64,000 bases of DNA from a virus. Positions 1 through 64,000 of the stretch are shown in pieces (position 1 is the first letter of the stretch; the number at the start of each line of letters is the position of its first letter). Both the position numbers and the translations under genes were made by a program. The stretch is taken from IMG/VR virus record IMGVR_UViG_3300021092_000026, positions 1-64,000 of that record; one strand, given 5' to 3'. The notes below the pieces were generated by a model. That model searched no databases. It was not told where the DNA came from and saw only the letters and a program-made list of their open reading frames with translations.

Positions 1-192
1 AGATTGTGCCATAGTTGAAACAAAGTTTATTTTGGCTTTAGAAATAGTTTCCAAATCATTTTTTGATAACTTCTTTAAAACCATCATAAGTTTTTTAACA
101 GCAGCTGAATTTGGGTTTATTTTTTTAATATCACCATAAGTCGCTTTTAATAGATTTATTTGATTTTGATTAATGGATTCTTTTAGTCTCAT
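1..192 (-). CDS. Unknown protein, N-terminal 64 residues (runs off window)
   Basis: The reading frame opens with ATG and stays open to the window edge, so the C-terminus is missing. The visible part starts MRLKESINQNQINLLK and is rich in Lys, Asn and Ile, with no recognisable domain. Its ATG overlaps the stop codon of the prohead protease gene upstream in an ATGA, suggesting translational coupling. In T4 the gene after 21 is the scaffold gene 22, but I see no similarity to gp22, so position alone suggests a head-assembly role. Confidence 0.7.
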   Translation of the reverse strand, partial: MRLKESINQNQINLLKATYGDIKKINPNSAAVKKLMMVLKKLSKNDLETISKAKINFVSTMAQS

Positions 193-827
193 TTTGTTTC
201 TCCAAAATTACATTCACAATATCCACCAATTTCACAAATAATATCTCTCATAATATCATTTGCTTTTTCATACTTATTAACCTTACCAACATTACGATTT
301 ACACTCTCATTAACAGGCTTTAAAAACGCACCAAAGGTAGATGGGTTACTTACAAAATCCCAACATATTAAATCAAAATCACCCTCAACAGCAACTGTCC
401 CATCTTCTTTAATTTGACGAACCGATCCCATACCTCGTGATGATATACCAACGGTACACCCGGCCTCTATTAACTCTTTAAGTATTCTTCCAGAGGGTGT
501 GTTAAGTATTTCTACCTTACCAACAACATCCTTACCATCCCACCAAACATCTCTAATAATGTGCGATGTATTCTTTAACTCAACTACTGATGATTCGGGA
601 TGGTCTAACTCACCATATGCACGGTTTTCTTTAATTTCCCTATCTTTGTATTTTGAAACCTCACGCTTTAATATACTTTCAGGATATACTCTACCATTTT
701 GGTTTTTTTCGTTTGCTCTTTGTAGAACACCACTTACAATAAGTCTACCATCACCCTTCATCGCAGCTTCTTTAAGCTGCTGGGGTTTTACATCAAATAC
801 AATAGTATCAACCAATAGCTGTTTCAT
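189..827 (-). CDS. gp21: Prohead core serine protease (T4 gp21-like)
   Basis: Predicted prohead maturation protease that cleaves scaffold and head proteins before DNA packaging. The 212-residue length matches T4 gp21. Two family hallmarks are visible: the histidine motif GELDHPESS at residues 73-80 (His76) and the serine motif GISSRGMGS near residues 127-135 (Ser129 or Ser130), followed by a conserved FDLICWDFVSNPS stretch. The gene lies downstream of the portal gene with two unknown genes between, the same region where T4 has 67, 68 and 21. The stop overlaps the next ATG. Family assignment is firm; which of the two serines is catalytic is inferred. Confidence 0.93.
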   Translation of the reverse strand: MKQLLVDTIVFDVKPQQLKEAAMKGDGRLIVSGVLQRANEKNQNGRVYPESILKREVSKYKDREIKENRAYGELDHPESSVVELKNTSHIIRDVWWDGKDVVGKVEILNTPSGRILKELIEAGCTVGISSRGMGSVRQIKEDGTVAVEGDFDLICWDFVSNPSTFGAFLKPVNESVNRNVGKVNKYEKANDIMRDIICEIGGYCECNFGETK

Positions 828-830
828 CTT

Positions 831-1349
831 TTATGCACCCAATTGTTTAATCTTAAATGAAATACGATTTAACCTCTCTGATATTTTAGAAAAGTTATTT
901 CTTGTCTTTTTCCAATATGTGTTGGATGAAACACCCATTTCGGTTTTTAATTTTATATTTTGATTTACCAAGTGTTCTACTTCGTAAATTTTTCTATTAA
1001 TTTCTTTGATCGCTTTATTAATTTTTAGCTGGGGAGAACCCATTTCTTCTTTTCGATATTGACGATAATTTAATTCGTTAATCGTATCTTCAATCCCCTT
1101 TTCCCATCTTTCTAAAAAATTTCTTTTTACGCTTTTTATTTTTTTATATCCCAACACCTCAATATGGTCATCATCCATATCCTTTTCACTTTTTGCAAAT
1201 GCGTGTGGAGTTCGTGGTGGACCAGCACCACCATCCAAATTAGAGGTAACATTTTGTTCTTCTAATTCGGAATCTTTTTCATCCTGCTCTTCTATTTCCT
1301 CTAGCTGCTTGAATTGTTTATCAAGCTCTTCAATTAGAAATCTACTCAT
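831..1349 (-). CDS. Unknown acidic/coiled-coil protein, possible prohead core component
   Basis: 172 residues, not recognised as a named family. The N-terminal 50 residues are very acidic (runs of E, D and Q), the middle is basic, and the C-terminal half is predicted helical with heptad-like spacing of I, L and V. It lies between the portal-side gene and the prohead protease, where T4 places the small core proteins gp67 and gp68. A scaffold or core role is an inference from position and charge only. Confidence 0.75.
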   Translation of the reverse strand: MSRFLIEELDKQFKQLEEIEEQDEKDSELEEQNVTSNLDGGAGPPRTPHAFAKSEKDMDDDHIEVLGYKKIKSVKRNFLERWEKGIEDTINELNYRQYRKEEMGSPQLKINKAIKEINRKIYEVEHLVNQNIKLKTEMGVSSNTYWKKTRNNFSKISERLNRISFKIKQLGA

Positions 1350-1350
1350 A

Positions 1351-2181
1351 TTAAATACCTTTTAATTCGTTCAATAGTTGATGATATCGTAAAAGACCTA
1401 AAGCCTGATTTTCCGAAACTATTTTAGAATTAGATAATCCATCAATTAAATTGATAACTTCTTTAAGTTTTATAGCAGAAACTTTATCTGAAATTTTTAT
1501 TTTAGAAAATTCTTTTTTAAGTTTTTCACTTTCTCTTAAAATAAATCTTTTTAAGTTATCAGAATTATCAACATTATTGATGTAATTTCTAAGAACCAAT
1601 TTTTGCTCGGTAGTTAAAACTTTATACTTTTCATTAAACTTATCAACTAAAAATTTGTATGCTAATAATCTTACATCTTTTGATTCATTTACATATTGAT
1701 TGTTTACTGCTTTTTCAGTTTTTGGTTTTTTTGTTACATTTTCTAATATAACATTTTTACATTCAACCCATTCTTTTGGGGATGTCCCTTCGTTGTTTTC
1801 AAACAATTTGTAAATAGATGCAAGAGATTTATAATTGGATACTCTATATTTGAAAAAATCATTTGTGTTAAAGCGTTCATTAATTGTTTTAATTAAGTTA
1901 TATTTCTCACGCTTCAATACACCTTCATTTAATTTTTTTCTTTCGGATAAAACAATATTTAAAAACTCTTGTGCTTTATAAGAATTATCAAAGTTTTCTT
2001 TTACTAAATATTGATATAGTTTTAATTCTTTACTTAGTTCACTTCCGTTTTTAAAGTGTTTTTTAATGATAGAAAGGGCTGGTGAGTTTTTTTCGTTCAA
2101 TGTATCAGATGCAATTTGTCTGACAAGCAATTCAAACAAAACACCTGTATTTTTAAATTTTGAATGTCTAAGTTTGTTCAT
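1351..2181 (-). CDS. Conserved phage protein between portal and protease
   Basis: 276 residues, lysine-rich and almost entirely helical by composition, beginning MNKLRHSKFKNTGVLFELLV. That opening resembles uncharacterised proteins I recall near the portal gene of marine T4-like phages, but no function is known to me. Cysteines are rare and no enzymatic motif is visible. A late-type TATATTTA element lies 30 nt upstream of the ATG. A structural or head-assembly role is likely from context. Confidence 0.78.
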   Translation of the reverse strand: MNKLRHSKFKNTGVLFELLVRQIASDTLNEKNSPALSIIKKHFKNGSELSKELKLYQYLVKENFDNSYKAQEFLNIVLSERKKLNEGVLKREKYNLIKTINERFNTNDFFKYRVSNYKSLASIYKLFENNEGTSPKEWVECKNVILENVTKKPKTEKAVNNQYVNESKDVRLLAYKFLVDKFNEKYKVLTTEQKLVLRNYINNVDNSDNLKRFILRESEKLKKEFSKIKISDKVSAIKLKEVINLIDGLSNSKIVSENQALGLLRYHQLLNELKGI

Positions 2182-2210
2182 TTTTATTTTTATCCCTATA
2201 TATCATTTAA

Positions 2211-2218
2211 TAAATATA
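2211..2218 (-). promoter_or_regulatory. Late-type promoter element TATATTTA
   Basis: TATATTTA in the coding direction, about 30 nt before the ATG of the 276-residue gene, with no -33 box. It matches the motif repeated before most structural genes here. Confidence 0.4.
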
Positions 2219-2228
2219 CTAAAATTGA

Positions 2229-4148
2229 TTAAACCATATCATTTAGTATGTTTTTCTCATCTAACATACTAACTTCATTAATTTCACTTTCCGTTGAAAG
2301 AGATTCAATTAACATTTTTTTACTTTTCATTTTCGATTGTTGTAAACTTGCTTTCAATTGCATTCCCTCAACTGATAACGGTGATTTTCTAAATCTGTGA
2401 TATGTTGATTCGGGTGATATATTTTTTTCATATCCTAACGGATTTCTACCAAAGTTACTTTCATCCGTCCCAGTAGTACTTCCTTTTTGTGGAGCTCCTG
2501 CGTCAGGAAATCCACCTTCGGGCGAACCACCATCCGGTCCTACTTCACTATTAGGTGCGGCAGGGAATTGTTGCCCACCGCCTTCTTCAGCGGGTTGTTG
2601 CTGAGACATGGAAGCCATATCATGTGGTGTTCCAAATGATTCGCCTGTTTTAAGTGGGTCATTACCTTCATTTTCAATTTGATTCTGCCTAAACCCTAAC
2701 TTCAAATCATCAATAACCCTTTGCTGTTCAACTTTCCATTCATCATCGGACATATTGAATATATTTTTATATATCCATTCCTGTGATAATAATTTTGATG
2801 TTTTAATATCGGTTGCTAATCTAACATTTTCAACCCATAAGGCAACTTTTTCTTGCTGATAAACAATGGATGGTGGGGTTAGTTCCAACCAAAAGTTTGA
2901 TAAATCTTCATTTTCATATCCTTGTGCGTAAAGGTGAATAATTGCTATTTTGGTTAATTCCGAAAGAACAATTTTTTGAACCCTCTCAATACTCCGTGCA
3001 AAACGAATATCTTGTTGTGCTAATGTTGCTTTACCCTCTACACCCTCTTCATATCCAATAAACGCTTTTGGAACTTTAAGAGCGGCCTGCATTCGGTTTT
3101 TTAGGTAGTTAATATCTTCAATACCTGTAAATTCCATACCATTTAAAGTATCAATCTGAGTTCCAGACTGCCCACCTCTGACGGGTAAATAATAATCTTC
3201 CAACATATTTTGAATGTTGAATTTAAGATTATAATCCCCAGTGTTTTGGTCCACATATGGGATTTTTTTCATTTGGTCAATAATGTTTCTAATATGTTGG
3301 TCAACCTCATTTGGTGGTATATTACCAACATCAATTTTAAATACCCTTTTTTCAGGTGCTCTCATAATACGATGAATTAACATCGCATCTTCCATAAGAG
3401 TTAATTGCTTCCAAGTCTTTCTTGCCGGTTCTAAAAGTGAACGGCCGTAAGGTAAAAAGTTTGTATCTGAAAATAATCTAAAGTGTGCTATTCTATAGAA
3501 TGGAATATAATTTTGTAAATCATTTTGAGATTTTTGATAATTAAATCCTGTTGTACCTCCACCAAAAGATGTCATTTTAAAACGAACTTCGTATGGATTA
3601 TCAGGATTAAAACCCTCTTCCCTTTCAATCTCATACGCAGATATTGGTGATGCGTTTACAATACCAATACCCTCTTCTATATCCAAATCTAAATAATAAT
3701 CACCATATTTATTCATCCCCCTAATCCATGCCCATAAATTGAACTCAATGTTTAAGACATCATAAAAAAGGTTGTGTAGTATTTTTTTTATATTTTCATC
3801 ATCAGAATTAATTCGTAAAACATCACCTATATCATTTTTAAGAGTGCATTCATCCGAATAAATATCTAACACCGAAGCGATGATTGAATCTTTATCCATT
3901 GCTTCATAATCCGTATATAACTCTAATCTATTGGATGAATAGTTGTATTGATTGTTGTATGTTTCCCAATTTTGGCGGGTGCTGTGCAATCTACCAAATC
4001 TATCGTAGTAAGATGTTCCTTTTATATTACCCTGTGATTGTAATCTTTGAGTATCAATTGCACGAGTTTTACCTTTACCAATTCTCCTTATTACAACTTG
4101 CGTTGAAAATAATCTTTGCAATCTACCGAATAGTGATTTATCTGCCAT
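2229..4148 (-). CDS. gp20: Portal vertex protein (T4 gp20-like)
   Basis: Forms the dodecameric portal through which DNA is packaged and to which the neck attaches. At 639 residues it is somewhat longer than T4 gp20 (524), mainly from a Gly/Pro/Gln-rich low-complexity C-terminal stretch around residues 505-570. The N-terminal part carries typical portal features (NQYNYSSNRLELYTDYEAMDKDSIIASVLDIYSDE) only in sections; later segments such as EKRVFKIDVGNIP and LKVPKAFIGYEEG agree with the family. The ATG lies exactly 5 nt after a TATATTTA element, predicting a leaderless late mRNA. It follows the terminase gene by 19 nt. Confidence 0.93.
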   Translation of the reverse strand: MADKSLFGRLQRLFSTQVVIRRIGKGKTRAIDTQRLQSQGNIKGTSYYDRFGRLHSTRQNWETYNNQYNYSSNRLELYTDYEAMDKDSIIASVLDIYSDECTLKNDIGDVLRINSDDENIKKILHNLFYDVLNIEFNLWAWIRGMNKYGDYYLDLDIEEGIGIVNASPISAYEIEREEGFNPDNPYEVRFKMTSFGGGTTGFNYQKSQNDLQNYIPFYRIAHFRLFSDTNFLPYGRSLLEPARKTWKQLTLMEDAMLIHRIMRAPEKRVFKIDVGNIPPNEVDQHIRNIIDQMKKIPYVDQNTGDYNLKFNIQNMLEDYYLPVRGGQSGTQIDTLNGMEFTGIEDINYLKNRMQAALKVPKAFIGYEEGVEGKATLAQQDIRFARSIERVQKIVLSELTKIAIIHLYAQGYENEDLSNFWLELTPPSIVYQQEKVALWVENVRLATDIKTSKLLSQEWIYKNIFNMSDDEWKVEQQRVIDDLKLGFRQNQIENEGNDPLKTGESFGTPHDMASMSQQQPAEEGGGQQFPAAPNSEVGPDGGSPEGGFPDAGAPQKGSTTGTDESNFGRNPLGYEKNISPESTYHRFRKSPLSVEGMQLKASLQQSKMKSKKMLIESLSTESEINEVSMLDEKNILNDMV

Positions 4149-4153
4149 AAATA

Positions 4154-4161
4154 TAAATATA
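4154..4161 (-). promoter_or_regulatory. Late-type promoter element directly before the portal ATG
   Basis: TATATTTA in the coding direction followed by exactly 5 nt and the portal ATG. No TTG-type -33 box is seen at the 19 nt distance. The geometry is shared with the starts at 14229 and 32769. Confidence 0.5.
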
Positions 4162-4167
4162 AATTTT

Positions 4168-5754
4168 TTATAATAACCAACTCAAGTCAACATCGTTACC
4201 ACGAATATCTTTCATTGAGTATGGGTTTTGTGTTTGATTTCTGCTTGAAAATACTCCTGGTTGGTTTGAAGATACTTTGGTAATATGACTTAATGCAGAT
4301 CTGGTTAAATCCATTCCTTGCTGTCTTAATTTAAGAGCAGTATCTCTTACCCAAAGACCTGTGGAAAATGATATAACTAAATCATCGTTGTAACCCTTTT
4401 GTGCTTCTGCTCTTGAACCATTCCAAATAAACACAAACAATTCATCCAATAACCTTTTAGAGCGAATTATAGGTGATTTCTCTCTCATATAAGTATCTAA
4501 TTTTGATACAATCAATGGACGGGTTTTTTGTGTTATTGAAAACCCTGGTACCATATCCTCTTTTTGTTTTAAATCCCAACCACGCCTTAAATGAATATCC
4601 TCATCAATATAACCCAGTTCTCTATATGAATAATAAAGGTTTTGATAATTACGGTCAATTGCCTCTTGGATAACTGCCCACCCAATATTTGCGTTTTCAA
4701 TCACCAACAAAGCATTGTTCCATTCCGTTGCAACTGATGTTAGAAACGCCCCATATTGTTTTGTTTCTATCTTACCCCTATACTCTGCCACCTGTTCAAT
4801 TCGTTCTACATCAATAACATGAAAAGCAGAATAGTCTGCTCCATCACCCCTAGCAACATCAGCTACAACAATATAATTCTTTTCATAGTTTGGATAATCC
4901 CATATCCAATAATTTGCATCAAAACCACGCTTTTCAACGGGGTCGGTAATGTAAGTTTCTTTATACCACTCCAATACACTACCATCTACAACAGTATAAC
5001 CCGATGATATAAAATCAGTATCGCATTCTTGTGCAGCACCCTTTTCACCCAATAATCGGGTTTGTTCATCTCTCCATCGTTGATTTCTTTCTGGATGAAC
5101 TGTCCAATGTAATCTTGTAGGATGCCATTTATCACCCTGCTCACCTTGCAACCAAACTTTGTGGAAAAAATTACCTACACCATTTGGAGTTGAAAGAATG
5201 ATAGCCCCACCACCGGTTGATAACGTTGATTGTGCTGATAACCATATCTCTTCAATACCTTTAATAAATGCAGCCTCATCAATAATCAGTAATGAAAGTG
5301 CTTCAGAACGACCTGCCGTTTCGGTTGCGGATACTGCTTTAATTTGCGAACCATTTTTCAATCTTAATGATAATTTGTTATCTTCTGCAGCAGGAACTTT
5401 TAACCAACTTGGTAAGTTATCATACATAAACCTAACTTTTGTAACAAGATTTTTTGCTACATCTTGTGTGGTAGCAATTACAAGTATGTTCTTATCTCTA
5501 TGAAATAACATTAACCAAGTTGCATATCCAGCACTAATAGTGGATATACCTAACTGACGTGATTTAAGGATAACATTAAAACGATGTTCTTTAAAATTAT
5601 CAATTAATCCCTCTTGAAAATCGTATAGGTTAAATAATATCTTACCCCTATGTGGGTGTTGTATGTAACAAAATTTTTTAAAAAAGTATACGGGGTCTTT
5701 TGCACACTTTACATACTCATCGGATATTAATTCCTTTAAAGATTTACCAGCCAT
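4168..5754 (-). CDS. gp17: Terminase large subunit (T4 gp17-like)
   Basis: DNA-packaging ATPase and headful nuclease. Residues 65-72 (SRQLGIST) form the phage-type Walker A, 155-162 (LLIIDEAA) the Walker B and 188-192 (STPNG) the coupling motif. The C-terminal RNase H-like nuclease starts near residue 296 with VVADVARGDGADYSAF, where Asp299 is the expected first metal ligand. The 528-residue length is shorter than T4 gp17 (610) but complete. Order terminase, portal, protease is as in T4 without the intervening tail sheath and tube genes, which must lie elsewhere. Confidence 0.96.
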   Translation of the reverse strand: MAGKSLKELISDEYVKCAKDPVYFFKKFCYIQHPHRGKILFNLYDFQEGLIDNFKEHRFNVILKSRQLGISTISAGYATWLMLFHRDKNILVIATTQDVAKNLVTKVRFMYDNLPSWLKVPAAEDNKLSLRLKNGSQIKAVSATETAGRSEALSLLIIDEAAFIKGIEEIWLSAQSTLSTGGGAIILSTPNGVGNFFHKVWLQGEQGDKWHPTRLHWTVHPERNQRWRDEQTRLLGEKGAAQECDTDFISSGYTVVDGSVLEWYKETYITDPVEKRGFDANYWIWDYPNYEKNYIVVADVARGDGADYSAFHVIDVERIEQVAEYRGKIETKQYGAFLTSVATEWNNALLVIENANIGWAVIQEAIDRNYQNLYYSYRELGYIDEDIHLRRGWDLKQKEDMVPGFSITQKTRPLIVSKLDTYMREKSPIIRSKRLLDELFVFIWNGSRAEAQKGYNDDLVISFSTGLWVRDTALKLRQQGMDLTRSALSHITKVSSNQPGVFSSRNQTQNPYSMKDIRGNDVDLSWLL

Positions 5755-5758
5755 TGGT

Positions 5759-6361
5759 TTATTTACTTATTTGCCAATAAATCTTTCCCGTAAAGTTTGG
5801 AGTTAATTCGTTATCTATACCAACACCAAATGCAAATGATTTTCTTTTTTTGGTTCTAATTAATAATTCACCATTGGCAATCATATAGTTTCTACTACCT
5901 GTAAAACCACCCCCTAAATAAATTTCTCTTTTATTTATTAAAATACTATGGGTAACAGTTTTTGTTGGTATGACAACAGTTGTGATTGATTGTCGGGACT
6001 GAATTTGATTTTGTGAAATTGTATCTTTTAATACCACATACCCAAAGGTATCTACCGCAACAGTATCTTCGTAGTAATACTTTGAATAGTAATCTGCTAA
6101 AAGTGCCATTGTATCAATAGGTTGAGGTTGGCTTACTATAAAGCTATCAATATCAATTACAACCCTATCTTTCCATTGTGGTACATAAACTTTTGATTCA
6201 TTAGTGATAGTATCGTATTTATATTCCACCGTTGTAACGGTGTCTATAGTAGGTTCATTGTTAAAAATTCTCTTAACAAACCCCATAGGTAATTTATCCC
6301 TAAGTAAAAATAGGATAATTAATACAACTACTACTAATCCAAAAATTTTAGATATTTTCAT
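5759..6361 (-). CDS. Membrane-anchored unknown protein
   Basis: 200 residues with one N-terminal transmembrane segment (residues 7-21, FGLVVVVLIILFLL) and a mostly beta-rich remainder containing many Thr and Tyr, a DTISQNQI segment and a glycine-rich EIYLGGGFTGSRNY stretch. This is an N-in/C-out single-pass topology. The organisation recalls envelope-facing proteins of Bacteroidota phages, but I cannot name the family. It overlaps the next upstream gene by 14 nt. A spanin-like or other envelope role is possible but not shown. Confidence 0.75.
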   Translation of the reverse strand: MKISKIFGLVVVVLIILFLLRDKLPMGFVKRIFNNEPTIDTVTTVEYKYDTITNESKVYVPQWKDRVVIDIDSFIVSQPQPIDTMALLADYYSKYYYEDTVAVDTFGYVVLKDTISQNQIQSRQSITTVVIPTKTVTHSILINKREIYLGGGFTGSRNYMIANGELLIRTKKRKSFAFGVGIDNELTPNFTGKIYWQISK

Positions 6362-6662
6362 TATTCTTTTTTTGCTTTTTATGCTTTACTCTATAATTAT
6401 TTTTTCTTTTTGGGTTTGGTTTTTGCTCAACAACAGCATCAGTTTTAGGTTCTTCGGCAACAGGTGTTGCTTTTTTAACTTCAACTTTGGGTTGTTCAAC
6501 TTTGGGTTGTTCAGTTTTTGATTCCCAAGTTGGTGCTAATGTACCAGCATATCTTGGCGATGATGTAAAAGTTGGTTGTTTTGGAACTACCAATGTTTCA
6601 ATCTTTTTTGGTTCGGCTTTTTGGCCAAAAATTAAACTAAATAATCTTTTTAAAATGTTCAT
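6348..6662 (-). CDS. Small Lys/Pro-rich protein
   Basis: 104 residues. After a short amphipathic start (MNILKRLFSLIFG) the protein is low-complexity, with EQPKV repeats around residues 50-62 and a strongly basic C-terminus. It is preceded by AGGAGA 6 nt before ATG and a late-type element. The overlap with the membrane-anchored gene downstream suggests joint translation. No function recognised. Confidence 0.65.
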   Translation of the reverse strand: MNILKRLFSLIFGQKAEPKKIETLVVPKQPTFTSSPRYAGTLAPTWESKTEQPKVEQPKVEVKKATPVAEEPKTDAVVEQKPNPKRKNNYRVKHKKQKKNNENI

Positions 6663-6681
6663 AACTTTTCTCCTGTTTTTA

Positions 6682-6689
6682 TAAATATT
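6682..6689 (-). promoter_or_regulatory. Late-type promoter element AATATTTA
   Basis: AATATTTA in the coding direction, 19 nt before the ATG of the Lys/Pro-rich gene, with an AGGAGA ribosome-binding site between. Confidence 0.35.
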
Positions 6690-6700
6690 GATTTTTTTTG

Positions 6701-7636
6701 TTAAACTAATTTTGATATTAAATATGATGCTTTATCAATTAATAACCGATTGTATGGGCTGGATGTTATTATTGGTAATGCGTTTACAATATCCACTTTT
6801 GATTTTATATACAACTTTGATTTCGGGTCATTTTCAAACTTTTTAGCACCCCACAAATGGTATATTGATTGGTTTAATAATTTGTGAGCATCTTCTGATT
6901 GAGAATCAAAATCAAATGTGTAAAAAGCTTGATTGGTATAAACTACGGGGACCAATGCTTTTGTTTTTATTTTTTTATAATACTTTGAAAGTGCTGCTAA
7001 TAACCATTGTTCTAATATAATTTGTGGTGAAGATTCGGCGTACAGTAATAACTTTTCTTTTGTCATATTTTTTGTTTCCCCACTACCACCCAAAACAAAA
7101 TTAAAGTAATGATTTACATAATCGTTTTTAAATTTTTCGTTGAACATCCCAACAATAGCACAATTCATTGGAAATGAATCTTTAAAAGAATTTATTAGCT
7201 TTTTATCCCATTTCCAATTATCCGAATGTTCTATATCCAATGGATTACCATATGTGGTTGGTGATTCTCTATGAAGATACAATAAATCGCATCCCACCGA
7301 TTCTTTCTTTAAATTTTTATACAAAACCAAATCAGTATCATAAATAACAAATGGAGTTTTTAACTTTGACATTGCCCACAATTTAGGTGATGCCCAAAAG
7401 TTGGGTGATATTTTATCGTATGGATAATCATCAAAATAATCAGTAATAACACCATCATAAAGTGGGGTTATATTCCAACTATCATAAAATTCTTTTGATT
7501 TTTTATCCGTTATTAAGTATAATGGTGTATCCGAATTGTGCGTTTTATGCGTAATACAAGAATACATTTGAACTAACAACTCAAAAGAGCCTGGTGGTCT
7601 ATTTTGATTGACCAAAAACACATGATATGAATTCAT
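6701..7636 (-). CDS. Glycosyltransferase-like protein (GT-A fold, DxD)
   Basis: 311 residues. The N-terminal half has a Rossmann-like pattern ending in FVIYDTDLVLY (residues 96-106); DTD at 100-102 fits the metal-binding DxD of GT-A glycosyltransferases. Later EQWLLAAL and a C-terminal YHLWGAKK motif resemble the DUF6734 family as I remember it. It could modify sugars on phage DNA, virions or host polysaccharide. The substrate cannot be read from sequence. A late-type element precedes it, so expression with structural genes is likely. Confidence 0.7.
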   Translation of the reverse strand: MNSYHVFLVNQNRPPGSFELLVQMYSCITHKTHNSDTPLYLITDKKSKEFYDSWNITPLYDGVITDYFDDYPYDKISPNFWASPKLWAMSKLKTPFVIYDTDLVLYKNLKKESVGCDLLYLHRESPTTYGNPLDIEHSDNWKWDKKLINSFKDSFPMNCAIVGMFNEKFKNDYVNHYFNFVLGGSGETKNMTKEKLLLYAESSPQIILEQWLLAALSKYYKKIKTKALVPVVYTNQAFYTFDFDSQSEDAHKLLNQSIYHLWGAKKFENDPKSKLYIKSKVDIVNALPIITSSPYNRLLIDKASYLISKLV

Positions 7637-7652
7637 CGTAACTTATTTATAA

Positions 7653-7660
7653 TAAATATG
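7653..7660 (-). promoter_or_regulatory. Late-type promoter element CATATTTA
   Basis: CATATTTATTATAAATAAG in the coding direction, about 16 nt before the ATG of the glycosyltransferase-like gene. Confidence 0.4.
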
Positions 7661-7673
7661 GAACTAAAATTAA

Positions 7674-7946
7674 TTAATTCAATAATTTAATATTTACTTC
7701 AAGTGGTGTATTTCCACGAATAATTCTATGGTAAGTTTCTTTTTTAATTTTAAATTTATCACCAGCTTTTAATTCAATCGGAACTTCATTATCCAACTGA
7801 AACATCCAACCTTTACCACTTACAACCTCTACCAATCTATCTTCCCTATCTCTATGCCAAACCAATTCCGAATTATCTACATTTGGTTTAAATACTCTAC
7901 GAAGATTGTTTTCGGACCTGGTTTCAGAATACGGTCTTTTTGCCAT
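7674..7946 (-). CDS. Small cupin-fold protein
   Basis: 90 residues. The core VSGKGWMFQLDNEVPIELKAGDKF and TYHRIIRG pattern is that of a single cupin barrel. The first cupin motif lacks the usual pair of histidines, though WHRD at residues 31-34 and YHR near 71-73 could supply ligands. Proteins with the ELVWHRDREDR segment occur in T4-like cyanophages as I recall. No reaction can be assigned. It is 1 nt from the upstream 482-residue gene, so they probably share a transcript. Confidence 0.72.
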   Translation of the reverse strand: MAKRPYSETRSENNLRRVFKPNVDNSELVWHRDREDRLVEVVSGKGWMFQLDNEVPIELKAGDKFKIKKETYHRIIRGNTPLEVNIKLLN

Positions 7947-7947
7947 A

Positions 7948-9396
7948 CTACCAATATGAGTTTATATCCTCACCACCACCGATTTTAGACCAATGGCGTG
8001 GTAAGTTACAAGACCAATATCCTGGTGTTGTTTTATCTTTTTTATCAGGACAATTATGTCTATCTGAAAATGCCCGTCTTGCTTCTGGGTTGTTTATTTT
8101 TGCAGTTAATCCACCCTTTACATCTCCAAAGGTTACTTTTCTGATGTTATCGCTTGATGGGTCTTTTACATACACAACATACTTTTTACCTTCACCTGAA
8201 TTTCTTTTTGGTGAATTTAACTCTACTTCAGTTCCTTGATACTGAGCTTCTACCAACATTGGAAAATCCAATAAAACTTTCTTACCTTCATAAATCCCAA
8301 TCTTACCCATATCAGAATCTAAAAACCATTCATCACTTTCATTCATTGGCATGAACTGACCTTTTCTCCACAAGTTCCTACACTCATTTACTAACTTAAA
8401 AAATTTGGGAGAACCATATCTAAATACATTTTCAGAAAGCGGTTTTTTGTTTTTTAAATGCCATCTCAACCCCTCACTAATTCTTTTTTTACCTTCACCC
8501 AAAGGATTACCATTTACATTTAATTCACCATTCAAATAATGTTTTGCATTAACCATCAATTCTTTTGCACGAATAATATCAGATTGCCACCAATGAGGAA
8601 AATCAACTTCTTCATCAGAGTTATCAAACTGATTCATCATTTCATAAAGTTCTTTTGCGTATTTAGCAATACGAAACAAATCAGCCTTTAACATATTAGG
8701 TTCATCATCCTGATGCCCCACATCAATATCTTCGGTTAAACTTTTTAACTTTTTTAATTTAGTTGTTAAATCGGCCATATTTTTTAAATGGGCCTTTTGC
8801 GCAGAGGTTCTTTTATTTTGAGGTATCTTATTATAAGCAACAGTATCTTTGGCATTATCTTTTAATGTTTTCTGAATACTTAACATTTCCTTTTGTTGTG
8901 CTGCTTGTTCTTTGCCCGATTTTTTAACGGAAGATTTGCTGGGCTCATCATCAATTTCATTTATTACAGGATATTTTTTTCCGTTAAATTCAAACTCTTT
9001 TAATCCTTCTTTTCTTGCATTAAAAAGTGCCCCAGTAAATGCATTACCTTCATTTATATTATCTTGTGCAAGAATTTGAATATCTTTTATATCACCCACA
9101 AATGGGCCTTGAAGGGTTCTGATGGTTACTTTACTACCCTGAATTTTTAGAACCATCCCAGTTTTATTTTTTGATTTAAAGTGAACAAAATCACCAAGAT
9201 CAAATCCTAAATCTTTTTTGGCTTCATCCACAGATTCTTCGGTTTTCCAACCACCACCTGCTGCTTTATATTGTTTCGCAGCCCAACCGTTGGCGTAGGC
9301 ACTAGGGTAAACATCAAACTTTTTCTTTGCTTGCGATTTATAATAAGACCATTTTGCTGGGTCTGTTGGAACATTTTTTTCTAATATTAGTTTCAT
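7948..9396 (-). CDS. DUF5872-type phage protein with cysteine-containing C-terminus
   Basis: 482 residues, mosaic. Residues 10-50 (PTDPAKWSYYKSQAKKKF and AYANGWAAKQYK) match the DUF5872-type segment common in large phages. Residues 60-110 look like an SH3/KOW-like strand-rich module. The last 60 residues (ARRAFSDRHNCPD, GYWSCNLPRHW) carry two conserved cysteines and are a recurring phage C-terminal module. The N-terminus MKLILE matches a prohead-protease-like (I/L)xE site. Possible internal head or structural protein; function unknown. Confidence 0.72.
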   Translation of the reverse strand: MKLILEKNVPTDPAKWSYYKSQAKKKFDVYPSAYANGWAAKQYKAAGGGWKTEESVDEAKKDLGFDLGDFVHFKSKNKTGMVLKIQGSKVTIRTLQGPFVGDIKDIQILAQDNINEGNAFTGALFNARKEGLKEFEFNGKKYPVINEIDDEPSKSSVKKSGKEQAAQQKEMLSIQKTLKDNAKDTVAYNKIPQNKRTSAQKAHLKNMADLTTKLKKLKSLTEDIDVGHQDDEPNMLKADLFRIAKYAKELYEMMNQFDNSDEEVDFPHWWQSDIIRAKELMVNAKHYLNGELNVNGNPLGEGKKRISEGLRWHLKNKKPLSENVFRYGSPKFFKLVNECRNLWRKGQFMPMNESDEWFLDSDMGKIGIYEGKKVLLDFPMLVEAQYQGTEVELNSPKRNSGEGKKYVVYVKDPSSDNIRKVTFGDVKGGLTAKINNPEARRAFSDRHNCPDKKDKTTPGYWSCNLPRHWSKIGGGEDINSYW

Positions 9397-9421
9397 TATA
9401 TGATACCTTTTTGATTATATT

Positions 9422-9661
9422 TTAATCTTTATATTCATCTCTTGCTTCTTGTTGTGCATAATCAACAATATCAACTATCAAGTCGGCTAATTTCCCCCAT
9501 TGATACTTATCCCCAACGTTTATTAAGTATTGTTCTAATGCTTTGACCGCTTTTCCAATATCTCCAGTATAAGCTGGTTTTATAGCGTTTACAAGTGGTC
9601 CTTCATTTAGGGCCCGTTTGGCTTCCTCTCGGATTAACTTTCTTAATTGCGATACTTTCAT
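9422..9661 (-). CDS. Small helical protein with leader-like N-terminus
   Basis: 79 residues, predicted all-helical. The first 20 residues (MKVSQLRKLIREEAKRAL) form a basic amphipathic helix containing IRE, which fits the T4 gp21 cleavage consensus (I/L)xE. The same style of N-terminus recurs on neighbouring unrelated proteins. SD-like AGGAAA and a late-type element lie upstream. Candidate internal head protein; no named family. Confidence 0.68.
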   Translation of the reverse strand: MKVSQLRKLIREEAKRALNEGPLVNAIKPAYTGDIGKAVKALEQYLINVGDKYQWGKLADLIVDIVDYAQQEARDEYKD

Positions 9662-9692
9662 CGTTTGTTTCCTATTTTTGATTTATATTATA

Positions 9693-9700
9693 TAAATATA
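9693..9700 (-). promoter_or_regulatory. Late-type promoter element TATATTTA
   Basis: ACTATATTTATATAATAT in the coding direction, about 31 nt before the ATG of the 79-residue gene. Confidence 0.4.
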
Positions 9701-9728
9701 GTTTTTGTTCATTTCCATTATATGGGTA

Positions 9729-10079
9729 CTAAGCACCAGTCTTAACAAAAACAGGCTTTTGACCTTTTGATTGTTCACCACCTTTTTTGGCATCCCCTGC
9801 TTTCTTTTGAGCTGCTCTTTTCCTTTTTACAAAAGATGCCCTACCTTCAGGCCCTAACTTATTTGCTTTTTCTTTGGAAAGACACGCCGAATATGCTTCA
9901 CCTTCTTCGGCATCACCACACTTACCCAATTTTTCACCTGTAGAGGAATATCTATCCCAACCACCACCAGTGGTAGAACCGGTCTTACCTTTACCAAACC
10001 ATGCTCTTAAATCCTCTTTGATAATTTGTGCTATCGCACTTCGGATTAATTCTCTAAGTTGTTGTTGTTTCTTCTTCAA
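9729..10079 (-). CDS. Small basic Cys-containing phage protein (TTG start preferred)
   Basis: Taken from TTG, this is 116 residues. An ATG lies 45 nt further upstream but would lengthen the overlap with the preceding gene to 71 nt and add an unconvincing 15-residue extension. The TTG has GGAG 7 nt upstream and gives an N-terminus (KKKQQQLRELIRSAIAQIIKED) like the neighbouring leader LRKLIREE. The C-terminal part (GEKLGKCGDAEEGEAYSACL, then Lys/Ala-rich) recurs in many large phages as an uncharacterised short module. DNA- or head-associated role possible from charge. Confidence 0.65.
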   Translation of the reverse strand: MKKKQQQLRELIRSAIAQIIKEDLRAWFGKGKTGSTTGGGWDRYSSTGEKLGKCGDAEEGEAYSACLSKEKANKLGPEGRASFVKRKRAAQKKAGDAKKGGEQSKGQKPVFVKTGA

Positions 10080-10656
10080 GTTCTTGCTCCAATTTTTCGA
10101 TATATTCCTCACGCAACTTTTCAAAATCAGAATCTACTTTTGATAAAAGTTCATCCATATTAAAACCATTCCATTCTTCAACCGAACCATTCTCGTTGAT
10201 AAACTTCATTCTTAACGCAACTTTAAGGGCCTCTTTTTCAAATTGAGCCTGCTTTAACCATGCTTTCGCATTCTCCAGCATTTTCTTTTTTTCATACCTA
10301 TCATACTCCCCACTCATCCGTAATTTTGATTCCATACTTAATACACAATCAAAACACATCCCGTGAAAAGCACGCATTTTTTCATCTAACCTCTTTGGGT
10401 TTTTACAGTCGCAGGTTTCCTTCATACAATTAGGGAACTTTTTCAAATCCTGCCTAAGTTGATGAAGCTTACCGAGTTTTACTTTATACCCAGCTTTCTG
10501 CTCCCACATATCCCCATTTTCATCCTGCCATTGTTCACCGACTTCTCTACGAACATAGGTAGGAATTTCTTCAAAACCAACGGTTGTTCGTGTTTGCGTT
10601 TTATGTGTTCCCGCTAACATTTCAGTAACCGCTTTTGTATTTTTTAACTTACTCAT
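10054..10656 (-). CDS. Unknown protein with putative zinc-binding cluster
   Basis: 200 residues. Around residues 77-105 there is a Cys cluster (CMKETCDCKNP then HGMCFDC) that could bind one or two zinc ions. The flanking regions are helical and charged, ending in a long coiled-coil-like Glu/Lys tail and a TTTT C-terminus. Preceded by a late-type GATATTTA element. Similar uncharacterised proteins occur in marine T4-like phages as far as I recall; no function known. Confidence 0.72.
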   Translation of the reverse strand: MSKLKNTKAVTEMLAGTHKTQTRTTVGFEEIPTYVRREVGEQWQDENGDMWEQKAGYKVKLGKLHQLRQDLKKFPNCMKETCDCKNPKRLDEKMRAFHGMCFDCVLSMESKLRMSGEYDRYEKKKMLENAKAWLKQAQFEKEALKVALRMKFINENGSVEEWNGFNMDELLSKVDSDFEKLREEYIEKLEQELEEETTTT

Positions 10657-10670
10657 AACTTATTTTAATA

Positions 10671-10678
10671 TAAATATC
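10671..10678 (-). promoter_or_regulatory. Late-type promoter element GATATTTA
   Basis: GATATTTATATTAAAATAAG in the coding direction, 14 nt before the ATG of the Cys-cluster gene. Confidence 0.35.
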
Positions 10679-10682
10679 TAAA

Positions 10683-11867
10683 TTAATAGAATAAACCCAA
10701 TATCTGATTTAAACTTGCGAAAGCACCAGTTAGTTTAAGCGTCCTACCCTTATACACAAAAACAACACCCTCATTCGGAACAATTTTATCAGGCCCGCCG
10801 ATTGCTGCCATTCTTTCAAGTTCTAATTGTAATTTCTTTATCTTTTTTTCATCCCCACCGGCTTTAACATCTTTAATGATTTGGTCTAATCTTTGCTTTA
10901 TACTTCGGGTTGCTTCATCCGGGTTTACTGTTAATACTGAACTCATCAACGATAACACTTCCGCACCAACACCTAAAAATATATCTTCAAATGGTCTAAT
11001 ATTATCTTTTGTTATTTTTTGATGGTCGTTTTTATCTACACCCACCGCCCAATCTAATACCTTTTGAGATTTAATGTTATTTGTACCCAATTTAAAACTT
11101 TTATCAAAAAATGCCCACCTTTTTACCAATCCATCCTTTGTTGATTTATCTAATTTTTCAGGTGAATTTTTATCTATGTAATCTCCCCACCAAGCCTGAT
11201 GATATTCTGCAGGCCCATCACTATCTTTTAAACCAAATTTAGATTGTAAGTTTTTTAACATCCCCAAATACTTTGGTTGTAATTTTTCTAAATTTACATC
11301 TTTTGGTAATTGTGTAATTGGTGGCCCTTGTATCTTATACTTTTCTTGTACATCCTGATTGATTTGTTTAATCATCCCCGCCAATATCTTTGCATCAGAT
11401 TGGTCGGCCCCAATCGCCACACCGGATTCATCGTATTCATTTGTATTATGAAATATTAAAAGAGCCTGTCCATAAGGTATTACATTTACCGATGTTGGAT
11501 AAATAACTTCTAAGTTCATAAACTTTTTACCTTGCGCAAATATCTTATCTCGTTGTGCTTTTGATAACCCCTTCACAGCCGTTTCTAAATCCCTCATAGC
11601 AAAGTTGTAAGCATCGGTTAGTCCACCCCTACCTCCGAACTTTGAAGCAACATCAGCGATTGACATTGCGTTTTCACCACTGTTAGCAAGGTGTCCCTTG
11701 TTCCTTGCAGCGATTAATCCCTTATCATCTCTCCAACTAATAGCGAGTGCCTGTCCATCTGTATTATGAATTAATATACCATTTGCATAATAACATGAAA
11801 AATTATCAACTTTTATGTCATATCTGGTCTGAACTTTGTTTATTGGTTTTATTGATTTAATTTTCAT
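10683..11867 (-). CDS. Intein C-half fused to C-terminal part of a ligase-type nucleotidyltransferase
   Basis: Residues 1-35 are a split-intein C-half. They contain block F (TRYDIKVDNFSCYYANGIL) and end in block G (ILIHN), with the penultimate His and terminal Asn needed for cyclisation. The C-extein starts with Thr36 as the +1 nucleophile, and continues TDGQALAISW, ARNKGHL, FMNLEVIYP (116-125), EGVVFVYKGR (366-375) and LKLTG (377-381). These fit ligase/nucleotidyltransferase motifs I (DG part), Ia-II, III, IV and V. After trans-splicing to the gene at 12655-14229 the mature protein would have about 785 residues. Splicing is predicted from the motifs, not shown. Confidence 0.9.
   Translation of the reverse strand: MKIKSIKPINKVQTRYDIKVDNFSCYYANGILIHNTDGQALAISWRDDKGLIAARNKGHLANSGENAMSIADVASKFGGRGGLTDAYNFAMRDLETAVKGLSKAQRDKIFAQGKKFMNLEVIYPTSVNVIPYGQALLIFHNTNEYDESGVAIGADQSDAKILAGMIKQINQDVQEKYKIQGPPITQLPKDVNLEKLQPKYLGMLKNLQSKFGLKDSDGPAEYHQAWWGDYIDKNSPEKLDKSTKDGLVKRWAFFDKSFKLGTNNIKSQKVLDWAVGVDKNDHQKITKDNIRPFEDIFLGVGAEVLSLMSSVLTVNPDEATRSIKQRLDQIIKDVKAGGDEKKIKKLQLELERMAAIGGPDKIVPNEGVVFVYKGRTLKLTGAFASLNQILGLFY
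11763..11867 (-). other. Split intein C-half (35 residues)
   Basis: Intein blocks F and G with terminal His-Asn directly followed by extein Thr. The length is close to the roughly 36-residue C-halves of naturally split DnaE inteins. Confidence 0.9.
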
Positions 11868-12591
11868 ATCTAATCCTTATAAATTTACAGCCCAATAACT
11901 TTTCTATTTTTTCCTGTCGTATTACATCTCTTTTTCGAAGTGAACCATCTTTATTAAAATGATGCGATTCATCTATTTCAATTACAGCGTTTTTTTCTTT
12001 ATCATACCCATCCAAATAATAACCAAGCCCTTCAACATAATACTCACCACCATTTTCCGCGTGTTGGAAGTTATATCCATATTGCTTACCATACTCTTCT
12101 ATAATTGGTATAGCATTTACATTGTAATTTGGAAATAAAGACTTAAATGCTCCAGAAAATCGTATTTTTTCTTTAACTTTTGGGTGCTGAAAAATGTTAT
12201 CAACTCCATATTTTTCTTTAACAGTTTTATTTCTTTTGTGAAATATTACTGTCCCTTTAGATAATGGGTTTATTGCACCATATTTTTTCAAATTAGTTTT
12301 TTCAATTCTATCTCTATACCCATCCATATAATGAGATTGTTTTACATTTCTAACAGGTATATTTAATCGTCTAAGTTGTTTGTTCACTATTGTAGATGAA
12401 CTCCACCCATTTTCATTAGCAATTTGTAGCGCAGATTTACCATTTATTATATATTCAGTATATAACATATCATAATTAAATAACCCATCACGCCATTCTT
12501 TAAATTTACCACAATTTCTTATATGACCATTTATACTCAAACTACTTTTAATTTGAAGTTTATTACCACAATATTTACAAGCTTCTTCCAT
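11857..12591 (-). CDS. Free-standing Vsr-like/EDxHD homing endonuclease
   Basis: 244 residues located between the two split-intein genes and overlapping the C-half gene by 11 nt. The N-terminus is a CCHC zinc finger (C5, C8, H23, C27). The middle has a helix-turn-helix-like region (ALQIANENGWSSSTIV) and two NUMOD-like repeats (TNLKKYGAINPLSKG and TVKEKYGVDNIFQHP). The C-terminal Vsr-type core has D194, E205, D207, HH210-211 and D215, ending LLGCKFIRIR. This fits the homing-endonuclease family described with fractured genes and split inteins, which cleaves uninterrupted alleles to spread the element. The cleavage target is inferred to be the intein-free gene. Confidence 0.88.
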   Translation of the reverse strand: MEEACKYCGNKLQIKSSLSINGHIRNCGKFKEWRDGLFNYDMLYTEYIINGKSALQIANENGWSSSTIVNKQLRRLNIPVRNVKQSHYMDGYRDRIEKTNLKKYGAINPLSKGTVIFHKRNKTVKEKYGVDNIFQHPKVKEKIRFSGAFKSLFPNYNVNAIPIIEEYGKQYGYNFQHAENGGEYYVEGLGYYLDGYDKEKNAVIEIDESHHFNKDGSLRKRDVIRQEKIEKLLGCKFIRIRYEN

Positions 12592-12609
12592 AGTATGTAT
12601 TATTTTATA

Positions 12610-12617
12610 TAAATATG
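12610..12617 (-). promoter_or_regulatory. Late-type promoter element CATATTTA for the homing endonuclease
   Basis: CATATTTATATAAAATAAT in the coding direction, in the 63-nt gap after the intein N-half stop and 18 nt before the endonuclease ATG. Confidence 0.4.
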
Positions 12618-12654
12618 TGATTTGTGAAAAAACCGATGGTTGTTGTGTGTATTT

Positions 12655-12951
12655 TTACAATGTTTTCAATTCCATATCTTCGGTCAAATCTTTGGCCTGA
12701 ACATACCCTATACCCTCTACATACATTCTATGATTTGGCGTTACTTGAATGGTTTTACCATCTTCCAGTTCTATTTCTAACCACTCATCAGTATCATCAT
12801 TATTAAAAGATGCCATAATACCCATAAATTCATTATTACCAGTTACTTCATTAAATGATAATACCAAATCGGTAAGTTTATTATCCACAAACTCCGATAT
12901 AGGTATGTTTCCATTATTTTTAGTTTCAATAATACTATCACCCGCTATACA
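12655..12951 (-). other. Split intein N-half (98 residues)
   Basis: Begins with Cys (codon at 12951-12949) and contains block A (CIAGDSIIET), TPNHRM of block B with the conserved Thr and His, and GYVQAKDL. It ends without endonuclease domain. Length is close to the roughly 100-residue N-halves of natural split inteins. Confidence 0.9.
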
Positions 12952-14229
12952 CTTTTCTGTTGTTAATTTCAAATCACCTTTTAGGGCTTTTGTTATTATA
13001 TTTTTTAAATCACCAAAAGTTAAACCCAATTCCATATCAAATGGGTGATTCATGTGTCCGTATGCGCCACCCTCTAACAAAAACTTAGAAAACTTTCTGC
13101 CAATTTTTTCTAATAATCTAAATTGTCTATCGTTAATTCTCTTTACTTTAGTATTGGTAGACCATTCAACAATTTCGTGTCCTAATCTTGCATAAGCTTC
13201 TTGTAACTCTTCATCCTTTACTCCTGTAATATCTACTGTATTATTAAGTGGTGCATCCGGTGGTGCTGCATCCAATGGTGATGTTGCTGTATCAGCCGTT
13301 ACAAAATCTTCGGTTTCAGGAATATCTAAAAGGTCATCCATTGTAAATACTTTTCTAGTACTACTATATTGGTAAAAATCCCCAGTACCTTTTGCGGATT
13401 TTTTGACCATTACATCTGCTTTTGGAAAATCTAATTGTACATATCCACCATTAACAAACCAATAATCGTTTTTTTGTGCTTGCTTACTTAATCCCAAAAC
13501 CCTTCGTTTATTAGGAACTACATACATTGCGTCAGGTTCACCTGCATCTCCCCCATATCCACCACTTAGTGTTGACTCAGTTAATGCTTTTATATTAAAT
13601 GTCTTAAAGAAAGATTCCATTATGGATTCTACTGCTATCAACTTTTTTGTTATTAAGTTGTATATTTTGGGATTAAATTTTGGATAAGCTTTTTTAAATC
13701 CTGCTTTTCTTTTTGATTCATCTCCCGCTGATAACCACTTTCTTACATCCGTTCCACTTATTGAGTTTGCCTGCATTGGTGATGCGTAAACATAACCATT
13801 TTCTTCATACCCACTAGCAGGTTTGAATCCGTCTCCACTATGAAACTTTTTGAAATATTTACCACCCAATCGTTGTACATCCTTTTCTCCTACCACAGTT
13901 ACAAACGCTGTTGTTTTGGGTGAAAATCCACTTAATACTTCGGTTGGGTTATATGGGTTTTTTACTTGAACTACTTTATTTGAAGGGATATCAAACATTG
14001 TAGTCATTATTTTTTTCTTCTCCAAAAAGTTAAATGGGTCTTTCGGTCCACCACTTTTATTGGATGTTCCAATCCAAACCTTATCTTTACCAAACTTTTG
14101 AACTAAATGTGAGTATGTTCCATAGTGTCCTTTATGAAAAGGTTGAAACCTTCCTGCATATACAACCACTATATCTTTTATTTCTTCGGTTAATATTTCT
14201 TTAACCCACTCTTTTATTAAATTTCCCAT
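12655..14229 (-). CDS. Nucleotidylyltransferase N-extein fused to intein N-half
   Basis: 524 residues: 426 of extein followed by a 98-residue intein N-half. Residues 20-165 are a cytidylyltransferase-like nucleotidyltransferase with GRFQPFHKGH (HxGH at 32-35) and ISGTDVR (157-163). Residues 205-426 are less clear, ending KGDLKLTTEK. The intein starts at Cys427 (CIAGDSIIET, block A) and has block B around TPNHRMYVEG. The extein ends with Lys426, which after splicing precedes TDG and forms ligase motif I (K-T-D-G). The N-terminus WVKEILTEE has a gp21-like (I/L)xE site. ATG lies exactly 5 nt after TATATTTA. Confidence 0.9.
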   Translation of the reverse strand: MGNLIKEWVKEILTEEIKDIVVVYAGRFQPFHKGHYGTYSHLVQKFGKDKVWIGTSNKSGGPKDPFNFLEKKKIMTTMFDIPSNKVVQVKNPYNPTEVLSGFSPKTTAFVTVVGEKDVQRLGGKYFKKFHSGDGFKPASGYEENGYVYASPMQANSISGTDVRKWLSAGDESKRKAGFKKAYPKFNPKIYNLITKKLIAVESIMESFFKTFNIKALTESTLSGGYGGDAGEPDAMYVVPNKRRVLGLSKQAQKNDYWFVNGGYVQLDFPKADVMVKKSAKGTGDFYQYSSTRKVFTMDDLLDIPETEDFVTADTATSPLDAAPPDAPLNNTVDITGVKDEELQEAYARLGHEIVEWSTNTKVKRINDRQFRLLEKIGRKFSKFLLEGGAYGHMNHPFDMELGLTFGDLKNIITKALKGDLKLTTEKCIAGDSIIETKNNGNIPISEFVDNKLTDLVLSFNEVTGNNEFMGIMASFNNDDTDEWLEIELEDGKTIQVTPNHRMYVEGIGYVQAKDLTEDMELKTL

Positions 14230-14234
14230 ATAAA

Positions 14235-14242
14235 TAAATATA
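14235..14242 (-). promoter_or_regulatory. Late-type promoter element directly before the N-extein gene
   Basis: TATATTTA in the coding direction, then exactly 5 nt, then ATG: same geometry as the portal gene. Confidence 0.5.
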
Positions 14243-14262
14243 AAATTTATTTTAGTTTATTA

Positions 14263-16029
14263 TTATCCAGAATATGATGATGAATAGTATGGTAAAAATA
14301 TTATATAATCAGTGTCAACACCTTCATTACTGTGCAATTTAATTTTTAAATATCCATCCGGGTCTGCTAAGAGTGATATAGTTCCCGGTGATGAGTTTCT
14401 TATCAAAGAAATATTCTCACCCGATAGCCAATCAATTTTTTCGCCTTCACTCAACAGAGTGTTGCTTGGTTCGGTTGTATTATTCCACTCACCTTGAATA
14501 TTTAATCCTAATCTATTATCGCCAGTATCTTTAATTACATTTGTAATAGTAGATAATGAAGAACTTACATTATTAATTTGAGTGGATAATGATGAACTAG
14601 CTTCAGTTAATGTTGTGATAGATGAACTTACATTATTAATTTGAGTGGATAATGATGAACTAGCTACAGTTAATGTTGTGATAGATGAACTTACATTATT
14701 AATTTGAGTGGATAATGATTGACTTAATTCCGTTATATCACCCCCACCACCAGAGCCACTTGCTTGACTATCATATCCTTTAAAATAATAATTGGTTAAT
14801 ATCGATTCATAATTTGCAAAATCGTTTTGTGAATTTAAATATTCAATTTTTATATCATTTGCCACATTTTTATTGGTTGGATTATATAAAAATGTATGAG
14901 TTGATTGAGTTACATTAGTTTGAGTATCAGAGTATATGTCTGTTGATGAGCCTGTAATAATATCATACAATAGTTTTGTTCCTATTAACTGATATTCTGT
15001 TAATGTTCCTCCCGTTGCTCTTGATCTGATATACACATTTATTTTATCAACATTACCTAGAATTGGATTCACATCTTTTATTGTTATATGAGCTAATGAT
15101 TGTGAAAATATGGTAGTAGAACCTGTACTAATTGTTTCCACCACAAAACTCCCGGTAGAAAATAATGTAAAAGTTTTTAGTAGTGATGCTGTTTTAGTAC
15201 TTACAGATGCGGTTAGTGGATTAGAAACTCTAACTTTTCTACTGGTAATAAATGATTGTAATGATGCGGTATAATTTTGTGGCTTTAACATTCCTGCACT
15301 AAGTTCTGCGGATGTAATTTGTGGGGATAATGTGGTATTTTGTAAGTTAATTTTTATTTTACCACCAATCGAATTTGGATTTAATTGATAATTTGGTGTT
15401 TCTAAAAACACATTTTGCCCACCAAAATCCGATGTATAAATTATATTTTGATTTACAGTTTGATTTACTATTTGTGGTTGATTCAAACTTTGGGTTGGTA
15501 TTTCTCTATAAAATGAAAATGATTCTGATACGGATATTATTGGTACTGAATTTTGGTTTGTAAACACTATTGGAGATTCAGATCTACTATCTCTACTTAT
15601 AGAAATTTTTCTTTTCCACCTAACATTAATAACATCTCTAAATTCTTCAGGTATTATCTCACCATCTTCGGTTCTTTCTGCTATACCACATATTATCATT
15701 TCACCAATACCATTTGGGGTATTGTATATATCATCCCGTTCACCATAAACCCACACCGAAATATAGCGTGATAAATCACCTGGTTCGTAATCAGGTATTT
15801 CATAGTAAACCGAATTAAGATTTACATCTAATATTTCAATATATAATTGAGAATTGGGTTTTAGTATATCCTCATTTGGTTTTATCCTAACACCATTTTT
15901 ACCCCTACCAAAAAAAGAAGGAAACTCTTTTATACCAAAGTATGCTTCTGATGTTAATGAAGTATCTTCAATATAAACCGGTATTAAATCTAAATTTTCG
16001 TTAAACCTTCTTTTAAATTCCAATGACAT
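14263..16029 (-). CDS. Fibre- or baseplate-associated structural protein with coiled-coil repeats
   Basis: 588 residues. The N-terminal 150 residues (MSLEFKRRFNENLDLIPVYI, EIPDYEPGDLSRYISVWVYGE) resemble structural proteins of marine T4-like phages. The centre is Ser/Thr/Asn-rich and beta-prone. Residues about 430-495 hold three near-identical 21-residue units (SLSTQINNVSSSITTLTVASS), exactly three heptads each, typical of trimeric fibre coiled coils. GGGGA AAT is the SD-like sequence before ATG. A fibre, whisker or baseplate connector is likely; an exact T4 equivalent is not assigned. Confidence 0.75.
   Translation of the reverse strand: MSLEFKRRFNENLDLIPVYIEDTSLTSEAYFGIKEFPSFFGRGKNGVRIKPNEDILKPNSQLYIEILDVNLNSVYYEIPDYEPGDLSRYISVWVYGERDDIYNTPNGIGEMIICGIAERTEDGEIIPEEFRDVINVRWKRKISISRDSRSESPIVFTNQNSVPIISVSESFSFYREIPTQSLNQPQIVNQTVNQNIIYTSDFGGQNVFLETPNYQLNPNSIGGKIKINLQNTTLSPQITSAELSAGMLKPQNYTASLQSFITSRKVRVSNPLTASVSTKTASLLKTFTLFSTGSFVVETISTGSTTIFSQSLAHITIKDVNPILGNVDKINVYIRSRATGGTLTEYQLIGTKLLYDIITGSSTDIYSDTQTNVTQSTHTFLYNPTNKNVANDIKIEYLNSQNDFANYESILTNYYFKGYDSQASGSGGGGDITELSQSLSTQINNVSSSITTLTVASSSLSTQINNVSSSITTLTEASSSLSTQINNVSSSLSTITNVIKDTGDNRLGLNIQGEWNNTTEPSNTLLSEGEKIDWLSGENISLIRNSSPGTISLLADPDGYLKIKLHSNEGVDTDYIIFLPYYSSSYSG
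14561..14725 (-). repeat. 63-bp tandem repeat coding for three heptads
   Basis: Copies start at 14561, 14624 and 14687 (spacing exactly 63), the last partial. Near-identity at DNA level indicates recent duplication. Confidence 0.9.
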
Positions 16030-16044
16030 TTATTTCCCCTATAA

Positions 16045-19000
16045 TTATAAGTATTTTATTGAAGAAAAAGAATTTATTTTATTTATATCAATTATTTGGT
16101 CTACCATATCCCTCGTTTTATCTATATGGGATATTGTAATAATAAAATCAAATTGAGTTTTTAAATAATCAAATAATAAATACAAAGAATTAAAATTATC
16201 AGTATCCAACGAACCAAACCCCTCATCAATAGCAATAAAATTGGGACGTGGTAAGTTAGATACACTTATCAATGCGGTCCTGATTGCTATTGAACTCACA
16301 AACTTTTCCATACCACTTGTCAACTCTAATGGCCAGTATCTATCATCACCATAACAAATATATGAATTTATGTTTTTACCATCCGTATTTAATATGATTT
16401 GAAAATCCACTATAGGTTGAAGAATGTTGTTGATTTCAATTTCTAACTTTGGTAATATTTCTGATATTAATCCATATGGAATACCATCTCGCTTAACTGC
16501 TGATAAGTAATATTCATATCCATTGTATTTTAATTCCATTTGATTTAACTTTTCAATGGACTCATTTACAGATTCAATTGTATTTTTTTGAACACGTAAC
16601 TCACCCAACAAATCTATTAAATCGGTTGTAACCCTATTTAATTCAGATTGAGTTTCTACTCTTTTATTTTTCAAAATACTAATTTCATCGTTAAGTTTAA
16701 TATTGAATTCAACCGATTTTTCTTGCTTTTTGGCTTTTTCAATATCGGATGATATTTTTTCATATTGGACTTCGTATTGAGTATAATCAGATTTAGCATC
16801 ATTTAATTCCGATAAAAGATTATAATATTTACGGTTTGTTTCTTGCTCCTTTTCTTTGACCTGATTCACCTTTTCTAAATCTGCTTTTACATCACACGCC
16901 CTCTGCCTTACAACCTTTTCAGATAATTCCGTTTCTAATTCAGTTATCTTTTTAGTAAGAGATAGTATTTTGTTTTCTAACTCCAAACTCTGTTTTGCAA
17001 ATGGAGTGTTTTTGTTTTTAACACAGTGTTCACAATTATCATCGTATGTAAAAGAACCAATACCCTCCAAGTGTTTTTTAGTATGAGATAAATCAATCTG
17101 ATACTTTGATATGGTTTGCTTTACCAATGTTATATCCCTATCTAATACACGCCACTCATTATCTTTTAGTTTTAATTCATCCAAATTGTATTCTTTGTAG
17201 AACTCACCAATTCTTTCAAGCTTTTCTTCTAATGGTTTTACCTGATATTGTAACTCCCTTATATTGGATGATATTACTCCTGTTGAATTTCTACAATCTT
17301 TTAATTGGGTATTTAATACTTCCAAATTTAAAGTTTTATCCACAACAATTAACTTTGCAGATTTATCTTCAATTTGCTGGTTTATAACCCCAAGCCCATT
17401 TTCAAGATTTACTTTTTCAGTTTCTAAATTTGAAATAGAACCTGTTATGGATTGGACTACCATTTCAGCTTTTGCTAACTTTGTTGGAAAATCTTGTCCC
17501 TTATAATCTTTTAATAAGGTTGATAATTCTTTTATTTCTTCACTTGCTACTGAATACAATTGTTCAAAAACATCCATATCCAAAAATTGAGCAAGTAATT
17601 CTTTTCTTTCTTTTTGCGATTTATCAATAAACCCACTATTGTTAAATTGAGTTGATAATGCCGTCAATATAAAATCATCGTATGTTCCTACATACTGTCT
17701 AATGACTGAATTTGTATCCCGCCTTTCATCCCCATTCAAACTTTCAATATCCCCCAAATCATTGAATGTGTAAAATTGAGTATCAACCTTTACAGTTCCT
17801 TTTTTTGTAGATTTATTTGCAGTTCTTTCAATTACATAATCCCTACCATTTAATTCAAAAATAAATTTACAATAAAAATTCTTTTTAGAATAATTCATCA
17901 CATCAACTGCTTTTGATGTTCGGGAACACTTATCAAAAATACAAAATGATAAAGCATCCCATAAAGAAGATTTACCACTTGCGTTAGGCGCAAATACACC
18001 ATACGCCCCCTTCATATTCTGAAAGTTTATATGGTTATTCTCACCATAAGAAAACATATTGGAAAACTCAAAACTTTTTGGTATCCAAACGGAACTTCTA
18101 ATTGCATATGGATTTACAATCTTTGAGTTTATATCGGCGTTTATACCCTTAACAACTTCTAATAATTCTGAATCAATTCCAAATTTTTGGCTTAAATAAT
18201 CCTCTAATAGTTTATTTTGAAAACCAACATCTCTTACATTTTGTAGAGTTACATGTTCACGCTTCCCAACCTGATTAGTGGATAAAACTTTTTGAATACT
18301 CAGCTCTTCTATATCATATTTCTTTTTCAAAGAAGATATAACCTTATTTAGTTGGGATGTGGTTGTATCTTTAACCCTCAATCGTAATCTTGGTTTTGGG
18401 CAAATATAATTGCTTGATACAATTTTACCATCCTCAATATCAATTGTTCCATACCCATACTCATTCTCAATATGAACGAATGTAGAGGACTTTGTGGGTA
18501 AATCCCATACCAATATCCCATGTTCAGGATAAATTGATTCTGAATGGTTCTGTGTAATCAGGGAGCCTGGATACTTTATCGTATCTACACCTGATACTGA
18601 ATTATTGGGGACATGAATATCCCCTAATAAAGTAATATCATATCCTCTAAAAGAATCTACTGTAACTTTTTTATTATCAATCTTAAATCCATGTTCGGTT
18701 TGTATCCCATCAACGGGTCCGTGATAAAGAGCAATCTTAAAATCTCCATTAACATCTGAACTATTTGTAAAACCATCTGATGAATCAAACACCGATTTAT
18801 GTGCAAATGTAATACCACCAAATTCAAAGGTTGTAGTGTTTTTATAATAAAATAAGTTTGGATGATTTAACGCATCAACAATTGGTGATAACGCATCTAA
18901 TCGAGAAGGATTATTTAGGTTTGCATCGTGATTACCGGGGATTAAAATAGTAGGCATAATATCCGATAAACTTCTTAAAAAGTTTTGAGTCATATGAACC

Positions 19001-19185
19001 ACTTCAGGTGTCATATCGGTTTTAGCATGAACAATATCCCCAGCCAATACAATAGCTGAATCATTAGTAACAACCGATTTTAGGTAATCATATAAACGAT
19101 TAAAGACTAACGAATATTCTTTGTGTCTCTTTAAGTTTCGTATATGAACATCGGCAATATGATAAATCTTATTTAACTTTTTCAT
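16045..19185 (-). CDS. gp47-gp46: Fused Mre11-Rad50 recombination nuclease (T4 gp47-gp46)
   Basis: One 1046-residue chain carrying both subunits of the phage recombination nuclease. Residues 1-350 are a calcineurin-like phosphoesterase (ADVH 11-14, AGD 48-50, GNHD 84-87, YHGP 154-157, GDIH 188-191). Residues 370-1046 are a Rad50/SbcC-type ATPase with Walker A (APNASGKSS, 399-407), a coiled coil interrupted by the zinc-hook CEHC (718-721), signature LTSGMEKF (955-962) and Walker B FIAIDEG (983-989). T4 encodes these as separate gp47 (339) and gp46 (560). No stop or frameshift is visible at the junction. Overlaps the primase gene by 4 nt (ATGA). Confidence 0.93.
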   Translation of the reverse strand: MKKLNKIYHIADVHIRNLKRHKEYSLVFNRLYDYLKSVVTNDSAIVLAGDIVHAKTDMTPEVVHMTQNFLRSLSDIMPTILIPGNHDANLNNPSRLDALSPIVDALNHPNLFYYKNTTTFEFGGITFAHKSVFDSSDGFTNSSDVNGDFKIALYHGPVDGIQTEHGFKIDNKKVTVDSFRGYDITLLGDIHVPNNSVSGVDTIKYPGSLITQNHSESIYPEHGILVWDLPTKSSTFVHIENEYGYGTIDIEDGKIVSSNYICPKPRLRLRVKDTTTSQLNKVISSLKKKYDIEELSIQKVLSTNQVGKREHVTLQNVRDVGFQNKLLEDYLSQKFGIDSELLEVVKGINADINSKIVNPYAIRSSVWIPKSFEFSNMFSYGENNHINFQNMKGAYGVFAPNASGKSSLWDALSFCIFDKCSRTSKAVDVMNYSKKNFYCKFIFELNGRDYVIERTANKSTKKGTVKVDTQFYTFNDLGDIESLNGDERRDTNSVIRQYVGTYDDFILTALSTQFNNSGFIDKSQKERKELLAQFLDMDVFEQLYSVASEEIKELSTLLKDYKGQDFPTKLAKAEMVVQSITGSISNLETEKVNLENGLGVINQQIEDKSAKLIVVDKTLNLEVLNTQLKDCRNSTGVISSNIRELQYQVKPLEEKLERIGEFYKEYNLDELKLKDNEWRVLDRDITLVKQTISKYQIDLSHTKKHLEGIGSFTYDDNCEHCVKNKNTPFAKQSLELENKILSLTKKITELETELSEKVVRQRACDVKADLEKVNQVKEKEQETNRKYYNLLSELNDAKSDYTQYEVQYEKISSDIEKAKKQEKSVEFNIKLNDEISILKNKRVETQSELNRVTTDLIDLLGELRVQKNTIESVNESIEKLNQMELKYNGYEYYLSAVKRDGIPYGLISEILPKLEIEINNILQPIVDFQIILNTDGKNINSYICYGDDRYWPLELTSGMEKFVSSIAIRTALISVSNLPRPNFIAIDEGFGSLDTDNFNSLYLLFDYLKTQFDFIITISHIDKTRDMVDQIIDINKINSFSSIKYL

Positions 19186-20129
19186 TTTTTCCTAAACATT
19201 TTATACTCCACCAAACTTAGTAAATTTAATTCGGGAGTATCGTATATTTTTGTGTTTATCTTATCATATCCTAATTCAGATGCATCATCCTCCGAATCCA
19301 ACTGAACTAAGTGAACTTTAATTCCCCAACCCATTAGTTTCTCACATAATTGAATAGAGTTGTTGATAGCATCGGAATCTAAACAAACATAGATACGGGA
19401 TACTTTTTTATCCAATATCTTTTTTTCTAATTTTGGTGGAATTGTTTTTCCAAATATAGGAATGGCGTTTCTACGAATTGCGATTGCATCAAAGACCCCC
19501 TCACAAATAACGATTGGTTCATTCCAATTTACATACAAATCAAACCCAATAATATCTTTGGATACCTTTGGATTTTTATGCTTTTGTGCTGTATCATAAA
19601 AAGCCCTACTAACAAAATAGTTTAACATCCCATCCGAATCGTATGAAGGGATGATAATTCTATTACTATATTCACCCTCAACACAATACCCCATTCCATA
19701 TTTAACAATATCACCCGGTCGGATTCCTCTACCTAAAATGTAATTTAGGGCATGTGAATAAATAATGGATTTAGATGATTCCCATAAAGGAATAAACTCT
19801 TTAGGTAGTTGAACAAATGTTTGTTGTTGGGTTAGTTGTTCGGTTGGTTGTTTATATTTTCTAATGTTTCTGAAAATAGAATTATACTCATCCCATATTT
19901 GTGGTGATACATTCAGCTTTTTAAACAATGAACGGATTGTTTTTCCCTTTTCATCCGATATCCAACAATGCCAGGGGTTATCACCATCCGATGTTGTTTT
20001 TATGTTTATTTCAAGTTTTGGTTTGTAATGGTCGGTGAATGGTGAATAAAAAGCATAGTTATCCCCAGTGGTTTTTTTACTTTTACCCAAAACCTTTTCT
20101 AATAACTCAATTAATCTTTCTTCTACCAT
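19182..20129 (-). CDS. gp61: DNA primase with TOPRIM domain (T4 gp61-like)
   Basis: 315 residues. A DnaG-type TOPRIM domain is clear: IVICEGVFDAIAI (206-218, catalytic Glu210), then YVCLDSDA with DSD at 251-253. The region 150-180 (EYSNRIIIPSYDSDGMLNYFVSR) is the usual strand preceding TOPRIM. No N-terminal CxxC zinc finger is visible, unlike many primases, so the DNA-recognition part differs or has been lost. Coupled to the recombination nuclease gene; the start lies inside the upstream Mom-like gene (23-nt overlap), where a CATATTTA element also sits. Confidence 0.85.
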   Translation of the reverse strand: MVEERLIELLEKVLGKSKKTTGDNYAFYSPFTDHYKPKLEINIKTTSDGDNPWHCWISDEKGKTIRSLFKKLNVSPQIWDEYNSIFRNIRKYKQPTEQLTQQQTFVQLPKEFIPLWESSKSIIYSHALNYILGRGIRPGDIVKYGMGYCVEGEYSNRIIIPSYDSDGMLNYFVSRAFYDTAQKHKNPKVSKDIIGFDLYVNWNEPIVICEGVFDAIAIRRNAIPIFGKTIPPKLEKKILDKKVSRIYVCLDSDAINNSIQLCEKLMGWGIKVHLVQLDSEDDASELGYDKINTKIYDTPELNLLSLVEYKMFRKK

Positions 20130-20721
20130 CTCTTAAATCGTATGTATAAATATGTTTTGGTAAGTTAGTAATTATCTTTACATTCTCATCACCCTCTTTA
20201 TATCTCCTATTTATTTCAACTCCATAAGGTCTATCCAACATAGAAAGTGTCCTAATATGAAATGATTTACCATCCACCTCCAACGATTTTGATGCGGATG
20301 TTTCACCCAAATAATTAAAATTGGAAGCACGGTAGATAACCCCCCTATGCCCCTGATTTTGGTCTGCGTAACTTATTATGTATTCCCAATCCGTATTTTG
20401 TTTTAACCACTTAATTGTTTTGGATATAAAATACGATTCAGCATTTTTTGGTGTATCATCTACCAAACACAATCTTCGTAATTCTAAAACCTTATCGGGA
20501 CGGGATGGGTGATATGTTTGCCCTGCGGTTGGGCCTGCTGGTCGGGTGTAGATACAAACACCAATTATTTCAGGCATACCAAAATTTCCTTCTCTGAGTA
20601 GAATAAATGCATGTTTTGTTTGTATATTTACATAATCAGAGTAATGCCACTTTTTTAAAAAGACACGAATGTTCTGATTAAACGATGTATGTTCAACTGT
20701 GTATGTTTTTACTAAACCCAT
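20107..20721 (-). CDS. Mom-like DNA modification protein (GNAT fold)
   Basis: 204 residues from the ATG at 20721; a TTG nine bases upstream lies inside the promoter and is not a credible start. The pattern LELRRLCLVDDTPKNAESYF, then IISYADQNQGHRGVIYRASNF, matches the Mom family of GNAT-like proteins. Phage Mu Mom makes N6-carbamoylmethyladenine to block host restriction. A host-type promoter ends 5 nt before the ATG, so a leaderless, probably early transcript is predicted. Family call is fairly strong; the chemistry here is inferred. Confidence 0.72.
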   Translation of the reverse strand: MGLVKTYTVEHTSFNQNIRVFLKKWHYSDYVNIQTKHAFILLREGNFGMPEIIGVCIYTRPAGPTAGQTYHPSRPDKVLELRRLCLVDDTPKNAESYFISKTIKWLKQNTDWEYIISYADQNQGHRGVIYRASNFNYLGETSASKSLEVDGKSFHIRTLSMLDRPYGVEINRRYKEGDENVKIITNLPKHIYTYDLRDGRRKIN

Positions 20722-20726
20722 TCTAC

Positions 20727-20758
20727 ACAATATACAACAGAAAAACTAATTATCCAAA
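20727..20758 (-). promoter_or_regulatory. Host-type promoter for the Mom-like gene
   Basis: TTTGG, 19 nt, TATATTGT in the coding direction. The start ATG is 5 nt after the -7 element. Confidence 0.75.
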
Positions 20759-21169
20759 CAAAAATGTTTTGGGTTCTTCATTTATCCATTCTGTGGGGAT
20801 TTGTTTTGTGGCCCATTTAAATCCGTTTTTATCGGCCCACATCCCATATGTAGTTTTTGACCTTTTATTTAATTTTGCATTTGGATTTTGAAATACAATC
20901 CGTATATCCAAATCAGGCTTTTGAGCTTTTATTAATAAGTGTTTTTTTCTATCCTCTAAAGTAAACCTACCCTTTGTTTCTATAAAAATTCCATTGGGCA
21001 ATCTAAAATCAGGTTTGTATGTATGATTGGTAGCAGGTTTAGTATAGGATATTTGGTGTTTTTCATATTCACCATCAATACCTATTTGTTTTAATTCATC
21101 CGAAACTTTATCCTCCAAACCCGAGCGATGCCCTTTGGTTTTTTGGATGTGACCCCAATTTTTTGGCAT
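20750..21169 (-). CDS. Endonuclease I / Holliday junction resolvase (T7 gp3-like)
   Basis: 139 residues, same family as T7 endonuclease I (149 residues). Active-site residues E19 (GLED), D54 (KPDFRLPNG), E64 and K66 (IETKG) sit one residue off the T7 positions E20, D55, E65 and K67. The enzyme resolves branched DNA before packaging and can degrade host DNA. T4 uses the unrelated gp49 for this, so a T7-type resolvase in a T4-like genome is a mosaic feature. It follows a structural gene by 2 nt. Confidence 0.92.
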   Translation of the reverse strand: MPKNWGHIQKTKGHRSGLEDKVSDELKQIGIDGEYEKHQISYTKPATNHTYKPDFRLPNGIFIETKGRFTLEDRKKHLLIKAQKPDLDIRIVFQNPNAKLNKRSKTTYGMWADKNGFKWATKQIPTEWINEEPKTFLFG

Positions 21170-21171
21170 AA

Positions 21172-22092
21172 CTAATCTATATCAAATTTTACATTTATAA
21201 ATAAATCCGTAATCGTACTTTTCTTTAATGGTGAACCTAATTTTGCAACAGCCATCATTTCACCATCATCGTTGTATAATCCAATAGTTGTTATGTATGG
21301 CATGAATTCTGAACCTGTTGTAAATGATTTGTAAGCTGAAGCTGATCCGGACGTTCCACTCAACGACGCGGTTATAGGTTCTAACACACTTGGATTTGTG
21401 CTTTTATTAAATTCATCTTTTGGAATATGACAAATTAAATTAACTTCTTCTACCAATTTAGTTGCTCTATAGTTTACAATAAACCCTCTATTAGAACTAT
21501 AATCCCAATTACCATCTCCTAAAAAAGTGTTTTGATTATTAGAACCGGTGTTTGTCATAACAATCAAACCCTGTCTATAAAAAACATAACCATATGTTGC
21601 TGATGATGATACTATAGTTCCCCACTCATCATCTACTTTTTCATCCGTATAGTATCTATAGTTTGTTGTTGAGCCTGAATAGTTTGTTATATTAACCGAT
21701 GTTGGCTTTATTTCAAACCCAAATCTATAAACAGGTATAGATAAAACTGATGCGGTATCGTATAATTTTAATCTCCAATCAGTAGTAAATAATCTATCTA
21801 AACTAACCCACATTGTTTTTTGATAAACATCACTTAATCCATCGTATGTGGAACTTTGTGTTAAATCGGTTGGTGTAAATTCAATCCCACCACTAATATG
21901 GGGTCTTATTGCTCTTAAAGTAGATATACCAAATGATGTGTAATGATTTGAATCCGTTACTTCATATCTTTTATGTGCAACAAATTTTTTTTCTTGTGAA
22001 AATACCTCATTTATTTTTTTAAAAGTATAATTAATACCATCAAAATTTCTATTATTTAATACAATTTTTTGAACTGTTCTATTATATGGCAT
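21172..22092 (-). CDS. Tail/baseplate structural protein, paralogue A
   Basis: 306 residues, Ser/Thr/Tyr-rich and beta-prone. The C-terminal segment PYITTIGLYNDDGEMMAVAKLGSPLKKS is shared with the next gene upstream (TYITTVGLYNTGSEMLAVGKLSKPILKS), showing duplication of a structural module. Such proteins lie next to gp6/gp25-like genes in marine T4-like phages. Exact position in the virion unknown. Confidence 0.75.
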   Translation of the reverse strand: MPYNRTVQKIVLNNRNFDGINYTFKKINEVFSQEKKFVAHKRYEVTDSNHYTSFGISTLRAIRPHISGGIEFTPTDLTQSSTYDGLSDVYQKTMWVSLDRLFTTDWRLKLYDTASVLSIPVYRFGFEIKPTSVNITNYSGSTTNYRYYTDEKVDDEWGTIVSSSATYGYVFYRQGLIVMTNTGSNNQNTFLGDGNWDYSSNRGFIVNYRATKLVEEVNLICHIPKDEFNKSTNPSVLEPITASLSGTSGSASAYKSFTTGSEFMPYITTIGLYNDDGEMMAVAKLGSPLKKSTITDLFINVKFDID

Positions 22093-22103
22093 TAATTATT
22101 ATT

Positions 22104-23210
22104 TTAAAAATCTAATTTTACTTTTAAAAGAATTTCGTTACCAAAAGATTTTAATATTGGTTTTGATAATTTACCAACTGCTAACATTTCACTTCCAGTA
22201 TTATACAACCCAACGGTTGTAATATATGTTTTTGGATTATTTACAAATGTTGGTTGTCTAAGTACATTTATACCACCGGAAGAAGATACATACGATGGAT
22301 TATTACTAAAATTAAACTTAGTATTTTTAGCTCTTAAAAAATAATATGTAGATTTGACTTCTTCAACATTTCTCCCTTTAAATGCACCATTGGTAGAATC
22401 ATTAGCTGCCGAACTACTTATAGCTTCGAACAACTTAAATGCGTTATCACCATTTACATTAGAACCAGTATTAGTGTTTAATACTGGAATAATACTTGAC
22501 GAACCTAATAGTGTTCCTGATAAAACGATTACACCTCTTTCGGGATAAACCCTTCCATATGTTCGTGTTGCGGCGGCAATTGCTATACCATTCGCTAGTG
22601 AACCGGAAACTACATTAAAAAATTCTGAATTTTGGTTTCCTGCCTGAAGTGTATCTCGAGAATCATCTATTAATCGTAGTTGATTAGAACCACTTCTAAG
22701 ATTTAATTCAAAATTACCGGCATCCAACAAATCTTTGATTCTACCCCTTTTAAAGTTAATTACATAAATTATGTTTTCATCTACGGCCACACCCGAAGCA
22801 CCAAGACCTATAAAACTGAATTTTTGTTGGGTTGAAGGTAAAAGAGTTTGTACATATTGGGCATAAATTGCACGAGATGGGGTGTCTTGCGAACCAGCAA
22901 AATTCGATGCTGCGTTTATTACTAACGAACCACTACCTAATGCGTGTCCATATGCTACTGAAAATTGGACTTCTCGATGTTCATCACTCGCCGGTTCATC
23001 GTAAACATCGTAATAATATTGTCCCGATGAAGCACTTTGTGCAGATGATGTGAAAAATGTTGATAATGTTGGGGAGTTTTGGGTAAATAATCCACGAGTT
23101 ACTCTTTGAATTATTGGATCATCGAATATATCATCTGGATCTAAATTTTCAAATGCTCCAGAGCTAGCAGTTACGTTCTGATTTCCAATTATAATTGTTT
23201 GTGTTGCCAT
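22104..23210 (-). CDS. Tail/baseplate structural protein, paralogue B
   Basis: 368 residues, beginning MATQTIIIGNQNVTASSGAF. Its C-terminal 45 residues are homologous to paralogue A downstream, while the remainder differs, so the two share a conserved anchoring module with divergent bodies. Composition (Ser, Asn, Gly, Tyr) is that of a virion surface protein. Spacing of 11 nt to paralogue A indicates one operon. Confidence 0.75.
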   Translation of the reverse strand: MATQTIIIGNQNVTASSGAFENLDPDDIFDDPIIQRVTRGLFTQNSPTLSTFFTSSAQSASSGQYYYDVYDEPASDEHREVQFSVAYGHALGSGSLVINAASNFAGSQDTPSRAIYAQYVQTLLPSTQQKFSFIGLGASGVAVDENIIYVINFKRGRIKDLLDAGNFELNLRSGSNQLRLIDDSRDTLQAGNQNSEFFNVVSGSLANGIAIAAATRTYGRVYPERGVIVLSGTLLGSSSIIPVLNTNTGSNVNGDNAFKLFEAISSSAANDSTNGAFKGRNVEEVKSTYYFLRAKNTKFNFSNNPSYVSSSGGINVLRQPTFVNNPKTYITTVGLYNTGSEMLAVGKLSKPILKSFGNEILLKVKLDF

Positions 23211-23270
23211 TTGTATTTTTCCCTTTTATATTTTTTTAACATTTTATTAATTGATATACACCCATAAAAT

Positions 23271-23873
23271 TTATTGTACTGTAACTGTAACAGGTATATC
23301 GATTCGTGTACCAAATCTATCCGATTGAACTATTATCGTACCGTTTTGGTCTAGTTGGGGGGTTAGTGTAAAAATGCTCGTAAATTCAAACTTAAAAGGA
23401 TAGACCGGGTCTGGGGTAATTTCACCCAAATCACTATCCAAAAGAGTTACAGTAAAAGTACCTTGTTGAGCGACTTGGCCGGCGATGGTAACGGTTACGG
23501 AGTTTCGGTTGGGGCCGACGGGCGTCCCCGGCGCATTTCTGGGTAGGGCGCTACTTTGTGGTATCGAAATTGATGTTGGAGCAACTGTCATTATAGGTAT
23601 GTTAGAGGTGCGGGTTGGTAATGTTACTAATTTATATTTCAATGCGTAGTTTTCATCTGTAATTGCTTCCAATATAGGCATATTTTCTATCATTTCACCA
23701 TAATATGATGAACCCAATGTATGTGATGGGTTATATAATGTGTAATCAACTTCATCATCTCCTAATGCAAATTTTGTAATTTCAAATTCGTCTCTAGAAG
23801 AAGCTAATCGCTCTCTACCTTTTTTTGTTAAGATAGCATCAACAGTCACCGATGTATTATCTAAGTATCCCAT
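23271..23873 (-). CDS. Conserved tail structural protein with beta-rich C-terminal extension
   Basis: 200 residues. The first 90 (MGYLDNTSVTVDAILTKKGR, FALGDDEVDYTLYNP) match a structural protein conserved in marine T4-like phages. The last 110 form a Thr/Val-rich probable beta-sandwich. The linker (SSALPRNAPGTPVGPNRN) and its surroundings are coded by a GC-rich patch unlike the AT-rich neighbourhood, pointing to an acquired or rapidly changing extension. Two tandem late-type elements lie upstream, with AAGGAAAT before ATG. Confidence 0.78.
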   Translation of the reverse strand: MGYLDNTSVTVDAILTKKGRERLASSRDEFEITKFALGDDEVDYTLYNPSHTLGSSYYGEMIENMPILEAITDENYALKYKLVTLPTRTSNIPIMTVAPTSISIPQSSALPRNAPGTPVGPNRNSVTVTIAGQVAQQGTFTVTLLDSDLGEITPDPVYPFKFEFTSIFTLTPQLDQNGTIIVQSDRFGTRIDIPVTVTVQ

Positions 23874-23900
23874 ATATTATTTCCTTAATTTTGTTTTATA

Positions 23901-23945
23901 TAAATATAGATTTTTATTTTTTTAATTTTGTTTTATATAAATATA
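23901..23945 (-). promoter_or_regulatory. Tandemly duplicated late-type promoter element
   Basis: Two copies of TATATTTATATAAAACAAAA in the coding direction (TATATTTA at 23901-23908 and 23938-23945), a 37-bp direct duplication filling the gap between the 1539-residue protein gene and the next gene. Confidence 0.5.
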
Positions 23946-23949
23946 GATT

Positions 23950-26900
23950 TTATTTTTTTATATTAGCACCCCGAACTGACGAATTTCTTGGAGGAATTCC
24001 TAATACATTTGAATCTACTCTAAATATTTCAACACTAGGTAATCCATCTATTGATGTAACTCCACTATTACAACCATTAAATTTTAAATTTGCTAAACCT
24101 AATGGTAATTCATCGGTTTGAACAGATGGGTATGGTATTAATGATGATGAATAATATTTACCTAATGATGCGGATAAAGATGATGAATAGAAGAATTCTC
24201 GTTGTTTTCCGTGCGGAGATAATCTTTGATCCATATAAGACCATATAATCTGCCTTTCCCACCAAGGATTTTGAACATTAAAAAACACCCCACTACTAGC
24301 ACTTAATATGGGATATTGATATTTTATTAAAGCACCTTTATAGTATGAATCTTTAACATATATTGGAGCTGAATAATCAAGTTTTGCTCCAATGACTTGA
24401 ATATTTGGTTTAATATTTACTAAATGGTCAAGCTTTGCTCCAATAGTTTGAATATTTGGTGTAATAGTTCCTAAATAATCAAGCTTTGCTCCAATGGCCT
24501 GAATATTTGGTTTAATATTCACTAAATGGTCAAGCTTTGCTCCAATGACCTGAATATTTGGTATAATGATTCCTAAATAATCAATCTTTGAAGCTTCTAT
24601 TACTTTGGGTGAATCTTCCAAAAGTAGTGGATAATCCAGTCGGGCGAGTGACCACTTATCATCTCGTTTGATTTTGTTTCTTTCTAAAATATGCGGTTCT
24701 AATAATACACCACCAATATACTCACACCTTGCGGGTATTAATTGTTTTACTTGTTGGAATATACTATGGTCATATAAAGATAACAAATCCAACAAAAGTC
24801 CAATTGCAGTCCCACGCCTTTGAGCCGAACCTGAAGCCGGTGTTAGATTAACATACTTTTTAAAATACTCACCTGCTCTCCATTTTAATAAAGGATAATC
24901 ATCATTAAATCTATCATCCGGATCTCCTACCCAATCATCTATTTCAAAATAACCTTCTGAATTGTATATATCATCATTTACTACATCCGTTGATGAGAAA
25001 TATAATCCAACCAAATTTGAATCTAATTGGGTATAATCATATTGAGAAACTTCACCAGTTCTTTCAACATCTAAAGAACCACTTAAAACCGAAGATTCTA
25101 TTCTTACTTTATTATTATTCTCATTTAATACTCCCGCCGATGGAACTTTTACAAATTGAGTATCCACCTCACCAACTAAATCAGCCGATGTGTGATTTGG
25201 TAATGATGCGGTTAATGGTGCTCCACCTGAAGTGGTTTTAAAAAATTGATTTGGGTGGGATGATGAAATAGCTGTTGATATAGTATTAAACCCACTATCA
25301 GGAAATATTCTATAAACCAAATTTTTGTAAGAGGTTTGGCTATTATCAACATCGGTTGTATTATCATCTGAAAAATATGCTTCAGTATTTAAGGCGTGCT
25401 CTTGAAATATTTCTTCGGAAAGGGATGATGAGTAATATCTAATCTCTTGAATTGATGCAATTGATGAATAATCACCAACACCATCACCAACAATGAATTG
25501 GGTTGAGTTACCAAATATACTATTTGGTGTAGAACTTTGAGCCGAAAGTGAAGCTAGGATATTTCCGAAATCATCTTTAAATACGGCTCTAATTGTGGTT
25601 GAACTCCCAGATATAATACCAAACACACCATCTTTTCGTGTTTTATAGTTCATATACGATGAACTCATAACTAAACTAGAACCCGTTTTAGCCAATATTC
25701 TGGCTCGCCCATCTGAATAATTCCATTCAAAGTCTAAATCAGTTCCACCCCCCGTTAATCTACCAATTGTAAAATCATTTAGTGGCATTTTACCAATTAC
25801 TTCAATAGTGTTTGGTATACTAATACTACCATCTATACCTATACTACCAAAAGGGTTTCTTATTGGTTTAGAATCGGATGTTTCTACTTTGTAAATAAAT
25901 CTTTCAGCTTCATATTTGTTTGGGGATTCAACAATTGTGGGCCCACCATATTCTCTTATTTTTAAAAATAACGATGGAATACCATAGCAAGATAAAAGGG
26001 CTTTTATTGAACGAGGCGTTCCTTTTGATTTGTAAATATATGGTAAATTGTTTAATACTCTACGCCAAACTTCTGACCTAATTTTTTCCTTTGATTTTGT
26101 TTCCAACCCACCAATTGTTTGTGATCGGCTTCCTGATGAATTAGTTCCTAAAGTATATTCCCAAAGATTTGCATTACCCCAACCATTGGATAAATACCAC
26201 CCCATTGATTTTGCTACATCATATAACAAATCATCTGACATACCATCTTCAGGATGTTCTTCTCTTTTATTTATATCTTCTAATGATTTTACATAAGTCC
26301 ACAAAATATCAAAGTGGTGTCCTATCATATTAATGAATAATACATAATCTTCGTTGAGCGGGTCTTCCCTTAACGCAAATGGTATCATATTGATTAGGGC
26401 AGAATCATTTTGTGAATCGTAAAGTGAAGCAGAACTATAAGCACCCGCATACCAACTCTCTGCTTGAGAACTTGTGGTTGGATAAAATACTATTGGATAT
26501 GTTGATATTTTTGGATATGGTGTGGCTGGATTATCGGTTGTTGAATAATGTGTGTATAGTGAACCTGTTGCTTTGTTATACATCCATTTTTCAAACCCAT
26601 CAAACCCACCAATTAAAGTATCTCTTCGTGTAATTGCTTGTGATATGTTCGTTAATGCATGTGATCCTGAAATTTGTTGTAGGGTTACTATTCTACTATT
26701 ATATCCCTCTATTGTTTGTAATTTACTAAAGAAATTATCAACTCTTTCGGTTGCAGATGAATAATGAACAAAATTTTTAAAATCGGAATAATCTATGTTT
26801 AATTCGATATTACCAAAAGAACCACTAAAATAACTATCTATAATTTGTTGTGATGTGGATAAATTTGCATCCAATAAATCATTCCATGATTTAAAATCAG

Positions 26901-28569
26901 TACCATCCGATTTACCATATTTATCTAAATCAATGTTAAAATTTGGTTGTAAAAATTGAACCCTTTTAATTTGATTTAATTGATCATATGCAACTATTTT
27001 TTCTATATATGATTTTTGTAATCTACCATCAATTGATAAACTTTGCCCAACATCTATACTATCATCTAATGGTAATGTTAATTTAATGTATAAATCCGAA
27101 ATTCCTTGACGGCCTTGAGGAGTTATAACCCCACTTAATAAAGAACCACCTTTTTGATTTTTTAATCTAACATTTGCAAAGTTTACTAATTGTCCACTTG
27201 AATCTGCAAAAAGTTCTGAGTTGCGTACATCTTCTGGATTTGATGTATTAGTAACACCAAGTGCTTCATACACACCATTTGGACCATCAGCTGGTCTTGG
27301 TAAAATTTGTGAATATCTTACAGTAGTTAAAAGACGACTGATATTGGGGTTTAGGCTTCCAGAAACATATATAGAACCACTTACATAAAATACAATAGTG
27401 GGATTATCGTCATCATCCTTACTTAATTTTGTTCTATTTTTATACTGCTTAACTATAAAATTTGGTCGTGATTCATGAGAAATTTCAAAATTTTGATAAT
27501 AATCGAATGCCGCACCTGGTAATAGTCTTTGTGGAACAGTTATTTCGAGGTTGTCTGTAAGATTACTGGCGTCTTCAGGTTGAATAAATGCAGGAGGGTT
27601 GGTAAATACGGGGCCGTTCGGGCCCCTATTACTTCCCGAAAGTACAAGAATATTATCGTTTCTACCGTTTAATTCAGTTCCAATAATATCATTATTAAAA
27701 AGGTAATATGGAGCGCCTGCATAAGTACCTTCCGTTGCTTTTTCCTGAACCCATTCAGGTTCATTATTTTGATTTAATTCTAATTTAAAAAAAGTAAATC
27801 TTCTGGTTGCTGATCCACTCGGGTATTGTTGATTTACACTACCACTTACTATCTCTTTAAATAAAATACCTCTGGGTGATAGTGGATAATTAGGTGGTTT
27901 AAATAGTGTATGTTGACCATTAAAACTGCCTGTTGGGAATGGAATTGGTGTAATTCCTTCCCCAACAAAATTTATGTAAGATATATCGGAAATAATATTA
28001 TTACCAAAATTTAATAAAAATTCGGGTTTACTACTTCCATTTGTAAAATTATTTAAAGGTTGAACAGTGTATTTAAATTCTTGAATATCTTTAATTAATT
28101 TTAAATTAAAATTGCTTGGATTTTTAATTCGTATTTCAGTTCTATCTGAAGATATTTCTGATATTTTTAAATCCGGTTCATTTGGATTTCCCGCAAAATT
28201 GTATAATGGGTTATACACCATTGTGTATATTCCACTATCATATCCAAGTTCTCTTATATCTTTTTCAGGAGAAAATCCAAATATTGGATTTGTAGCACTA
28301 CTAATCTGACTTCCGGATATTGTTAGGAAGTTTCTAAAATATGATGATTTTAATAAATTATTATCAGAATCATATATGTGTAATTCCAAAAAACTTTGCC
28401 TAGGGCCCGCGATACCTCCAATATTGGAAGGTGTGTCAACAAAGAAATCAACACCTGTGAAAGATGATGATATAAATCGGTAATTACCTAAATTTTCAAA
28501 AGTCTCCCCATACAATGGAGATGTACTTGAAATAATATCATCGAAATTTATAAATCTATCTAATGACAT
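23950..28569 (-). CDS. Giant baseplate/tail structural protein with P2 gpI-like segment
   Basis: 1539 residues, the largest gene here. The middle (about residues 720-860: FINMIGHHFDILWTYVKS, EVWRRVLNNLPYIYKSKGTP, LLSCYGIPSLFLKIREYGG) resembles the P2 gpI/T4 baseplate wedge type of tail protein. A LamG-like beta region follows. Residues about 1323-1400 hold four to five 17-residue repeats of the form KLDHLVNIKPNIQVIGA, alternating H-L-V and Y-L-G types. It sits beside gp6- and gp25-like genes, so a wedge protein comparable in position to gp7 is the best inference. Function of the repeats is unknown. Confidence 0.8.
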   Translation of the reverse strand: MSLDRFINFDDIISSTSPLYGETFENLGNYRFISSSFTGVDFFVDTPSNIGGIAGPRQSFLELHIYDSDNNLLKSSYFRNFLTISGSQISSATNPIFGFSPEKDIRELGYDSGIYTMVYNPLYNFAGNPNEPDLKISEISSDRTEIRIKNPSNFNLKLIKDIQEFKYTVQPLNNFTNGSSKPEFLLNFGNNIISDISYINFVGEGITPIPFPTGSFNGQHTLFKPPNYPLSPRGILFKEIVSGSVNQQYPSGSATRRFTFFKLELNQNNEPEWVQEKATEGTYAGAPYYLFNNDIIGTELNGRNDNILVLSGSNRGPNGPVFTNPPAFIQPEDASNLTDNLEITVPQRLLPGAAFDYYQNFEISHESRPNFIVKQYKNRTKLSKDDDDNPTIVFYVSGSIYVSGSLNPNISRLLTTVRYSQILPRPADGPNGVYEALGVTNTSNPEDVRNSELFADSSGQLVNFANVRLKNQKGGSLLSGVITPQGRQGISDLYIKLTLPLDDSIDVGQSLSIDGRLQKSYIEKIVAYDQLNQIKRVQFLQPNFNIDLDKYGKSDGTDFKSWNDLLDANLSTSQQIIDSYFSGSFGNIELNIDYSDFKNFVHYSSATERVDNFFSKLQTIEGYNSRIVTLQQISGSHALTNISQAITRRDTLIGGFDGFEKWMYNKATGSLYTHYSTTDNPATPYPKISTYPIVFYPTTSSQAESWYAGAYSSASLYDSQNDSALINMIPFALREDPLNEDYVLFINMIGHHFDILWTYVKSLEDINKREEHPEDGMSDDLLYDVAKSMGWYLSNGWGNANLWEYTLGTNSSGSRSQTIGGLETKSKEKIRSEVWRRVLNNLPYIYKSKGTPRSIKALLSCYGIPSLFLKIREYGGPTIVESPNKYEAERFIYKVETSDSKPIRNPFGSIGIDGSISIPNTIEVIGKMPLNDFTIGRLTGGGTDLDFEWNYSDGRARILAKTGSSLVMSSSYMNYKTRKDGVFGIISGSSTTIRAVFKDDFGNILASLSAQSSTPNSIFGNSTQFIVGDGVGDYSSIASIQEIRYYSSSLSEEIFQEHALNTEAYFSDDNTTDVDNSQTSYKNLVYRIFPDSGFNTISTAISSSHPNQFFKTTSGGAPLTASLPNHTSADLVGEVDTQFVKVPSAGVLNENNNKVRIESSVLSGSLDVERTGEVSQYDYTQLDSNLVGLYFSSTDVVNDDIYNSEGYFEIDDWVGDPDDRFNDDYPLLKWRAGEYFKKYVNLTPASGSAQRRGTAIGLLLDLLSLYDHSIFQQVKQLIPARCEYIGGVLLEPHILERNKIKRDDKWSLARLDYPLLLEDSPKVIEASKIDYLGIIIPNIQVIGAKLDHLVNIKPNIQAIGAKLDYLGTITPNIQTIGAKLDHLVNIKPNIQVIGAKLDYSAPIYVKDSYYKGALIKYQYPILSASSGVFFNVQNPWWERQIIWSYMDQRLSPHGKQREFFYSSSLSASLGKYYSSSLIPYPSVQTDELPLGLANLKFNGCNSGVTSIDGLPSVEIFRVDSNVLGIPPRNSSVRGANIKK
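24386..24589 (-). repeat. 51-bp tandem repeat inside the giant baseplate gene
   Basis: Units begin at 24386, 24437, 24488 and 24539, exactly 51 bp apart, with odd and even copies resembling each other most (a 102-bp higher-order unit). Confidence 0.92.
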
Positions 28570-28570
28570 A

Positions 28571-28789
28571 TTAATTTATATAGGGAATTACATCAAAACT
28601 ATAACCGATAATTTCTTGATCATCAATTTCCAATTCAGTTATTTTTGTAGTTTGATTTGAATAAAACGATTGCGATGTAAATAATTTTACATTGTTATCC
28701 AACGTAATTACACCATAACTACTGGTTGAATCGGTAATCTCATAGGATAATATGCTTCCTTTTTTATTTCGTTTTATATCTCTTTCCAT
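28571..28789 (-). CDS. Small unknown structural-module protein
   Basis: 72 residues, Ser/Thr/Ile-rich with a basic start (MERDIKRNKKGSILSY). The ATG overlaps the stop of the upstream gene in TAATG, and the stop is 1 nt from the giant gene, so it is translated within the tail operon. No family recognised. Confidence 0.65.
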   Translation of the reverse strand: MERDIKRNKKGSILSYEITDSTSSYGVITLDNNVKLFTSQSFYSNQTTKITELEIDDQEIIGYSFDVIPYIN

Positions 28790-29883
28790 TATCTAATTAA
28801 TTTAAAGTAATACCCATTATCATAATATTTTTCAAGCCCATCAGAATCAACTCTGAACACAAATCTATAATATCTTTCAGGCTGTAATGTATTAAACCAC
28901 ATATCAAAATAGTTTCCGTTTGAATCACATTCTATCTTTGTATAAGTAGTATTAAATGGTATAATTTCTAAATTAGTTTCAACATCCCTAATTGACCAAT
29001 ATGATGATGTGGGTAAGTATTTTATAGTTGATAGTGCCCCACTGTTACTAAATGTTCTTTGTGGGTATCTTTCTCTACCATAAACTCTAATTCTATCTTT
29101 TGAATCTTGCTTATATTCAGATTTAAGATTTTTGGTGTATATAACAATATTTTCTGCGGTTAGTGATGATAAAGAGCCTGTCTGAAATTGGGAATCATCC
29201 CACCTAACTTCCAATGTTGGTACATAAATTGTATGAGTTTCTGTTGAAAAATATTTTGAGATGCCAAACTTAGCTGAACCGATTTCATCGGTATTAGACC
29301 TTTTAATGATAAACCCATTGTTTACTCTATTACCACTAAGAATATCATTTACATATTGAGTTACTTCAATGTTTATGTCCGAAACATTTCTACTAAAAGA
29401 TTGCGAATATGAAATACCATTAATGGATGATGTAAACCAAGTTCCACCACCTTCATTAACCGCCCAGTATGAGCCCGAATTTATTGGTGATGCTACACTC
29501 CAACTTATATTCGTACTTCTATAAACCCAATTTGAATCATTCTCATTATGAGGTGTATCGGGCAATGAACCCAAACCTTCTACCCAACTTTGAGATATGG
29601 GGTAGATATAAAGATTATAATCGGATGGAATTTCTCTTTCATCCGATGAAATAAGATTTAAATAATACTTTATACTTCCCGATATTGTTTCGGCCGTAAC
29701 CAATTGTGAAATTTCGGATAAATCAAATTGAATTAATATTCTACTATTACCTATTAGAGTAGTATCATCGGTATCAAAGAACTTACCTACCTCTAATACT
29801 TCATCTTTTCCAACATTTTGTAATTTTCTTGCTGAATATTCATATATAGTGGTATCTTTTTGAGGATATATTCTATAAATCAT
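28789..29883 (-). CDS. Tail structural protein with DNRLRE-like fold
   Basis: 364 residues. MIYRIYPQKDTTIYEY, LIQFDLSEI, SIKYYLNL and YPISQSWVEG follow the pattern of the DNRLRE-type carbohydrate-associated beta-sandwich found in secreted and phage proteins. This suggests a fibre-attachment or glycan-binding role at the baseplate rim. Between gp6-like and the giant protein gene, with GGAGAAAT before ATG. Exact role inferred. Confidence 0.7.
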   Translation of the reverse strand: MIYRIYPQKDTTIYEYSARKLQNVGKDEVLEVGKFFDTDDTTLIGNSRILIQFDLSEISQLVTAETISGSIKYYLNLISSDEREIPSDYNLYIYPISQSWVEGLGSLPDTPHNENDSNWVYRSTNISWSVASPINSGSYWAVNEGGGTWFTSSINGISYSQSFSRNVSDINIEVTQYVNDILSGNRVNNGFIIKRSNTDEIGSAKFGISKYFSTETHTIYVPTLEVRWDDSQFQTGSLSSLTAENIVIYTKNLKSEYKQDSKDRIRVYGRERYPQRTFSNSGALSTIKYLPTSSYWSIRDVETNLEIIPFNTTYTKIECDSNGNYFDMWFNTLQPERYYRFVFRVDSDGLEKYYDNGYYFKLIR

Positions 29884-29892
29884 TTATTTCTC

Positions 29893-31824
29893 CTAAAATA
29901 ACGGAACAACTCTACCTCTAATATCTACATCAGGAAATTTAACCTCAAAAATAGATGGGTCTTTTGCTGGATATATAACACCATTTCGTGTTGCTCTATT
30001 AATATCATATACATGTGGTGAATATATACCATCAAATTTATTAACTATTTGTAATCCACCCAAATTACCTACGCTTGGTCTAATAACAGTTTGAACTCCA
30101 TCAACTCTATCTAATAAAACATACAAATCTGATAATAGTATAGGACCGTTTATTTGACTATTTTCTTTACTAAAATATAATTTTAATTCATTAATACAAT
30201 CTAATAAAACTTCGTTTGAATTATAGTTTGGTAAAACAATAATTTCAAAATCAATACCAATGTTTATAATATACGCATTTTTAATATTTACCGCATCGGT
30301 CAACATCCTATGATATGAAATATAATTTTTAAGGTTTTGTTTGGTGGCTGGGTTCACATTTGCTATATTACCCTGTCCATCATAACCAAGAACATATAAA
30401 TTTAATGCAAGTGGATTTGGAACTTGAAGAGAACCAACCGATGAACCACCGCTTCCGGCCGGGCTAATAGCTCTTATTTGATAATCAGGAGCTACATATG
30501 CTTTTGCTACTGCACCAAATTGTGGTGGCATAGCATATGCTCTTACAACATAATCTTCAGCAGTAACGGCTCTACTTTGTGCAGCGAAAAATGCCATCGC
30601 ATTATTTCTAATTTCATCCATATCATCATTTGATTTACCACCAGATGCGGGTTCTTCGTTTGTAACCGCAACCGAATTTCTGATTGTATTAAATTGTTGT
30701 GTGTTTGCTGGTGTAATTTCATTTTCAATTTCAATGTTTACAATTGTGGTTAAATCTTTGGATACAACATTATCAATTACACCCTGCCCAACTCTAGCGG
30801 TTACAGTTAAGGTTGTATTTGATGGTGCAGCACCATATGTTTTTGTATATAAAAAATTTGATGGGTCTAAATTTTGCGTTATGTTTCCAGTTGCTTTATA
30901 TAAATTAGAACCAACATTTCCGGGATTTGGTAATAACTCTTCATCTGCATTTGATGATACTCCCGGCCCAAATTGTACTACTATAGAACCATTTTCTTCC
31001 ACTCTAGTTATATATCTTTTAGGTACTTTTTTAAGCTTTAATAAATATGGAGTTTCCGACCCATATTGATTTAAACTAAGTGTATAATCGGTTGTATTTG
31101 GAACTTGCTCAAATACAGTTTCTTGAGCTAAATAATCTACTTTTGTCCAAATATCACCATCATCATCAACAATTTTAATAACATCAATAATACCATCATC
31201 AATAATTTTAATTTTATCATATGGTTTTGGCGAACCAAATGTAAATGTGGCTATTTTATCTTCACCACTAACTACAGGAACACTTTTTTTAAATAAATAA
31301 AAAACAGGCTCATCGGTAATTTCGTTTATTTGATAAACCGATATTTCAGTTGGGTCAAAAGATGATGAATATGCAAAATCAATTTTTCTAGTTGTAGAAA
31401 ACACCACATTTGGATTTTGAGTTGATGATACCTGCATCCCCTCTTTAATTTTTAAGGCATAATCTAAATCAGGTCTAACATTATTACCATTCCCAATGGC
31501 AGGAACTAACTGATAAACAATTAAATTTGTTGTAGCGGGTGAATAAAATTTTGGTTTATATCCCATCGATTGGGCTAACTGAAATAAGTTTCCATTTTCT
31601 TTTACTTGAGTAATAATTGATTCTCTTAATTGAACATCCGTATAATATGATAGAACATCACCAACATACGATGCCATTTCCATAAACATCATTCCAGGAG
31701 ATGATTCGTTAAAATCATTATAAGTGTTTGGATAATACTGTTTAGCAAAATCTACTAAATTTTTTCTAAACGCGGAAAAATCCCTACCAATTAAACTAAC
31801 TTCTTTTTGTGAATCATTTAACAT
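29893..31824 (-). CDS. gp6: Baseplate wedge protein (T4 gp6-like)
   Basis: 643 residues, close to T4 gp6 (660). N-terminal FAKQYYPNTYNDFNESSPGM and FMEMASYVGDVLSYYTDVQL are hallmarks of the gp6/baseplate J-type family, as is the middle DEIRNNAMAFFAAQSRAVTAEDY. gp6 forms the inner ring joining wedges around the hub. Adjacent to gp25-like, as in T4-related baseplate clusters. AGGAGTAAT precedes the ATG. Confidence 0.93.
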   Translation of the reverse strand: MLNDSQKEVSLIGRDFSAFRKNLVDFAKQYYPNTYNDFNESSPGMMFMEMASYVGDVLSYYTDVQLRESIITQVKENGNLFQLAQSMGYKPKFYSPATTNLIVYQLVPAIGNGNNVRPDLDYALKIKEGMQVSSTQNPNVVFSTTRKIDFAYSSSFDPTEISVYQINEITDEPVFYLFKKSVPVVSGEDKIATFTFGSPKPYDKIKIIDDGIIDVIKIVDDDGDIWTKVDYLAQETVFEQVPNTTDYTLSLNQYGSETPYLLKLKKVPKRYITRVEENGSIVVQFGPGVSSNADEELLPNPGNVGSNLYKATGNITQNLDPSNFLYTKTYGAAPSNTTLTVTARVGQGVIDNVVSKDLTTIVNIEIENEITPANTQQFNTIRNSVAVTNEEPASGGKSNDDMDEIRNNAMAFFAAQSRAVTAEDYVVRAYAMPPQFGAVAKAYVAPDYQIRAISPAGSGGSSVGSLQVPNPLALNLYVLGYDGQGNIANVNPATKQNLKNYISYHRMLTDAVNIKNAYIINIGIDFEIIVLPNYNSNEVLLDCINELKLYFSKENSQINGPILLSDLYVLLDRVDGVQTVIRPSVGNLGGLQIVNKFDGIYSPHVYDINRATRNGVIYPAKDPSIFEVKFPDVDIRGRVVPLF

Positions 31825-31833
31825 TTATTACTC

Positions 31834-32268
31834 CTAAGCTATGGATAATCCACCCTGATTATCAACTTCTAAAACTATGGTTTGATTGGCACCCTGTGAT
31901 GTAACTCTAAATTTTATTTTTATACTAACTTTATTAGAATCGGGCTCACTATTAACATCAGCACTATCCAATAAAATATATGGAAGCCAAAAATTAATAT
32001 CGTTTGTCAAAGAGTCCTCTAATGATGAATCTAAATCAGATTGGATATTTTCAAACAATAATGAATAAATATCCACACCAAAAAGTGGTTGGAATGGCCT
32101 TTCACCTTTTGTGGTTAAGAGTAGATTTTTTAAATTGGATATGGCTTGTTGTTCAGTTGTGTAACTTAATTTGAACATTGGGTTACCACCCAATGGTAAC
32201 ATCACACCAACAGCTTTATTTGGTTTTAAATCAATTGGATTAATTCTATATTGTAATCGTCGTGCCAC
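31834..32268 (-). CDS. gp25: Baseplate wedge protein (T4 gp25-like)
   Basis: 144 residues (T4 gp25: 132). The hallmark KGERPFQPLFG near residues 54-64 corresponds to the E-P-R core motif of the GPW/gp25 family, followed by the acidic loop and DINFWLPYI. gp25 forms with gp6 and gp53 the core wedge bundle that anchors the first sheath ring. Directly followed by gp6-like with 9 nt spacing. Confidence 0.93.
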   Translation of the reverse strand: MARRLQYRINPIDLKPNKAVGVMLPLGGNPMFKLSYTTEQQAISNLKNLLLTTKGERPFQPLFGVDIYSLLFENIQSDLDSSLEDSLTNDINFWLPYILLDSADVNSEPDSNKVSIKIKFRVTSQGANQTIVLEVDNQGGLSIA

Positions 32269-32271
32269 TCA

Positions 32272-32769
32272 TTACCTTTTCTTTTTATTATTCATTGCCT
32301 GCATTAAAGCTGAATAATCTTTTGTAAGTGCATCCACTACTGCAGCACCTGCTTCAGTTTGGGCTAATGTATTCATTGATACCGCTCTACCTTCCGAATC
32401 TTGCACAACCGATTCTTCCATAGAACCCATTTTTTTCATAGAACCAAATGATTGTGCCATATCAGATGTAAATGACCTTCCACCACCTATATCCCTCCAC
32501 TCACCACTTTGGAATGTTTCATTCAATATTGATGATATTGGTGAGTTGTTATTAAATAACTTTTTTTGTGTTTGTGGTTTTTTTGTTTCAAACAAATGGT
32601 CTACATCTAATGGGTCTTTTTCCACCAATGGGGTGGTTTGTCTTATTGGTTGTTGTTTCAATTCTTTTATAATAGATTGTTTTAAAATCTTTTTTTCTTC
32701 AGCGAATCTTTTCTTAACCTCGCTTTCAACCAATATTTTAATAGCTTGAATTAGTTTTTTTGTATCCAT
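32272..32769 (-). CDS. Unknown protein with leader-like N-terminus
   Basis: 165 residues, helical N-terminus (KKLIQAIKILVESEVKKRF) with a gp21-type LVE site, a Lys/Gln/Pro linker, and a conserved-looking GEWRDIGGGRSFTSDMAQSF segment in the C-terminal half. ATG exactly 5 nt after TATATTTA, so a leaderless late mRNA is predicted. Located among baseplate genes; role unknown. Confidence 0.68.
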   Translation of the reverse strand: MDTKKLIQAIKILVESEVKKRFAEEKKILKQSIIKELKQQPIRQTTPLVEKDPLDVDHLFETKKPQTQKKLFNNNSPISSILNETFQSGEWRDIGGGRSFTSDMAQSFGSMKKMGSMEESVVQDSEGRAVSMNTLAQTEAGAAVVDALTKDYSALMQAMNNKKKR

Positions 32770-32774
32770 AGTAA

Positions 32775-32782
32775 TAAATATA
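32775..32782 (-). promoter_or_regulatory. Late-type promoter element with 5-nt spacing to ATG
   Basis: TATATTTA, 5 nt, ATG in the coding direction, as for the portal and N-extein genes. Confidence 0.5.
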
Positions 32783-32796
32783 ATGTTTTATAATAA

Positions 32797-33741
32797 TTAA
32801 CCAATACCTTTTTTAAGCTTCAATAGTATATTAGCAAGTTGTGGGTGTGGTAAGGTTGTTCCTCCTGTTGCCGTTGGAAATCCACCCCTTGCTAATGTTT
32901 CTATAGCAGATATAATTAAATTAATTGTAGTTGTATATTTCAATGTAGATATAGCTACATCCTTTTTAGATGATAGTATAATATTATCAGATTTACTATT
33001 AAATATTAACCTATCAGAATTAATAATAACTTGTGGGTTTTTATATTCAGATGTATTTTTTACTACAGATTTACTCGCTAATTTAGTTGCTACCTTTTGT
33101 TTTGTAGTCATCCATATAGATGAATCATCTTTGTTTATATTCTCAACAACAAATTTATCGTACCCCTTTTTATTAGTATCGTTTTGAGTATTTCTTATAA
33201 TTGTAATTGGTGCACCAGAAACAGACGAATTCCATGATGGTGATCTTTGAGCCTCACTGTTTTTTGGCGTATAACCAAATCTTATTGATTGTCCAAACCT
33301 ACCTTCAAATATGGTATCACCAATATAAGGTTGTAATTGCGATAAATTATTTACTTCTGAAAATCCTTTACCAAAATCTTTTGTATCATCATTAACACCG
33401 GATGTGTTTGATATTGGTTCTTCGTATGAGCTGATGTCAAATAATACTACCCCATTTTTAATCACTTTTGGTAAGGGATTGTTATTTAACGACCTTTGTA
33501 AAAAGGTGGGTGATATATAGTAAAATGAAAAACCACCCGCAAAAGGGTTAGATCTAGAACTTAAAGCACTAATTAAATAAACCTGTTCACCTATAGTGGG
33601 TATTGATTTAATATAAGGGTTTAGTGGATAAGCAAATTCAGATGAAGTTGTACTATCATCACGTTTAACTAAAACGCTTATTTTATAAATATCATCTGGA
33701 TTACCATCCTTTAAAAATACTTCAACTACTTCGCCAAGCAT
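32797..33741 (-). CDS. Baseplate hub/spike-like protein (OB-fold N-terminus)
   Basis: 314 residues. The first 100 residues (DIYKISVLVKRDDST, PYIKSIPTIGEQVYLISA) look like an OB-fold as in spike proteins. Then DTIFEGRFGQSIRFG and ITIIRN, followed by repeated strands (VIINSDRLIFNSKSDNIILS) suggestive of a beta-helix. This is the order of gp5-type spikes, but lysozyme is absent. Placed next to gp25-like, supporting a hub role. Assignment is by pattern, moderate. Confidence 0.65.
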   Translation of the reverse strand: MLGEVVEVFLKDGNPDDIYKISVLVKRDDSTTSSEFAYPLNPYIKSIPTIGEQVYLISALSSRSNPFAGGFSFYYISPTFLQRSLNNNPLPKVIKNGVVLFDISSYEEPISNTSGVNDDTKDFGKGFSEVNNLSQLQPYIGDTIFEGRFGQSIRFGYTPKNSEAQRSPSWNSSVSGAPITIIRNTQNDTNKKGYDKFVVENINKDDSSIWMTTKQKVATKLASKSVVKNTSEYKNPQVIINSDRLIFNSKSDNIILSSKKDVAISTLKYTTTINLIISAIETLARGGFPTATGGTTLPHPQLANILLKLKKGIG

Positions 33742-34100
33742 TATTCATCCTCATCTTTTTTTAGGGATTCTAATTTTTCATCTACATCCCTACTAGCTTC
33801 TAACAACTGTTTCTTTTCTTCTTCTGATAGTAGTAACCCATCATCAGAACCACCCTTATCCAATAGTTTTTGTGCAATCGCAGCCAACCTTACTAATTGG
33901 TCATCATTCTTTACTGATACCTCTAAGTATTCCTTAATCAACGGAACTACTACTGATGCATCATTTAGATTTTTAACCAATGGTTCTAATTGAGCAATCA
34001 GTAATTTTATCTGTCTATCTTTTTTACGGGAGTTATCATATACATCTTTTAATAACGATGAAAATGTCGTCCCTTTAAATATATCATCATCCTTCTTCAT
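33741..34100 (-). CDS. Small helical phage protein
   Basis: 119 residues, charged and helical, with a central LIAQLEPLVKNLNDASVVVPLIKEYLEVSVKNDDQLV region and an acidic tail. Its stop overlaps the spike-like gene start by 1 nt, and its start lies in the sigma-factor gene. Similar proteins accompany gp55-type genes in marine phages as I recall; function unknown. Confidence 0.7.
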   Translation of the reverse strand: MKKDDDIFKGTTFSSLLKDVYDNSRKKDRQIKLLIAQLEPLVKNLNDASVVVPLIKEYLEVSVKNDDQLVRLAAIAQKLLDKGGSDDGLLLSEEEKKQLLEASRDVDEKLESLKKDEDE

Positions 34101-34818
34101 AATACCTTTCTATATTGTGGTTTAATTTTAGAATACCATTTTTGGTATATTCAGAATTTAATTCCACAAATATTATTTTCATTTTTCCTATAACCCTTGT
34201 AATATACTGCGTATTTACTCCTGTCCTATCTCTAATAAGTATATAAAGTGCCTTTTTATTATAAGAATATAAATCTTTCCTGGTACGGAATAGTTCGTTT
34301 ACTGAATCCGCTATTCTCCTATCCCTTTCTTTTACAAAAAGTTTATTTAGATTTAAATCTATATAATCCACAAAGTAATCCATAAAATCAGATTTTTCTT
34401 CTATTGCTTCATATTCTGCAACTTCATTGGGAACATTTCTACCAATATCTACAGCATCTAAATTTTCTTGAGCTTTCATCTTCGCATAGTTTGCGTTATT
34501 TTCATTGAATAAAAAGTTTCTTGCAATTACAGTGAAATAAGAAAATGCTTTTCCTTTATCTCCCTTAAATTTATGCATCTTTTCATTTAGAAACGCAACC
34601 ACAGAGGCTTTTACATCCTCATATGAATCATCAAAGTAGTAGGTTTTGTAAGTATGTATTACATTCTCCGCAAGCTTATCAAACGGATATTCTATAAATC
34701 TATTGTAGATACGATTTTTTTTATCAACATCATCCAAATTATTATATGCGTTTATAGCTATTTCAGTTATATTCGTAAAATACCTATTGCTCTTCGGTGA
34801 TTTCGCTTTTCTTCCCAT
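34087..34818 (-). CDS. gp55: Late-transcription sigma factor (T4 gp55-like)
   Basis: 243 residues (T4 gp55: 185). Region 2-like core is clear: AENVIHTYKTYYFDDSYEDV, then FLNEKMHKFKGDKGKAFSYF and TVIARNFLFNEN. Such factors direct host RNA polymerase to late promoters that lack a -35-type box. The TATATTTA-type elements before structural genes here are the natural candidates for its targets. It overlaps a membrane-protein gene by 35 nt and the next gene by 14 nt. Confidence 0.88.
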   Translation of the reverse strand: MGRKAKSPKSNRYFTNITEIAINAYNNLDDVDKKNRIYNRFIEYPFDKLAENVIHTYKTYYFDDSYEDVKASVVAFLNEKMHKFKGDKGKAFSYFTVIARNFLFNENNANYAKMKAQENLDAVDIGRNVPNEVAEYEAIEEKSDFMDYFVDYIDLNLNKLFVKERDRRIADSVNELFRTRKDLYSYNKKALYILIRDRTGVNTQYITRVIGKMKIIFVELNSEYTKNGILKLNHNIERYYEEG

Positions 34819-35098
34819 AATACCCGTCCAATTCTTCTATAATACTATACATTTCTCTAAATACATAACCAGTCTCATCATCGGCTTCAAACGAACCAAT
34901 TCTATCTATTGATTTCATTTTATCCATTGCATTTTGAATCCTTTCTTGCATTGAATCCAAAATTGTATCGGCCTGAGTATATTCTTTTTCTAACTCATCC
35001 AAACTATCTTCAACTGCTTCTAATTTTCGTAGTAGATTCCATACAAAGAAACCTAAAACCACATCCGTTAAAAACAATATCACCAAAAGCGTTACCAT
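34784..35098 (-). CDS. Single-pass membrane protein with coiled coil
   Basis: 104 residues: transmembrane helix at residues 3-22 (TLLVILFLTDVVLGFFVWNLL), then an acidic coiled coil (LEAVEDSLDELEKEYTQAD) and a conserved-looking RIGSFEADDETGYVFREMY segment. Overlaps the sigma-factor gene by 35 nt. Unknown role. Confidence 0.72.
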   Translation of the reverse strand: MVTLLVILFLTDVVLGFFVWNLLRKLEAVEDSLDELEKEYTQADTILDSMQERIQNAMDKMKSIDRIGSFEADDETGYVFREMYSIIEELDGYYGKKSEITEEQ

Positions 35099-35099
35099 A

Positions 35100-35906
35100 T
35101 TAATCCTCCATTATATCTTTAAACGCATCAAACACCATATCAACCTTTGGTTTATCATCTTCAGATTTTTGAGATACTATCTTTTCAAATTTAGATAACC
35201 CATTCGGTTTTCCGTTTGTATTAAGAGTTCCTCTCGTACCTTTTAACTTTTTACCTTCAACCACCCAACGATTATACTCATACTTTGAAGCCATAAAATC
35301 GGCTTGATGTAAAATATGTGGTAAAAATGTTTTTAGTTGATTTTCAGGCTGAAAACTTTTATAATAACTTTCGGTGGATGTATCATATAAACCATCCGTT
35401 AATCGGATAGCAAGATACTCTTCTTCTGAACATTTAACACCAAAGTGATTTAGTAGAAAGAATGTACGGTCGTGAATCTCCATCCAATGTAGGTTTGGGT
35501 TTGATTTATAAATCTTACCCTGATTCTTTACATGCCATTCCGAATCATTCTTTTTATACCAATCATCTTCAACTGAACCTACCTTACCTAAATCGTGATG
35601 AAGGGCTGCAAATACAACCGATTCTCTTGTAATATCATTGGTAATCATATCTAACTCTTTCCAAAGTTCAAATACCTTTAATGCATTACGAGTTACCCTC
35701 ATTATATGGTCAATATATCCGCCGGGAAAAGCATTATGAAAATGTTCAAACGATGAAGCGGGTGTATAAATAATCCTCTCTTCAAAGTGGTCATACATTT
35801 TATTTAGGGCATCCAATCGTTCACCACTAAATTCCTGATTAATAAATTTTCTGAACTTTTTGTAATTCTCCAGTAGTTCTTCTGGTGAGAAAAAATCAAA
35901 ATACAT
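35100..35906 (-). CDS. HD-domain hydrolase
   Basis: 268 residues. HD superfamily ligands are visible: GGYIDHIMRVT (His67), FAALHHDLGK (HHD 103-105) and a later Asp in ILHQADFMA. Family members are metal-dependent nucleotide phosphohydrolases. Substrate (dNTPs, cyclic nucleotides or RNA) cannot be told from sequence. Packed 1-2 nt from both neighbours in the sigma factor/ClpP operon. Confidence 0.85.
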   Translation of the reverse strand: MYFDFFSPEELLENYKKFRKFINQEFSGERLDALNKMYDHFEERIIYTPASSFEHFHNAFPGGYIDHIMRVTRNALKVFELWKELDMITNDITRESVVFAALHHDLGKVGSVEDDWYKKNDSEWHVKNQGKIYKSNPNLHWMEIHDRTFFLLNHFGVKCSEEEYLAIRLTDGLYDTSTESYYKSFQPENQLKTFLPHILHQADFMASKYEYNRWVVEGKKLKGTRGTLNTNGKPNGLSKFEKIVSQKSEDDKPKVDMVFDAFKDIMED

Positions 35907-35908
35907 AA

Positions 35909-36532
35909 TTAAATAATTTTATCAATAATTCCTAACTCCAATGCTTCTTCTGCGGATAAGAATAAATCACTTTGCTGATTTGATTGCCACCAATCTTTTG
36001 ACTTCTTTGTAAATTCAGCCATCATACTATTACACTCTTCTTCTAACCTATCAGCGAATTTGGCATTTGATTTTACATCACTTAATTTACCTGCTGCAAA
36101 AGTAGATAATTGGTGAACCATAATCTTTGAATGCTTTGATGCTGCTCTAACCCCAGTACCTGCTGCGAGTAAAAGAGCCGCTGCTGACATTGCAATACCC
36201 CTACAAATAATATTGAATTTCATATCTTTGTTTCCTCTGATATAATCAATAATACCAAGCGTTTCTACAACATCACCTCCGCCTGAATTTAGTAGGATAT
36301 TAATTGTAGTTGTTTCGGAGTTTACTTTCTTTAACAATCTTACCTTAGCAATAAATTCGGGTAGTAATCCCATTTGAATTTCATCGCAAATTACGATAAC
36401 ATTATCGGTTAAATCAATACCATAATCAAACTCCCTAAAAAAGTGTTTGTGTGGGTCGCTATCATCCCCACTATCATTTTTATAATCAAATTTTACATTT
36501 GGGGAGCTGGTGGTATAAAGTTCATCTATCAT
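35909..36532 (-). CDS. ClpP-like serine protease
   Basis: 207 residues, typical ClpP size. NSGGGDV oxyanion segment at 82-88, catalytic Ser116 (RGIAMSAA), His140 (IMVHQ) and Asp189 keep the spacing of the E. coli triad 97/122/171. The extended N-terminus (first 40 residues) is phage-specific. It could process head proteins, remove host regulators or join a host ClpX/ClpC. A host-type promoter lies just upstream, unlike its late neighbours, so earlier expression is likely. Confidence 0.9.
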   Translation of the reverse strand: MIDELYTTSSPNVKFDYKNDSGDDSDPHKHFFREFDYGIDLTDNVIVICDEIQMGLLPEFIAKVRLLKKVNSETTTINILLNSGGGDVVETLGIIDYIRGNKDMKFNIICRGIAMSAAALLLAAGTGVRAASKHSKIMVHQLSTFAAGKLSDVKSNAKFADRLEEECNSMMAEFTKKSKDWWQSNQQSDLFLSAEEALELGIIDKII

Positions 36533-36554
36533 AAATTATTCGTTTAAATTTTAC

Positions 36555-36586
36555 ACAATATACAACAAAAAGTGTATATTACCAAA
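36555..36586 (-). promoter_or_regulatory. Host-type promoter for the ClpP-like gene
   Basis: TTTGG, 19 nt, TATATTGT in the coding direction, followed by a leader of about 20 nt. Confidence 0.75.
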
Positions 36587-36603
36587 TTATTTTTAGTTTT
36601 TTA

Positions 36604-37602
36604 TTATCTGTATCTATCTGCGCCGGTTTTTCGATAAGTATGCGTTGGTGTTTGGGGTGATACTTCATTATATAAATTTACGGCTTCTTCGGTAGTTGGT
36701 TCAAATACTACATCAGGTTTTTCTTCTTTAGTTTCCACAACCGGTTCTTTAATTTCTTCTTTGGGATTGATAACCACTTCTTTTTTGATAGGTATTTCTT
36801 CAATAGGTTTAATTTCCTCTACCTTTATTTCTTTAATAAGTTTATTTAAGGCTATGACCATAGAGATTGCTAATGGGTCAAATACCAATACAATTAATAA
36901 TGTAAACCAATTTACAATTCTATCCATACCCCATCCCGTCAACTTATCTAAATATCTAAGTGGACCTATTTCTGAAGCAACTACATTATTTGATTCCTTA
37001 TCCAATATTTGTAAATCTAATGAAGTCAATGAATCATTCAACGATTCTATTTTTAGGGTTAAGTTATCTCTTTGCTGAACTGCTAATTTTAATTCACTAC
37101 TCAAAGCCCTTCTTTGTGATATAGCCCCTCGTTCGGTTTGAGAGTTATTATTTGCTAATCCACCCCTCAAAGATGATATGGATGTTTCTAATAATTTTTT
37201 CTCACTATTCAAATCAGCCAACTGTTCCTTAAATCTATTTCGTTTCACATCCACAACACCAACCTCTTTATTAAGGATAGTAAATTTATCGCTTGTGGTT
37301 TGATATGCGGAAGTCAAAAAACCATATATACCCAATGATGTTATCATCATTAAAATTACAACAGCTGAAACCATATACCATTTTAACCAACCAATTACCT
37401 TCCAATAATTGTGGAGGTATGAAGCAAGAATTATTTTTGCAAATTCTAATGCCCCCGCCATTATAATTACTTCGGTTCTTGCTCCAGCAAAAAGTGAACT
37501 AAGTCCGAATATAGAATAGTATGCTGCTGAACCAGCAAGTATAACTGTAGATAATATCATTAAGATTATGAAACCATTTTTTCTCGTAAAAAAATTTTTC
37601 AT
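36604..37602 (-). CDS. Four-helix membrane protein with long coiled coil
   Basis: 332 residues. Hydrophobic helices near residues 12-34, 43-63, 72-96 and about 228-250 flank a coiled coil (about 105-215). The C-terminal 80 residues are Lys/Glu/Pro/Val-rich, probably cytoplasmic and flexible. Large phages often encode such proteins, sometimes named coil-containing protein; function unknown. The 144-nt gap upstream holds a GATATTTA-type element but no gene. Confidence 0.75.
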   Translation of the reverse strand: MKNFFTRKNGFIILMILSTVILAGSAAYYSIFGLSSLFAGARTEVIIMAGALEFAKIILASYLHNYWKVIGWLKWYMVSAVVILMMITSLGIYGFLTSAYQTTSDKFTILNKEVGVVDVKRNRFKEQLADLNSEKKLLETSISSLRGGLANNNSQTERGAISQRRALSSELKLAVQQRDNLTLKIESLNDSLTSLDLQILDKESNNVVASEIGPLRYLDKLTGWGMDRIVNWFTLLIVLVFDPLAISMVIALNKLIKEIKVEEIKPIEEIPIKKEVVINPKEEIKEPVVETKEEKPDVVFEPTTEEAVNLYNEVSPQTPTHTYRKTGADRYR

Positions 37603-37710
37603 ATGTTATTCCATTTTTTTAACTTTATTAACTTTCCCAGTTGTATTTATTATCAAATCTTTTGATATCAATATTGACTGTAAACAACAAGAGAAACTTG
37701 AAATATTAAA

Positions 37711-37718
37711 TAAATATC
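37711..37718 (-). promoter_or_regulatory. Possible late-type element GATATTTA
   Basis: GGATATTTATTTAATATTTC in the coding direction, about 110 nt upstream of the membrane-protein gene; distance makes it uncertain. Confidence 0.25.
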
Positions 37719-37746
37719 CAAAAAATAGATAATAACCTTAAACGGG

Positions 37747-38640
37747 TTAATTATGTCCATACTGATTTAAGTAATTAAGAACCGCTAATTCTTTCATTTT
37801 AGCTTCTACTTCAATATCCAAATCGTAACCATAGGTTTCAATTTTGTTTGAAATGTAATCCGAATGCGCTTGGGGGATTTTACCTATAGCTGATTCTGAA
37901 TAATGAACCACAGGTTTAATACCATCCGGCCAAGTACTCATTGCTAACTCTAAAGCCTCCTGCTCCGATAAACCACCGGTGCAAAACTTGTGGTGGTGAT
38001 AATCAAATACAATTGGAATACCAGTCCTTTGGTGGATATACATCAGGTCCTTTACCGAATACATACTAGCCTTATCATCGTTCTCCACTGTGAGCCTACT
38101 ACGAACCGCATCAGGCAACCTTTCAAAGTTCCGACAGAACCTATCCATCGCTGATTCTTTATCCCCATAGACACCATTACAATGGATATTAATGACATTA
38201 TAGGGTGTCCTACTCAACCCCATCAGGTCAAAGACCTCCCCATGCAGCGATAAATCCGTTATGGTGTTCATTACCACCCTTTCATTGGGTGAAACAAGCA
38301 CATTAAAGGGGCCAGGGTGAGATGTAATTCGTTGTCCATAGTTGGATACCAACACCCCAGCACCCTTCAGGAGATTGGATATAGGAGCAAAATGCGGCAT
38401 ATCTGATAGTGGGTATTCGGATGACCAAGGGAATAGATTGGAGGTGATTCTGAAGAGTTTTATACCCATCTTTTCGTTCCATTTGATGATTTCTATCAGG
38501 TCACGGGTGTTCTGCAACCCAAGTTCCGAAGCCCTACCAATACCCTCTTTTAAAAAGGTTTTCCTAATCATACCCCTATTGGTGGTAATCTTTTTCTTGC
38601 CCAAAGTCATATTGATGCAAGCGTATCCTAAGTTTGACAT
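37747..38640 (-). CDS. uvsE: UV damage endonuclease (UvdE/UvsE)
   Basis: 297 residues from the ATG at 38640 (MSNLGYACINMTL, the canonical UVDE start). A frame extension 20 codons upstream runs through a terminator hairpin and is rejected. TIM-barrel UVDE motifs are visible: RITSNLFPWSSEY, SYGQRITSHPGPFN-like NYGQRITSHPGP, VINIHCNG, LTVENDD, IVFDYHHHKF and VHYSE. It nicks 5' of UV photoproducts, an alternative to T4 DenV. The gene is visibly less AT-rich than its neighbours, suggesting acquisition from a cellular source. Confidence 0.95.
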   Translation of the reverse strand: MSNLGYACINMTLGKKKITTNRGMIRKTFLKEGIGRASELGLQNTRDLIEIIKWNEKMGIKLFRITSNLFPWSSEYPLSDMPHFAPISNLLKGAGVLVSNYGQRITSHPGPFNVLVSPNERVVMNTITDLSLHGEVFDLMGLSRTPYNVINIHCNGVYGDKESAMDRFCRNFERLPDAVRSRLTVENDDKASMYSVKDLMYIHQRTGIPIVFDYHHHKFCTGGLSEQEALELAMSTWPDGIKPVVHYSESAIGKIPQAHSDYISNKIETYGYDLDIEVEAKMKELAVLNYLNQYGHN

Positions 38641-38660
38641 AGTTTTTGATTTAGATACTA

Positions 38661-38692
38661 CAAATATAATGAAAAAAGGGGATTTTTCCAAA
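38661..38692 (-). promoter_or_regulatory. Host-type promoter for the UV endonuclease gene
   Basis: TTTGG, 19 nt, TATATTTG (exact consensus -7). The -33 box lies within the loop and 3' stem of the terminator hairpin. Confidence 0.78.
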
Positions 38693-38697
38693 TCCCC
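38672..38697 (-). terminator. Rho-independent terminator overlapping a promoter
   Basis: In the coding direction: stem GGGGATTT, loop GGAA, stem AAATCCCC, then six T. It follows the small heat-shock gene and ends just before the UV endonuclease -7 element. Confidence 0.85.
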
Positions 38698-38732
38698 CAT
38701 ATTAAATTTTGATTAATTTTTTAAAAGATTAT

Positions 38733-38750
38733 AACCCAAGGGCGCGGGTT
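38733..38750 (-). terminator. Weak hairpin after the heat-shock gene
   Basis: AACCC, 8-nt GC-rich loop, GGGTT, followed by ATAATCTTTT. A minor pause or terminator just before the strong one. Confidence 0.35.
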
Positions 38751-38753
38751 TTA

Positions 38754-39173
38754 TTACTTAATTTTTAGTGCTTTTGGTTTTGATTCTTCAGCAAATGGAA
38801 TACTGATTTTAAGTAAACCATCCTTCATACTTGCTTCTGCTGAATTCAAATCATATTTACGAGCAATCTTATATCCCAAATTAAAGGAACGCTTTGAAAT
38901 TCCTTTGTGAATATAATTTACTACAGCTTCTTTGGCTTCATCTTTTTTAGAATAAGAAACCCTTAATAAATCGCCTTCAATATTGATATCAATATCTTCT
39001 TTACATAACCCCGTTCCGGCGATTTCAAAACATAAACCTTCTTTGGTTTCGTAGATATCTACGGGGTGGCCGATTTTTACATCCATCGCTGGTGCGAAAA
39101 ATGAATCGTTTGTGAAAAAATTTTTCACCAAAATATCAAATGGTGAAAGTGGTAATTCTTTAATGTGTGTCAT
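38754..39173 (-). CDS. Small heat-shock protein (Hsp20)
   Basis: 139 residues with an alpha-crystallin domain: DIYETKEGLCFEIAGTGLCKEDIDI, then SKRSFNLG and the C-terminal AEASMKDGLLKISIPF hallmark. Ends with the usual basic tail (SKPKALKIK). Hsp20-type chaperones are common in T4-like cyanophages and probably support protein folding during infection. Flanked by its own leader (about 115 nt without a gene, partly structured) and a strong terminator, so it forms a separate unit. Confidence 0.93.
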   Translation of the reverse strand: MTHIKELPLSPFDILVKNFFTNDSFFAPAMDVKIGHPVDIYETKEGLCFEIAGTGLCKEDIDINIEGDLLRVSYSKKDEAKEAVVNYIHKGISKRSFNLGYKIARKYDLNSAEASMKDGLLKISIPFAEESKPKALKIK

Positions 39174-39289
39174 AATAGTCCTTAAATCTATTTTAATTGT
39201 TAAACATAATTTTAATTTTGACCCCTTTCGGTAGTCGGTTGCGCCCTTAGGTTACACTCTTTTAATATATATCAAAAATCATACCAAAG

Positions 39290-39511
39290 TTATTTGTATC
39301 TTGAATTGTGTAATTGAAACAAATAATCTTTTGCCTGAGTTTGAGTTCGGGTGGATGTTAAATAAATTTCTATACCATTTAATGGTTTAATTAAATAACA
39401 TCTAAATTCATCTTTCATAACTGAATTTATATTGAAAAAAGATTTTGAATCCTTTTTATATCTTATCTGACCAAATATACCATTACCAAAATCAAACTCA
39501 TCAACTATCAT
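39290..39511 (-). CDS. Unknown small protein
   Basis: 73 residues (MIVDEFDFGNGIFGQIRYKK), strand-rich first half and a C-terminal helix TQTQAKDYLFQLHN. First of a run of short genes with 3-10 nt spacing. Not recognised. Confidence 0.6.
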   Translation of the reverse strand: MIVDEFDFGNGIFGQIRYKKDSKSFFNINSVMKDEFRCYLIKPLNGIEIYLTSTRTQTQAKDYLFQLHNSRYK

Positions 39512-39514
39512 AAA

Positions 39515-39901
39515 TTAGTTTAGTGATGTTGGTGGTCCTTGTCCTATTACTAAAAATCTATGGGTATCACCATTTGGTGTTCTTACCATATCATGCCTTT
39601 TAAGTATAAATCCATCACAAAATAATTTAACTAATACAGGTGTTATATCTTCACCACTCATAGATTGAATTTTTATGAACCTTTTATTTTTATCATCGTT
39701 ATCATAATTAGAAAATAACGATTCCAACATATCAGCTTCTAAAGCATCTTCCTCTGAAGATTCTAATATATCATCTTCTTCATCACCAAGCTTATCAAAA
39801 AAGCCTGAATACATATCGGAAAAATAGATAAGTTTATCTCTTGGTGAAAGAGATTTATAGAAATCATACTCCTGTTCATTCCAAAAAACTTCCATATTCA
39901 T
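39515..39901 (-). CDS. Unknown acidic protein
   Basis: 128 residues with a strongly acidic middle (EEDDILESSEEDALEADMLES) and a more regular C-terminal half (LVKLFCDGFILKRHDMVRTPNG). Next gene follows after 3 nt. No family recognised. Confidence 0.62.
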   Translation of the reverse strand: MNMEVFWNEQEYDFYKSLSPRDKLIYFSDMYSGFFDKLGDEEDDILESSEEDALEADMLESLFSNYDNDDKNKRFIKIQSMSGEDITPVLVKLFCDGFILKRHDMVRTPNGDTHRFLVIGQGPPTSLN

Positions 39902-39913
39902 ACTAATAAATAG

Positions 39914-40399
39914 TTAATCTTTTTTATATTGTTCGTTCAACCAAACTAAAATTTCTTTGGATACTGCGTAATCACTTTCGGTAATATACTCATCAATTAT
40001 CCATACAACCTCTTCCAATACCTCATTTTTATTGTAGTATGTTTTATTCAAAATAAGTTGCAACCTTTCTCGCATCTTATTCCTATAATTTTCATCTATC
40101 TCTACTTCGGTTGGAAAGAAAACTGTTTTAAGATTATTCTTTACTAAAGTATAATATGGTTCTTTTTTCTTTTTTATTATATCAACACAATTGGCAATAT
40201 ACTTATCAAAGGTTTCTTTGTTTAAAAGAATTGATTCTTTATCCGTTGGGTTTTCTATTTGTACCATTGGTCCTTTAGTTGATGGACTAATAGCAATTGA
40301 GTGTGATGTGTGTGGGTCCGGTTTAAATCCATATCCACCAAACAAAGCCTCTTTTAATTTTTCAAATTCAGTAGTGCTTTGAGTTGGTTTTGGACCCAT
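39914..40399 (-). CDS. Unknown protein
   Basis: 161 residues. The N-terminal third has FGGYGFKPDPHTSHSI and GPMVQIENPTDKES, the rest is Lys/Glu-rich helical. No motif for catalysis or membrane. Part of the small-gene operon. Confidence 0.62.
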   Translation of the reverse strand: MGPKPTQSTTEFEKLKEALFGGYGFKPDPHTSHSIAISPSTKGPMVQIENPTDKESILLNKETFDKYIANCVDIIKKKKEPYYTLVKNNLKTVFFPTEVEIDENYRNKMRERLQLILNKTYYNKNEVLEEVVWIIDEYITESDYAVSKEILVWLNEQYKKD

Positions 40400-40408
40400 A
40401 TTGAATAA

Positions 40409-40714
40409 TTAGTTGAATATATTTAACCTATATTTTTTTTCTACTGTTAGTAAAGCATCATTAAGAGTATTAATAATTTTTTCTGCTTCCGCCTTTGTAA
40501 TTACCATTTCGTTATTACCTATTTTCAAACTACCGATTTCGGTAAATGGTTTTATAGGATAATCTGATGGTTTTAGTTCCGGGTTAATTTGTAAATCAAT
40601 ATCAGTATAGTTTTTTCCAGCGTATTTCTGAAATTTGGCTTCCTGCTTTTGAGTTACTGCGAAAGAATTATTTACATAGCTCTTAATCGGTGCGTTTTTA
40701 TATTTACTACTCAT
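40409..40714 (-). CDS. Unknown small protein
   Basis: 101 residues with mixed character (PFTEIGSLKIGNNEMVITKAEAEKI). A late-type TATATTTA element lies 28 nt upstream, so it may be the first gene of a transcript. Not recognised. Confidence 0.6.
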   Translation of the reverse strand: MSSKYKNAPIKSYVNNSFAVTQKQEAKFQKYAGKNYTDIDLQINPELKPSDYPIKPFTEIGSLKIGNNEMVITKAEAEKIINTLNDALLTVEKKYRLNIFN

Positions 40715-40742
40715 AACTTTTTTGTTTAATTGTTATACAATA

Positions 40743-40750
40743 ATAAATAT
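40743..40750 (-). promoter_or_regulatory. Late-type promoter element TATATTTA
   Basis: CTATATTTATTATTG in the coding direction, 28 nt before the ATG of the 101-residue gene. Confidence 0.35.
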
Positions 40751-40764
40751 AGAAAACGATTTAA

Positions 40765-41112
40765 TTATTCCACATTTTTTGATTTTTTATTTTTCCTAAA
40801 ATTGCGGGATGATACTCTATTGAATTTTCTTTCATCAAAATCCATTATACTTTTATCGGGATGTGTACGATTTATATTCTGAATCGTTTTCATAGATTCA
40901 TTAGCCCAATACCAAGCATCCATTACCGTTGGTTGGGAGGGTAGGTAAACCTCATCACCGATATACCCACCATGACCATCGGATACTTTATATCTACCAT
41001 CGGACGTCATAGTGGTTTTAGCATCAGGAAACTTTTTGAGTACACGCCGTTTAATCCTATCAAATTGTGGATTGACCGATACTACCTTCGGCTGCTTCGT
41101 TTTCTTTTTCAT
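40765..41112 (-). CDS. Unknown basic protein
   Basis: 115 residues, very basic ends with a central block KVSDGHGGYIGDEVYLPSQPTVMDAWYWA. Its start lies 53 nt inside the upstream gene. DNA-binding is possible from charge only. Confidence 0.6.
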   Translation of the reverse strand: MKKKTKQPKVVSVNPQFDRIKRRVLKKFPDAKTTMTSDGRYKVSDGHGGYIGDEVYLPSQPTVMDAWYWANESMKTIQNINRTHPDKSIMDFDERKFNRVSSRNFRKNKKSKNVE

Positions 41113-41314
41113 TGAATAATTGGGTTAATCGTTTATTGATTAAAAAGCCATTAGCTATTTCTTTATTAAGTGAACAATTTTCTATCAATCTACCATCCTC
41201 CAATTTTACATCGTAGGCATTGCTGTTTCGTATCTTTGTTTTTGAAACAATCTTACCAACCATAAAATTGGAATATACACTAACTACTACTCTATCGCCT
41301 ATACTATAAACCAT
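41060..41314 (-). CDS. Small SH3/KOW-like protein
   Basis: 84 residues. IGDRVVVSVYSNFMVGKIVSKTKI and AYDVKLEDGRLIENC form the strand pattern of an SH3-like or KOW-type barrel; the C-terminus overlaps the next gene. No specific function. Confidence 0.6.
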   Translation of the reverse strand: MVYSIGDRVVVSVYSNFMVGKIVSKTKIRNSNAYDVKLEDGRLIENCSLNKEIANGFLINKRLTQLFNEKENEAAEGSIGQSTI

Positions 41315-41316
41315 AA

Positions 41317-41520
41317 TTAATTTCCAATCACATTTAGAATTTTTGTTTGTGTGACTGAACTAACCTCAAACTCCAATGGTGAGTTTTGTAGGAATGCGGT
41401 AATATGGGCTTCTGCGTCTGTAACCGATACAGCCTTTACCAAATATTGTTCGGTATTCTTTTTAATTTTACCATTACCATTATCGGTTTCTACTTTAACT
41501 TTTACTAAATAGTACATCAT
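41317..41520 (-). CDS. DUF4494-like protein
   Basis: 67 residues. YYLVKVKVETDNGN, TEQYLVKAVSVTDAEAHI match DUF4494, a family I know mainly from Bacteroidota and their phages. Supports the host assignment. Function unknown; 2 nt from the SH3-like gene. Confidence 0.75.
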   Translation of the reverse strand: MMYYLVKVKVETDNGNGKIKKNTEQYLVKAVSVTDAEAHITAFLQNSPLEFEVSSVTQTKILNVIGN

Positions 41521-41527
41521 AATTTTT

Positions 41528-41791
41528 TTACTTTAATTTACTTTTAACGATTTCACAAGTTTTATGAAAATTTTCTTTACCCCATTTACCTAATTGTTCG
41601 TGATGAGAATGGGATATTACCTCACCACTAACAGCAGCACTTCCATACGCAAACCTCTTCAGTTTATAACCTGATAGTGGAGTTGAAAACCTTTTAAGGT
41701 ATTCTGCCTTACTATCTAAATATTCAAAGAACTTATCTTTGGGTAAAGATTCCAATTCTTCGTTACTTAACGGTTTGTTCGGGTCATACAT
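41528..41791 (-). CDS. Unknown protein, leaderless start predicted
   Basis: 87 residues from the second of two adjacent ATGs. The first ATG is only 2 nt after the promoter -7 element and would precede the expected transcription start; the second is 5 nt after it. Sequence (YDPNKPLSNEELESLPKDKF) begins with a helical module; AAVSGEVISHSHHEQLGKWG has several His. No family recognised. Confidence 0.65.
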   Translation of the reverse strand: MYDPNKPLSNEELESLPKDKFFEYLDSKAEYLKRFSTPLSGYKLKRFAYGSAAVSGEVISHSHHEQLGKWGKENFHKTCEIVKSKLK

Positions 41792-41796
41792 CATAT

Positions 41797-41828
41797 CAAA
41801 TATACAAAAGAAATTTTAAATATCAAAA
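41797..41828 (-). promoter_or_regulatory. Host-type promoter with exact -7 consensus
   Basis: TTTTG, 19 nt, TATATTTG in the coding direction; the start codon is 5 nt after the -7 box. Confidence 0.75.
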
Positions 41829-42110
41829 TATTGGTGATACATTTTTTTGAGAATAACTATCATTCTCACAAATTTCAAATCTATAACTACCATTACCATT
41901 ATCCCACATTGTAATTGCGAATGTATCTCCAGTTCCAATTGCTTGACAGAATCCTTTGAAAGCAGGCTTTTCTTTATAATTCACTCCACTTTCATACCTT
42001 TTGCGAGCTTTAAGTCTACCCCACGCTCTAACAGGCCCTACAAATGTAGATTGATTATATCTAGTATGATGATTTTTTTTATACTTTTTTAATTCATCTG
42101 AAGTTTTCAT
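41823..42110 (-). CDS. Unknown basic protein
   Basis: 95 residues, basic N-terminus (KKYKKNHHTRYNQSTFVGPV) and a compact C-terminal part (GTGDTFAITMWDNGNGSYRFEI). The 3' end carries the -33 region of the next promoter. No family recognised. Confidence 0.62.
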   Translation of the reverse strand: MKTSDELKKYKKNHHTRYNQSTFVGPVRAWGRLKARKRYESGVNYKEKPAFKGFCQAIGTGDTFAITMWDNGNGSYRFEICENDSYSQKNVSPIF

Positions 42111-42115
42111 CTTTA

Positions 42116-42535
42116 TTATTTATCAATTGATTTTTGATAGTAATAATTATATAGTTCATCTAAATCCATTGGAGATTCATTCATCATTTCATCCCACACA
42201 TCAACACCAAACTTTTTTTGTAGTTCAGTCCGAAGTGAATTTAATATGCGAATCTCATCTAACTCACCTTCAAATTCAAGCTTTAAAGCACGAACTCTAT
42301 CCATCCTACTCTCATCCCTAGCAAACTCACACCTATCTGAATTAGAATTACCACCATACTTTTTATAGGCAAGTTCATATGCACGATTTGCTTTTTTTCT
42401 AGCCTCTAAAGCCTGTTGAAAGAATTCCGATATATCAAAATCACCATTCACAATCTTATCATAAAGATGTGCGTTAGAAGAAAGGGGCTCTTTACGAGCC
42501 CCCTTTCTCCACCATTTGAACTTATTATACCCCAT
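42116..42535 (-). CDS. Unknown helical protein
   Basis: 139 residues, charged and helical, starting MGYNKFKWWRKGARKEPLSS. A strong GC-rich inverted repeat lies inside codons 10-20. Either the gene tolerates a terminator-like element or the true start is further downstream. Five nt after the CobS-like gene, so cotranscribed. No family recognised. Confidence 0.62.
   Translation of the reverse strand: MGYNKFKWWRKGARKEPLSSNAHLYDKIVNGDFDISEFFQQALEARKKANRAYELAYKKYGGNSNSDRCEFARDESRMDRVRALKLEFEGELDEIRILNSLRTELQKKFGVDVWDEMMNESPMDLDELYNYYYQKSIDK
42481..42506 (-). terminator. Terminator-like hairpin inside a 5' coding region
   Basis: Coding strand: AAAGGGGGCTC, loop GTAAA, GAGCCCCTTT, then CTTC; 10 bp stem with one bulged G. 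Could terminate or attenuate transcription leaving the CobS-like gene. Confidence 0.5.
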
Positions 42536-42540
42536 ATAAA

Positions 42541-43830
42541 TTAAAACGGATTATTAACAGCAGTAGTATCTTCAGTATTGAAGAGGTTTTCTTCACCAGT
42601 TTTTACAAACTTTTGAACGAACTGCTTCATAAACACACGCTCCGATTGAGCCCCACCACTATTATCAAAGAAGGGATAGATAGCAATCTCAGCTGCTTCA
42701 GTCAAACTAAATCCATCGTAGAGTAGCGAACCAATTTCCACAGCAGTACGAGTAGAGAGGGAGTTGGTCAGTTTGGGTGATTCACCACGAACCTCATCAC
42801 GGGTCATCGTTGTAATTTCAGCCACATTAACCAACAGTTCCGAAGATACCGAAGGATACATCATACCAAGCAAAGTAGATTCTTCATCCTTAGTCAGAGA
42901 ATCCATCTCAATAATCGTAAATCGGTCTAAGATAGCCCTATCAAGCATTCGGGTGGCGGTATATTCATTACCAATATTAGCAGAGGCAATAAAGGAAACA
43001 CCATCAGCCACATTGATAGTAGGAGCATCAGCGGCTTCATCCAAACGAAGGTAGCGTTGACCTGGATCGAGAACAGTCATCAGAATGTTCCACGCTTCGG
43101 GGTGAGCCCTCGTAATCTCGTCCAACACAACCACAGTGTTTGGCGTTTGGATTGCCTTCACAAAAGGTGATTGATTAAACACCGTACCTTTGGTGGTGTC
43201 ATATTGGGTATTACCAATCAGCGTAGTTCGGGGGTCTTGAGTAGCACCCAAGTTGATGATAAAGGTAGAGTACCCATCAATTGAACACGCAGCGGCTTTA
43301 GCAGCCATCGTTTTACCACAACCAGCAGCACCGGTCATCATAATGTTTTTACCACGGAGAATGTTACGAATTAAATATTTCCATTTCAGTTCCGGCATAA
43401 ACAACATCTTTGGCTTCAACCCCGCAGCTTCGGTGTGGATGAAGTTCAAAACATTTTCAGGCATAACCACCGGAGCGGTGATTTGAGCCGGAGTTGATAC
43501 CATAGTCACGGTAGGTTTATGAACCGAATCCACAGCGTATTGCTCCAACCCACCGTTTGGTTTATTGAAGTTCATAACGGGAGTGGTGTCGGTTGCTTTA
43601 GAAGCAGGAACACGGCCAAAACAAAGCTCACCAGAAGTGAACGAACCCTTAACCCTAATTTTGAATCGGAACTTATCAGGTCGCTTAGAAGCCTGAAGAG
43701 CCCTGCGGTAGAGGGAAGTCCCCTTCTCGTTAAGAGCTGGGATGTTGAACATTGCTCCATTTGAATCTTGGAACATTAGTACACCGTTACTTTGAACGAT
43801 AGTACCGAAAACAAATCTTTGGTTTTTCAT
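42541..43830 (-). CDS. MoxR/CobS-like AAA+ ATPase
   Basis: 429 residues. The AAA+ module has Walker A GAAGCGKT (167-174), Walker B TVVVLDEITRA (about 233-242), sensor SFIASANIGNEYTAT and arginine-rich ILDRFT. The N-terminal 120 residues are strand-rich and phage-specific. CobS-like ATPases occur in T4-like cyanophages; here the usual partner, a VWA protein with CobT-like features, is next door. MoxR-VWA pairs remodel or insert metals into client proteins. Promoter cassette with DnaA boxes upstream. Client unknown. Confidence 0.9.
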   Translation of the reverse strand: MKNQRFVFGTIVQSNGVLMFQDSNGAMFNIPALNEKGTSLYRRALQASKRPDKFRFKIRVKGSFTSGELCFGRVPASKATDTTPVMNFNKPNGGLEQYAVDSVHKPTVTMVSTPAQITAPVVMPENVLNFIHTEAAGLKPKMLFMPELKWKYLIRNILRGKNIMMTGAAGCGKTMAAKAAACSIDGYSTFIINLGATQDPRTTLIGNTQYDTTKGTVFNQSPFVKAIQTPNTVVVLDEITRAHPEAWNILMTVLDPGQRYLRLDEAADAPTINVADGVSFIASANIGNEYTATRMLDRAILDRFTIIEMDSLTKDEESTLLGMMYPSVSSELLVNVAEITTMTRDEVRGESPKLTNSLSTRTAVEIGSLLYDGFSLTEAAEIAIYPFFDNSGGAQSERVFMKQFVQKFVKTGEENLFNTEDTTAVNNPF

Positions 43831-43853
43831 ATATAGGGGTTTAACTTACAATA

Positions 43854-43884
43854 TAAAGATACTACAGAAGGAGCAATTATCCAA
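43854..43884 (-). promoter_or_regulatory. Host-type promoter for the CobS-like gene
   Basis: TTGG, 19 nt, TATCTTTA in the coding direction, preceded by AT-rich TTTAATATTGAAAGC shared with other copies. Confidence 0.78.
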
Positions 43885-43911
43885 GCTTTCAATATTAAAT
43901 TATCATTAAAT

Positions 43912-43931
43912 TTATCCACAACTTATCCACA
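43912..43931 (-). promoter_or_regulatory. Pair of DnaA-box sequences
   Basis: Two exact TTATCCACA (plus strand) at 43912-43920 and 43923-43931, 11 bp apart start to start, just upstream of the promoter cassette. Confidence 0.6.
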
Positions 43932-43943
43932 TTTGAGGGAAAA

Positions 43944-43963
43944 GTGTCCATTTTATTGGACAC
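43944..43963 (-). promoter_or_regulatory. 18-20 bp palindrome TGTCCA/TGGACA
   Basis: GTGTCCA, 6 nt, TGGACAC; the stop codon of the VWA gene lies in the loop and four T follow in the coding direction. Terminator or operator. Confidence 0.55.
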
Positions 43964-46103
43964 CTACCTCAAATTTACCATTCAATGTCTTAGCCAAGTC
44001 CATTACCTCATTCACATTAATGAACCTAGCATCCTTACCATACATCCGAGTAAAGTCATCAGCGTAGGATGTACCACGCATTCTATCAAAGCTATATTCA
44101 CTAATAAAGTAAGATAAAACACTAACACCACCCATCCTTAATTTATTAACCTGGTCGGCGGTGTGTCTGATAGCAATATTGCCCTCATAACTCATGTCCT
44201 TATTTTCAAAGGTAGGCATACCATCCGAAAAGTTAATTAGGTATTTTTCGGAACTATCTTTGGTTTTCAAAATCTCACCCATAATCGCCTCATAACACAA
44301 ACCTTCAGGTGTTGTACCGTGTGGCATTAAATGTTTGAACATGCTCTTAATCTTTGAGAAATTATCAACCTTACTATCGTAAGCGATTACAATCAGCGGA
44401 ACTGAAGCACCATTATCATAAGTGCTTCGGTAACTAATAACCACATTGATATTTGATATCATTGAAGCGGCCTTAGCGATAGCAACCACAGCGGTTTGTG
44501 TATTACGCCATTTTCTTCCACCCATTGAACCACTAGCATCAACTGAAATATGAAGAGTGATTGGTTTTACGGAATTGGTTTGAATCTTTTCAAAGATATT
44601 GAAATTACCAAACCCAACCTCGTGTAACATTCGGGATGATATCTTACCCGATTTAAGACGGGGCGTAACCAAACTACGATTCTCATCACGCGTTTTAAGC
44701 TTTTTACCTAACAACACACCCAATGTAATACCTTTATCAATATATTTTTGATTCTCATCAAGGTGACCGGTATAATTAGTAGTAATAGCGAATGCACGGG
44801 ATTCAATCAACGAATTAGTAAGTTTCCTAACTAAATAACAGTTTGTTCTTTGAATACCACCACCCCAACGGCGTTCCGCGGATACGGTTTTCAAATCTAC
44901 ATCAGATTCCTCCAAAGCGTTTACTACAGAAGATTCACCCTTACTCATTTTCTTTTTAGAAATATTACCACTCAAAAAATCTTTCTGCTTTTTGATAGCG
45001 TTATTAAGTTTGTTTTTAAGAGAGGGTGAAAGCGTGTTCCCAGAACCACCAGAACTATTGTTAGAAGAATTCCCATCAGAAGAATCCCCATCAGAAGAAT
45101 CATCATCAGAAGAATCATCATCAGAAGAATCCCCATTACCATTAGATTCCATAGAACCACCACCCGTTTGAGGTGAATCAAAATCACCTGTCATTGGTGA
45201 GTTACCATTAGAATCGCCTGAAGATGAATCATTACTATCGCCGGATGAAGATTGATTATCCTCTTCAGTAGGTTCGGTATAAACTGCATCAAAAATAGTT
45301 AAGAAAATTTCTGAAGCCAGATTCAAACTATCAGTAGTGGTTTTTAATCGTTCAATGTTTTTCAAATCCAACAAAGTCCAAATAGTGGGTAAAGATTTAA
45401 GAGCACCCAACCTACGATGTTTGTTTGTAATGTTACAAAGTCGGAACATATAAGATTCCCAATCTTCGGTAGTGTATTCATCAGATACCAAAGCCTTATC
45501 AATAACACTATCATTAAAGTATTTATCATACATAGAGTGATAGTACCCACGATAACCAGGGGCTGTGTTATAAATGTAATTATCAATACGCCTATCCTCA
45601 ACAATATTGAGAATATCTTTTAGGTATTGAGACATATACTTTTTCAATGTACGAACAGCCAATATATCAGATTCAGATACCTCCGGCATTTTGGAAATAC
45701 GATTAGCAATAACGGGTGGTAACGCTGTGGAGTTTGGTTGAAAATACTTTTGAAGAATAGTAAAATCGGTAAGTTTAATGTGCGAACCCTCGTGGAGAGC
45801 CAACCCTACCGCCGGGTCAAATTCAGCATCATCCATCTTTGAAGAAATTACCACACTATTACCATCAGTATAGGATTGATTACCCGTAGAAAATTTGACC
45901 GGAATAGGTTTGTTTGTTACAATTCTCACAAAGTTAGAAATGGCCCGTTTATAAGAGGCCAACTTAATAAGGTCATTAGTTTTGACCTGATAAGCATCAC
46001 CACTACCATCAGCACGATAAGTGCCACGATAAGTGGTCGGGGTGAACATAGATTTATCCAACCAATAGTCGGAATAATAGGACTTACTTTTATATTTTTT
46101 CAT
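43953..46103 (-). CDS. CobT-like VWA protein with HEXXH motif
   Basis: 716 residues. Residues 104-108 are HEGSH, a zinc-metallopeptidase-like HEXXH. Residues about 275-350 are a Ser/Asp/Gly-rich low-complexity linker with DSSDD repeats. The C-terminal VWA domain has the MIDAS: DASGS (522-526), GTTPEG (about 596-601) and FSDGMP (about 626-631). The layout and the adjacent CobS-like ATPase fit a CobS/CobT or MoxR-VWA machine. Whether the HEXXH is proteolytic cannot be told. Own promoter upstream. Confidence 0.88.
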   Translation of the reverse strand: MKKYKSKSYYSDYWLDKSMFTPTTYRGTYRADGSGDAYQVKTNDLIKLASYKRAISNFVRIVTNKPIPVKFSTGNQSYTDGNSVVISSKMDDAEFDPAVGLALHEGSHIKLTDFTILQKYFQPNSTALPPVIANRISKMPEVSESDILAVRTLKKYMSQYLKDILNIVEDRRIDNYIYNTAPGYRGYYHSMYDKYFNDSVIDKALVSDEYTTEDWESYMFRLCNITNKHRRLGALKSLPTIWTLLDLKNIERLKTTTDSLNLASEIFLTIFDAVYTEPTEEDNQSSSGDSNDSSSGDSNGNSPMTGDFDSPQTGGGSMESNGNGDSSDDDSSDDDSSDGDSSDGNSSNNSSGGSGNTLSPSLKNKLNNAIKKQKDFLSGNISKKKMSKGESSVVNALEESDVDLKTVSAERRWGGGIQRTNCYLVRKLTNSLIESRAFAITTNYTGHLDENQKYIDKGITLGVLLGKKLKTRDENRSLVTPRLKSGKISSRMLHEVGFGNFNIFEKIQTNSVKPITLHISVDASGSMGGRKWRNTQTAVVAIAKAASMISNINVVISYRSTYDNGASVPLIVIAYDSKVDNFSKIKSMFKHLMPHGTTPEGLCYEAIMGEILKTKDSSEKYLINFSDGMPTFENKDMSYEGNIAIRHTADQVNKLRMGGVSVLSYFISEYSFDRMRGTSYADDFTRMYGKDARFINVNEVMDLAKTLNGKFEVGVQ

Positions 46104-46126
46104 ATAGGAGGAATTAACTTACAATG

Positions 46127-46157
46127 TAAAGATAATACAGAAATAGGGAATATCCAA
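46127..46157 (-). promoter_or_regulatory. Host-type promoter for the VWA gene
   Basis: TTGG, 19 nt, TATCTTTA, with the shared AT-rich upstream segment. Confidence 0.78.
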
Positions 46158-46173
46158 GCTTTCAATATTAAAT

Positions 46174-46335
46174 TTAGGTTAAATCTTTTAACCAAGATTT
46201 GTTCTTTCTTGAATAGGATTTGGATGAGGGGACCACCTTTTCTGTCATTTTCTTACCGATATGGTGTGCAGCCTCTCCTGAACTCCAATTGCCGTTAAAA
46301 TCAAGCAATTTCCTGTCTCGTTTGGGTTTACTCAT
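46174..46335 (-). CDS. Small basic protein (53 residues)
   Basis: Starts MSKPKRDRKLLDFNGNWSSG and is very basic, with GEAAHHIGKKM in the middle. It has its own host-type promoter, and its stop codon sits at the edge of the next promoter cassette, so the frame fills the interval exactly. No family recognised; nucleic-acid binding is plausible from charge. Confidence 0.65.
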   Translation of the reverse strand: MSKPKRDRKLLDFNGNWSSGEAAHHIGKKMTEKVVPSSKSYSRKNKSWLKDLT

Positions 46336-46355
46336 ATCAATAATTATTTAATACC

Positions 46356-46386
46356 TAAAGATAAGTATAAAAGAGCAAATTTCCAA
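46356..46386 (-). promoter_or_regulatory. Host-type promoter for the 53-residue gene
   Basis: TTGG, 19 nt, TATCTTTA in the coding direction. Confidence 0.75.
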
Positions 46387-46413
46387 GCCTTTTAGATTAA
46401 ATTTTCATTAAAG

Positions 46414-46422
46414 TTATCCACA
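46414..46422 (-). promoter_or_regulatory. DnaA-box sequence
   Basis: Exact TTATCCACA (plus strand) about 27 nt upstream of the -33 box, at the same relative place as in the copies at 43912 and 53740. Confidence 0.5.
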
Positions 46423-46435
46423 TTCGTGTGGAAAA

Positions 46436-46454
46436 GTGTCCAATTTATTGGACA
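46436..46454 (-). promoter_or_regulatory. TGTCCA/TGGACA palindrome
   Basis: Second copy of the inverted repeat, after the thioesterase gene; followed by TTTT in the coding direction. Confidence 0.55.
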
Positions 46455-46461
46455 GTTGGTT

Positions 46462-46881
46462 TTATCCCCCAAATGGGGTATCCTTGAGGTCAGCCCCAAA
46501 CCCATACTTTTTCTTAACCCGCTCTGAAATAGGAATCGGATTTCCATCCTCATCAATTCTCACAAAGGTAATATAGGTAGATACAACAGTAGTCTGACCT
46601 CCAGTATATACATTATGCGCTCTTGCTTCAATGTATAGTTTAACGGATGTATTACCAATACGATTTACACTACCATATACCTTTAATAACTGCCCTTCTT
46701 TTGCCGGCTTCTTAAATAAACATTCATCTATCTTAATAGTAACCACACGGGGTGTATCACACACCTGCATTGCGTACGCAGCCGCAGAAGCATCAATCCA
46801 TGCCAATGCTTTTCCACCAAAAAGGTTTCCGTGAAATCCTAAATCGGATTTCTTGACGGGATGTGTATTAATCAACTCCAT
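46462..46881 (-). CDS. Hotdog-fold acyl-CoA thioesterase-like protein
   Basis: 139 residues from ATG at 46881; a TTG five codons upstream is less likely. The hotdog pattern is clear: HGNLFGGKALAWIDASAAAYA (residues 17-37), the hot-dog helix, then VVTIKIDECLFKKPAKEGQLLKVYG in sections and YITFVRIDEDGNPIP. These are the acyl-CoA thioesterase family hallmarks, including the active-site Asp in the helix. An acyl-CoA hydrolase is rarely seen in phages; it could alter host lipid metabolism. Overlaps the upstream gene by 14 nt. Confidence 0.9.
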   Translation of the reverse strand: MELINTHPVKKSDLGFHGNLFGGKALAWIDASAAAYAMQVCDTPRVVTIKIDECLFKKPAKEGQLLKVYGSVNRIGNTSVKLYIEARAHNVYTGGQTTVVSTYITFVRIDEDGNPIPISERVKKKYGFGADLKDTPFGG

Positions 46882-47071
46882 CCGTAATTTCTTCAAATGG
46901 TATAGATACTATTTCTCTACAAAAAAATAACAAACCATCTTTTTTAAAAGTATGGCTACATTCCCAATATTGTTTTATAAAATCTACATTTAGATTTGGT
47001 TCTTCTTTCATTGTACGATAGACCTGAAACATCCCATCGTTTACATAAATAACCTGTCCTAAATAACTCAT
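46868..47071 (-). CDS. Unknown small protein
   Basis: 67 residues (MSYLGQVIYVNDGMFQVYRT), strand-rich with a FKKDGLLFFCREIVSIP segment. Overlaps the thioesterase gene, hence coupled. Not recognised. Confidence 0.62.
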   Translation of the reverse strand: MSYLGQVIYVNDGMFQVYRTMKEEPNLNVDFIKQYWECSHTFKKDGLLFFCREIVSIPFEEITDGVD

Positions 47072-47085
47072 AGTTTATTTTATTG

Positions 47086-47156
47086 AGCGGGTAGATGGAA
47101 TCGAACCACCGTCATAGGCTTGGAAAGCGAATGTAATACCATTATACGATACCCGC
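47086..47156 (-). tRNA. tRNA-Gly (anticodon TCC)
   Basis: Acceptor GCGGGTA pairs with TACCCGC, the T-arm GGTGG/CCATC pairs with one G-U, and T73 is present. Anticodon TCC lies in loop TTTCCAA. The anticodon stem TTCGC/GCCTA has U-U and C-C oppositions, which is unusual. CCA is not encoded. Confidence 0.75.
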
Positions 47157-47191
47157 AAGTACCCCCACTAAGGGGATGTGTTGAGAAACTA

Positions 47192-47362
47192 CTATTGTGC
47201 GGTAGTAGTGCTATCTGCAGCAGGATAAAACTCCTGAGTAGAATCTACAACTGCAGAATCAACTGGTTCAGCAACCGATTCTTCAGTTTGCTCAGCGTTG
47301 TTGGTGCAGGCCGTAAGTGATGCAACCATAGCAGCCATTACCATAAAAAAGATGTTTTTCAT
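47192..47362 (-). CDS. Small lipoprotein (56 residues)
   Basis: Signal peptide MKNIFFMVMAAMVASLTAC with a lipobox-type LTAC cleavage point (Cys19), then a short acidic, Ser/Thr-rich tail (NNAEQTEESVAEPVDSAV). Likely exported to the cell envelope. A host-type promoter lies 24 nt upstream, so early expression and a role such as superinfection exclusion are possible but unproven. Confidence 0.75.
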   Translation of the reverse strand: MKNIFFMVMAAMVASLTACTNNAEQTEESVAEPVDSAVVDSTQEFYPAADSTTTAQ

Positions 47363-47385
47363 AATTAAATTGTTTTAAATTTTAC

Positions 47386-47417
47386 ACAATATACAAAAGA
47401 AATTTCATATTTCCAAA
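47386..47417 (-). promoter_or_regulatory. Host-type promoter for the small lipoprotein
   Basis: TTTGG, 19 nt, TATATTGT in the coding direction. Confidence 0.75.
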
Positions 47418-47438
47418 TTTTTTCATAAATAAATACAA

Positions 47439-47822
47439 TTATTTTTTTGATAAAATATCATTAAGCATGTTTATTTCCGTTTTAAACATTTCTTCTTCCA
47501 TTTTACCACGTTCTTTCTCAATTGCCTTTTGAACCAACTCAATCAATTCATTTGATAGAAATGAACTAATAGTAAACTCAAATGTATAATAGTGATTGGA
47601 AACTTTAACCATATTATTTTGCAGTATTAATGTATATTGTTTATCATCAGTTTGAACATAGTATCTACCCGATGGTGTCATCAAATAATGGGTTTTTGGA
47701 TTAGACATTAATCGTATTAAAACCCTCTTTGTTAAAACCTCTCTTTCAGTATATGGTTCGTGTTTAACTAAACCTCGCCTAAACCACACCTGCAATTTTT
47801 TAAATTTGTATTTTATATTCAT
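47439..47822 (-). CDS. Unknown protein
   Basis: 127 residues, basic start (MNIKYKFKKLQVWFRRGLVK), central strands (MTPSGRYYVQTDDKQYTLILQNN) and a C-terminal helix. Lies between two tRNA loci. Not recognised. Confidence 0.62.
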   Translation of the reverse strand: MNIKYKFKKLQVWFRRGLVKHEPYTEREVLTKRVLIRLMSNPKTHYLMTPSGRYYVQTDDKQYTLILQNNMVKVSNHYYTFEFTISSFLSNELIELVQKAIEKERGKMEEEMFKTEINMLNDILSKK

Positions 47823-47838
47823 TACTTTTTTATTTTAG

Positions 47839-47912
47839 TACGCCCGAAGGGATTCGAACCCCTGGCCAACAGATTAGAAATCTGTTGCTCTATCCAACTG
47901 AGCTACGGGCGC
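47839..47912 (-). tRNA. tRNA-Arg (anticodon TCT)
   Basis: Full cloverleaf: acceptor GCGCCCG/CGGGCGT with one G-U, D-arm GCTC/GAGC, anticodon stem around CTTCTAAT with TCT, and T-loop TTCGAATC. Discriminator A. Confidence 0.93.
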
Positions 47913-47926
47913 ATATTTATTTTTTG

Positions 47927-48011
47927 TACCTCGGACCGGAATCGAACCGGTACAGCCTCATCGGCTACAGGATTTTAAGTCCTGCGCGGCTACCTATTTC
48001 GCCACCGAGGC
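47927..48011 (-). tRNA. tRNA-Leu (anticodon TAA)
   Basis: Class II tRNA with long variable arm. Acceptor GCCTCGG/CCGAGGT, anticodon stem CAGGA/TCCTG with loop CTTAAAA, T-arm CCGG/CCGG. Discriminator A. Confidence 0.93.
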
Positions 48012-48021
48012 ATTATTATTA

Positions 48022-48204
48022 TTATTTATTAACTACTTTTTTTCTTACCACTTCGGTTACATTAAATAATTCATTAAATTGGGATACTTTCATTTTTTTA
48101 GTTTCACAAAATAACTCAATAGCATCTTCTAAAGAACTTGCTTTTGTTTTACTAATTGCTTCCATTTTATTATCCGATTTGAAATAAAAATAGTATTCTT
48201 TCAT
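48022..48204 (-). CDS. Unknown small protein
   Basis: 60 residues (MKEYYFYFKSDNKMEAISKT) with the pattern of a strand, then SSLEDAIELFC helix, then NELFNVTEVV. GGAGT lies before the ATG and a host-type promoter lies 24 nt upstream, which supports reality. No family recognised. Confidence 0.68.
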   Translation of the reverse strand: MKEYYFYFKSDNKMEAISKTKASSLEDAIELFCETKKMKVSQFNELFNVTEVVRKKVVNK

Positions 48205-48227
48205 AATCTACTCCGATTTAATTTTAT

Positions 48228-48259
48228 ACAATATACAAATAATTATTTAATTATCCAAA
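48228..48259 (-). promoter_or_regulatory. Host-type promoter inside the end of the dCMP deaminase gene
   Basis: TTTGG, 19 nt, TATATTGT in the coding direction; drives the 60-residue gene and the tRNA cluster beyond it. Confidence 0.72.
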
Positions 48260-48699
48260 TCTTTTGTGTAATAAAAAACACCAATCCCCGCTTCCTCAAA
48301 CATTTTGATACTTCGTTCCGCACTTTCTTCCCACTTTAACTGATTAGAACCACCACCCAACATCCATATCTCCTTAATCCCAGCGTTTATAATCCCCCTT
48401 GCACAATCTGCGCAAGGTATTCCACAAGTCATATACATCCTCGCTCCATTCGTAGATACACCAATTCGGGCTGCATTATAGATAGCATTTCTTTCAGCGT
48501 GTTCAAACCAATAATACTTTTCAGGTCTATTCTGCCTTTCTTTGACACCATCATCAATCCCTCGTGGGAATGAGTTATACCCAGTAGATATAATCTCATT
48601 ATTATCCCCAACCAACACTACACCGATTTGTGTACTTTTATCTTTGGATTTTAATTTTACTACTTCAGCAATTTTTAAAAAGTATTCAGTCCAGTTCAT
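48247..48699 (-). CDS. cd: Deoxycytidylate deaminase
   Basis: 150 residues from ATG at 48699 (MNWTEYFLKIAEVV). The zinc site is HAERNA (His69 and Glu71 of the longer frame) and PCADC (Cys98, Cys101). Makes dUMP from dCMP for thymidylate synthesis, as in T4 gene cd. A TTG two codons earlier overlaps the previous stop and is not chosen. Confidence 0.93.
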   Translation of the reverse strand: MNWTEYFLKIAEVVKLKSKDKSTQIGVVLVGDNNEIISTGYNSFPRGIDDGVKERQNRPEKYYWFEHAERNAIYNAARIGVSTNGARMYMTCGIPCADCARGIINAGIKEIWMLGGGSNQLKWEESAERSIKMFEEAGIGVFYYTKDLDN

Positions 48700-48701
48700 T
48701 A

Positions 48702-48977
48702 TCAAAACTTAAAAGATAGTTTATATTCCTTATCACCTTCAGTTTTAAAGTGAACATCCTGACCTTTCCAATTTACGATTTCAGTTATCTTATCAGAACA
48801 AAAAGAATAAAATGAACCCATACCATCTGAATATTCAAAATTAAGAACGAGTATATTACCTACATGCGGCCCACCATCTTGCCAATTTTTTATACCACCT
48901 CGCAAATCTCTTTGGGCCCATTTGGCCGATTCTGCCTCCCAAATCCGGCCACTATTTACATCTTCTAATTTATACAT
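48702..48977 (-). CDS. Unknown small protein
   Basis: 91 residues: MYKLEDVNSGRIWEAESAKW, then strand-rich NILVLNFEYSDGMGSFYSF and a conserved-looking EIVNWKGQDVHFK. Sits between two metabolic genes, overlapping the RpiB gene by 8 nt. No family recognised. Confidence 0.65.
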   Translation of the reverse strand: MYKLEDVNSGRIWEAESAKWAQRDLRGGIKNWQDGGPHVGNILVLNFEYSDGMGSFYSFCSDKITEIVNWKGQDVHFKTEGDKEYKLSFKF

Positions 48978-49404
48978 AATTATTAGCTATATCAATTCCC
49001 ATCATTCGTTTAATATGTCTACCTCCCTCAAAATCGGTTTCTAAAAATGTGGTTAGGATATCAACCGCATCATCAATACAAAGAAACCTTGCAGATAAAC
49101 AAATAACATTTGCATTATTGTGAGCCCTTGCTAATCGTGCAGTATCAACATCCCAACAAAGTGCGGCACGGATTCCCGGCCATTTATTCGCTGCCATACA
49201 CATCCCATTACCACTACCACATATAAGAATACCAAATTGTGATTTAAAGTTTGAACATAACCTATGTGCGTAATCTGGGTAATCAACGGACTCGGGAGTA
49301 TTCGTTCCCAAGTCCGTTAATTCTACGCCATTCTTACTCATAAACTCAATTAGGTGGTTTTTTAATTCCCACCCAGCGTGGTCTGATGCAATTAGTATTG
49401 ACAT
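48970..49404 (-). CDS. rpiB: Ribose-5-phosphate isomerase B
   Basis: 144 residues, typical RpiB length. IASDHAGWELKNHL (residues 5-18), CGSGNGM (62-68) and RAHNNANVICLSAR are family hallmarks, including the active-site Cys62 region. Interconverts ribose-5-P and ribulose-5-P, linking the pentose phosphate pathway to nucleotide synthesis. In a phage this is a likely auxiliary metabolic gene next to dCMP deaminase. Confidence 0.93.
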   Translation of the reverse strand: MSILIASDHAGWELKNHLIEFMSKNGVELTDLGTNTPESVDYPDYAHRLCSNFKSQFGILICGSGNGMCMAANKWPGIRAALCWDVDTARLARAHNNANVICLSARFLCIDDAVDILTTFLETDFEGGRHIKRMMGIDIANNYV

Positions 49405-49416
49405 TTTTATTTTATC

Positions 49417-50985
49417 CTAATTTTTAATAATACGGGTTGTATAATTTCCTGATAGTGTTCTAACATTAACAAAAAGAATACCCCTTATAGTATCTTCAAT
49501 ATTAACTATTGAACGATTTTCATTGTATGTAATATCCGATTGAACATTAGAACCCATAATATTAAATACTGAAATATTTGTAATAGGTTCGTTAGATTCC
49601 ACCGTGAATTGGTTATTCATAGGGTTTGGATAAACACTCATTCGTTTTGAGATATCCATATAACGAATAGATGTTCTAATTGTATCCGGGTTAAAATTAG
49701 ACCAACCAATTGTCCAATCAGATGTACCAAACGCACCACGATGAGTAACGGGTGTAAAGAAATTGTTTGATAGTCGGGGATTTGAAAAAGAAGCACCTGT
49801 TAATAAAATACTATTTTGTTGAGGAAGCAATTGTGGGTTTGTTAGATTATTATATCCTGAAGATAACCCAATTTGCGATGTACTATCAAATACTTCATTT
49901 TCTCTTAAACTATCACTAAAATAATTCACCATCCCAGCCCAAGAGTTTGCTCCGGCCGTTTGTTCAAATTTATTAGTCATATTAGCAAATACTACCCTTT
50001 CAATTTGAAGGATATCGTTGGTGGCATTTGATTGAGCAGCCGAACCATCAATATGTACTCCCGTTGGATATCCCATAAATAATGAATTATAAACGGATGT
50101 TCTCGTGTTTCTACGAAGGTGTAATGCCCTACGATAAAGCGAATTTGGTGTTCCATTTTCTTTTGGACCGATAATAGTTACATTTGAAAATAGTGGTGCG
50201 GTAATAGGAGTATTCCCACTACCCGTTCCATCGTTATCAGATTCAAACCCGTTTGATTGGGATTGGTCGGCAATGGCTGCATCGCGTATTGATAAAGCAA
50301 ACTGTACTTTACCTGTATAACCAAAATCGGTATCAAAATCATCATCCCATCCACGATGGGCAATTAGATATTTACCATTAACTGTTCCACCAAACCACTC
50401 AAAGGCATCATCGCCTGAATAACTGACTTGTACATATTCAATAATAGTTTTACTACCAACACCACCCAAAGTTAATCCGTTAATTTCATTATTTGGTTGA
50501 TAAGCAATGCCGGGAAATTCAATACGAACATACCTAAATACACCCGAACTATCTTCATCATCAGTTCCACCATAGGTCGCATCTTGCCCTAAAAGACCAC
50601 CTTCAATAATACCAACCCCACCAGGAATATTAGTGGTAGCGTTTCCTAAAATAACAACACCACCCCAATCTCCATAACCTCGCTGACCGGTGGGTTCATT
50701 TGAGGTAAAAACAATTGGTTGGGTTTGAGTTCCATTTGCGTTAATACGGCCGTTTTTAGTAACAATTAAAGTTCCCTTTGATGCTTTATCGCCTCTGATA
50801 ATTGTACCAGGTTCAATAGTTAAGGTTGCCCCATTTTTTACAAACCGATTTCCCGTTAGTAAATAAATTGTACCACTATTCCAAGTGGTGTTTGTTGTAA
50901 TATCCGATTGGATAGTATCAACTGTAGTTTGCGCTTGTGCGAAACTAATCATGCTCAAAAGAGCGAGAATAAAACTTTTTTTCAT
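49417..50985 (-). CDS. Secreted protein with type IX secretion sorting domain
   Basis: 522 residues. A signal peptide (MKKSFILALLSMISFAQAQ, cleavage about 18/19) is followed by a large beta-rich body containing GTIYLLTGNRFVKNGATLTI, PGTIIRGDKA and DWGGVVILG, typical of parallel-beta surface proteins in Bacteroidota. The last 74 residues (449-522) are a type A T9SS C-terminal domain: MSVYPNPMNNQFTVES, SVFNIMG, GNYTTRIIKN. Host-export of a phage-coded protein to the cell surface is implied. Bacteroidota-specific. Confidence 0.88.
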   Translation of the reverse strand: MKKSFILALLSMISFAQAQTTVDTIQSDITTNTTWNSGTIYLLTGNRFVKNGATLTIEPGTIIRGDKASKGTLIVTKNGRINANGTQTQPIVFTSNEPTGQRGYGDWGGVVILGNATTNIPGGVGIIEGGLLGQDATYGGTDDEDSSGVFRYVRIEFPGIAYQPNNEINGLTLGGVGSKTIIEYVQVSYSGDDAFEWFGGTVNGKYLIAHRGWDDDFDTDFGYTGKVQFALSIRDAAIADQSQSNGFESDNDGTGSGNTPITAPLFSNVTIIGPKENGTPNSLYRRALHLRRNTRTSVYNSLFMGYPTGVHIDGSAAQSNATNDILQIERVVFANMTNKFEQTAGANSWAGMVNYFSDSLRENEVFDSTSQIGLSSGYNNLTNPQLLPQQNSILLTGASFSNPRLSNNFFTPVTHRGAFGTSDWTIGWSNFNPDTIRTSIRYMDISKRMSVYPNPMNNQFTVESNEPITNISVFNIMGSNVQSDITYNENRSIVNIEDTIRGILFVNVRTLSGNYTTRIIKN

Positions 50986-51014
50986 AGATTGTTTTTTTAA
51001 ATTGTTTATATAAA

Positions 51015-51022
51015 TAAATATT
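51015..51022 (-). promoter_or_regulatory. Late-type element before the T9SS-sorted gene
   Basis: CAATATTTATTTATATAAAC in the coding direction, 29 nt before the ATG; no matching -33 box. Confidence 0.3.
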
Positions 51023-51028
51023 GATTTT

Positions 51029-51367
51029 TTATTTCCAAAATATTTGTATCAATATAATAACTCCTGATAAAATTAAACACACCATTGTTTTTGTATTTAA
51101 ATTCTCTCCAAAAAGTAATTGTGAAAGTATAGCAAAAACCACTACCCCAATACCAAACCCAATAAGACGGGATGGCCAAAGTAACCCACCATAATAGTTG
51201 ATAATTTGCCTAACCGATTCCATATACATCATTGATATTGGAATACCCATTAATACAATAACCCAATAGTTATCTTTGAACCATTGGTATTTTATCTGAC
51301 CTTGTAGTTGATAAAAAGTAAGTACCTGTGCCAATAGCATCAGAAACATTCCGATTAAAAGTGCCAT
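51029..51367 (-). CDS. Four-helix membrane protein (SMR/DMT-like topology)
   Basis: 112 residues with four hydrophobic helices (about 2-20, 32-50, 64-84, 92-111). Length and helix number match small multidrug-resistance-type transporters, but a clear Glu14-type active residue is not visible, so this is topology only. Precedes the T9SS-sorted gene. Confidence 0.7.
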   Translation of the reverse strand: MALLIGMFLMLLAQVLTFYQLQGQIKYQWFKDNYWVIVLMGIPISMMYMESVRQIINYYGGLLWPSRLIGFGIGVVVFAILSQLLFGENLNTKTMVCLILSGVIILIQIFWK

Positions 51368-51407
51368 TTTTTATTTTTTAAATTTATGAATAAACCTTTC
51401 TACCATA

Positions 51408-51857
51408 TTATGAACAATGATAATCTGCTGCTTTGGTAGCAATTTGAGAATGGGGTTTTATATTTACTCTGTATCCTAAAGAACTCGCCCACCCTCTAGT
51501 AGCAGATACTAAACGATTGGAGGGCCAATATTCATCTTCATTATAATCCATATCCAACTCTACATTTACATTTATTTGTTGAGTAAACCATTCAGCGGTT
51601 TCTATTGTACGAGAACATTCTTCAAATAAACGCTTGAACAGGTCTTTTATGATAGGTACTTTTTCTTTACTATAAATATAATGAACCCCTCTAATACCAA
51701 ACCTATACGCAATAGCAGTTACATATACTGTTTGTATTCCCACATTTTGAGAATCAGTACCAATATATATTTTGGTTGATGGATACTTTTTTAGTACACC
51801 CAATGTATGCTCTATAGGGTCAACATAACCATTATCTACTGAACGAAATTTTTTCAA
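51408..51857 (-). CDS. RNase H-like YkuK-type protein (DUF458)
   Basis: 149 residues. KIYIGTDSQNVG and the later ELDMDYNEDEYWPSNRLV with C-terminal SQIATKAADYHC match the YkuK family with RNase H-like fold; Asp in GTDSQ is an expected metal ligand. Substrate unknown. Followed by two tRNA genes upstream. Confidence 0.8.
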   Translation of the reverse strand: MKKFRSVDNGYVDPIEHTLGVLKKYPSTKIYIGTDSQNVGIQTVYVTAIAYRFGIRGVHYIYSKEKVPIIKDLFKRLFEECSRTIETAEWFTQQINVNVELDMDYNEDEYWPSNRLVSATRGWASSLGYRVNIKPHSQIATKAADYHCS

Positions 51858-51919
51858 TTTTTAAAGATATTTTTATCTTCTAATATAATAATTAGTTTTT
51901 TCATAGGTTTATTTTTTTG

Positions 51920-51993
51920 TACTCCGTACGGGACTCGAACCCGTAAGCTTTCCCGTGAAAGGGGAATGTCCTAACCAATTAGACGAACGGAGC
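51920..51993 (-). tRNA. tRNA-Glu (anticodon TTC)
   Basis: Acceptor GCTCCGT/ACGGAGT, anticodon stem CCCCT/CGGG with loop TTTCACG giving TTC, T-loop TTCGAGTC. Discriminator A. Confidence 0.93.
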
Positions 51994-52003
51994 GCATTTA
52001 TTG

Positions 52004-52077
52004 TGTTCCTGGTAGGGTTCGAACCTACGACCACCTGATTATGAGTCAGACGCTCTAACCTGCTGAGCTACGGGAAC
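52004..52077 (-). tRNA. tRNA-Met (anticodon CAT)
   Basis: Acceptor GTTCCCG/CAGGAAC with one C-A opposition, anticodon loop CTCATAA giving CAT, T-loop TTCGAACC. CAT could also be a lysidine-type Ile tRNA; not separable from sequence. Confidence 0.88.
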
Positions 52078-52084
52078 GATTTTT

Positions 52085-52204
52085 TTAGATTAATGATGTT
52101 AAAATATTACCAACAATAGCAAAGGCCCAAGCTATAATTACTAAAGTTGATAACGCTACTACAAAGTAGTGAAATACATCATCCGGTGTGGTTTTTAGTT
52201 TCAT
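52085..52204 (-). CDS. 39-residue membrane protein
   Basis: MKLKTTPDDVFHYFVVALST, then LVIIAWAFAIVGNILTSLI: one transmembrane helix. Short, but in-frame with neighbours and fills the interval. Unknown role. Confidence 0.55.
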   Translation of the reverse strand: MKLKTTPDDVFHYFVVALSTLVIIAWAFAIVGNILTSLI

Positions 52205-52219
52205 ACCTATTACTTTTTA

Positions 52220-52435
52220 TTAGCGATATAGTGTAACAATACTACCAAACTCTTCATCAAAGATTTTGATTAAGTTTTCATAATCACCACTCATCATCCT
52301 ATTGGTAATTTCTTTTGAATCCTTACCAAGTTGTTTGGCCAACTTTGATGCAGTTCCAATAAGAAAGAATGCGTTACCTTGAGGGCCAGTCAAATCAATT
52401 TCTAAATTGCGGTTGGTTGGTTTTTTCTTTATCAT
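52220..52435 (-). CDS. Conserved phage protein of unknown function
   Basis: 71 residues. DLTGPQGNAFFLIGTASKLA and MMSGDYENLIKIFDEEFGS match a short family found in many phages (LTGP-x-GNAF). Function unknown to me. Confidence 0.78.
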   Translation of the reverse strand: MIKKKPTNRNLEIDLTGPQGNAFFLIGTASKLAKQLGKDSKEITNRMMSGDYENLIKIFDEEFGSIVTLYR

Positions 52436-52440
52436 AATTT

Positions 52441-52767
52441 TTATTTTAAATAATTTGGTCCATACGGGGTATAATTACAACCTTCAGTAACATTTCCACG
52501 ACTAATTGCGGCGGGTTGACGGTGGGTTGCTGCTTTTAACAAATCACCTCTAAGATAAGGTCTACCTTTTAATACACCATTATTACGGGCGATAAATCCC
52601 CACACAGAATTGTTTACTACAATTTTGTGAAATTTACTTCCGGTGTTTAACTTTATATCAACTATCGCCCTACCGAATTGAGCATTGTAATACTCATTCA
52701 GTTGGGATGTTAATACATTCATAAAATCCTCAATAGTGGTGCAGGGGGGGCAATTCAATTGTTTCAT
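52441..52767 (-). CDS. Unknown protein
   Basis: 108 residues. TGSKFHKIVVNNSVWGFIAR and RPYLRGDLLKAATHRQPA look like a globular domain with a basic surface. Five nt after the next gene. Preceded by the same AAATTTAGGTTAAATCTT (plus strand) found in the 46171 cassette. Not recognised. Confidence 0.65.
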   Translation of the reverse strand: MKQLNCPPCTTIEDFMNVLTSQLNEYYNAQFGRAIVDIKLNTGSKFHKIVVNNSVWGFIARNNGVLKGRPYLRGDLLKAATHRQPAAISRGNVTEGCNYTPYGPNYLK

Positions 52768-52787
52768 ATAAAATTTAGGTTAAATCT

Positions 52788-52958
52788 TTAATTTATAAAA
52801 TCGGATGCGTTGACAATAAAATCTTCTTCTTCGCCTGTATGAAAATTCTTAACAACTACAATGAATGAGTTTTCATTGAATTTACCGTGAACCATACCTT
52901 CACGAATAACTCCATTATCATTGAATTTACGAATTTCTGAAATCTTTATTTTGTTCAT
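52788..52958 (-). CDS. 56-residue unknown protein
   Basis: MNKIKISEIRKFNDNGVIRE, then FIVVVKNFHTGEEEDFIV: a compact beta-rich protein. In line with neighbours and with 8-21 nt gaps. No family recognised. Confidence 0.6.
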   Translation of the reverse strand: MNKIKISEIRKFNDNGVIREGMVHGKFNENSFIVVVKNFHTGEEEDFIVNASDFIN

Positions 52959-52966
52959 AATCTTAA

Positions 52967-53524
52967 TTAAGCTGTGATACCACTCATATATGGTAATAAC
53001 TCAACCTTAGCTTTTTCAGCTATTTTAGTATCTACATACTTTACAGTATCACTAAAGGTTCTCCCACTACGAACTTCATTCACAACCCACTCTACAGTAC
53101 CAAAGCGGGGTTGGTTTTCAGTAAATGCGTATTTAACACCCGCCTCCAACTCCAATCCATTATCGGAAATAGTACCACTATTTTCATAGCTTTCATACAT
53201 ATCAATCATTCCATTGAATTTACCATACTCCCACATATCCACAAAATCAGAAATCGTTTTGAAAGATTGAGAGTCAATTGGAGCGCCTAATTTGGTGCAT
53301 ACATACACACGGAGGGAGTTACCACCTGAAAAGGAATCCGATGCCACACGGCACAACACATTTGGAAAATTTCGCTTAACAAACTGCTTCACCAAAAGAC
53401 CGGCGGTAGGGGGATTCACATACACATACTTACTACCCTTAGTAGGGCCGTAGTTTTTAGTACGGATTGCTTTCAACGGGAGTTCGTAAGAAGAACCGTG
53501 GATACTAACTGAAAATTTTGTCAT
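52967..53524 (-). CDS. LPD29-like protein
   Basis: 185 residues. VKQFVKRNFPNVLCRVASDS, FSGGNSLRVYV resembles the LPD29 domain of large polyvalent mobile-element proteins, here as a stand-alone. Composition is less AT-rich than neighbours. Function of LPD29 unknown to me. Confidence 0.68.
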   Translation of the reverse strand: MTKFSVSIHGSSYELPLKAIRTKNYGPTKGSKYVYVNPPTAGLLVKQFVKRNFPNVLCRVASDSFSGGNSLRVYVCTKLGAPIDSQSFKTISDFVDMWEYGKFNGMIDMYESYENSGTISDNGLELEAGVKYAFTENQPRFGTVEWVVNEVRSGRTFSDTVKYVDTKIAEKAKVELLPYMSGITA

Positions 53525-53543
53525 AATATAGGGGTTTAATTTT

Positions 53544-53669
53544 TTAGGATGCTAATTCGGTATCAAACCTTTGAACAGGCTCTTTAAGCAGGTTTACCCT
53601 ACAAGGTTCATCAACGATGAAAAGGTAAACAATCAATAAACTCATTAGGTTCGTTTTCATATCTCTCAT
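53544..53669 (-). CDS. 41-residue protein after a DnaA-box promoter cassette
   Basis: Starts MRDMKTNLMSLLIVYLFIVD, with a short hydrophobic stretch, ending RFDTELAS. An in-frame extension to 53765 would run through the promoter and is rejected. The ATG is 12 nt after the -7 element. The leader up to ATGAAA is nearly identical to that of the 45-residue gene at 62550. Confidence 0.6.
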   Translation of the reverse strand: MRDMKTNLMSLLIVYLFIVDEPCRVNLLKEPVQRFDTELAS

Positions 53670-53681
53670 TAACTTACAAAG

Positions 53682-53712
53682 TAAAGATACTACAGAAAAC
53701 CTATATTTCCAA
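53682..53712 (-). promoter_or_regulatory. Host-type promoter
   Basis: TTGG, 19 nt, TATCTTTA in the coding direction. Confidence 0.78.
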
Positions 53713-53739
53713 GCTTTCAATATTAAATTATCATTAAAT

Positions 53740-53748
53740 TTATCCACA
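53740..53748 (-). promoter_or_regulatory. DnaA-box sequence
   Basis: Exact TTATCCACA (plus strand) upstream of the promoter, same layout as at 43912 and 46414. Confidence 0.5.
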
Positions 53749-53771
53749 TTTTGCTCTAAATCCACGAAATA

Positions 53772-53791
53772 GTGTCCAATTTAGTGGACAC
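53772..53791 (-). promoter_or_regulatory. TGTCCA/TGGACA palindrome
   Basis: GTGTCCA, 6 nt, TGGACAC. Third copy of the inverted repeat; T-tract is weak here (TATTT), which favours an operator over a terminator. Confidence 0.55.
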
Positions 53792-53807
53792 TTTTTTATA
53801 TGGGTGG

Positions 53808-54056
53808 TTAATTCCACCTTTTTTCATGCCGTTCCTTTAATTCATTTACCTCTAATTTAACCTCTAACCAATATTCATATCCTCTATCTGCCCCCATATC
53901 ACCCAATACCTCATTACAGGTTATTAATGCGCATTGGATTGCTTCACTCCACCTGCTACTACAACAATTAATTCCTGTGTTTAGGCTACCATTGTTGGGG
54001 AATGAGTAATAAAATTTATCCACCAACCATTTTGCTTTTTCTTTTGCAGTCATCAT
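53808..54056 (-). CDS. Unknown small protein
   Basis: 82 residues (MMTAKEKAKWLVDKFYYSFP) with CCSSRWSEAIQCALITCNEV, four Cys close together. Helical, charged C-terminus. Similar short proteins occur in Bacteroidota phages and hosts. No function. Confidence 0.65.
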   Translation of the reverse strand: MMTAKEKAKWLVDKFYYSFPNNGSLNTGINCCSSRWSEAIQCALITCNEVLGDMGADRGYEYWLEVKLEVNELKERHEKRWN

Positions 54057-54061
54057 AACAT

Positions 54062-54169
54062 TTACAATTTTTTATCATTATGCTTTTTATACAAATGCGT
54101 TGTAATGATGAATATCGCAAAAACAACCATCATTATAAATGATAGTATCGTAAAATCTATTTTAATCAT
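54062..54169 (-). CDS. 35-residue membrane protein
   Basis: MIKIDFTILSFIMMVVFAIF then IITTHLYKKHNDKKL: one transmembrane helix with a basic tail. Small, consistent spacing, unknown role. Confidence 0.5.
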   Translation of the reverse strand: MIKIDFTILSFIMMVVFAIFIITTHLYKKHNDKKL

Positions 54170-54190
54170 AACTTTATTTTTTTATTAATT

Positions 54191-54496
54191 TTATGATATC
54201 ATCCAATTAATATCCTGTTTGTATGTAATAATTTCATGCCCATTATAATCATTAATTGTAAATTCGGTATCAACAGGTATTAAACATACTGATAAACCGG
54301 ATATACCTCCGAGATGTATGCCTGGATAAGTTTTTTCTACATATGATATGGTGGCATCGTGATTACCTGATTCAACCAACTCAATTAATTTTGGGTCAAA
54401 AACTGCGTTGGGTGGTGCTCCATAGGTATAAAACCCTGAACCATGCCCTTCAGATATTAAGACCTTGGTCATGCCATCAACAACTACTTTTTCCAT
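54191..54496 (-). CDS. Conserved phage protein of unknown function
   Basis: 101 residues. KVLISEGHGSGFYTYG, then FDPKLIELVESGN and a C-terminal TEFTINDYNGHE match a short family widespread in phages, as I recall. No activity known. Confidence 0.7.
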   Translation of the reverse strand: MEKVVVDGMTKVLISEGHGSGFYTYGAPPNAVFDPKLIELVESGNHDATISYVEKTYPGIHLGGISGLSVCLIPVDTEFTINDYNGHEIITYKQDINWMIS

Positions 54497-54508
54497 AATG
54501 TATATTAT

Positions 54509-54679
54509 TTAATTTAAACTAAAATAATTATCACCATCCGTAACACCATTATAATATTCTAAAAGAATAAGTTCTGCTGTTTCCTCATCAACCCATTGGT
54601 GGTATTGTGTAAATTCACCAACCCAAAATTTACCATATTGATAAGGTAAATCCCATACTGATAATTTTGTGTTTTTCAT
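54509..54679 (-). CDS. 56-residue unknown protein
   Basis: MKNTKLSVWDLPYQYGKFWV, then EETAELILLEYYNG, acidic and aromatic. Adjacent to the kinase gene (7 nt). Not recognised. Confidence 0.6.
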   Translation of the reverse strand: MKNTKLSVWDLPYQYGKFWVGEFTQYHQWVDEETAELILLEYYNGVTDGDNYFSLN

Positions 54680-54686
54680 ATCTTAA

Positions 54687-55085
54687 TTAAAGTTTAATTT
54701 CAAAACGATTACGCATTTGTTCAATCTTTTCTTCGGGTACTCCATGCTCATTGACACCATTATGGCGATTTTCAACAATGATAGAAAATACTTGATATTC
54801 ATATTTAGCAGCCAATTTATAGTATGCTTCCATCTCCCACTCTTGAGTGAAAGTGTTGGAAACCACAATCCGATTTACATTGATTTGTGGGTCATTACAT
54901 CTCATCCATATTTGTGTTTGTGATTGGCAGTAATTATGTGCTAATTTAAGTTTAGAAGCATCAAAATTATATTTACCATCCACCATAAAGTATTGGTCGG
55001 CTTCAATATTAATACCACCAAGCGCTTTAGCAAATGTTGATTTACCCGAACCTGGCAGGCCACGAACTAAAAATAACTTTTTCAT
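54687..55085 (-). CDS. P-loop polynucleotide kinase-like protein
   Basis: 132 residues with Walker A GLPGSGKST (9-17), then ADQYFMVDGKYNFDASKL and a later NRIVVSNTFTQEWEM, a pattern shared with T4 Pnk-type and NEDD4BP2-like kinases. No phosphatase domain. With the RNA ligase two genes upstream it forms a plausible RNA-repair pair, as T4 pnk and rnlA do. Confidence 0.8.
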   Translation of the reverse strand: MKKLFLVRGLPGSGKSTFAKALGGINIEADQYFMVDGKYNFDASKLKLAHNYCQSQTQIWMRCNDPQINVNRIVVSNTFTQEWEMEAYYKLAAKYEYQVFSIIVENRHNGVNEHGVPEEKIEQMRNRFEIKL

Positions 55086-55089
55086 TTTG

Positions 55090-55257
55090 TTAAACCTCTT
55101 TTTTTAAAGTAAACCAAAGTATTAGATATATCCAAAATGCGTATGGGAATATAAATAAAAATCCTATTCTCCAAAGGATTGGTGGTATTCCACTCCATTT
55201 ACCAAGTCCATCACATACCCCACCAATATAACCATTACCTAAAAATAACTTATCCAT
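55090..55257 (-). CDS. PspC-like mini membrane protein
   Basis: 55 residues. GNGYIGGVCDGLGKWSGIPP, then LWRIGFLFIFPYAFWIYLIL matches the PspC domain core, with one long or two short transmembrane helices. PspC in bacteria senses envelope stress; a phage copy could damp or mimic that response during infection. Host-type promoter upstream. Confidence 0.75.
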   Translation of the reverse strand: MDKLFLGNGYIGGVCDGLGKWSGIPPILWRIGFLFIFPYAFWIYLILWFTLKKEV

Positions 55258-55282
55258 AAAATATAGTTATAGTTTTCATATA

Positions 55283-55314
55283 CAAATATACAAATTAAAT
55301 TTTAAATATCCAAA
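55283..55314 (-). promoter_or_regulatory. Host-type promoter for the PspC-like gene
   Basis: TTTGG, 19 nt, TATATTTG (exact -7). The -33 box abuts the RNA ligase stop codon. Confidence 0.78.
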
Positions 55315-56358
55315 TTAAAGTTTAGAAAATTTAGGACGGATTATTTTCCATATCAATCCCGAATAATCTTTATCATCATACATCTTAAATAAGATTGCCG
55401 GGTACTTATGCTTTTTAGCAAGTTCAGCGAACCTGGCACGAATTTCAAATTCATCGGATTTACTAAGAATCTTAAATATCCAAATATATTCATCCTCTAT
55501 TTTATTGTATTTATCCACCAACTTATTTGAGTATTGGCGAATCTTATCATAAAATTCATCGGGAACATCGGTTAGGGTTGATAGAATATCACCACCATTA
55601 GAAAGAGCATCCCATACTGCGGTAGTAGAAAGGTGGGTCATTATTCGGTGAAGTCTTAAATATTCTTCACCTTTTATTTTAACCCTATCACCGTTTGAGA
55701 AACGAACTACGAATCCTTCCTGATTGTTTTTTACCATACCTTTTAATAGATTGTAGTTAGATATAGTATCGTATTTCTTTACTAAATCCCAACCTTTAAA
55801 AGTAGCTGGTTCACCCCAATAAATTTCAAAAGTAGATGAATCATCTCGCAAAATTTCTTCACCGGTATCGGTTTTGATAGCAGCAAGTAAAACAAGTCGG
55901 CTCACTCCACCATAATCAACAACTATCTTATTTTCGGGATAGATTATCTCAAACAGGTAGGTGTAACCATCTAATAGAATTTCAGAAAAATTATACCTAT
56001 CACCCCAATCAGCCATCCATATAGCTTGTTCGGATGTGAATGAACCACGAGTAGCATAAACAGCCCGACCTTCCCACAAAAAAACGATTCCCAAAGAACC
56101 ATCCATTTTTTCAAAAACTTGGAACTTTTCAGTTGGTGTATGTTTTTTCTCTTCAATATTAAAAAACTTTTGGAATGGACGAGCAACTATTTGACCACTA
56201 CCATCAGTAACAAGACCTCTACACTGTAAAGTAATCTCATCCCACAAACTTTCATATTGAACCTTTTCGGTATAGTTCCATATAGTAAGTGGTAAGGTTG
56301 GGTGAATCTGCGAATATAACAATCCCCTCTCCTTATAATCATTTAATATATCTAACAT
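55315..56358 (-). CDS. rnlA: RNA ligase (T4 Rnl1-like)
   Basis: 347 residues (T4 Rnl1: 374). Motif I EKMDG with Lys84, then RGSFTSEQAI, FEIIYPENKIVVDYG (motif III), EGFVVRF (motif IV) and VKIKGEEYL (motif V). Repairs tRNA nicks made by host anticodon nucleases, with the P-loop kinase nearby. The five phage tRNAs fit such a repair theme. Confidence 0.93.
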   Translation of the reverse strand: MLDILNDYKERGLLYSQIHPTLPLTIWNYTEKVQYESLWDEITLQCRGLVTDGSGQIVARPFQKFFNIEEKKHTPTEKFQVFEKMDGSLGIVFLWEGRAVYATRGSFTSEQAIWMADWGDRYNFSEILLDGYTYLFEIIYPENKIVVDYGGVSRLVLLAAIKTDTGEEILRDDSSTFEIYWGEPATFKGWDLVKKYDTISNYNLLKGMVKNNQEGFVVRFSNGDRVKIKGEEYLRLHRIMTHLSTTAVWDALSNGGDILSTLTDVPDEFYDKIRQYSNKLVDKYNKIEDEYIWIFKILSKSDEFEIRARFAELAKKHKYPAILFKMYDDKDYSGLIWKIIRPKFSKL

Positions 56359-56374
56359 ACTAAATTTTATCTTA

Positions 56375-56629
56375 TTAATTATAGAATAATCCTTCAGATA
56401 ACTTATTGCTTAATGTATGGTCCATATAATCCCACGGGTGCATTCCTGCTATTTCCCTTAGTTTACTATCTCTAGCTAACCACATAACACTATCATATTG
56501 TAATTCCCCAATATAATTGGAGGATTTCATTTGTTCCAAAATTGCGGAAACCGATAAGGGATACTTATTAGCCTCTCCTTCAATTACTGCTTTAGCTTCC
56601 GGCTTCAATCGTTCAAATAGATTTTTCAT
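56375..56629 (-). CDS. Unknown small protein
   Basis: 84 residues (MKNLFERLKPEAKAVIEGEA), helical, with a central QMKSSNYIGELQYDSVMWLA. First gene after a host-type promoter. Not recognised. Confidence 0.65.
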   Translation of the reverse strand: MKNLFERLKPEAKAVIEGEANKYPLSVSAILEQMKSSNYIGELQYDSVMWLARDSKLREIAGMHPWDYMDHTLSNKLSEGLFYN

Positions 56630-56654
56630 AACTTTTATTTTTTAATTTACAAAG

Positions 56655-56686
56655 TAAAGATACTACAAAAGGAGCAATTATCCAAA
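56655..56686 (-). promoter_or_regulatory. Host-type promoter
   Basis: TTTGG, 19 nt, TATCTTTA with the conserved AT-rich upstream segment. Confidence 0.78.
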
Positions 56687-56706
56687 CTTTCAATATTAAA
56701 TTATCG

Positions 56707-56919
56707 TTAAGTTTTAGATGAGGCCTCATTTACCCACTCTCCACTTGAATCCTCCCAGTAGATTCGATTACCTTCAGAATCGTATTCATACTTTACCCAA
56801 AACCTATCCGAATTTTCGGAGTAGATTAGGTTATTATTCGTGTCCCGTATTTCCAACCGACCGATGGTCTCAAAGTCCCAGTTAAGAAACTGTCCAATTG
56901 TTTGTGTCGTATTTCTCAT
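56707..56919 (-). CDS. EYDSxGN-repeat protein, one-unit paralogue
   Basis: 70 residues: TIGQFLNWDF N-cap, then one 21-residue unit (WVKYEYDSEGNRIYWEDSSGE) and a short tail instead of the common C-cap. Smallest of five paralogues in this region. A -7 like TATCTTTA lies 17 nt upstream without a -33 box. Confidence 0.7.
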   Translation of the reverse strand: MRNTTQTIGQFLNWDFETIGRLEIRDTNNNLIYSENSDRFWVKYEYDSEGNRIYWEDSSGEWVNEASSKT

Positions 56920-56950
56920 TTTTTAATTTACAATGTAAAGATACTAAATT

Positions 56951-57598
56951 TTATAAACGTTTATAGATGTAATTACCACTACCAACATGCATTACTTCGG
57001 TATATCCCAAATCTTTTAAAGCATCTCTACCAGTATATGGTTTTTTTAATTCTTTATGTAATACTTCAATGAATATTATTGGTGAATTATTAGTAAGTGT
57101 TTCTTTTGCACCTTCAATAGTATTAACTTCATGTCCCTCCACATCCATTTTGATAAAATCAATATTGGTAAGTTCATAACTATCCAACGTTCTTAAATTT
57201 ATTTCAGTCTGTCTTTGTTTGTGTTTGGTTTCTTTTGTTGTTAGTTTTTTCCACTCAAGCGTAGATGAGCCTGAATTAAAATCCAACTCCCGTATCACTC
57301 CCGTTCCTTCTTTGTTTGAAAGACCTACCTCATTCAAAACCACATTAGAGTATTGTTTTAAATTTTCTTTATGACATTCAATATGTTTTGAAATAGGTTC
57401 GAATGCATATACCTTTTCAAATATTGATGCCATTCTTCTTGTCCAAATACCAACATGGGCGCCAATATCTAATGCAGTTCTACATTTACTCAAATGCATT
57501 ACTACTTCTTTCCAATGTTTAATCTCATAATTCAAACACCAATTTTGCCACATTTCCTCATCAGGAATCCATAGCTTTTTATCTTTTGCTAATTTCAT
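56951..57598 (-). CDS. FkbM-family methyltransferase
   Basis: 215 residues. SAM-binding ALDIGAHVGIW (42-52), YAFEPISKHIE and the FkbM hallmark IDFIKMDVEGHE (about 146-157). FkbM enzymes methylate sugars or small molecules; a role in modifying glycans is possible, along with the glycosyltransferase-like gene elsewhere. Own short operon. Confidence 0.9.
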   Translation of the reverse strand: MKLAKDKKLWIPDEEMWQNWCLNYEIKHWKEVVMHLSKCRTALDIGAHVGIWTRRMASIFEKVYAFEPISKHIECHKENLKQYSNVVLNEVGLSNKEGTGVIRELDFNSGSSTLEWKKLTTKETKHKQRQTEINLRTLDSYELTNIDFIKMDVEGHEVNTIEGAKETLTNNSPIIFIEVLHKELKKPYTGRDALKDLGYTEVMHVGSGNYIYKRL

Positions 57599-57610
57599 AA
57601 TTAATTATCG

Positions 57611-57811
57611 TTAAGTTTTTGGTGATTGATTCGCTTTGAGGAACAACAGCAAAATCACCAATAACTTTAAGTTAGATGGCTGATGACCCCCTATGTAATT
57701 CATTACGGTTGTCCCCACCACCCACCAAAATAAAAATAAGTAGATGTTATCACCTACAAAAAAGATAAAATCTATGATTTTTTCTTTTATATATTCTAAA
57801 AAGTTTTTCAT
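57611..57811 (-). CDS. Small membrane protein
   Basis: 66 residues with two hydrophobic stretches (about 14-38 and 44-58), starting MKNFLEYIKEKIIDFIFFVG. Unknown; holin-like size and topology but no distinctive motif. Confidence 0.6.
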   Translation of the reverse strand: MKNFLEYIKEKIIDFIFFVGDNIYLFLFWWVVGTTVMNYIGGHQPSNLKLLVILLLFLKANQSPKT

Positions 57812-57837
57812 TTGTGTAATTTATTTTTTGTATATTG

Positions 57838-58044
57838 CTATTTTATTCTAATTGTAGAATAAATTCGACCATCTATTGTTACCCGTATGTGATAAGTACC
57901 GATTGAATCAATACAAATATAATTTCCACTATTTACAGTATAAACAATAGGGTATGTAGTTTGGAGCATTGGTACATCGTGGTATGGGCCGGAACAGCTT
58001 GTAAGTAGAACACCTAAAACGAGTACTGATAGTAATTTTTTCAT
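57838..58044 (-). CDS. Small lipoprotein (68 residues)
   Basis: MKKLLSVLVLGVLLTSCSGP: signal peptide with LTSC lipobox (Cys17). The remainder is strand-rich (YPIVYTVNSGNYICIDSIGT). Exported to the envelope. Second small lipoprotein in this window; function unknown. Confidence 0.75.
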   Translation of the reverse strand: MKKLLSVLVLGVLLTSCSGPYHDVPMLQTTYPIVYTVNSGNYICIDSIGTYHIRVTIDGRIYSTIRIK

Positions 58045-58053
58045 TTGTGTAAT

Positions 58054-58674
58054 TTATTTTTTTGATTTGGTATGCGATTCTTTAATAACAATTTTGGTTA
58101 TGGATTTGATATTCTCTAAAATATCATCAAATCTCTTTTCAATATATTCATCAAAATGAGATTCATCATCAAAATCTCTGCCCCCATCAAATTGAACATC
58201 AAATTTTTGTTCTTTCAGTAATTTTTTTAACAGGAATATTACTCGTGATTTGCCTGAATTTTCAATACCAGAGACATCAATGGTTATTTCATTTTTTGGT
58301 CGGTTGTCTTTGATTACACCATTTGAATCCTCAAAGTAGATACTATTGCCGTTAGAATCATACTCCCGAGTTGACCAATACCCATACGAATCTTTATGGT
58401 AGATTTGATTTCCGTTTGAATCAAATTCCCACTCTGCCCACTGTCCATACGAATCCTCCCAGTAGATTAGATTATTTTTGGAATCATACTCCCGTTTTGT
58501 CCAATCTCCATTGAAAGTTTCAAGATAGATTTCATTTCCATTGGAATCATATTCCCATTTATACCAATCCCCATTCCGATTTTCAAAGTAAATTGGGTTA
58601 TCATTTTTGTCCCGAATTTCCAAGTTATCATTCCTATCGAAATCCCAATTGATTTGCTGTCCTATTGTTTTCAT
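58054..58674 (-). CDS. EYDSxGN-repeat protein fused to a P-loop-like domain
   Basis: 206 residues. N-cap MKTIGQQINWDF, four 21-residue units (e.g. WYKWEYDSNGNEIYLETFNGD), then DNRPK and a C-terminal domain with GIENSGKSRVIFLL, a P-loop-like GxxxxGKS, instead of the usual C-cap. The added domain resembles small phage NTP-binding proteins. Overlaps the next gene by 4 nt. Confidence 0.72.
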   Translation of the reverse strand: MKTIGQQINWDFDRNDNLEIRDKNDNPIYFENRNGDWYKWEYDSNGNEIYLETFNGDWTKREYDSKNNLIYWEDSYGQWAEWEFDSNGNQIYHKDSYGYWSTREYDSNGNSIYFEDSNGVIKDNRPKNEITIDVSGIENSGKSRVIFLLKKLLKEQKFDVQFDGGRDFDDESHFDEYIEKRFDDILENIKSITKIVIKESHTKSKK

Positions 58675-59381
58675 TGTTTCACAAGTTTATACTTTACGCC
58701 TTCAATTTCTATTACTTTGTCCTCGCAGGGTTTTGGTCGGTTGTCTTTGATTACACCATTTGAATCCTCAAAGTAGATTTCATTGCCTTTAGAATCCCAT
58801 TCTCGCTTTGTCCAAAACCCATTTGAATTTTCATAGTAGATTTCTTTACCCTTAGAATCGTATTCCCACCTTTCCCAATCTCCAACTGAATTCTCAGAGT
58901 AGATTAGATTATTTTCGGAATCATACTCCCGCTTTTTCCAATATTCATTTGAAGTTTCAAAATATATTTCATTGCCGTTAGAATCATATTCCCATTTATA
59001 CCAATCTCCATCCGGATTCTCATAATAGATTGGATTATTATTTTTGTTTCGGATTTCCAAGAAACCATAGATTTCAAAATCCCAATTGATTTGCTGTCCT
59101 ATTGTTTTCATAATGTTTTTATTTATATTAACCATACACTTTATACCATCTTCGGATTCAAACACCCATTGGTCCGTATAATCTATTTTAATTTCCTTTA
59201 CAAATCTAAATCTACGAAACCCACACGTTCCAAAATTTTTGATATAAAATTGTTTTTTACCATTTGGAAACGGAAACTTATAATATGAACCAACTTCATG
59301 AAGATTCCAAGCATCACCATAGAATGTATTGGAATTAATATCCCATTTAAAGCTATGAATATCGTAGGTTATGTTTTTCAC
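58671..59381 (-). CDS. EYDSxGN-repeat protein with a unique N-terminal domain
   Basis: 236 residues from a GTG at 59381, which lies 4 nt after the -7 element; a TTG inside the -7 box is rejected. Residues about 1-90 are unique (strand-rich, aromatic). Then the common N-cap MKTIGQQINWDF, four repeat units and the C-cap (DNRPKPCEDKVIEIEGVKYK). The N-cap Met at 59111 could be an independent start, so this may be two genes merged in frame. Confidence 0.65.
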   Translation of the reverse strand: MKNITYDIHSFKWDINSNTFYGDAWNLHEVGSYYKFPFPNGKKQFYIKNFGTCGFRRFRFVKEIKIDYTDQWVFESEDGIKCMVNINKNIMKTIGQQINWDFEIYGFLEIRNKNNNPIYYENPDGDWYKWEYDSNGNEIYFETSNEYWKKREYDSENNLIYSENSVGDWERWEYDSKGKEIYYENSNGFWTKREWDSKGNEIYFEDSNGVIKDNRPKPCEDKVIEIEGVKYKLVKQ

Positions 59382-59385
59382 AACT

Positions 59386-59417
59386 ACAATATACAACAGA
59401 AAACCTATATTTCCAAA
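59386..59417 (-). promoter_or_regulatory. Host-type promoter, leaderless GTG start predicted
   Basis: TTTTGG, 19 nt, TATATTGT; the GTG is 4 nt after the -7 box. Confidence 0.72.
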
Positions 59418-59456
59418 ATTTTCCGATTAAAATTTATCGTTAAATTTGGGTTAAAG

Positions 59457-59954
59457 TTATTCACAAACAAGATGATTTTTTACCCTTTTTTTAACCACAC
59501 TACCTATCAGTATTTGGCCACGGCCCAACACCTGGTCTAACTCAATCGTTGTTGCATAATAGGAATTGGAGCCTGAAGATGTCCAATCACCCTTCTTTAA
59601 ATTCACAAAGAAAACGAACCATTTCATATCCTCTCCACTATCATCATACGAAACTAATAAATAATCCGATTCCCTTTTGGAATATTCTCCTCCCCTCCAT
59701 ACCCCAACCGTCTTTGCTGTTTTAATTTCCAACGGAACATCCCCCACCCATAAATCAGGTTCACCATCCGTAAAAGGAGAACGAATAGTTGGAACGATAT
59801 CCGAAAATGTTGCCTCTAAAATATTTGATATGATTTCAGACCGGAGTTTCGTAGATAAATGATTATAATGAACTACGGACTTGAATACCTTTAATCGATT
59901 GTTCGCTTCGGTAAGTACGGAGGGTAGATGAACCTTAATGTAATCTATTAGCAT
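59457..59954 (-). CDS. PD-(D/E)xK nuclease-like protein
   Basis: 165 residues. GEPDLWVGDVPLEIKTAK fits the PD-(D/E)xK core (Asp, Glu, Lys), and the later ESDYLLVSYDDSG continues the fold. Restriction-type endonuclease or related resolvase is possible; specificity unknown. Upstream lies the largest non-coding interval. Confidence 0.65.
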   Translation of the reverse strand: MLIDYIKVHLPSVLTEANNRLKVFKSVVHYNHLSTKLRSEIISNILEATFSDIVPTIRSPFTDGEPDLWVGDVPLEIKTAKTVGVWRGGEYSKRESDYLLVSYDDSGEDMKWFVFFVNLKKGDWTSSGSNSYYATTIELDQVLGRGQILIGSVVKKRVKNHLVCE

Positions 59955-60158
59955 ATCGTTTTGTTTTGTATATTATAAAAGAGCTGAAAAGAAAAGAGCT
60001 AAAAAGAGCTGTATTGTATATTATACAAGCTTTTAGGGGAGTATTTCCACAGCCAAAAAAATGACCTCTATATGAAAACCGGTCCCCCGTCCATAACACA
60101 ATAAATTTTTTTTTGGGTTTACATTGAAATGCTACCCCCCCTCCGTTATAACACATTG
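59955..60158 (-). other. 204-nt interval without a credible gene
   Basis: Contains two direct copies of TTGTATATTATA (plus strand, 59966-59977 and 60014-60025), three AGAGCT units between them, and farther right two related TGTGTTATA/TGTGTTATG G-rich segments in the coding direction. A 73-codon frame exists but overlaps the nuclease start and looks non-coding. Likely regulatory or a structured RNA. Confidence 0.5.
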
Positions 60159-60371
60159 TTATTTTTTACGAGCTCTTTCCCGTACATCCGGCTTTATCAG
60201 CTCAGCGATTGATACGATGTGGCCACCATATTTTTGTTGGTGTCTTTTCTTAAAGTAGTTAATCTTACTAAGCGCTGCCGCTTGTTCGATTGGTGTACCT
60301 GCTTTAAGTAACTTATCTGTCCAATATTGGATTTTAGGGATATACCCTTCACTATATTTGGTTTTTTTCAT
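60159..60371 (-). CDS. Unknown small basic protein
   Basis: 70 residues (MKKTKYSEGYIPKIQYWTDK), Lys-rich, ending RERARKK. AALSKINYFKKRHQQKYG suggests nucleic-acid contact. Not recognised. Confidence 0.6.
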   Translation of the reverse strand: MKKTKYSEGYIPKIQYWTDKLLKAGTPIEQAAALSKINYFKKRHQQKYGGHIVSIAELIKPDVRERARKK

Positions 60372-60380
60372 TTGGGATTT

Positions 60381-60590
60381 TTAATTGGTGAACCTATATT
60401 GTGTAAATGCTCTCTTTGCTTTACTTATATCATCATCAGTACCTCTACCACTATATAGTATAAGATAGCTGTCAGAATATAAATTTGCTCTATTTAAAAG
60501 TCTATTCACATCCCGCGTTCCATATGCTACATATGCAGCATTGGTGATGTTATTAGGGTTGGTGTATAGTATGAATTTTTGCTTACTCAT
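60381..60590 (-). CDS. Unknown small protein
   Basis: 69 residues (MSKQKFILYTNPNNITNAAY) with AYGTRDVNRLLNRANLYS. ATG overlaps the previous stop in ATGA. Not recognised. Confidence 0.6.
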   Translation of the reverse strand: MSKQKFILYTNPNNITNAAYVAYGTRDVNRLLNRANLYSDSYLILYSGRGTDDDISKAKRAFTQYRFTN

Positions 60591-60688
60591 AATTTTGTAG
60601 GTAATTTTTTCTTTGGTGGGTGGATAGTAGCGAACTTATATCCAAGCAAAAACCAAGTAGCGCTGAGTAGTAAAATTAAAATTGCCAT
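60587..60688 (-). CDS. 33-residue membrane protein
   Basis: MAILILLLSATWFLLGYKFA then TIHPPKKKLPTKL: one transmembrane helix with a basic cytoplasmic tail. ATGA overlap with the next gene supports expression. Confidence 0.6.
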   Translation of the reverse strand: MAILILLLSATWFLLGYKFATIHPPKKKLPTKL

Positions 60689-60701
60689 AATTTATTTATA
60701 T

Positions 60702-60944
60702 TTAAATTCCCTTCCACTTTTTACCCAATAGTGAATTAGCAAACCTATTATGCTCTTTAATACACCACTCCGTTGAACTCATTGTGGGTTCGGTGATAGA
60801 TTTAATATTGGGGTTGTGCTCTAACCCTAAGCGCTTGGGTGCAGAGTCTATGGGGTTGTATTTAAAATCCATTGGACTTACTATACTATTACCACTATAT
60901 ACTCTTTTTTTCCTATTGAATAGGGATTGGATTAGCTTTTTCAT
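60702..60944 (-). CDS. Unknown small basic protein
   Basis: 80 residues (MKKLIQSLFNRKKRVYSGNS), with a C-terminal STEWCIKEHNRFANSLLGKK. Coupled to the upstream repeat gene (4-nt overlap). Not recognised. Confidence 0.6.
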   Translation of the reverse strand: MKKLIQSLFNRKKRVYSGNSIVSPMDFKYNPIDSAPKRLGLEHNPNIKSITEPTMSSTEWCIKEHNRFANSLLGKKWKGI

Positions 60945-61192
60945 ACTTTAGTTAGTTTATATTTAATTCCATCGATTTCTACTATCTTATTCTCACAGGG
61001 TTTGGGGAGGTTGTCTTCCATTTCACCACTTGAATTCTCATAGAAGACTATATTGCCTTGAGAATCTCGTTCATACTTTGCCCACCATCCATCTGAATAC
61101 TCAAAGTAGATTAATTTACCCCTCTTGTCCCTAATTTGCAAGTCACCGTTGGTCTTGAAATCCCATTTGATTTGCTCAGCTATTGTTTTCAT
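60941..61192 (-). CDS. EYDSxGN-repeat protein, one-unit paralogue
   Basis: 83 residues: N-cap MKTIAEQIKWDF, one full repeat unit (WAKYERDSQGNIVFYENSSGE) and the C-cap (CENKIVEIDGIKYKLTKV). Overlaps both neighbours by 4 nt. Confidence 0.75.
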   Translation of the reverse strand: MKTIAEQIKWDFKTNGDLQIRDKRGKLIYFEYSDGWWAKYERDSQGNIVFYENSSGEMEDNLPKPCENKIVEIDGIKYKLTKV

Positions 61193-61626
61193 ACCTTTGT
61201 TAGTTTATATTTTACACCTTCGATTTCTACTATCTTGTTCTCACAGTGTTTAGGTCGGTTATCCCTGATTTTACCTTTTGAATTCTCATAGTAGATTTCA
61301 TTACCTTCAGAATCGAATTCCTTCTTTTCCCAATGTCCATCTGAATGCTCAATATAGATACGATAACCTTTAGAATCATATTCACACTTTGTCCAATGTC
61401 CATCTTCATGTTCAGTATAGATATGATTACCGTTAGAATCGTATTCAAGCTTTGTCCAACGTCCATCAGAATCCTTCCAATAGTTACAATTACCGTTAGA
61501 ATCGTTCTCATACTTTATCCAATATCCATTTGATTTCTCATAATAGATTTTGCCATTACTGCCTTTGATTTCCAATTCACCATCGGTTGCGAAATCCCAT
61601 TTGATTTGCTCTGCTATTGTTTTCAT
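61189..61626 (-). CDS. EYDSxGN-repeat protein, four-unit paralogue
   Basis: 145 residues: N-cap MKTIAEQIKWDF, four 21-residue units (WTKLEYDSNGNHIYTEHEDGH and others), C-cap (CENKIVEIEGVKYKLTKV). The caps are nearly identical to the one-unit paralogue downstream, showing tandem duplication. Confidence 0.78.
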   Translation of the reverse strand: MKTIAEQIKWDFATDGELEIKGSNGKIYYEKSNGYWIKYENDSNGNCNYWKDSDGRWTKLEYDSNGNHIYTEHEDGHWTKCEYDSKGYRIYIEHSDGHWEKKEFDSEGNEIYYENSKGKIRDNRPKHCENKIVEIEGVKYKLTKV

Positions 61627-61775
61627 GCTTTTTTAATTAGTTGTCCTGACATAAGTAAATAGTAATCCTGATAATATCCTAACTTTTGTAAATGTTGCAA
61701 TTTTTCGGACTTGGTTAAATTTAAAGACATAATTTGCTTTAATAAATAATAGGGGGGGATGTTTGTGCTTTTCAT
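61623..61775 (-). CDS. Unknown small protein
   Basis: 50 residues from ATG at 61775 (MKSTNIPPYYLLKQIMSLNL), coupled to the upstream gene through ATGA; a longer frame is rejected. KLGYYQDYYLLMSGQLIKKA at the C-terminus. Not recognised. Confidence 0.6.
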   Translation of the reverse strand: MKSTNIPPYYLLKQIMSLNLTKSEKLQHLQKLGYYQDYYLLMSGQLIKKA

Positions 61776-61966
61776 ATCTGATTTTTTTTCTCTTCCATTA
61801 AACACTCTATTTGCTCTATTGGGGCAGAAAGTATTAATTGACGTAGCATTTGGTCTTCCATACCCACTCCTCTGATAATTTCTTCCATTGTTTCACCATC
61901 CACATCCTGCAGCATTTCAATGGCTGCATTTACATTGTACGCGTGAGATTGATAATCTTTTATCAT
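61772..61966 (-). CDS. Unknown small protein
   Basis: 64 residues with MLQDVDGETMEEIIRGVGME and DQMLRQLIL: a pattern I recall in Bacteroidota phages. Acidic, helical. Function unknown. Confidence 0.7.
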   Translation of the reverse strand: MIKDYQSHAYNVNAAIEMLQDVDGETMEEIIRGVGMEDQMLRQLILSAPIEQIECLMEEKKNQI

Positions 61967-61977
61967 AATTGTATATT

Positions 61978-62181
61978 TTACACGATTCGGTTTACTACGA
62001 ACCCCGGTACATCCGAAGCATTGTAGTAGTTCTTAATAGCAACCTCTGCTATAGTATTATCTATTAACCATCCATCAACGATATCGAATATCATCGAATC
62101 ATCTATATCACCAGCATCTCTAACTCCATTTTTGAGTTGTTTTAGCTCTTTATCAAGCCGTGCTTTCGTCCAATTTTTCAT
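61978..62181 (-). CDS. Unknown small protein
   Basis: 67 residues from ATG at 62181 (MKNWTKARLDKELKQLKNGV), preceded by GGAG. A longer upstream frame overlaps the previous gene and is rejected. Not recognised. Confidence 0.65.
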   Translation of the reverse strand: MKNWTKARLDKELKQLKNGVRDAGDIDDSMIFDIVDGWLIDNTIAEVAIKNYYNASDVPGFVVNRIV

Positions 62182-62192
62182 AACTCCGACTT

Positions 62193-62378
62193 TTATTTCG
62201 TTACCATTAAAGTTGAAACCACACATTCCATCTCACGAAACATTTTGACCGGCAGTATAGCCTTCAAATCGTTAGTATCGTAATAATCCACATAAATATT
62301 GGTATGGATTGGGAGTTTGATATTTGATTTCTTACCCGTAATTCGTTCTACATAACTTACCACATCTTTGGCCATCAT
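62193..62378 (-). CDS. Unknown small protein
   Basis: 61 residues from ATG at 62378 (MMAKDVVSYVERITGKKSNI), preceded by AAGGAAATTAC. Upstream in-frame TTG and ATG codons at 62426 and 62402 are possible alternatives. Not recognised. Confidence 0.6.
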   Translation of the reverse strand: MMAKDVVSYVERITGKKSNIKLPIHTNIYVDYYDTNDLKAILPVKMFREMECVVSTLMVTK

Positions 62379-62412
62379 GTAATTTCCTTTTTTTAATAGC
62401 ATAGCTTTTATT

Positions 62413-62550
62413 TTATTCACCAACAATTAACATCAAAAAGTAGAACAACGTACCACCACCGGCGATAAATAGGATACTACCTATTACCTCCTTCGGGTCA
62501 GTTTTCCACATATCCACAATTTCATTAAACATCTCTTTCATATCTTTCAT
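62413..62550 (-). CDS. 45-residue membrane protein
   Basis: MKDMKEMFNEIVDMWKTDPK, then EVIGSILFIAGGGTLFYFLM: one transmembrane helix. Shares its leader and first codons with the gene at 53669. Host-type promoter upstream. Confidence 0.65.
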   Translation of the reverse strand: MKDMKEMFNEIVDMWKTDPKEVIGSILFIAGGGTLFYFLMLIVGE

Positions 62551-62562
62551 TAACTTACAATG

Positions 62563-62593
62563 TAAATATAATACACAAAACCCATATATCCAA
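62563..62593 (-). promoter_or_regulatory. Host-type promoter
   Basis: TTGG, 19 nt, TATATTTA with conserved AT-rich upstream segment. Confidence 0.78.
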
Positions 62594-62603
62594 GCTTTCT
62601 ATA

Positions 62604-62816
62604 TTAAATTATCGTTAAATTTAATTCACATCCCTCCGAAATGGGGCGTTCTAAGGGGTTAATATGGTATAATTGCGGAAAGGGGATGTACCAATTAAAG
62701 TGCGAACCATCATCATTCCAAAAAGTTAGGTAAAACTTACCATTTTTGGGGTTAAAATCCGGTTCTTTGGTATGATATTTACCCTTCAATTGGGGATATT
62801 CTGAAAAAAGTTCCAT
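62604..62816 (-). CDS. Unknown small protein
   Basis: 70 residues (MELFSEYPQLKGKYHTKEPD), aromatic, with KFYLTFWNDDGSHFNWYIP. Start overlaps the upstream stop (TAATG). Not recognised. Confidence 0.6.
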   Translation of the reverse strand: MELFSEYPQLKGKYHTKEPDFNPKNGKFYLTFWNDDGSHFNWYIPFPQLYHINPLERPISEGCELNLTII

Positions 62817-62968
62817 TATTCAACCACAATTTTAAAGATATCCTTCTTTTTTTGGGGTAGAGTACCAACAAGCGCTCTCACACCGGCAAGGGTTGATTTC
62901 AACCGATACCTCGAACATTTAAGGGATTTAACCACCTTACCATTCTGCATCAAATAGACCTCTATCAT
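62816..62968 (-). CDS. 50-residue basic protein
   Basis: MIEVYLMQNGKVVKSLKCSR, then LKSTLAGVRALVGTLPQKKK: basic and partly hydrophobic. TAATG coupling to the next gene. Not recognised. Confidence 0.58.
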   Translation of the reverse strand: MIEVYLMQNGKVVKSLKCSRYRLKSTLAGVRALVGTLPQKKKDIFKIVVE

Positions 62969-62970
62969 AA

Positions 62971-63261
62971 TTATTTGGATAAAATTAACATACTCATAGG
63001 AATATTGTAACTACGAAACGGGTACGATACATCATTAACCGATGCTTTGGTTCGGTTGATTTTAGTAACCCGTAGTTTACTACCACGCACCTTTGGGTGG
63101 TCACACGTAACCACATCACCAACTTTCAACTGCGAACCAACCAACTTACTCTCAAGGGCACGGGTGGATTTGATTGTGGCAACTACCATACTATTAAGAG
63201 TACGAAGCTCATCAAGACTTAGTTGGGAAAGGAGGGGGGTAATCGAACTTAATTTATTCAT
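62971..63261 (-). CDS. Small protein with KOW/SH3-like domain
   Basis: 96 residues; helical N-terminal half and a C-terminal VGDVVTCDHPKVRGSKLRVT strand pattern like an SH3/KOW barrel. Possible nucleic-acid or protein binder. Host-type promoter upstream. Confidence 0.65.
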   Translation of the reverse strand: MNKLSSITPLLSQLSLDELRTLNSMVVATIKSTRALESKLVGSQLKVGDVVTCDHPKVRGSKLRVTKINRTKASVNDVSYPFRSYNIPMSMLILSK

Positions 63262-63296
63262 TTTTTAGGGGGTTTATTTCCGAATCACTTACAAAG

Positions 63297-63327
63297 TAAA
63301 GATACTACACAAAGGGCATATATCCAA
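63297..63327 (-). promoter_or_regulatory. Host-type promoter
   Basis: TTGG, 19 nt, TATCTTTA with conserved AT-rich upstream segment. Confidence 0.78.
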
Positions 63328-63355
63328 GCTTTCTATATTAAATTATCATTAAATT

Positions 63356-63580
63356 TTAAATATACCTTATTTCATAGGAATAAAGAGTTCCACACTCATC
63401 ATCCTCCATTGTATCCTCTACCGCAACTATGGGGTTAGGTAAGAGTTTTTGAAGTTCAACCACATTAATCCGTTTCCAATACCCAAAACGGAAATATAGG
63501 TTACTTTTCCAATCCTCACAGATGTCAAACTCACCGAAATGTTCGTGTATCCGACCGATAACTGATGATGTCATTTTCAT
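63356..63580 (-). CDS. Unknown small protein
   Basis: 74 residues (MKMTSSVIGRIHEHFGEFDI), ending in a strand-rich DECGTLYSYEIRYI. Not recognised. Confidence 0.6.
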   Translation of the reverse strand: MKMTSSVIGRIHEHFGEFDICEDWKSNLYFRFGYWKRINVVELQKLLPNPIVAVEDTMEDDECGTLYSYEIRYI

Positions 63581-63601
63581 ATTATATATTATTGATTTGA
63601 T

Positions 63602-63964
63602 TTAGTAATCATAAGAGCGAGCCTGATCGGCGGCAAATCTAGAGGTGTGGGTGTAGGCGTAGAGGTATCCTTTCATACCGGATTTAGAATCGGTACTGAC
63701 GAATACGACTGTTGCTTTTTCAAATCCGGCCTCAATGACGGCAGGTACGCCCCCGTTGAACTCAAATGTTTGTGTGAAGCCGGTAGAATACTTTTCCGTT
63801 TCAGGCTTAATCCCATACATTTCCATAATGCCCTTAGTCTGATTGATTATCGTATCAGAATAATCGTAGATAGGTACACCATAGTCGGCAGCATCTCGAT
63901 AGATTTGTTTAGAGCGGTTTTGGATTTCACGAACCAAAGAACCCATTTCTTTATATACTCCCAT
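63602..63964 (-). CDS. Unknown protein
   Basis: 120 residues; helical first half (YKEMGSLVREIQNRSKQIYR) and a strand-rich second half (FEKATVVFVSTDSKSGMKGYLY). Not recognised. Confidence 0.65.
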   Translation of the reverse strand: MGVYKEMGSLVREIQNRSKQIYRDAADYGVPIYDYSDTIINQTKGIMEMYGIKPETEKYSTGFTQTFEFNGGVPAVIEAGFEKATVVFVSTDSKSGMKGYLYAYTHTSRFAADQARSYDY

Positions 63965-63968
63965 AAGA

Positions 63969-64000
63969 TTATTTTTTAACCATATCAGCCACCTTCTCCG
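63969..64000 (-). CDS. C-terminal end of an upstream gene (partial)
   Basis: Only the last ten codons (ending EKVADMVKK and stop) are visible at the window edge. Confidence 0.5.
   Translation of the reverse strand, partial: EKVADMVKK

Follow-up and report, generated by a model that had tools for sequence, protein, structure and literature searches.

The window, a stretch of 64,000 nucleotides (positions 1 to 64,000 of IMG/VR virus record IMGVR_UViG_3300021092_000026), contains a phage ligase-like gene that a split intein fractures; a mobile endonuclease gene lies between its two halves. Three ORFs follow one another on the minus strand, with lengths of 524, 244, and 394 aa. The first (N-gene, 14229-12655) encodes 426 extein residues (12952..14229) and then the 98-residue N-half of the intein (IntN, 12655..12951 with the stop codon). 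The N-extein consists of an HxGH nucleotidyltransferase domain, a linker, and the first 40 residues of the ligase-like domain, and it ends in LTTEK, whose last residue is the presumed catalytic lysine (Lys426, codon 12954-12952). IntN begins at Cys427 (CIAGDSII...TPNHRMYV...). After a non-coding leader of the endonuclease ORF (12592..12654), one stretch of which recurs in similar form in distant fractured loci that keep the endonuclease, comes the putative homing endonuclease itself (244 aa, 11857..12591). The last ORF (C-gene, 11867-10683) encodes the 35-residue C-half of the intein (IntC, 11763..11867, MKIKS...ILIHN) with its His-Asn end, and then 359 extein residues (10683..11762 with the stop codon). 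This C-extein starts with Thr as the +1 residue of the intein, and contains T-D-G of motif I, AARN (motif Ia), FMNLEV (III), NEGVVF (IV), and KLTG (V).

When the exteins are joined, a protein of 785 aa reads ...TTEK·TDGQ... across the junction (a dot marks the joint). The sequence-only reading of this DNA had claimed the same junction, an IntN from Cys427, a 35-residue C-half ending in His-Asn, and extein parts of 426 and 359 residues; the ORF translations confirm the junction, and all the numbers hold. It had also recognized the layout of a fractured gene, which stands as well: the coding region of one enzyme is divided into two genes with complementary intein halves at their ends and an endonuclease ORF between them, and the intein halves match a Pfam model above its cut-off. 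Among the fractured loci, the endonuclease ORF is missing only in one (L008), where 12 nt separate the stop codon of IntN from the start of IntC, and is interrupted by a premature stop in two (L094 and L095). L008, having the split intein and no endonuclease, was also counted toward independent endonuclease movement.

A Cys/His cluster lies at the N-terminus of the endonuclease and an E-x-D-E-x-x-H...D block at its C-terminus; it also has repeats related to DUF7487 as well as to homing endonucleases in PHROGs. No sequence relatives of it were found in the PDB. Its ORF (12591-11857) shares its last 11 nt with the start of the IntC gene, which suggests that translation of the two is coupled.

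The joint was examined in related loci. An IMG/VR scan with the C-gene found 80 loci, about 70 of which have a single open frame through the joint. The four nearest uninterrupted relatives have ~90% identity in each of the two exteins and the sequence LTREK·TDGQALAISW, so that the contiguity check at the exact joint comes out as the earlier reading implied, with EK·TDGQ read straight through. More distant uninterrupted members, 35-50% identical, have EK-T/L-DG (Thr or Leu) at the joint. Further fractured loci were added by scans with the endonuclease and with IntN. After copies were removed, twelve distinct fractured alleles remained, each with its break between the identical two codons, AAR·ACN, along with 108 distinct uninterrupted alleles, all contiguous there. 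Because twelve distinct fractured alleles share the junction and 108 uninterrupted alleles are contiguous at it, chance is excluded. Motif I is found in 108/108 uninterrupted alleles, but this set was gathered with the motif I pattern, and therefore the stronger evidence is the invariance of its Lys, Asp, and Gly in alignments of 21 to 41 diverse members.

What the fractured enzyme does was approached by domain. The N-terminal part of the extein is a cytidylyltransferase/NMN-adenylyltransferase-like HxGH domain. For the remaining domain of ~400 residues, no model of Pfam, NCBIfam, or PHROGs scores above cut-off, and none of the PHROG matches belongs to this domain itself. We regard it as probably a ligase of the covalent-nucleotidyltransferase, RNA-ligase-like kind, judging from its conserved motifs. 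EKxDG (I), ARN (Ia), E (III), EG..F (IV), and KxTG (V) are kept down to 36% identity, and the patterns of motifs Ia, III, and IV occur in 108/108, 108/108, and 103/108 uninterrupted alleles, respectively. A register with known RNA ligases can also be traced. PF09414 (RNA_ligase) picks up L065, L197, and a gene of Microcystis phage Mel-JY01 with E=0.0083-0.033, all below cut-off (best score 16.7 bits vs 27); judging by the offsets that were reported, L065 has its motif lysine at the profile position occupied by Lys35 of T4 Rnl2. Likewise, hhalign against the T4 Rnl2 family aligns REKTDGQ to REKIHGT, although not significantly (E=0.11). In some relatives, the protein also includes a P-loop kinase domain (L058) or an HD domain (L036), fusions which, as in RNA-repair enzymes, are suggestive of a ligase-like role.

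The alternative that survives best is that the domain is not a ligase at all, its K-x-D-G and other motifs being conserved for another reason and the break lying in some other conserved loop. Every library model for a ligase stays below cut-off, and the structural searches, for which the uninterrupted homologue L009 stood in for the joined exteins, gave no significant match. Two AlphaFold models of the ligase-like domain have pLDDT of 78.5 and 81.8, with the motif I loop below 50. Foldseek against the PDB placed Trl1 and Rnl2 as the top two matches for model 1, not significantly (E=0.23-0.29), and gave no ligase and nothing significant for model 2. A viral library search with the domain model returned mainly relatives. 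Moreover, motifs III and IV are ~245 residues apart with much of the stretch helical, and motif V is non-canonical, its first Lys being invariant but followed by the pattern K-x-T-G rather than K-x-K. Against this alternative stand the five motifs in the correct order, the motif I residues invariant down to 36% identity and in the T4 Rnl2 register by both PF09414 and hhalign, and the fusions to kinase or HD domains, and we hold it unlikely though worth keeping in mind. Thus, the earlier assignment of the break to ligase motif I stands as to an invariant K-x-D-G accompanied by Ia, III, IV, and V, and falls short as to a significant library or structural match. As neither profile nor fold searches tied it significantly to a known ligase, the domain is described as likely working like a ligase rather than filed as a member. 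PDB profile searches with the ligase-domain alignments brought up nothing but matches to eS6 and the like, which were rejected as spurious. In one IMG/VR scan, at least 589 stretches encode the ligase-like family; a scan with the distant ligase L193 as query reached only two loci.

Next to the uninterrupted alleles, the fractured state looks mobile. An extein tree was built from 40 N-extein residues and the C-extein, with the intein excluded, by a quick search without bootstrap. The fractured state is scattered on it, with 9 state changes, at least 7 of which are forced by strongly supported branches, although the count does not distinguish gains from losses and some changes may be losses. Fractured L007 and uninterrupted L009 have DNA 95-99% identical on both flanks (in 150-base bins), and for L019 and L015 the identity is 85-98% over 1,350 upstream bases and 95-100% on the downstream side. 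Between the window and L006, the endonuclease has only 1/155 synonymous differences, whereas the C-extein has 73/230 (Fisher p=8e-18). IntN has 5/59, IntC 3/22, the 41 adjacent codons of the N-extein 2/26, and the part farther upstream 14/45. This pattern is the expected trace of recent copying centered on the element, and, together with the patchy distribution on the host-gene tree, it is what a homing element would leave.

The element could instead be old and vertically inherited, its scatter on the tree coming from repeated precise loss. Parsimony counts are blind to the direction of change, and some alleles lack the endonuclease or have it stopped. However, many precise in-frame losses are unlikely unless copied from an empty allele, and the endonuclease and intein of the window and L006 are far less diverged than the extein, so that recent transfer is needed. 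We therefore consider inheritance with repeated loss quite unlikely. Homing, the preferred reading, is inferred from repeated gain or loss combined with the divergence pattern.

One-step copying of the whole element fails to explain one more feature. The endonuclease is even less diverged than the intein halves, both between the window and L006 (synonymous differences of 1/155 vs 8/81, p=0.001) and between the window and L005 (0/155 vs 5/80, p=0.004); as both comparisons were hand-picked and use the window sequence, these p values are indicative. Separate endonuclease movement or recombination inside the element would explain the difference. Thus we tentatively suggest, as a possibility well short of even, that the endonuclease also moves independently into the IntN-IntC gap of alleles that already have the split intein. 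If so, the locus would be a living record of endonucleases making and exploiting split inteins, inside a ligase-like family that has no model in Pfam, NCBIfam, or PHROGs.

The intein itself is readily recognized. IntN and IntC, when joined, match Pfam Intein_splicing with 44.6 bits (cut-off 35.8, E=1.8e-11), and among solved sequences the NrdJ-1 split intein comes closest (E=3.6e-13). It has the residues of a class 1 split intein, namely Cys1, TxxH in block B, the penultimate His, the terminal Asn, and the +1 Thr. All 12 distinct fractured alleles share Cys1, TPNH, the HN end, and Thr at +1 without exception; the collecting pattern contained some of these residues, while the loci themselves came from similarity searches. 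Its division also follows the common natural one of ~100 and 35-40 residues (PMC11923092). Across all pairs compared, among them those with the endonuclease-free L008, IntN plus IntC have a Nei-Gojobori dN/dS of 0.10-0.20, indicating that the intein halves are under purifying selection. A second intein was not found in the window.

This conservation bears on whether the halves splice at all. Gene pieces that work without splicing are known, as in a phage ribonucleotide reductase case cited in PMC10448857, and the two polypeptides here might similarly assemble as unspliced subunits, with the intein tails as dead remnants. Dead remnants would hardly keep Cys1, TPNH, HN, and the +1 Thr in every allele or a dN/dS as low as that above, and in unspliced subunits a single motif I would have to be divided over two chains, with ~100 extra residues at the break, making this arrangement improbable, somewhat more so than repeated loss. 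Finally, although chimeric contigs do occur in metagenomics, an assembly artefact or an intron in place of a split intein can practically be dismissed, since the identical fractured arrangement recurs in contigs of several samples and in twelve distinct alleles, Rfam searches gave no intron match in the window region at E≤1 and found none in L013/L094, and the intein profile matches above cut-off.

We conceive the whole as follows. A split mini-intein with a homing endonuclease ORF would have been inserted between the Lys and Thr codons of K-T-D-G. The gene concerned, from a T4-like phage, encodes an HxGH nucleotidyltransferase in fusion with a putative covalent-nucleotidyltransferase (RNA-ligase-like) domain. 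The two genes would be translated separately, and IntN and IntC would associate and splice in trans by the chemistry predicted from Cys1, the TPNH block, the His-Asn end, and the +1 Thr. Lys426 would thereby be joined to Thr-Asp-Gly to make the active site, as the conserved residues and the observed selection suggest. Because the gene is broken right next to the presumed catalytic lysine, the enzyme is expected only after the halves splice. Uninterrupted alleles are most likely cut by the endonuclease at the strongly conserved codon stretch, and repair would copy the element in; the host gene would tolerate it, since splicing would leave a scarless, restored protein. This explanation in its entirety, that is, a fractured gene whose trans-splicing split intein creates the motif I active site and whose endonuclease homes, appears to us highly probable on the sequence comparisons above.

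The source virus record (74,851 bases) has genes for a portal, a large terminase, an SbcC-like exonuclease, a primase, and a baseplate, from which it is labeled a T4-like tailed phage. An uninterrupted relative with 74% identity lies within a Pelagibacteraceae metagenome-assembled genome from Lake Baikal, which hints at Pelagibacteraceae as the host group.

At one site, the locus offers a natural series of alleles that are uninterrupted, have intein and endonuclease, have a stopped endonuclease, or are endonuclease-free. The series is unusually complete, with near-identical pairs of occupied and unoccupied alleles, so that how a fractured gene is gained, decays, and is lost can be tested directly. 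The locus also yields new split-intein candidates whose +1 residue is Thr, and draws attention to a ligase-like phage family that is both abundant and unmodelled.

Fractured enzyme genes with split inteins and free-standing endonucleases between the halves were reportedly described, mainly from phage and metagenomic sequences, by Dassa et al. in 2009. The window locus shares that layout of a split intein with an intervening endonuclease, and has as its own features the HxGH/ligase-like fusion as extein and the break inside motif I. A literature search, covering the field incompletely, found no report of a split intein in this gene; the extein and the insertion point are apparently new for the published type. 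The NrdJ-1 split intein (PDB 8ubs) matches nearly the whole joined length and has the same conventional split position, but sits in a different extein and is diverged in sequence (52.6 bits). The C-terminal acidic/His block of the endonuclease is alike, by eye only, to that of the EDxHD (Vsr-related) endonucleases, to which the phage homing endonuclease I-Bth0305I with its modular DNA-binding part belongs (PMC3943268); its library matches differ from that family, being DUF7487 and PHROG homing endonucleases. T4 RNA ligase 2 and PF09414 share with the ligase-like domain the register of motif I and the order of motifs Ia, III, and IV, whereas the domain differs in the long, largely helical stretch between III and IV, the HxGH fusion, and K-x-T in motif V, and its match to PF09414 is below every cut-off.

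The insertion point is strikingly placed, separating the presumed catalytic lysine from the rest of motif I. A similar choice is seen in the MCM-a intein of haloarchaea and in the VMA-b intein, which are inserted directly behind a conserved active-site lysine of a nucleotide-binding motif (PMC10643990). Their site is a Walker A motif and that of the window locus is the presumed motif I of a ligase; in the MCM inteins of that study, a LAGLIDADG endonuclease forms part of the intein, whereas here the endonuclease has a separate gene.

Directly ahead of the endonuclease ORF that lies between the two halves of the fractured ligase-like gene is a leader (window 12592-12654) containing CATCGGTTTTTTCACAA. 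The distant fractured loci in which the endonuclease is retained have a similar stretch; it is missing from L008, a related locus fractured without one. This leader is perhaps a control element that arrived together with the endonuclease.

The endonucleases of two other fractured loci (L007:1420-2373 and L019:5043-6011) have 60 more residues than that of the window, and the C-terminal part is where they depart from it most, as if nuclease domains had been swapped. The C-terminal part of the endonuclease also occurs outside the ligase-like gene, in ORFs of L108 (9441-10220) and L096 whose N-terminal part is unlike that of the endonuclease.

In some relatives, the ligase-like gene carries an insertion at another point. 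In L013 (5086-5880), and at the same place in L014, it contains an in-frame stretch of about 265 codons that includes an HNH-like endonuclease (zinc finger, REYHLDHK) and lies 40 codons upstream of the joint. Within the inserted stretch, no stop codons and no recognised intron or intein were found. In L094 and L095, a related insertion just upstream of GGSYGH co-occurs with the split intein.

Among relatives of the extein, the HxGH and ligase-like domains are accompanied by a P-loop kinase-like domain in L058 and by an HD domain in L036. The ligase-like gene stands alone in L193 and L196, adjoining in L193 a gene with an HxGH-like motif.

In a different protein, an L054 ORF running from base 1 contains a stretch resembling the intein C-half (E=8.9e-05), which ends in ILVHN and is directly followed by KRNQG.

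In the window itself, the beginning of a 1046-aa ORF (16045-19185) matches a metallo-phosphoesterase family and its end matches SbcC, which suggests a putative fused SbcD-SbcC protein, like T4 gp47-gp46.
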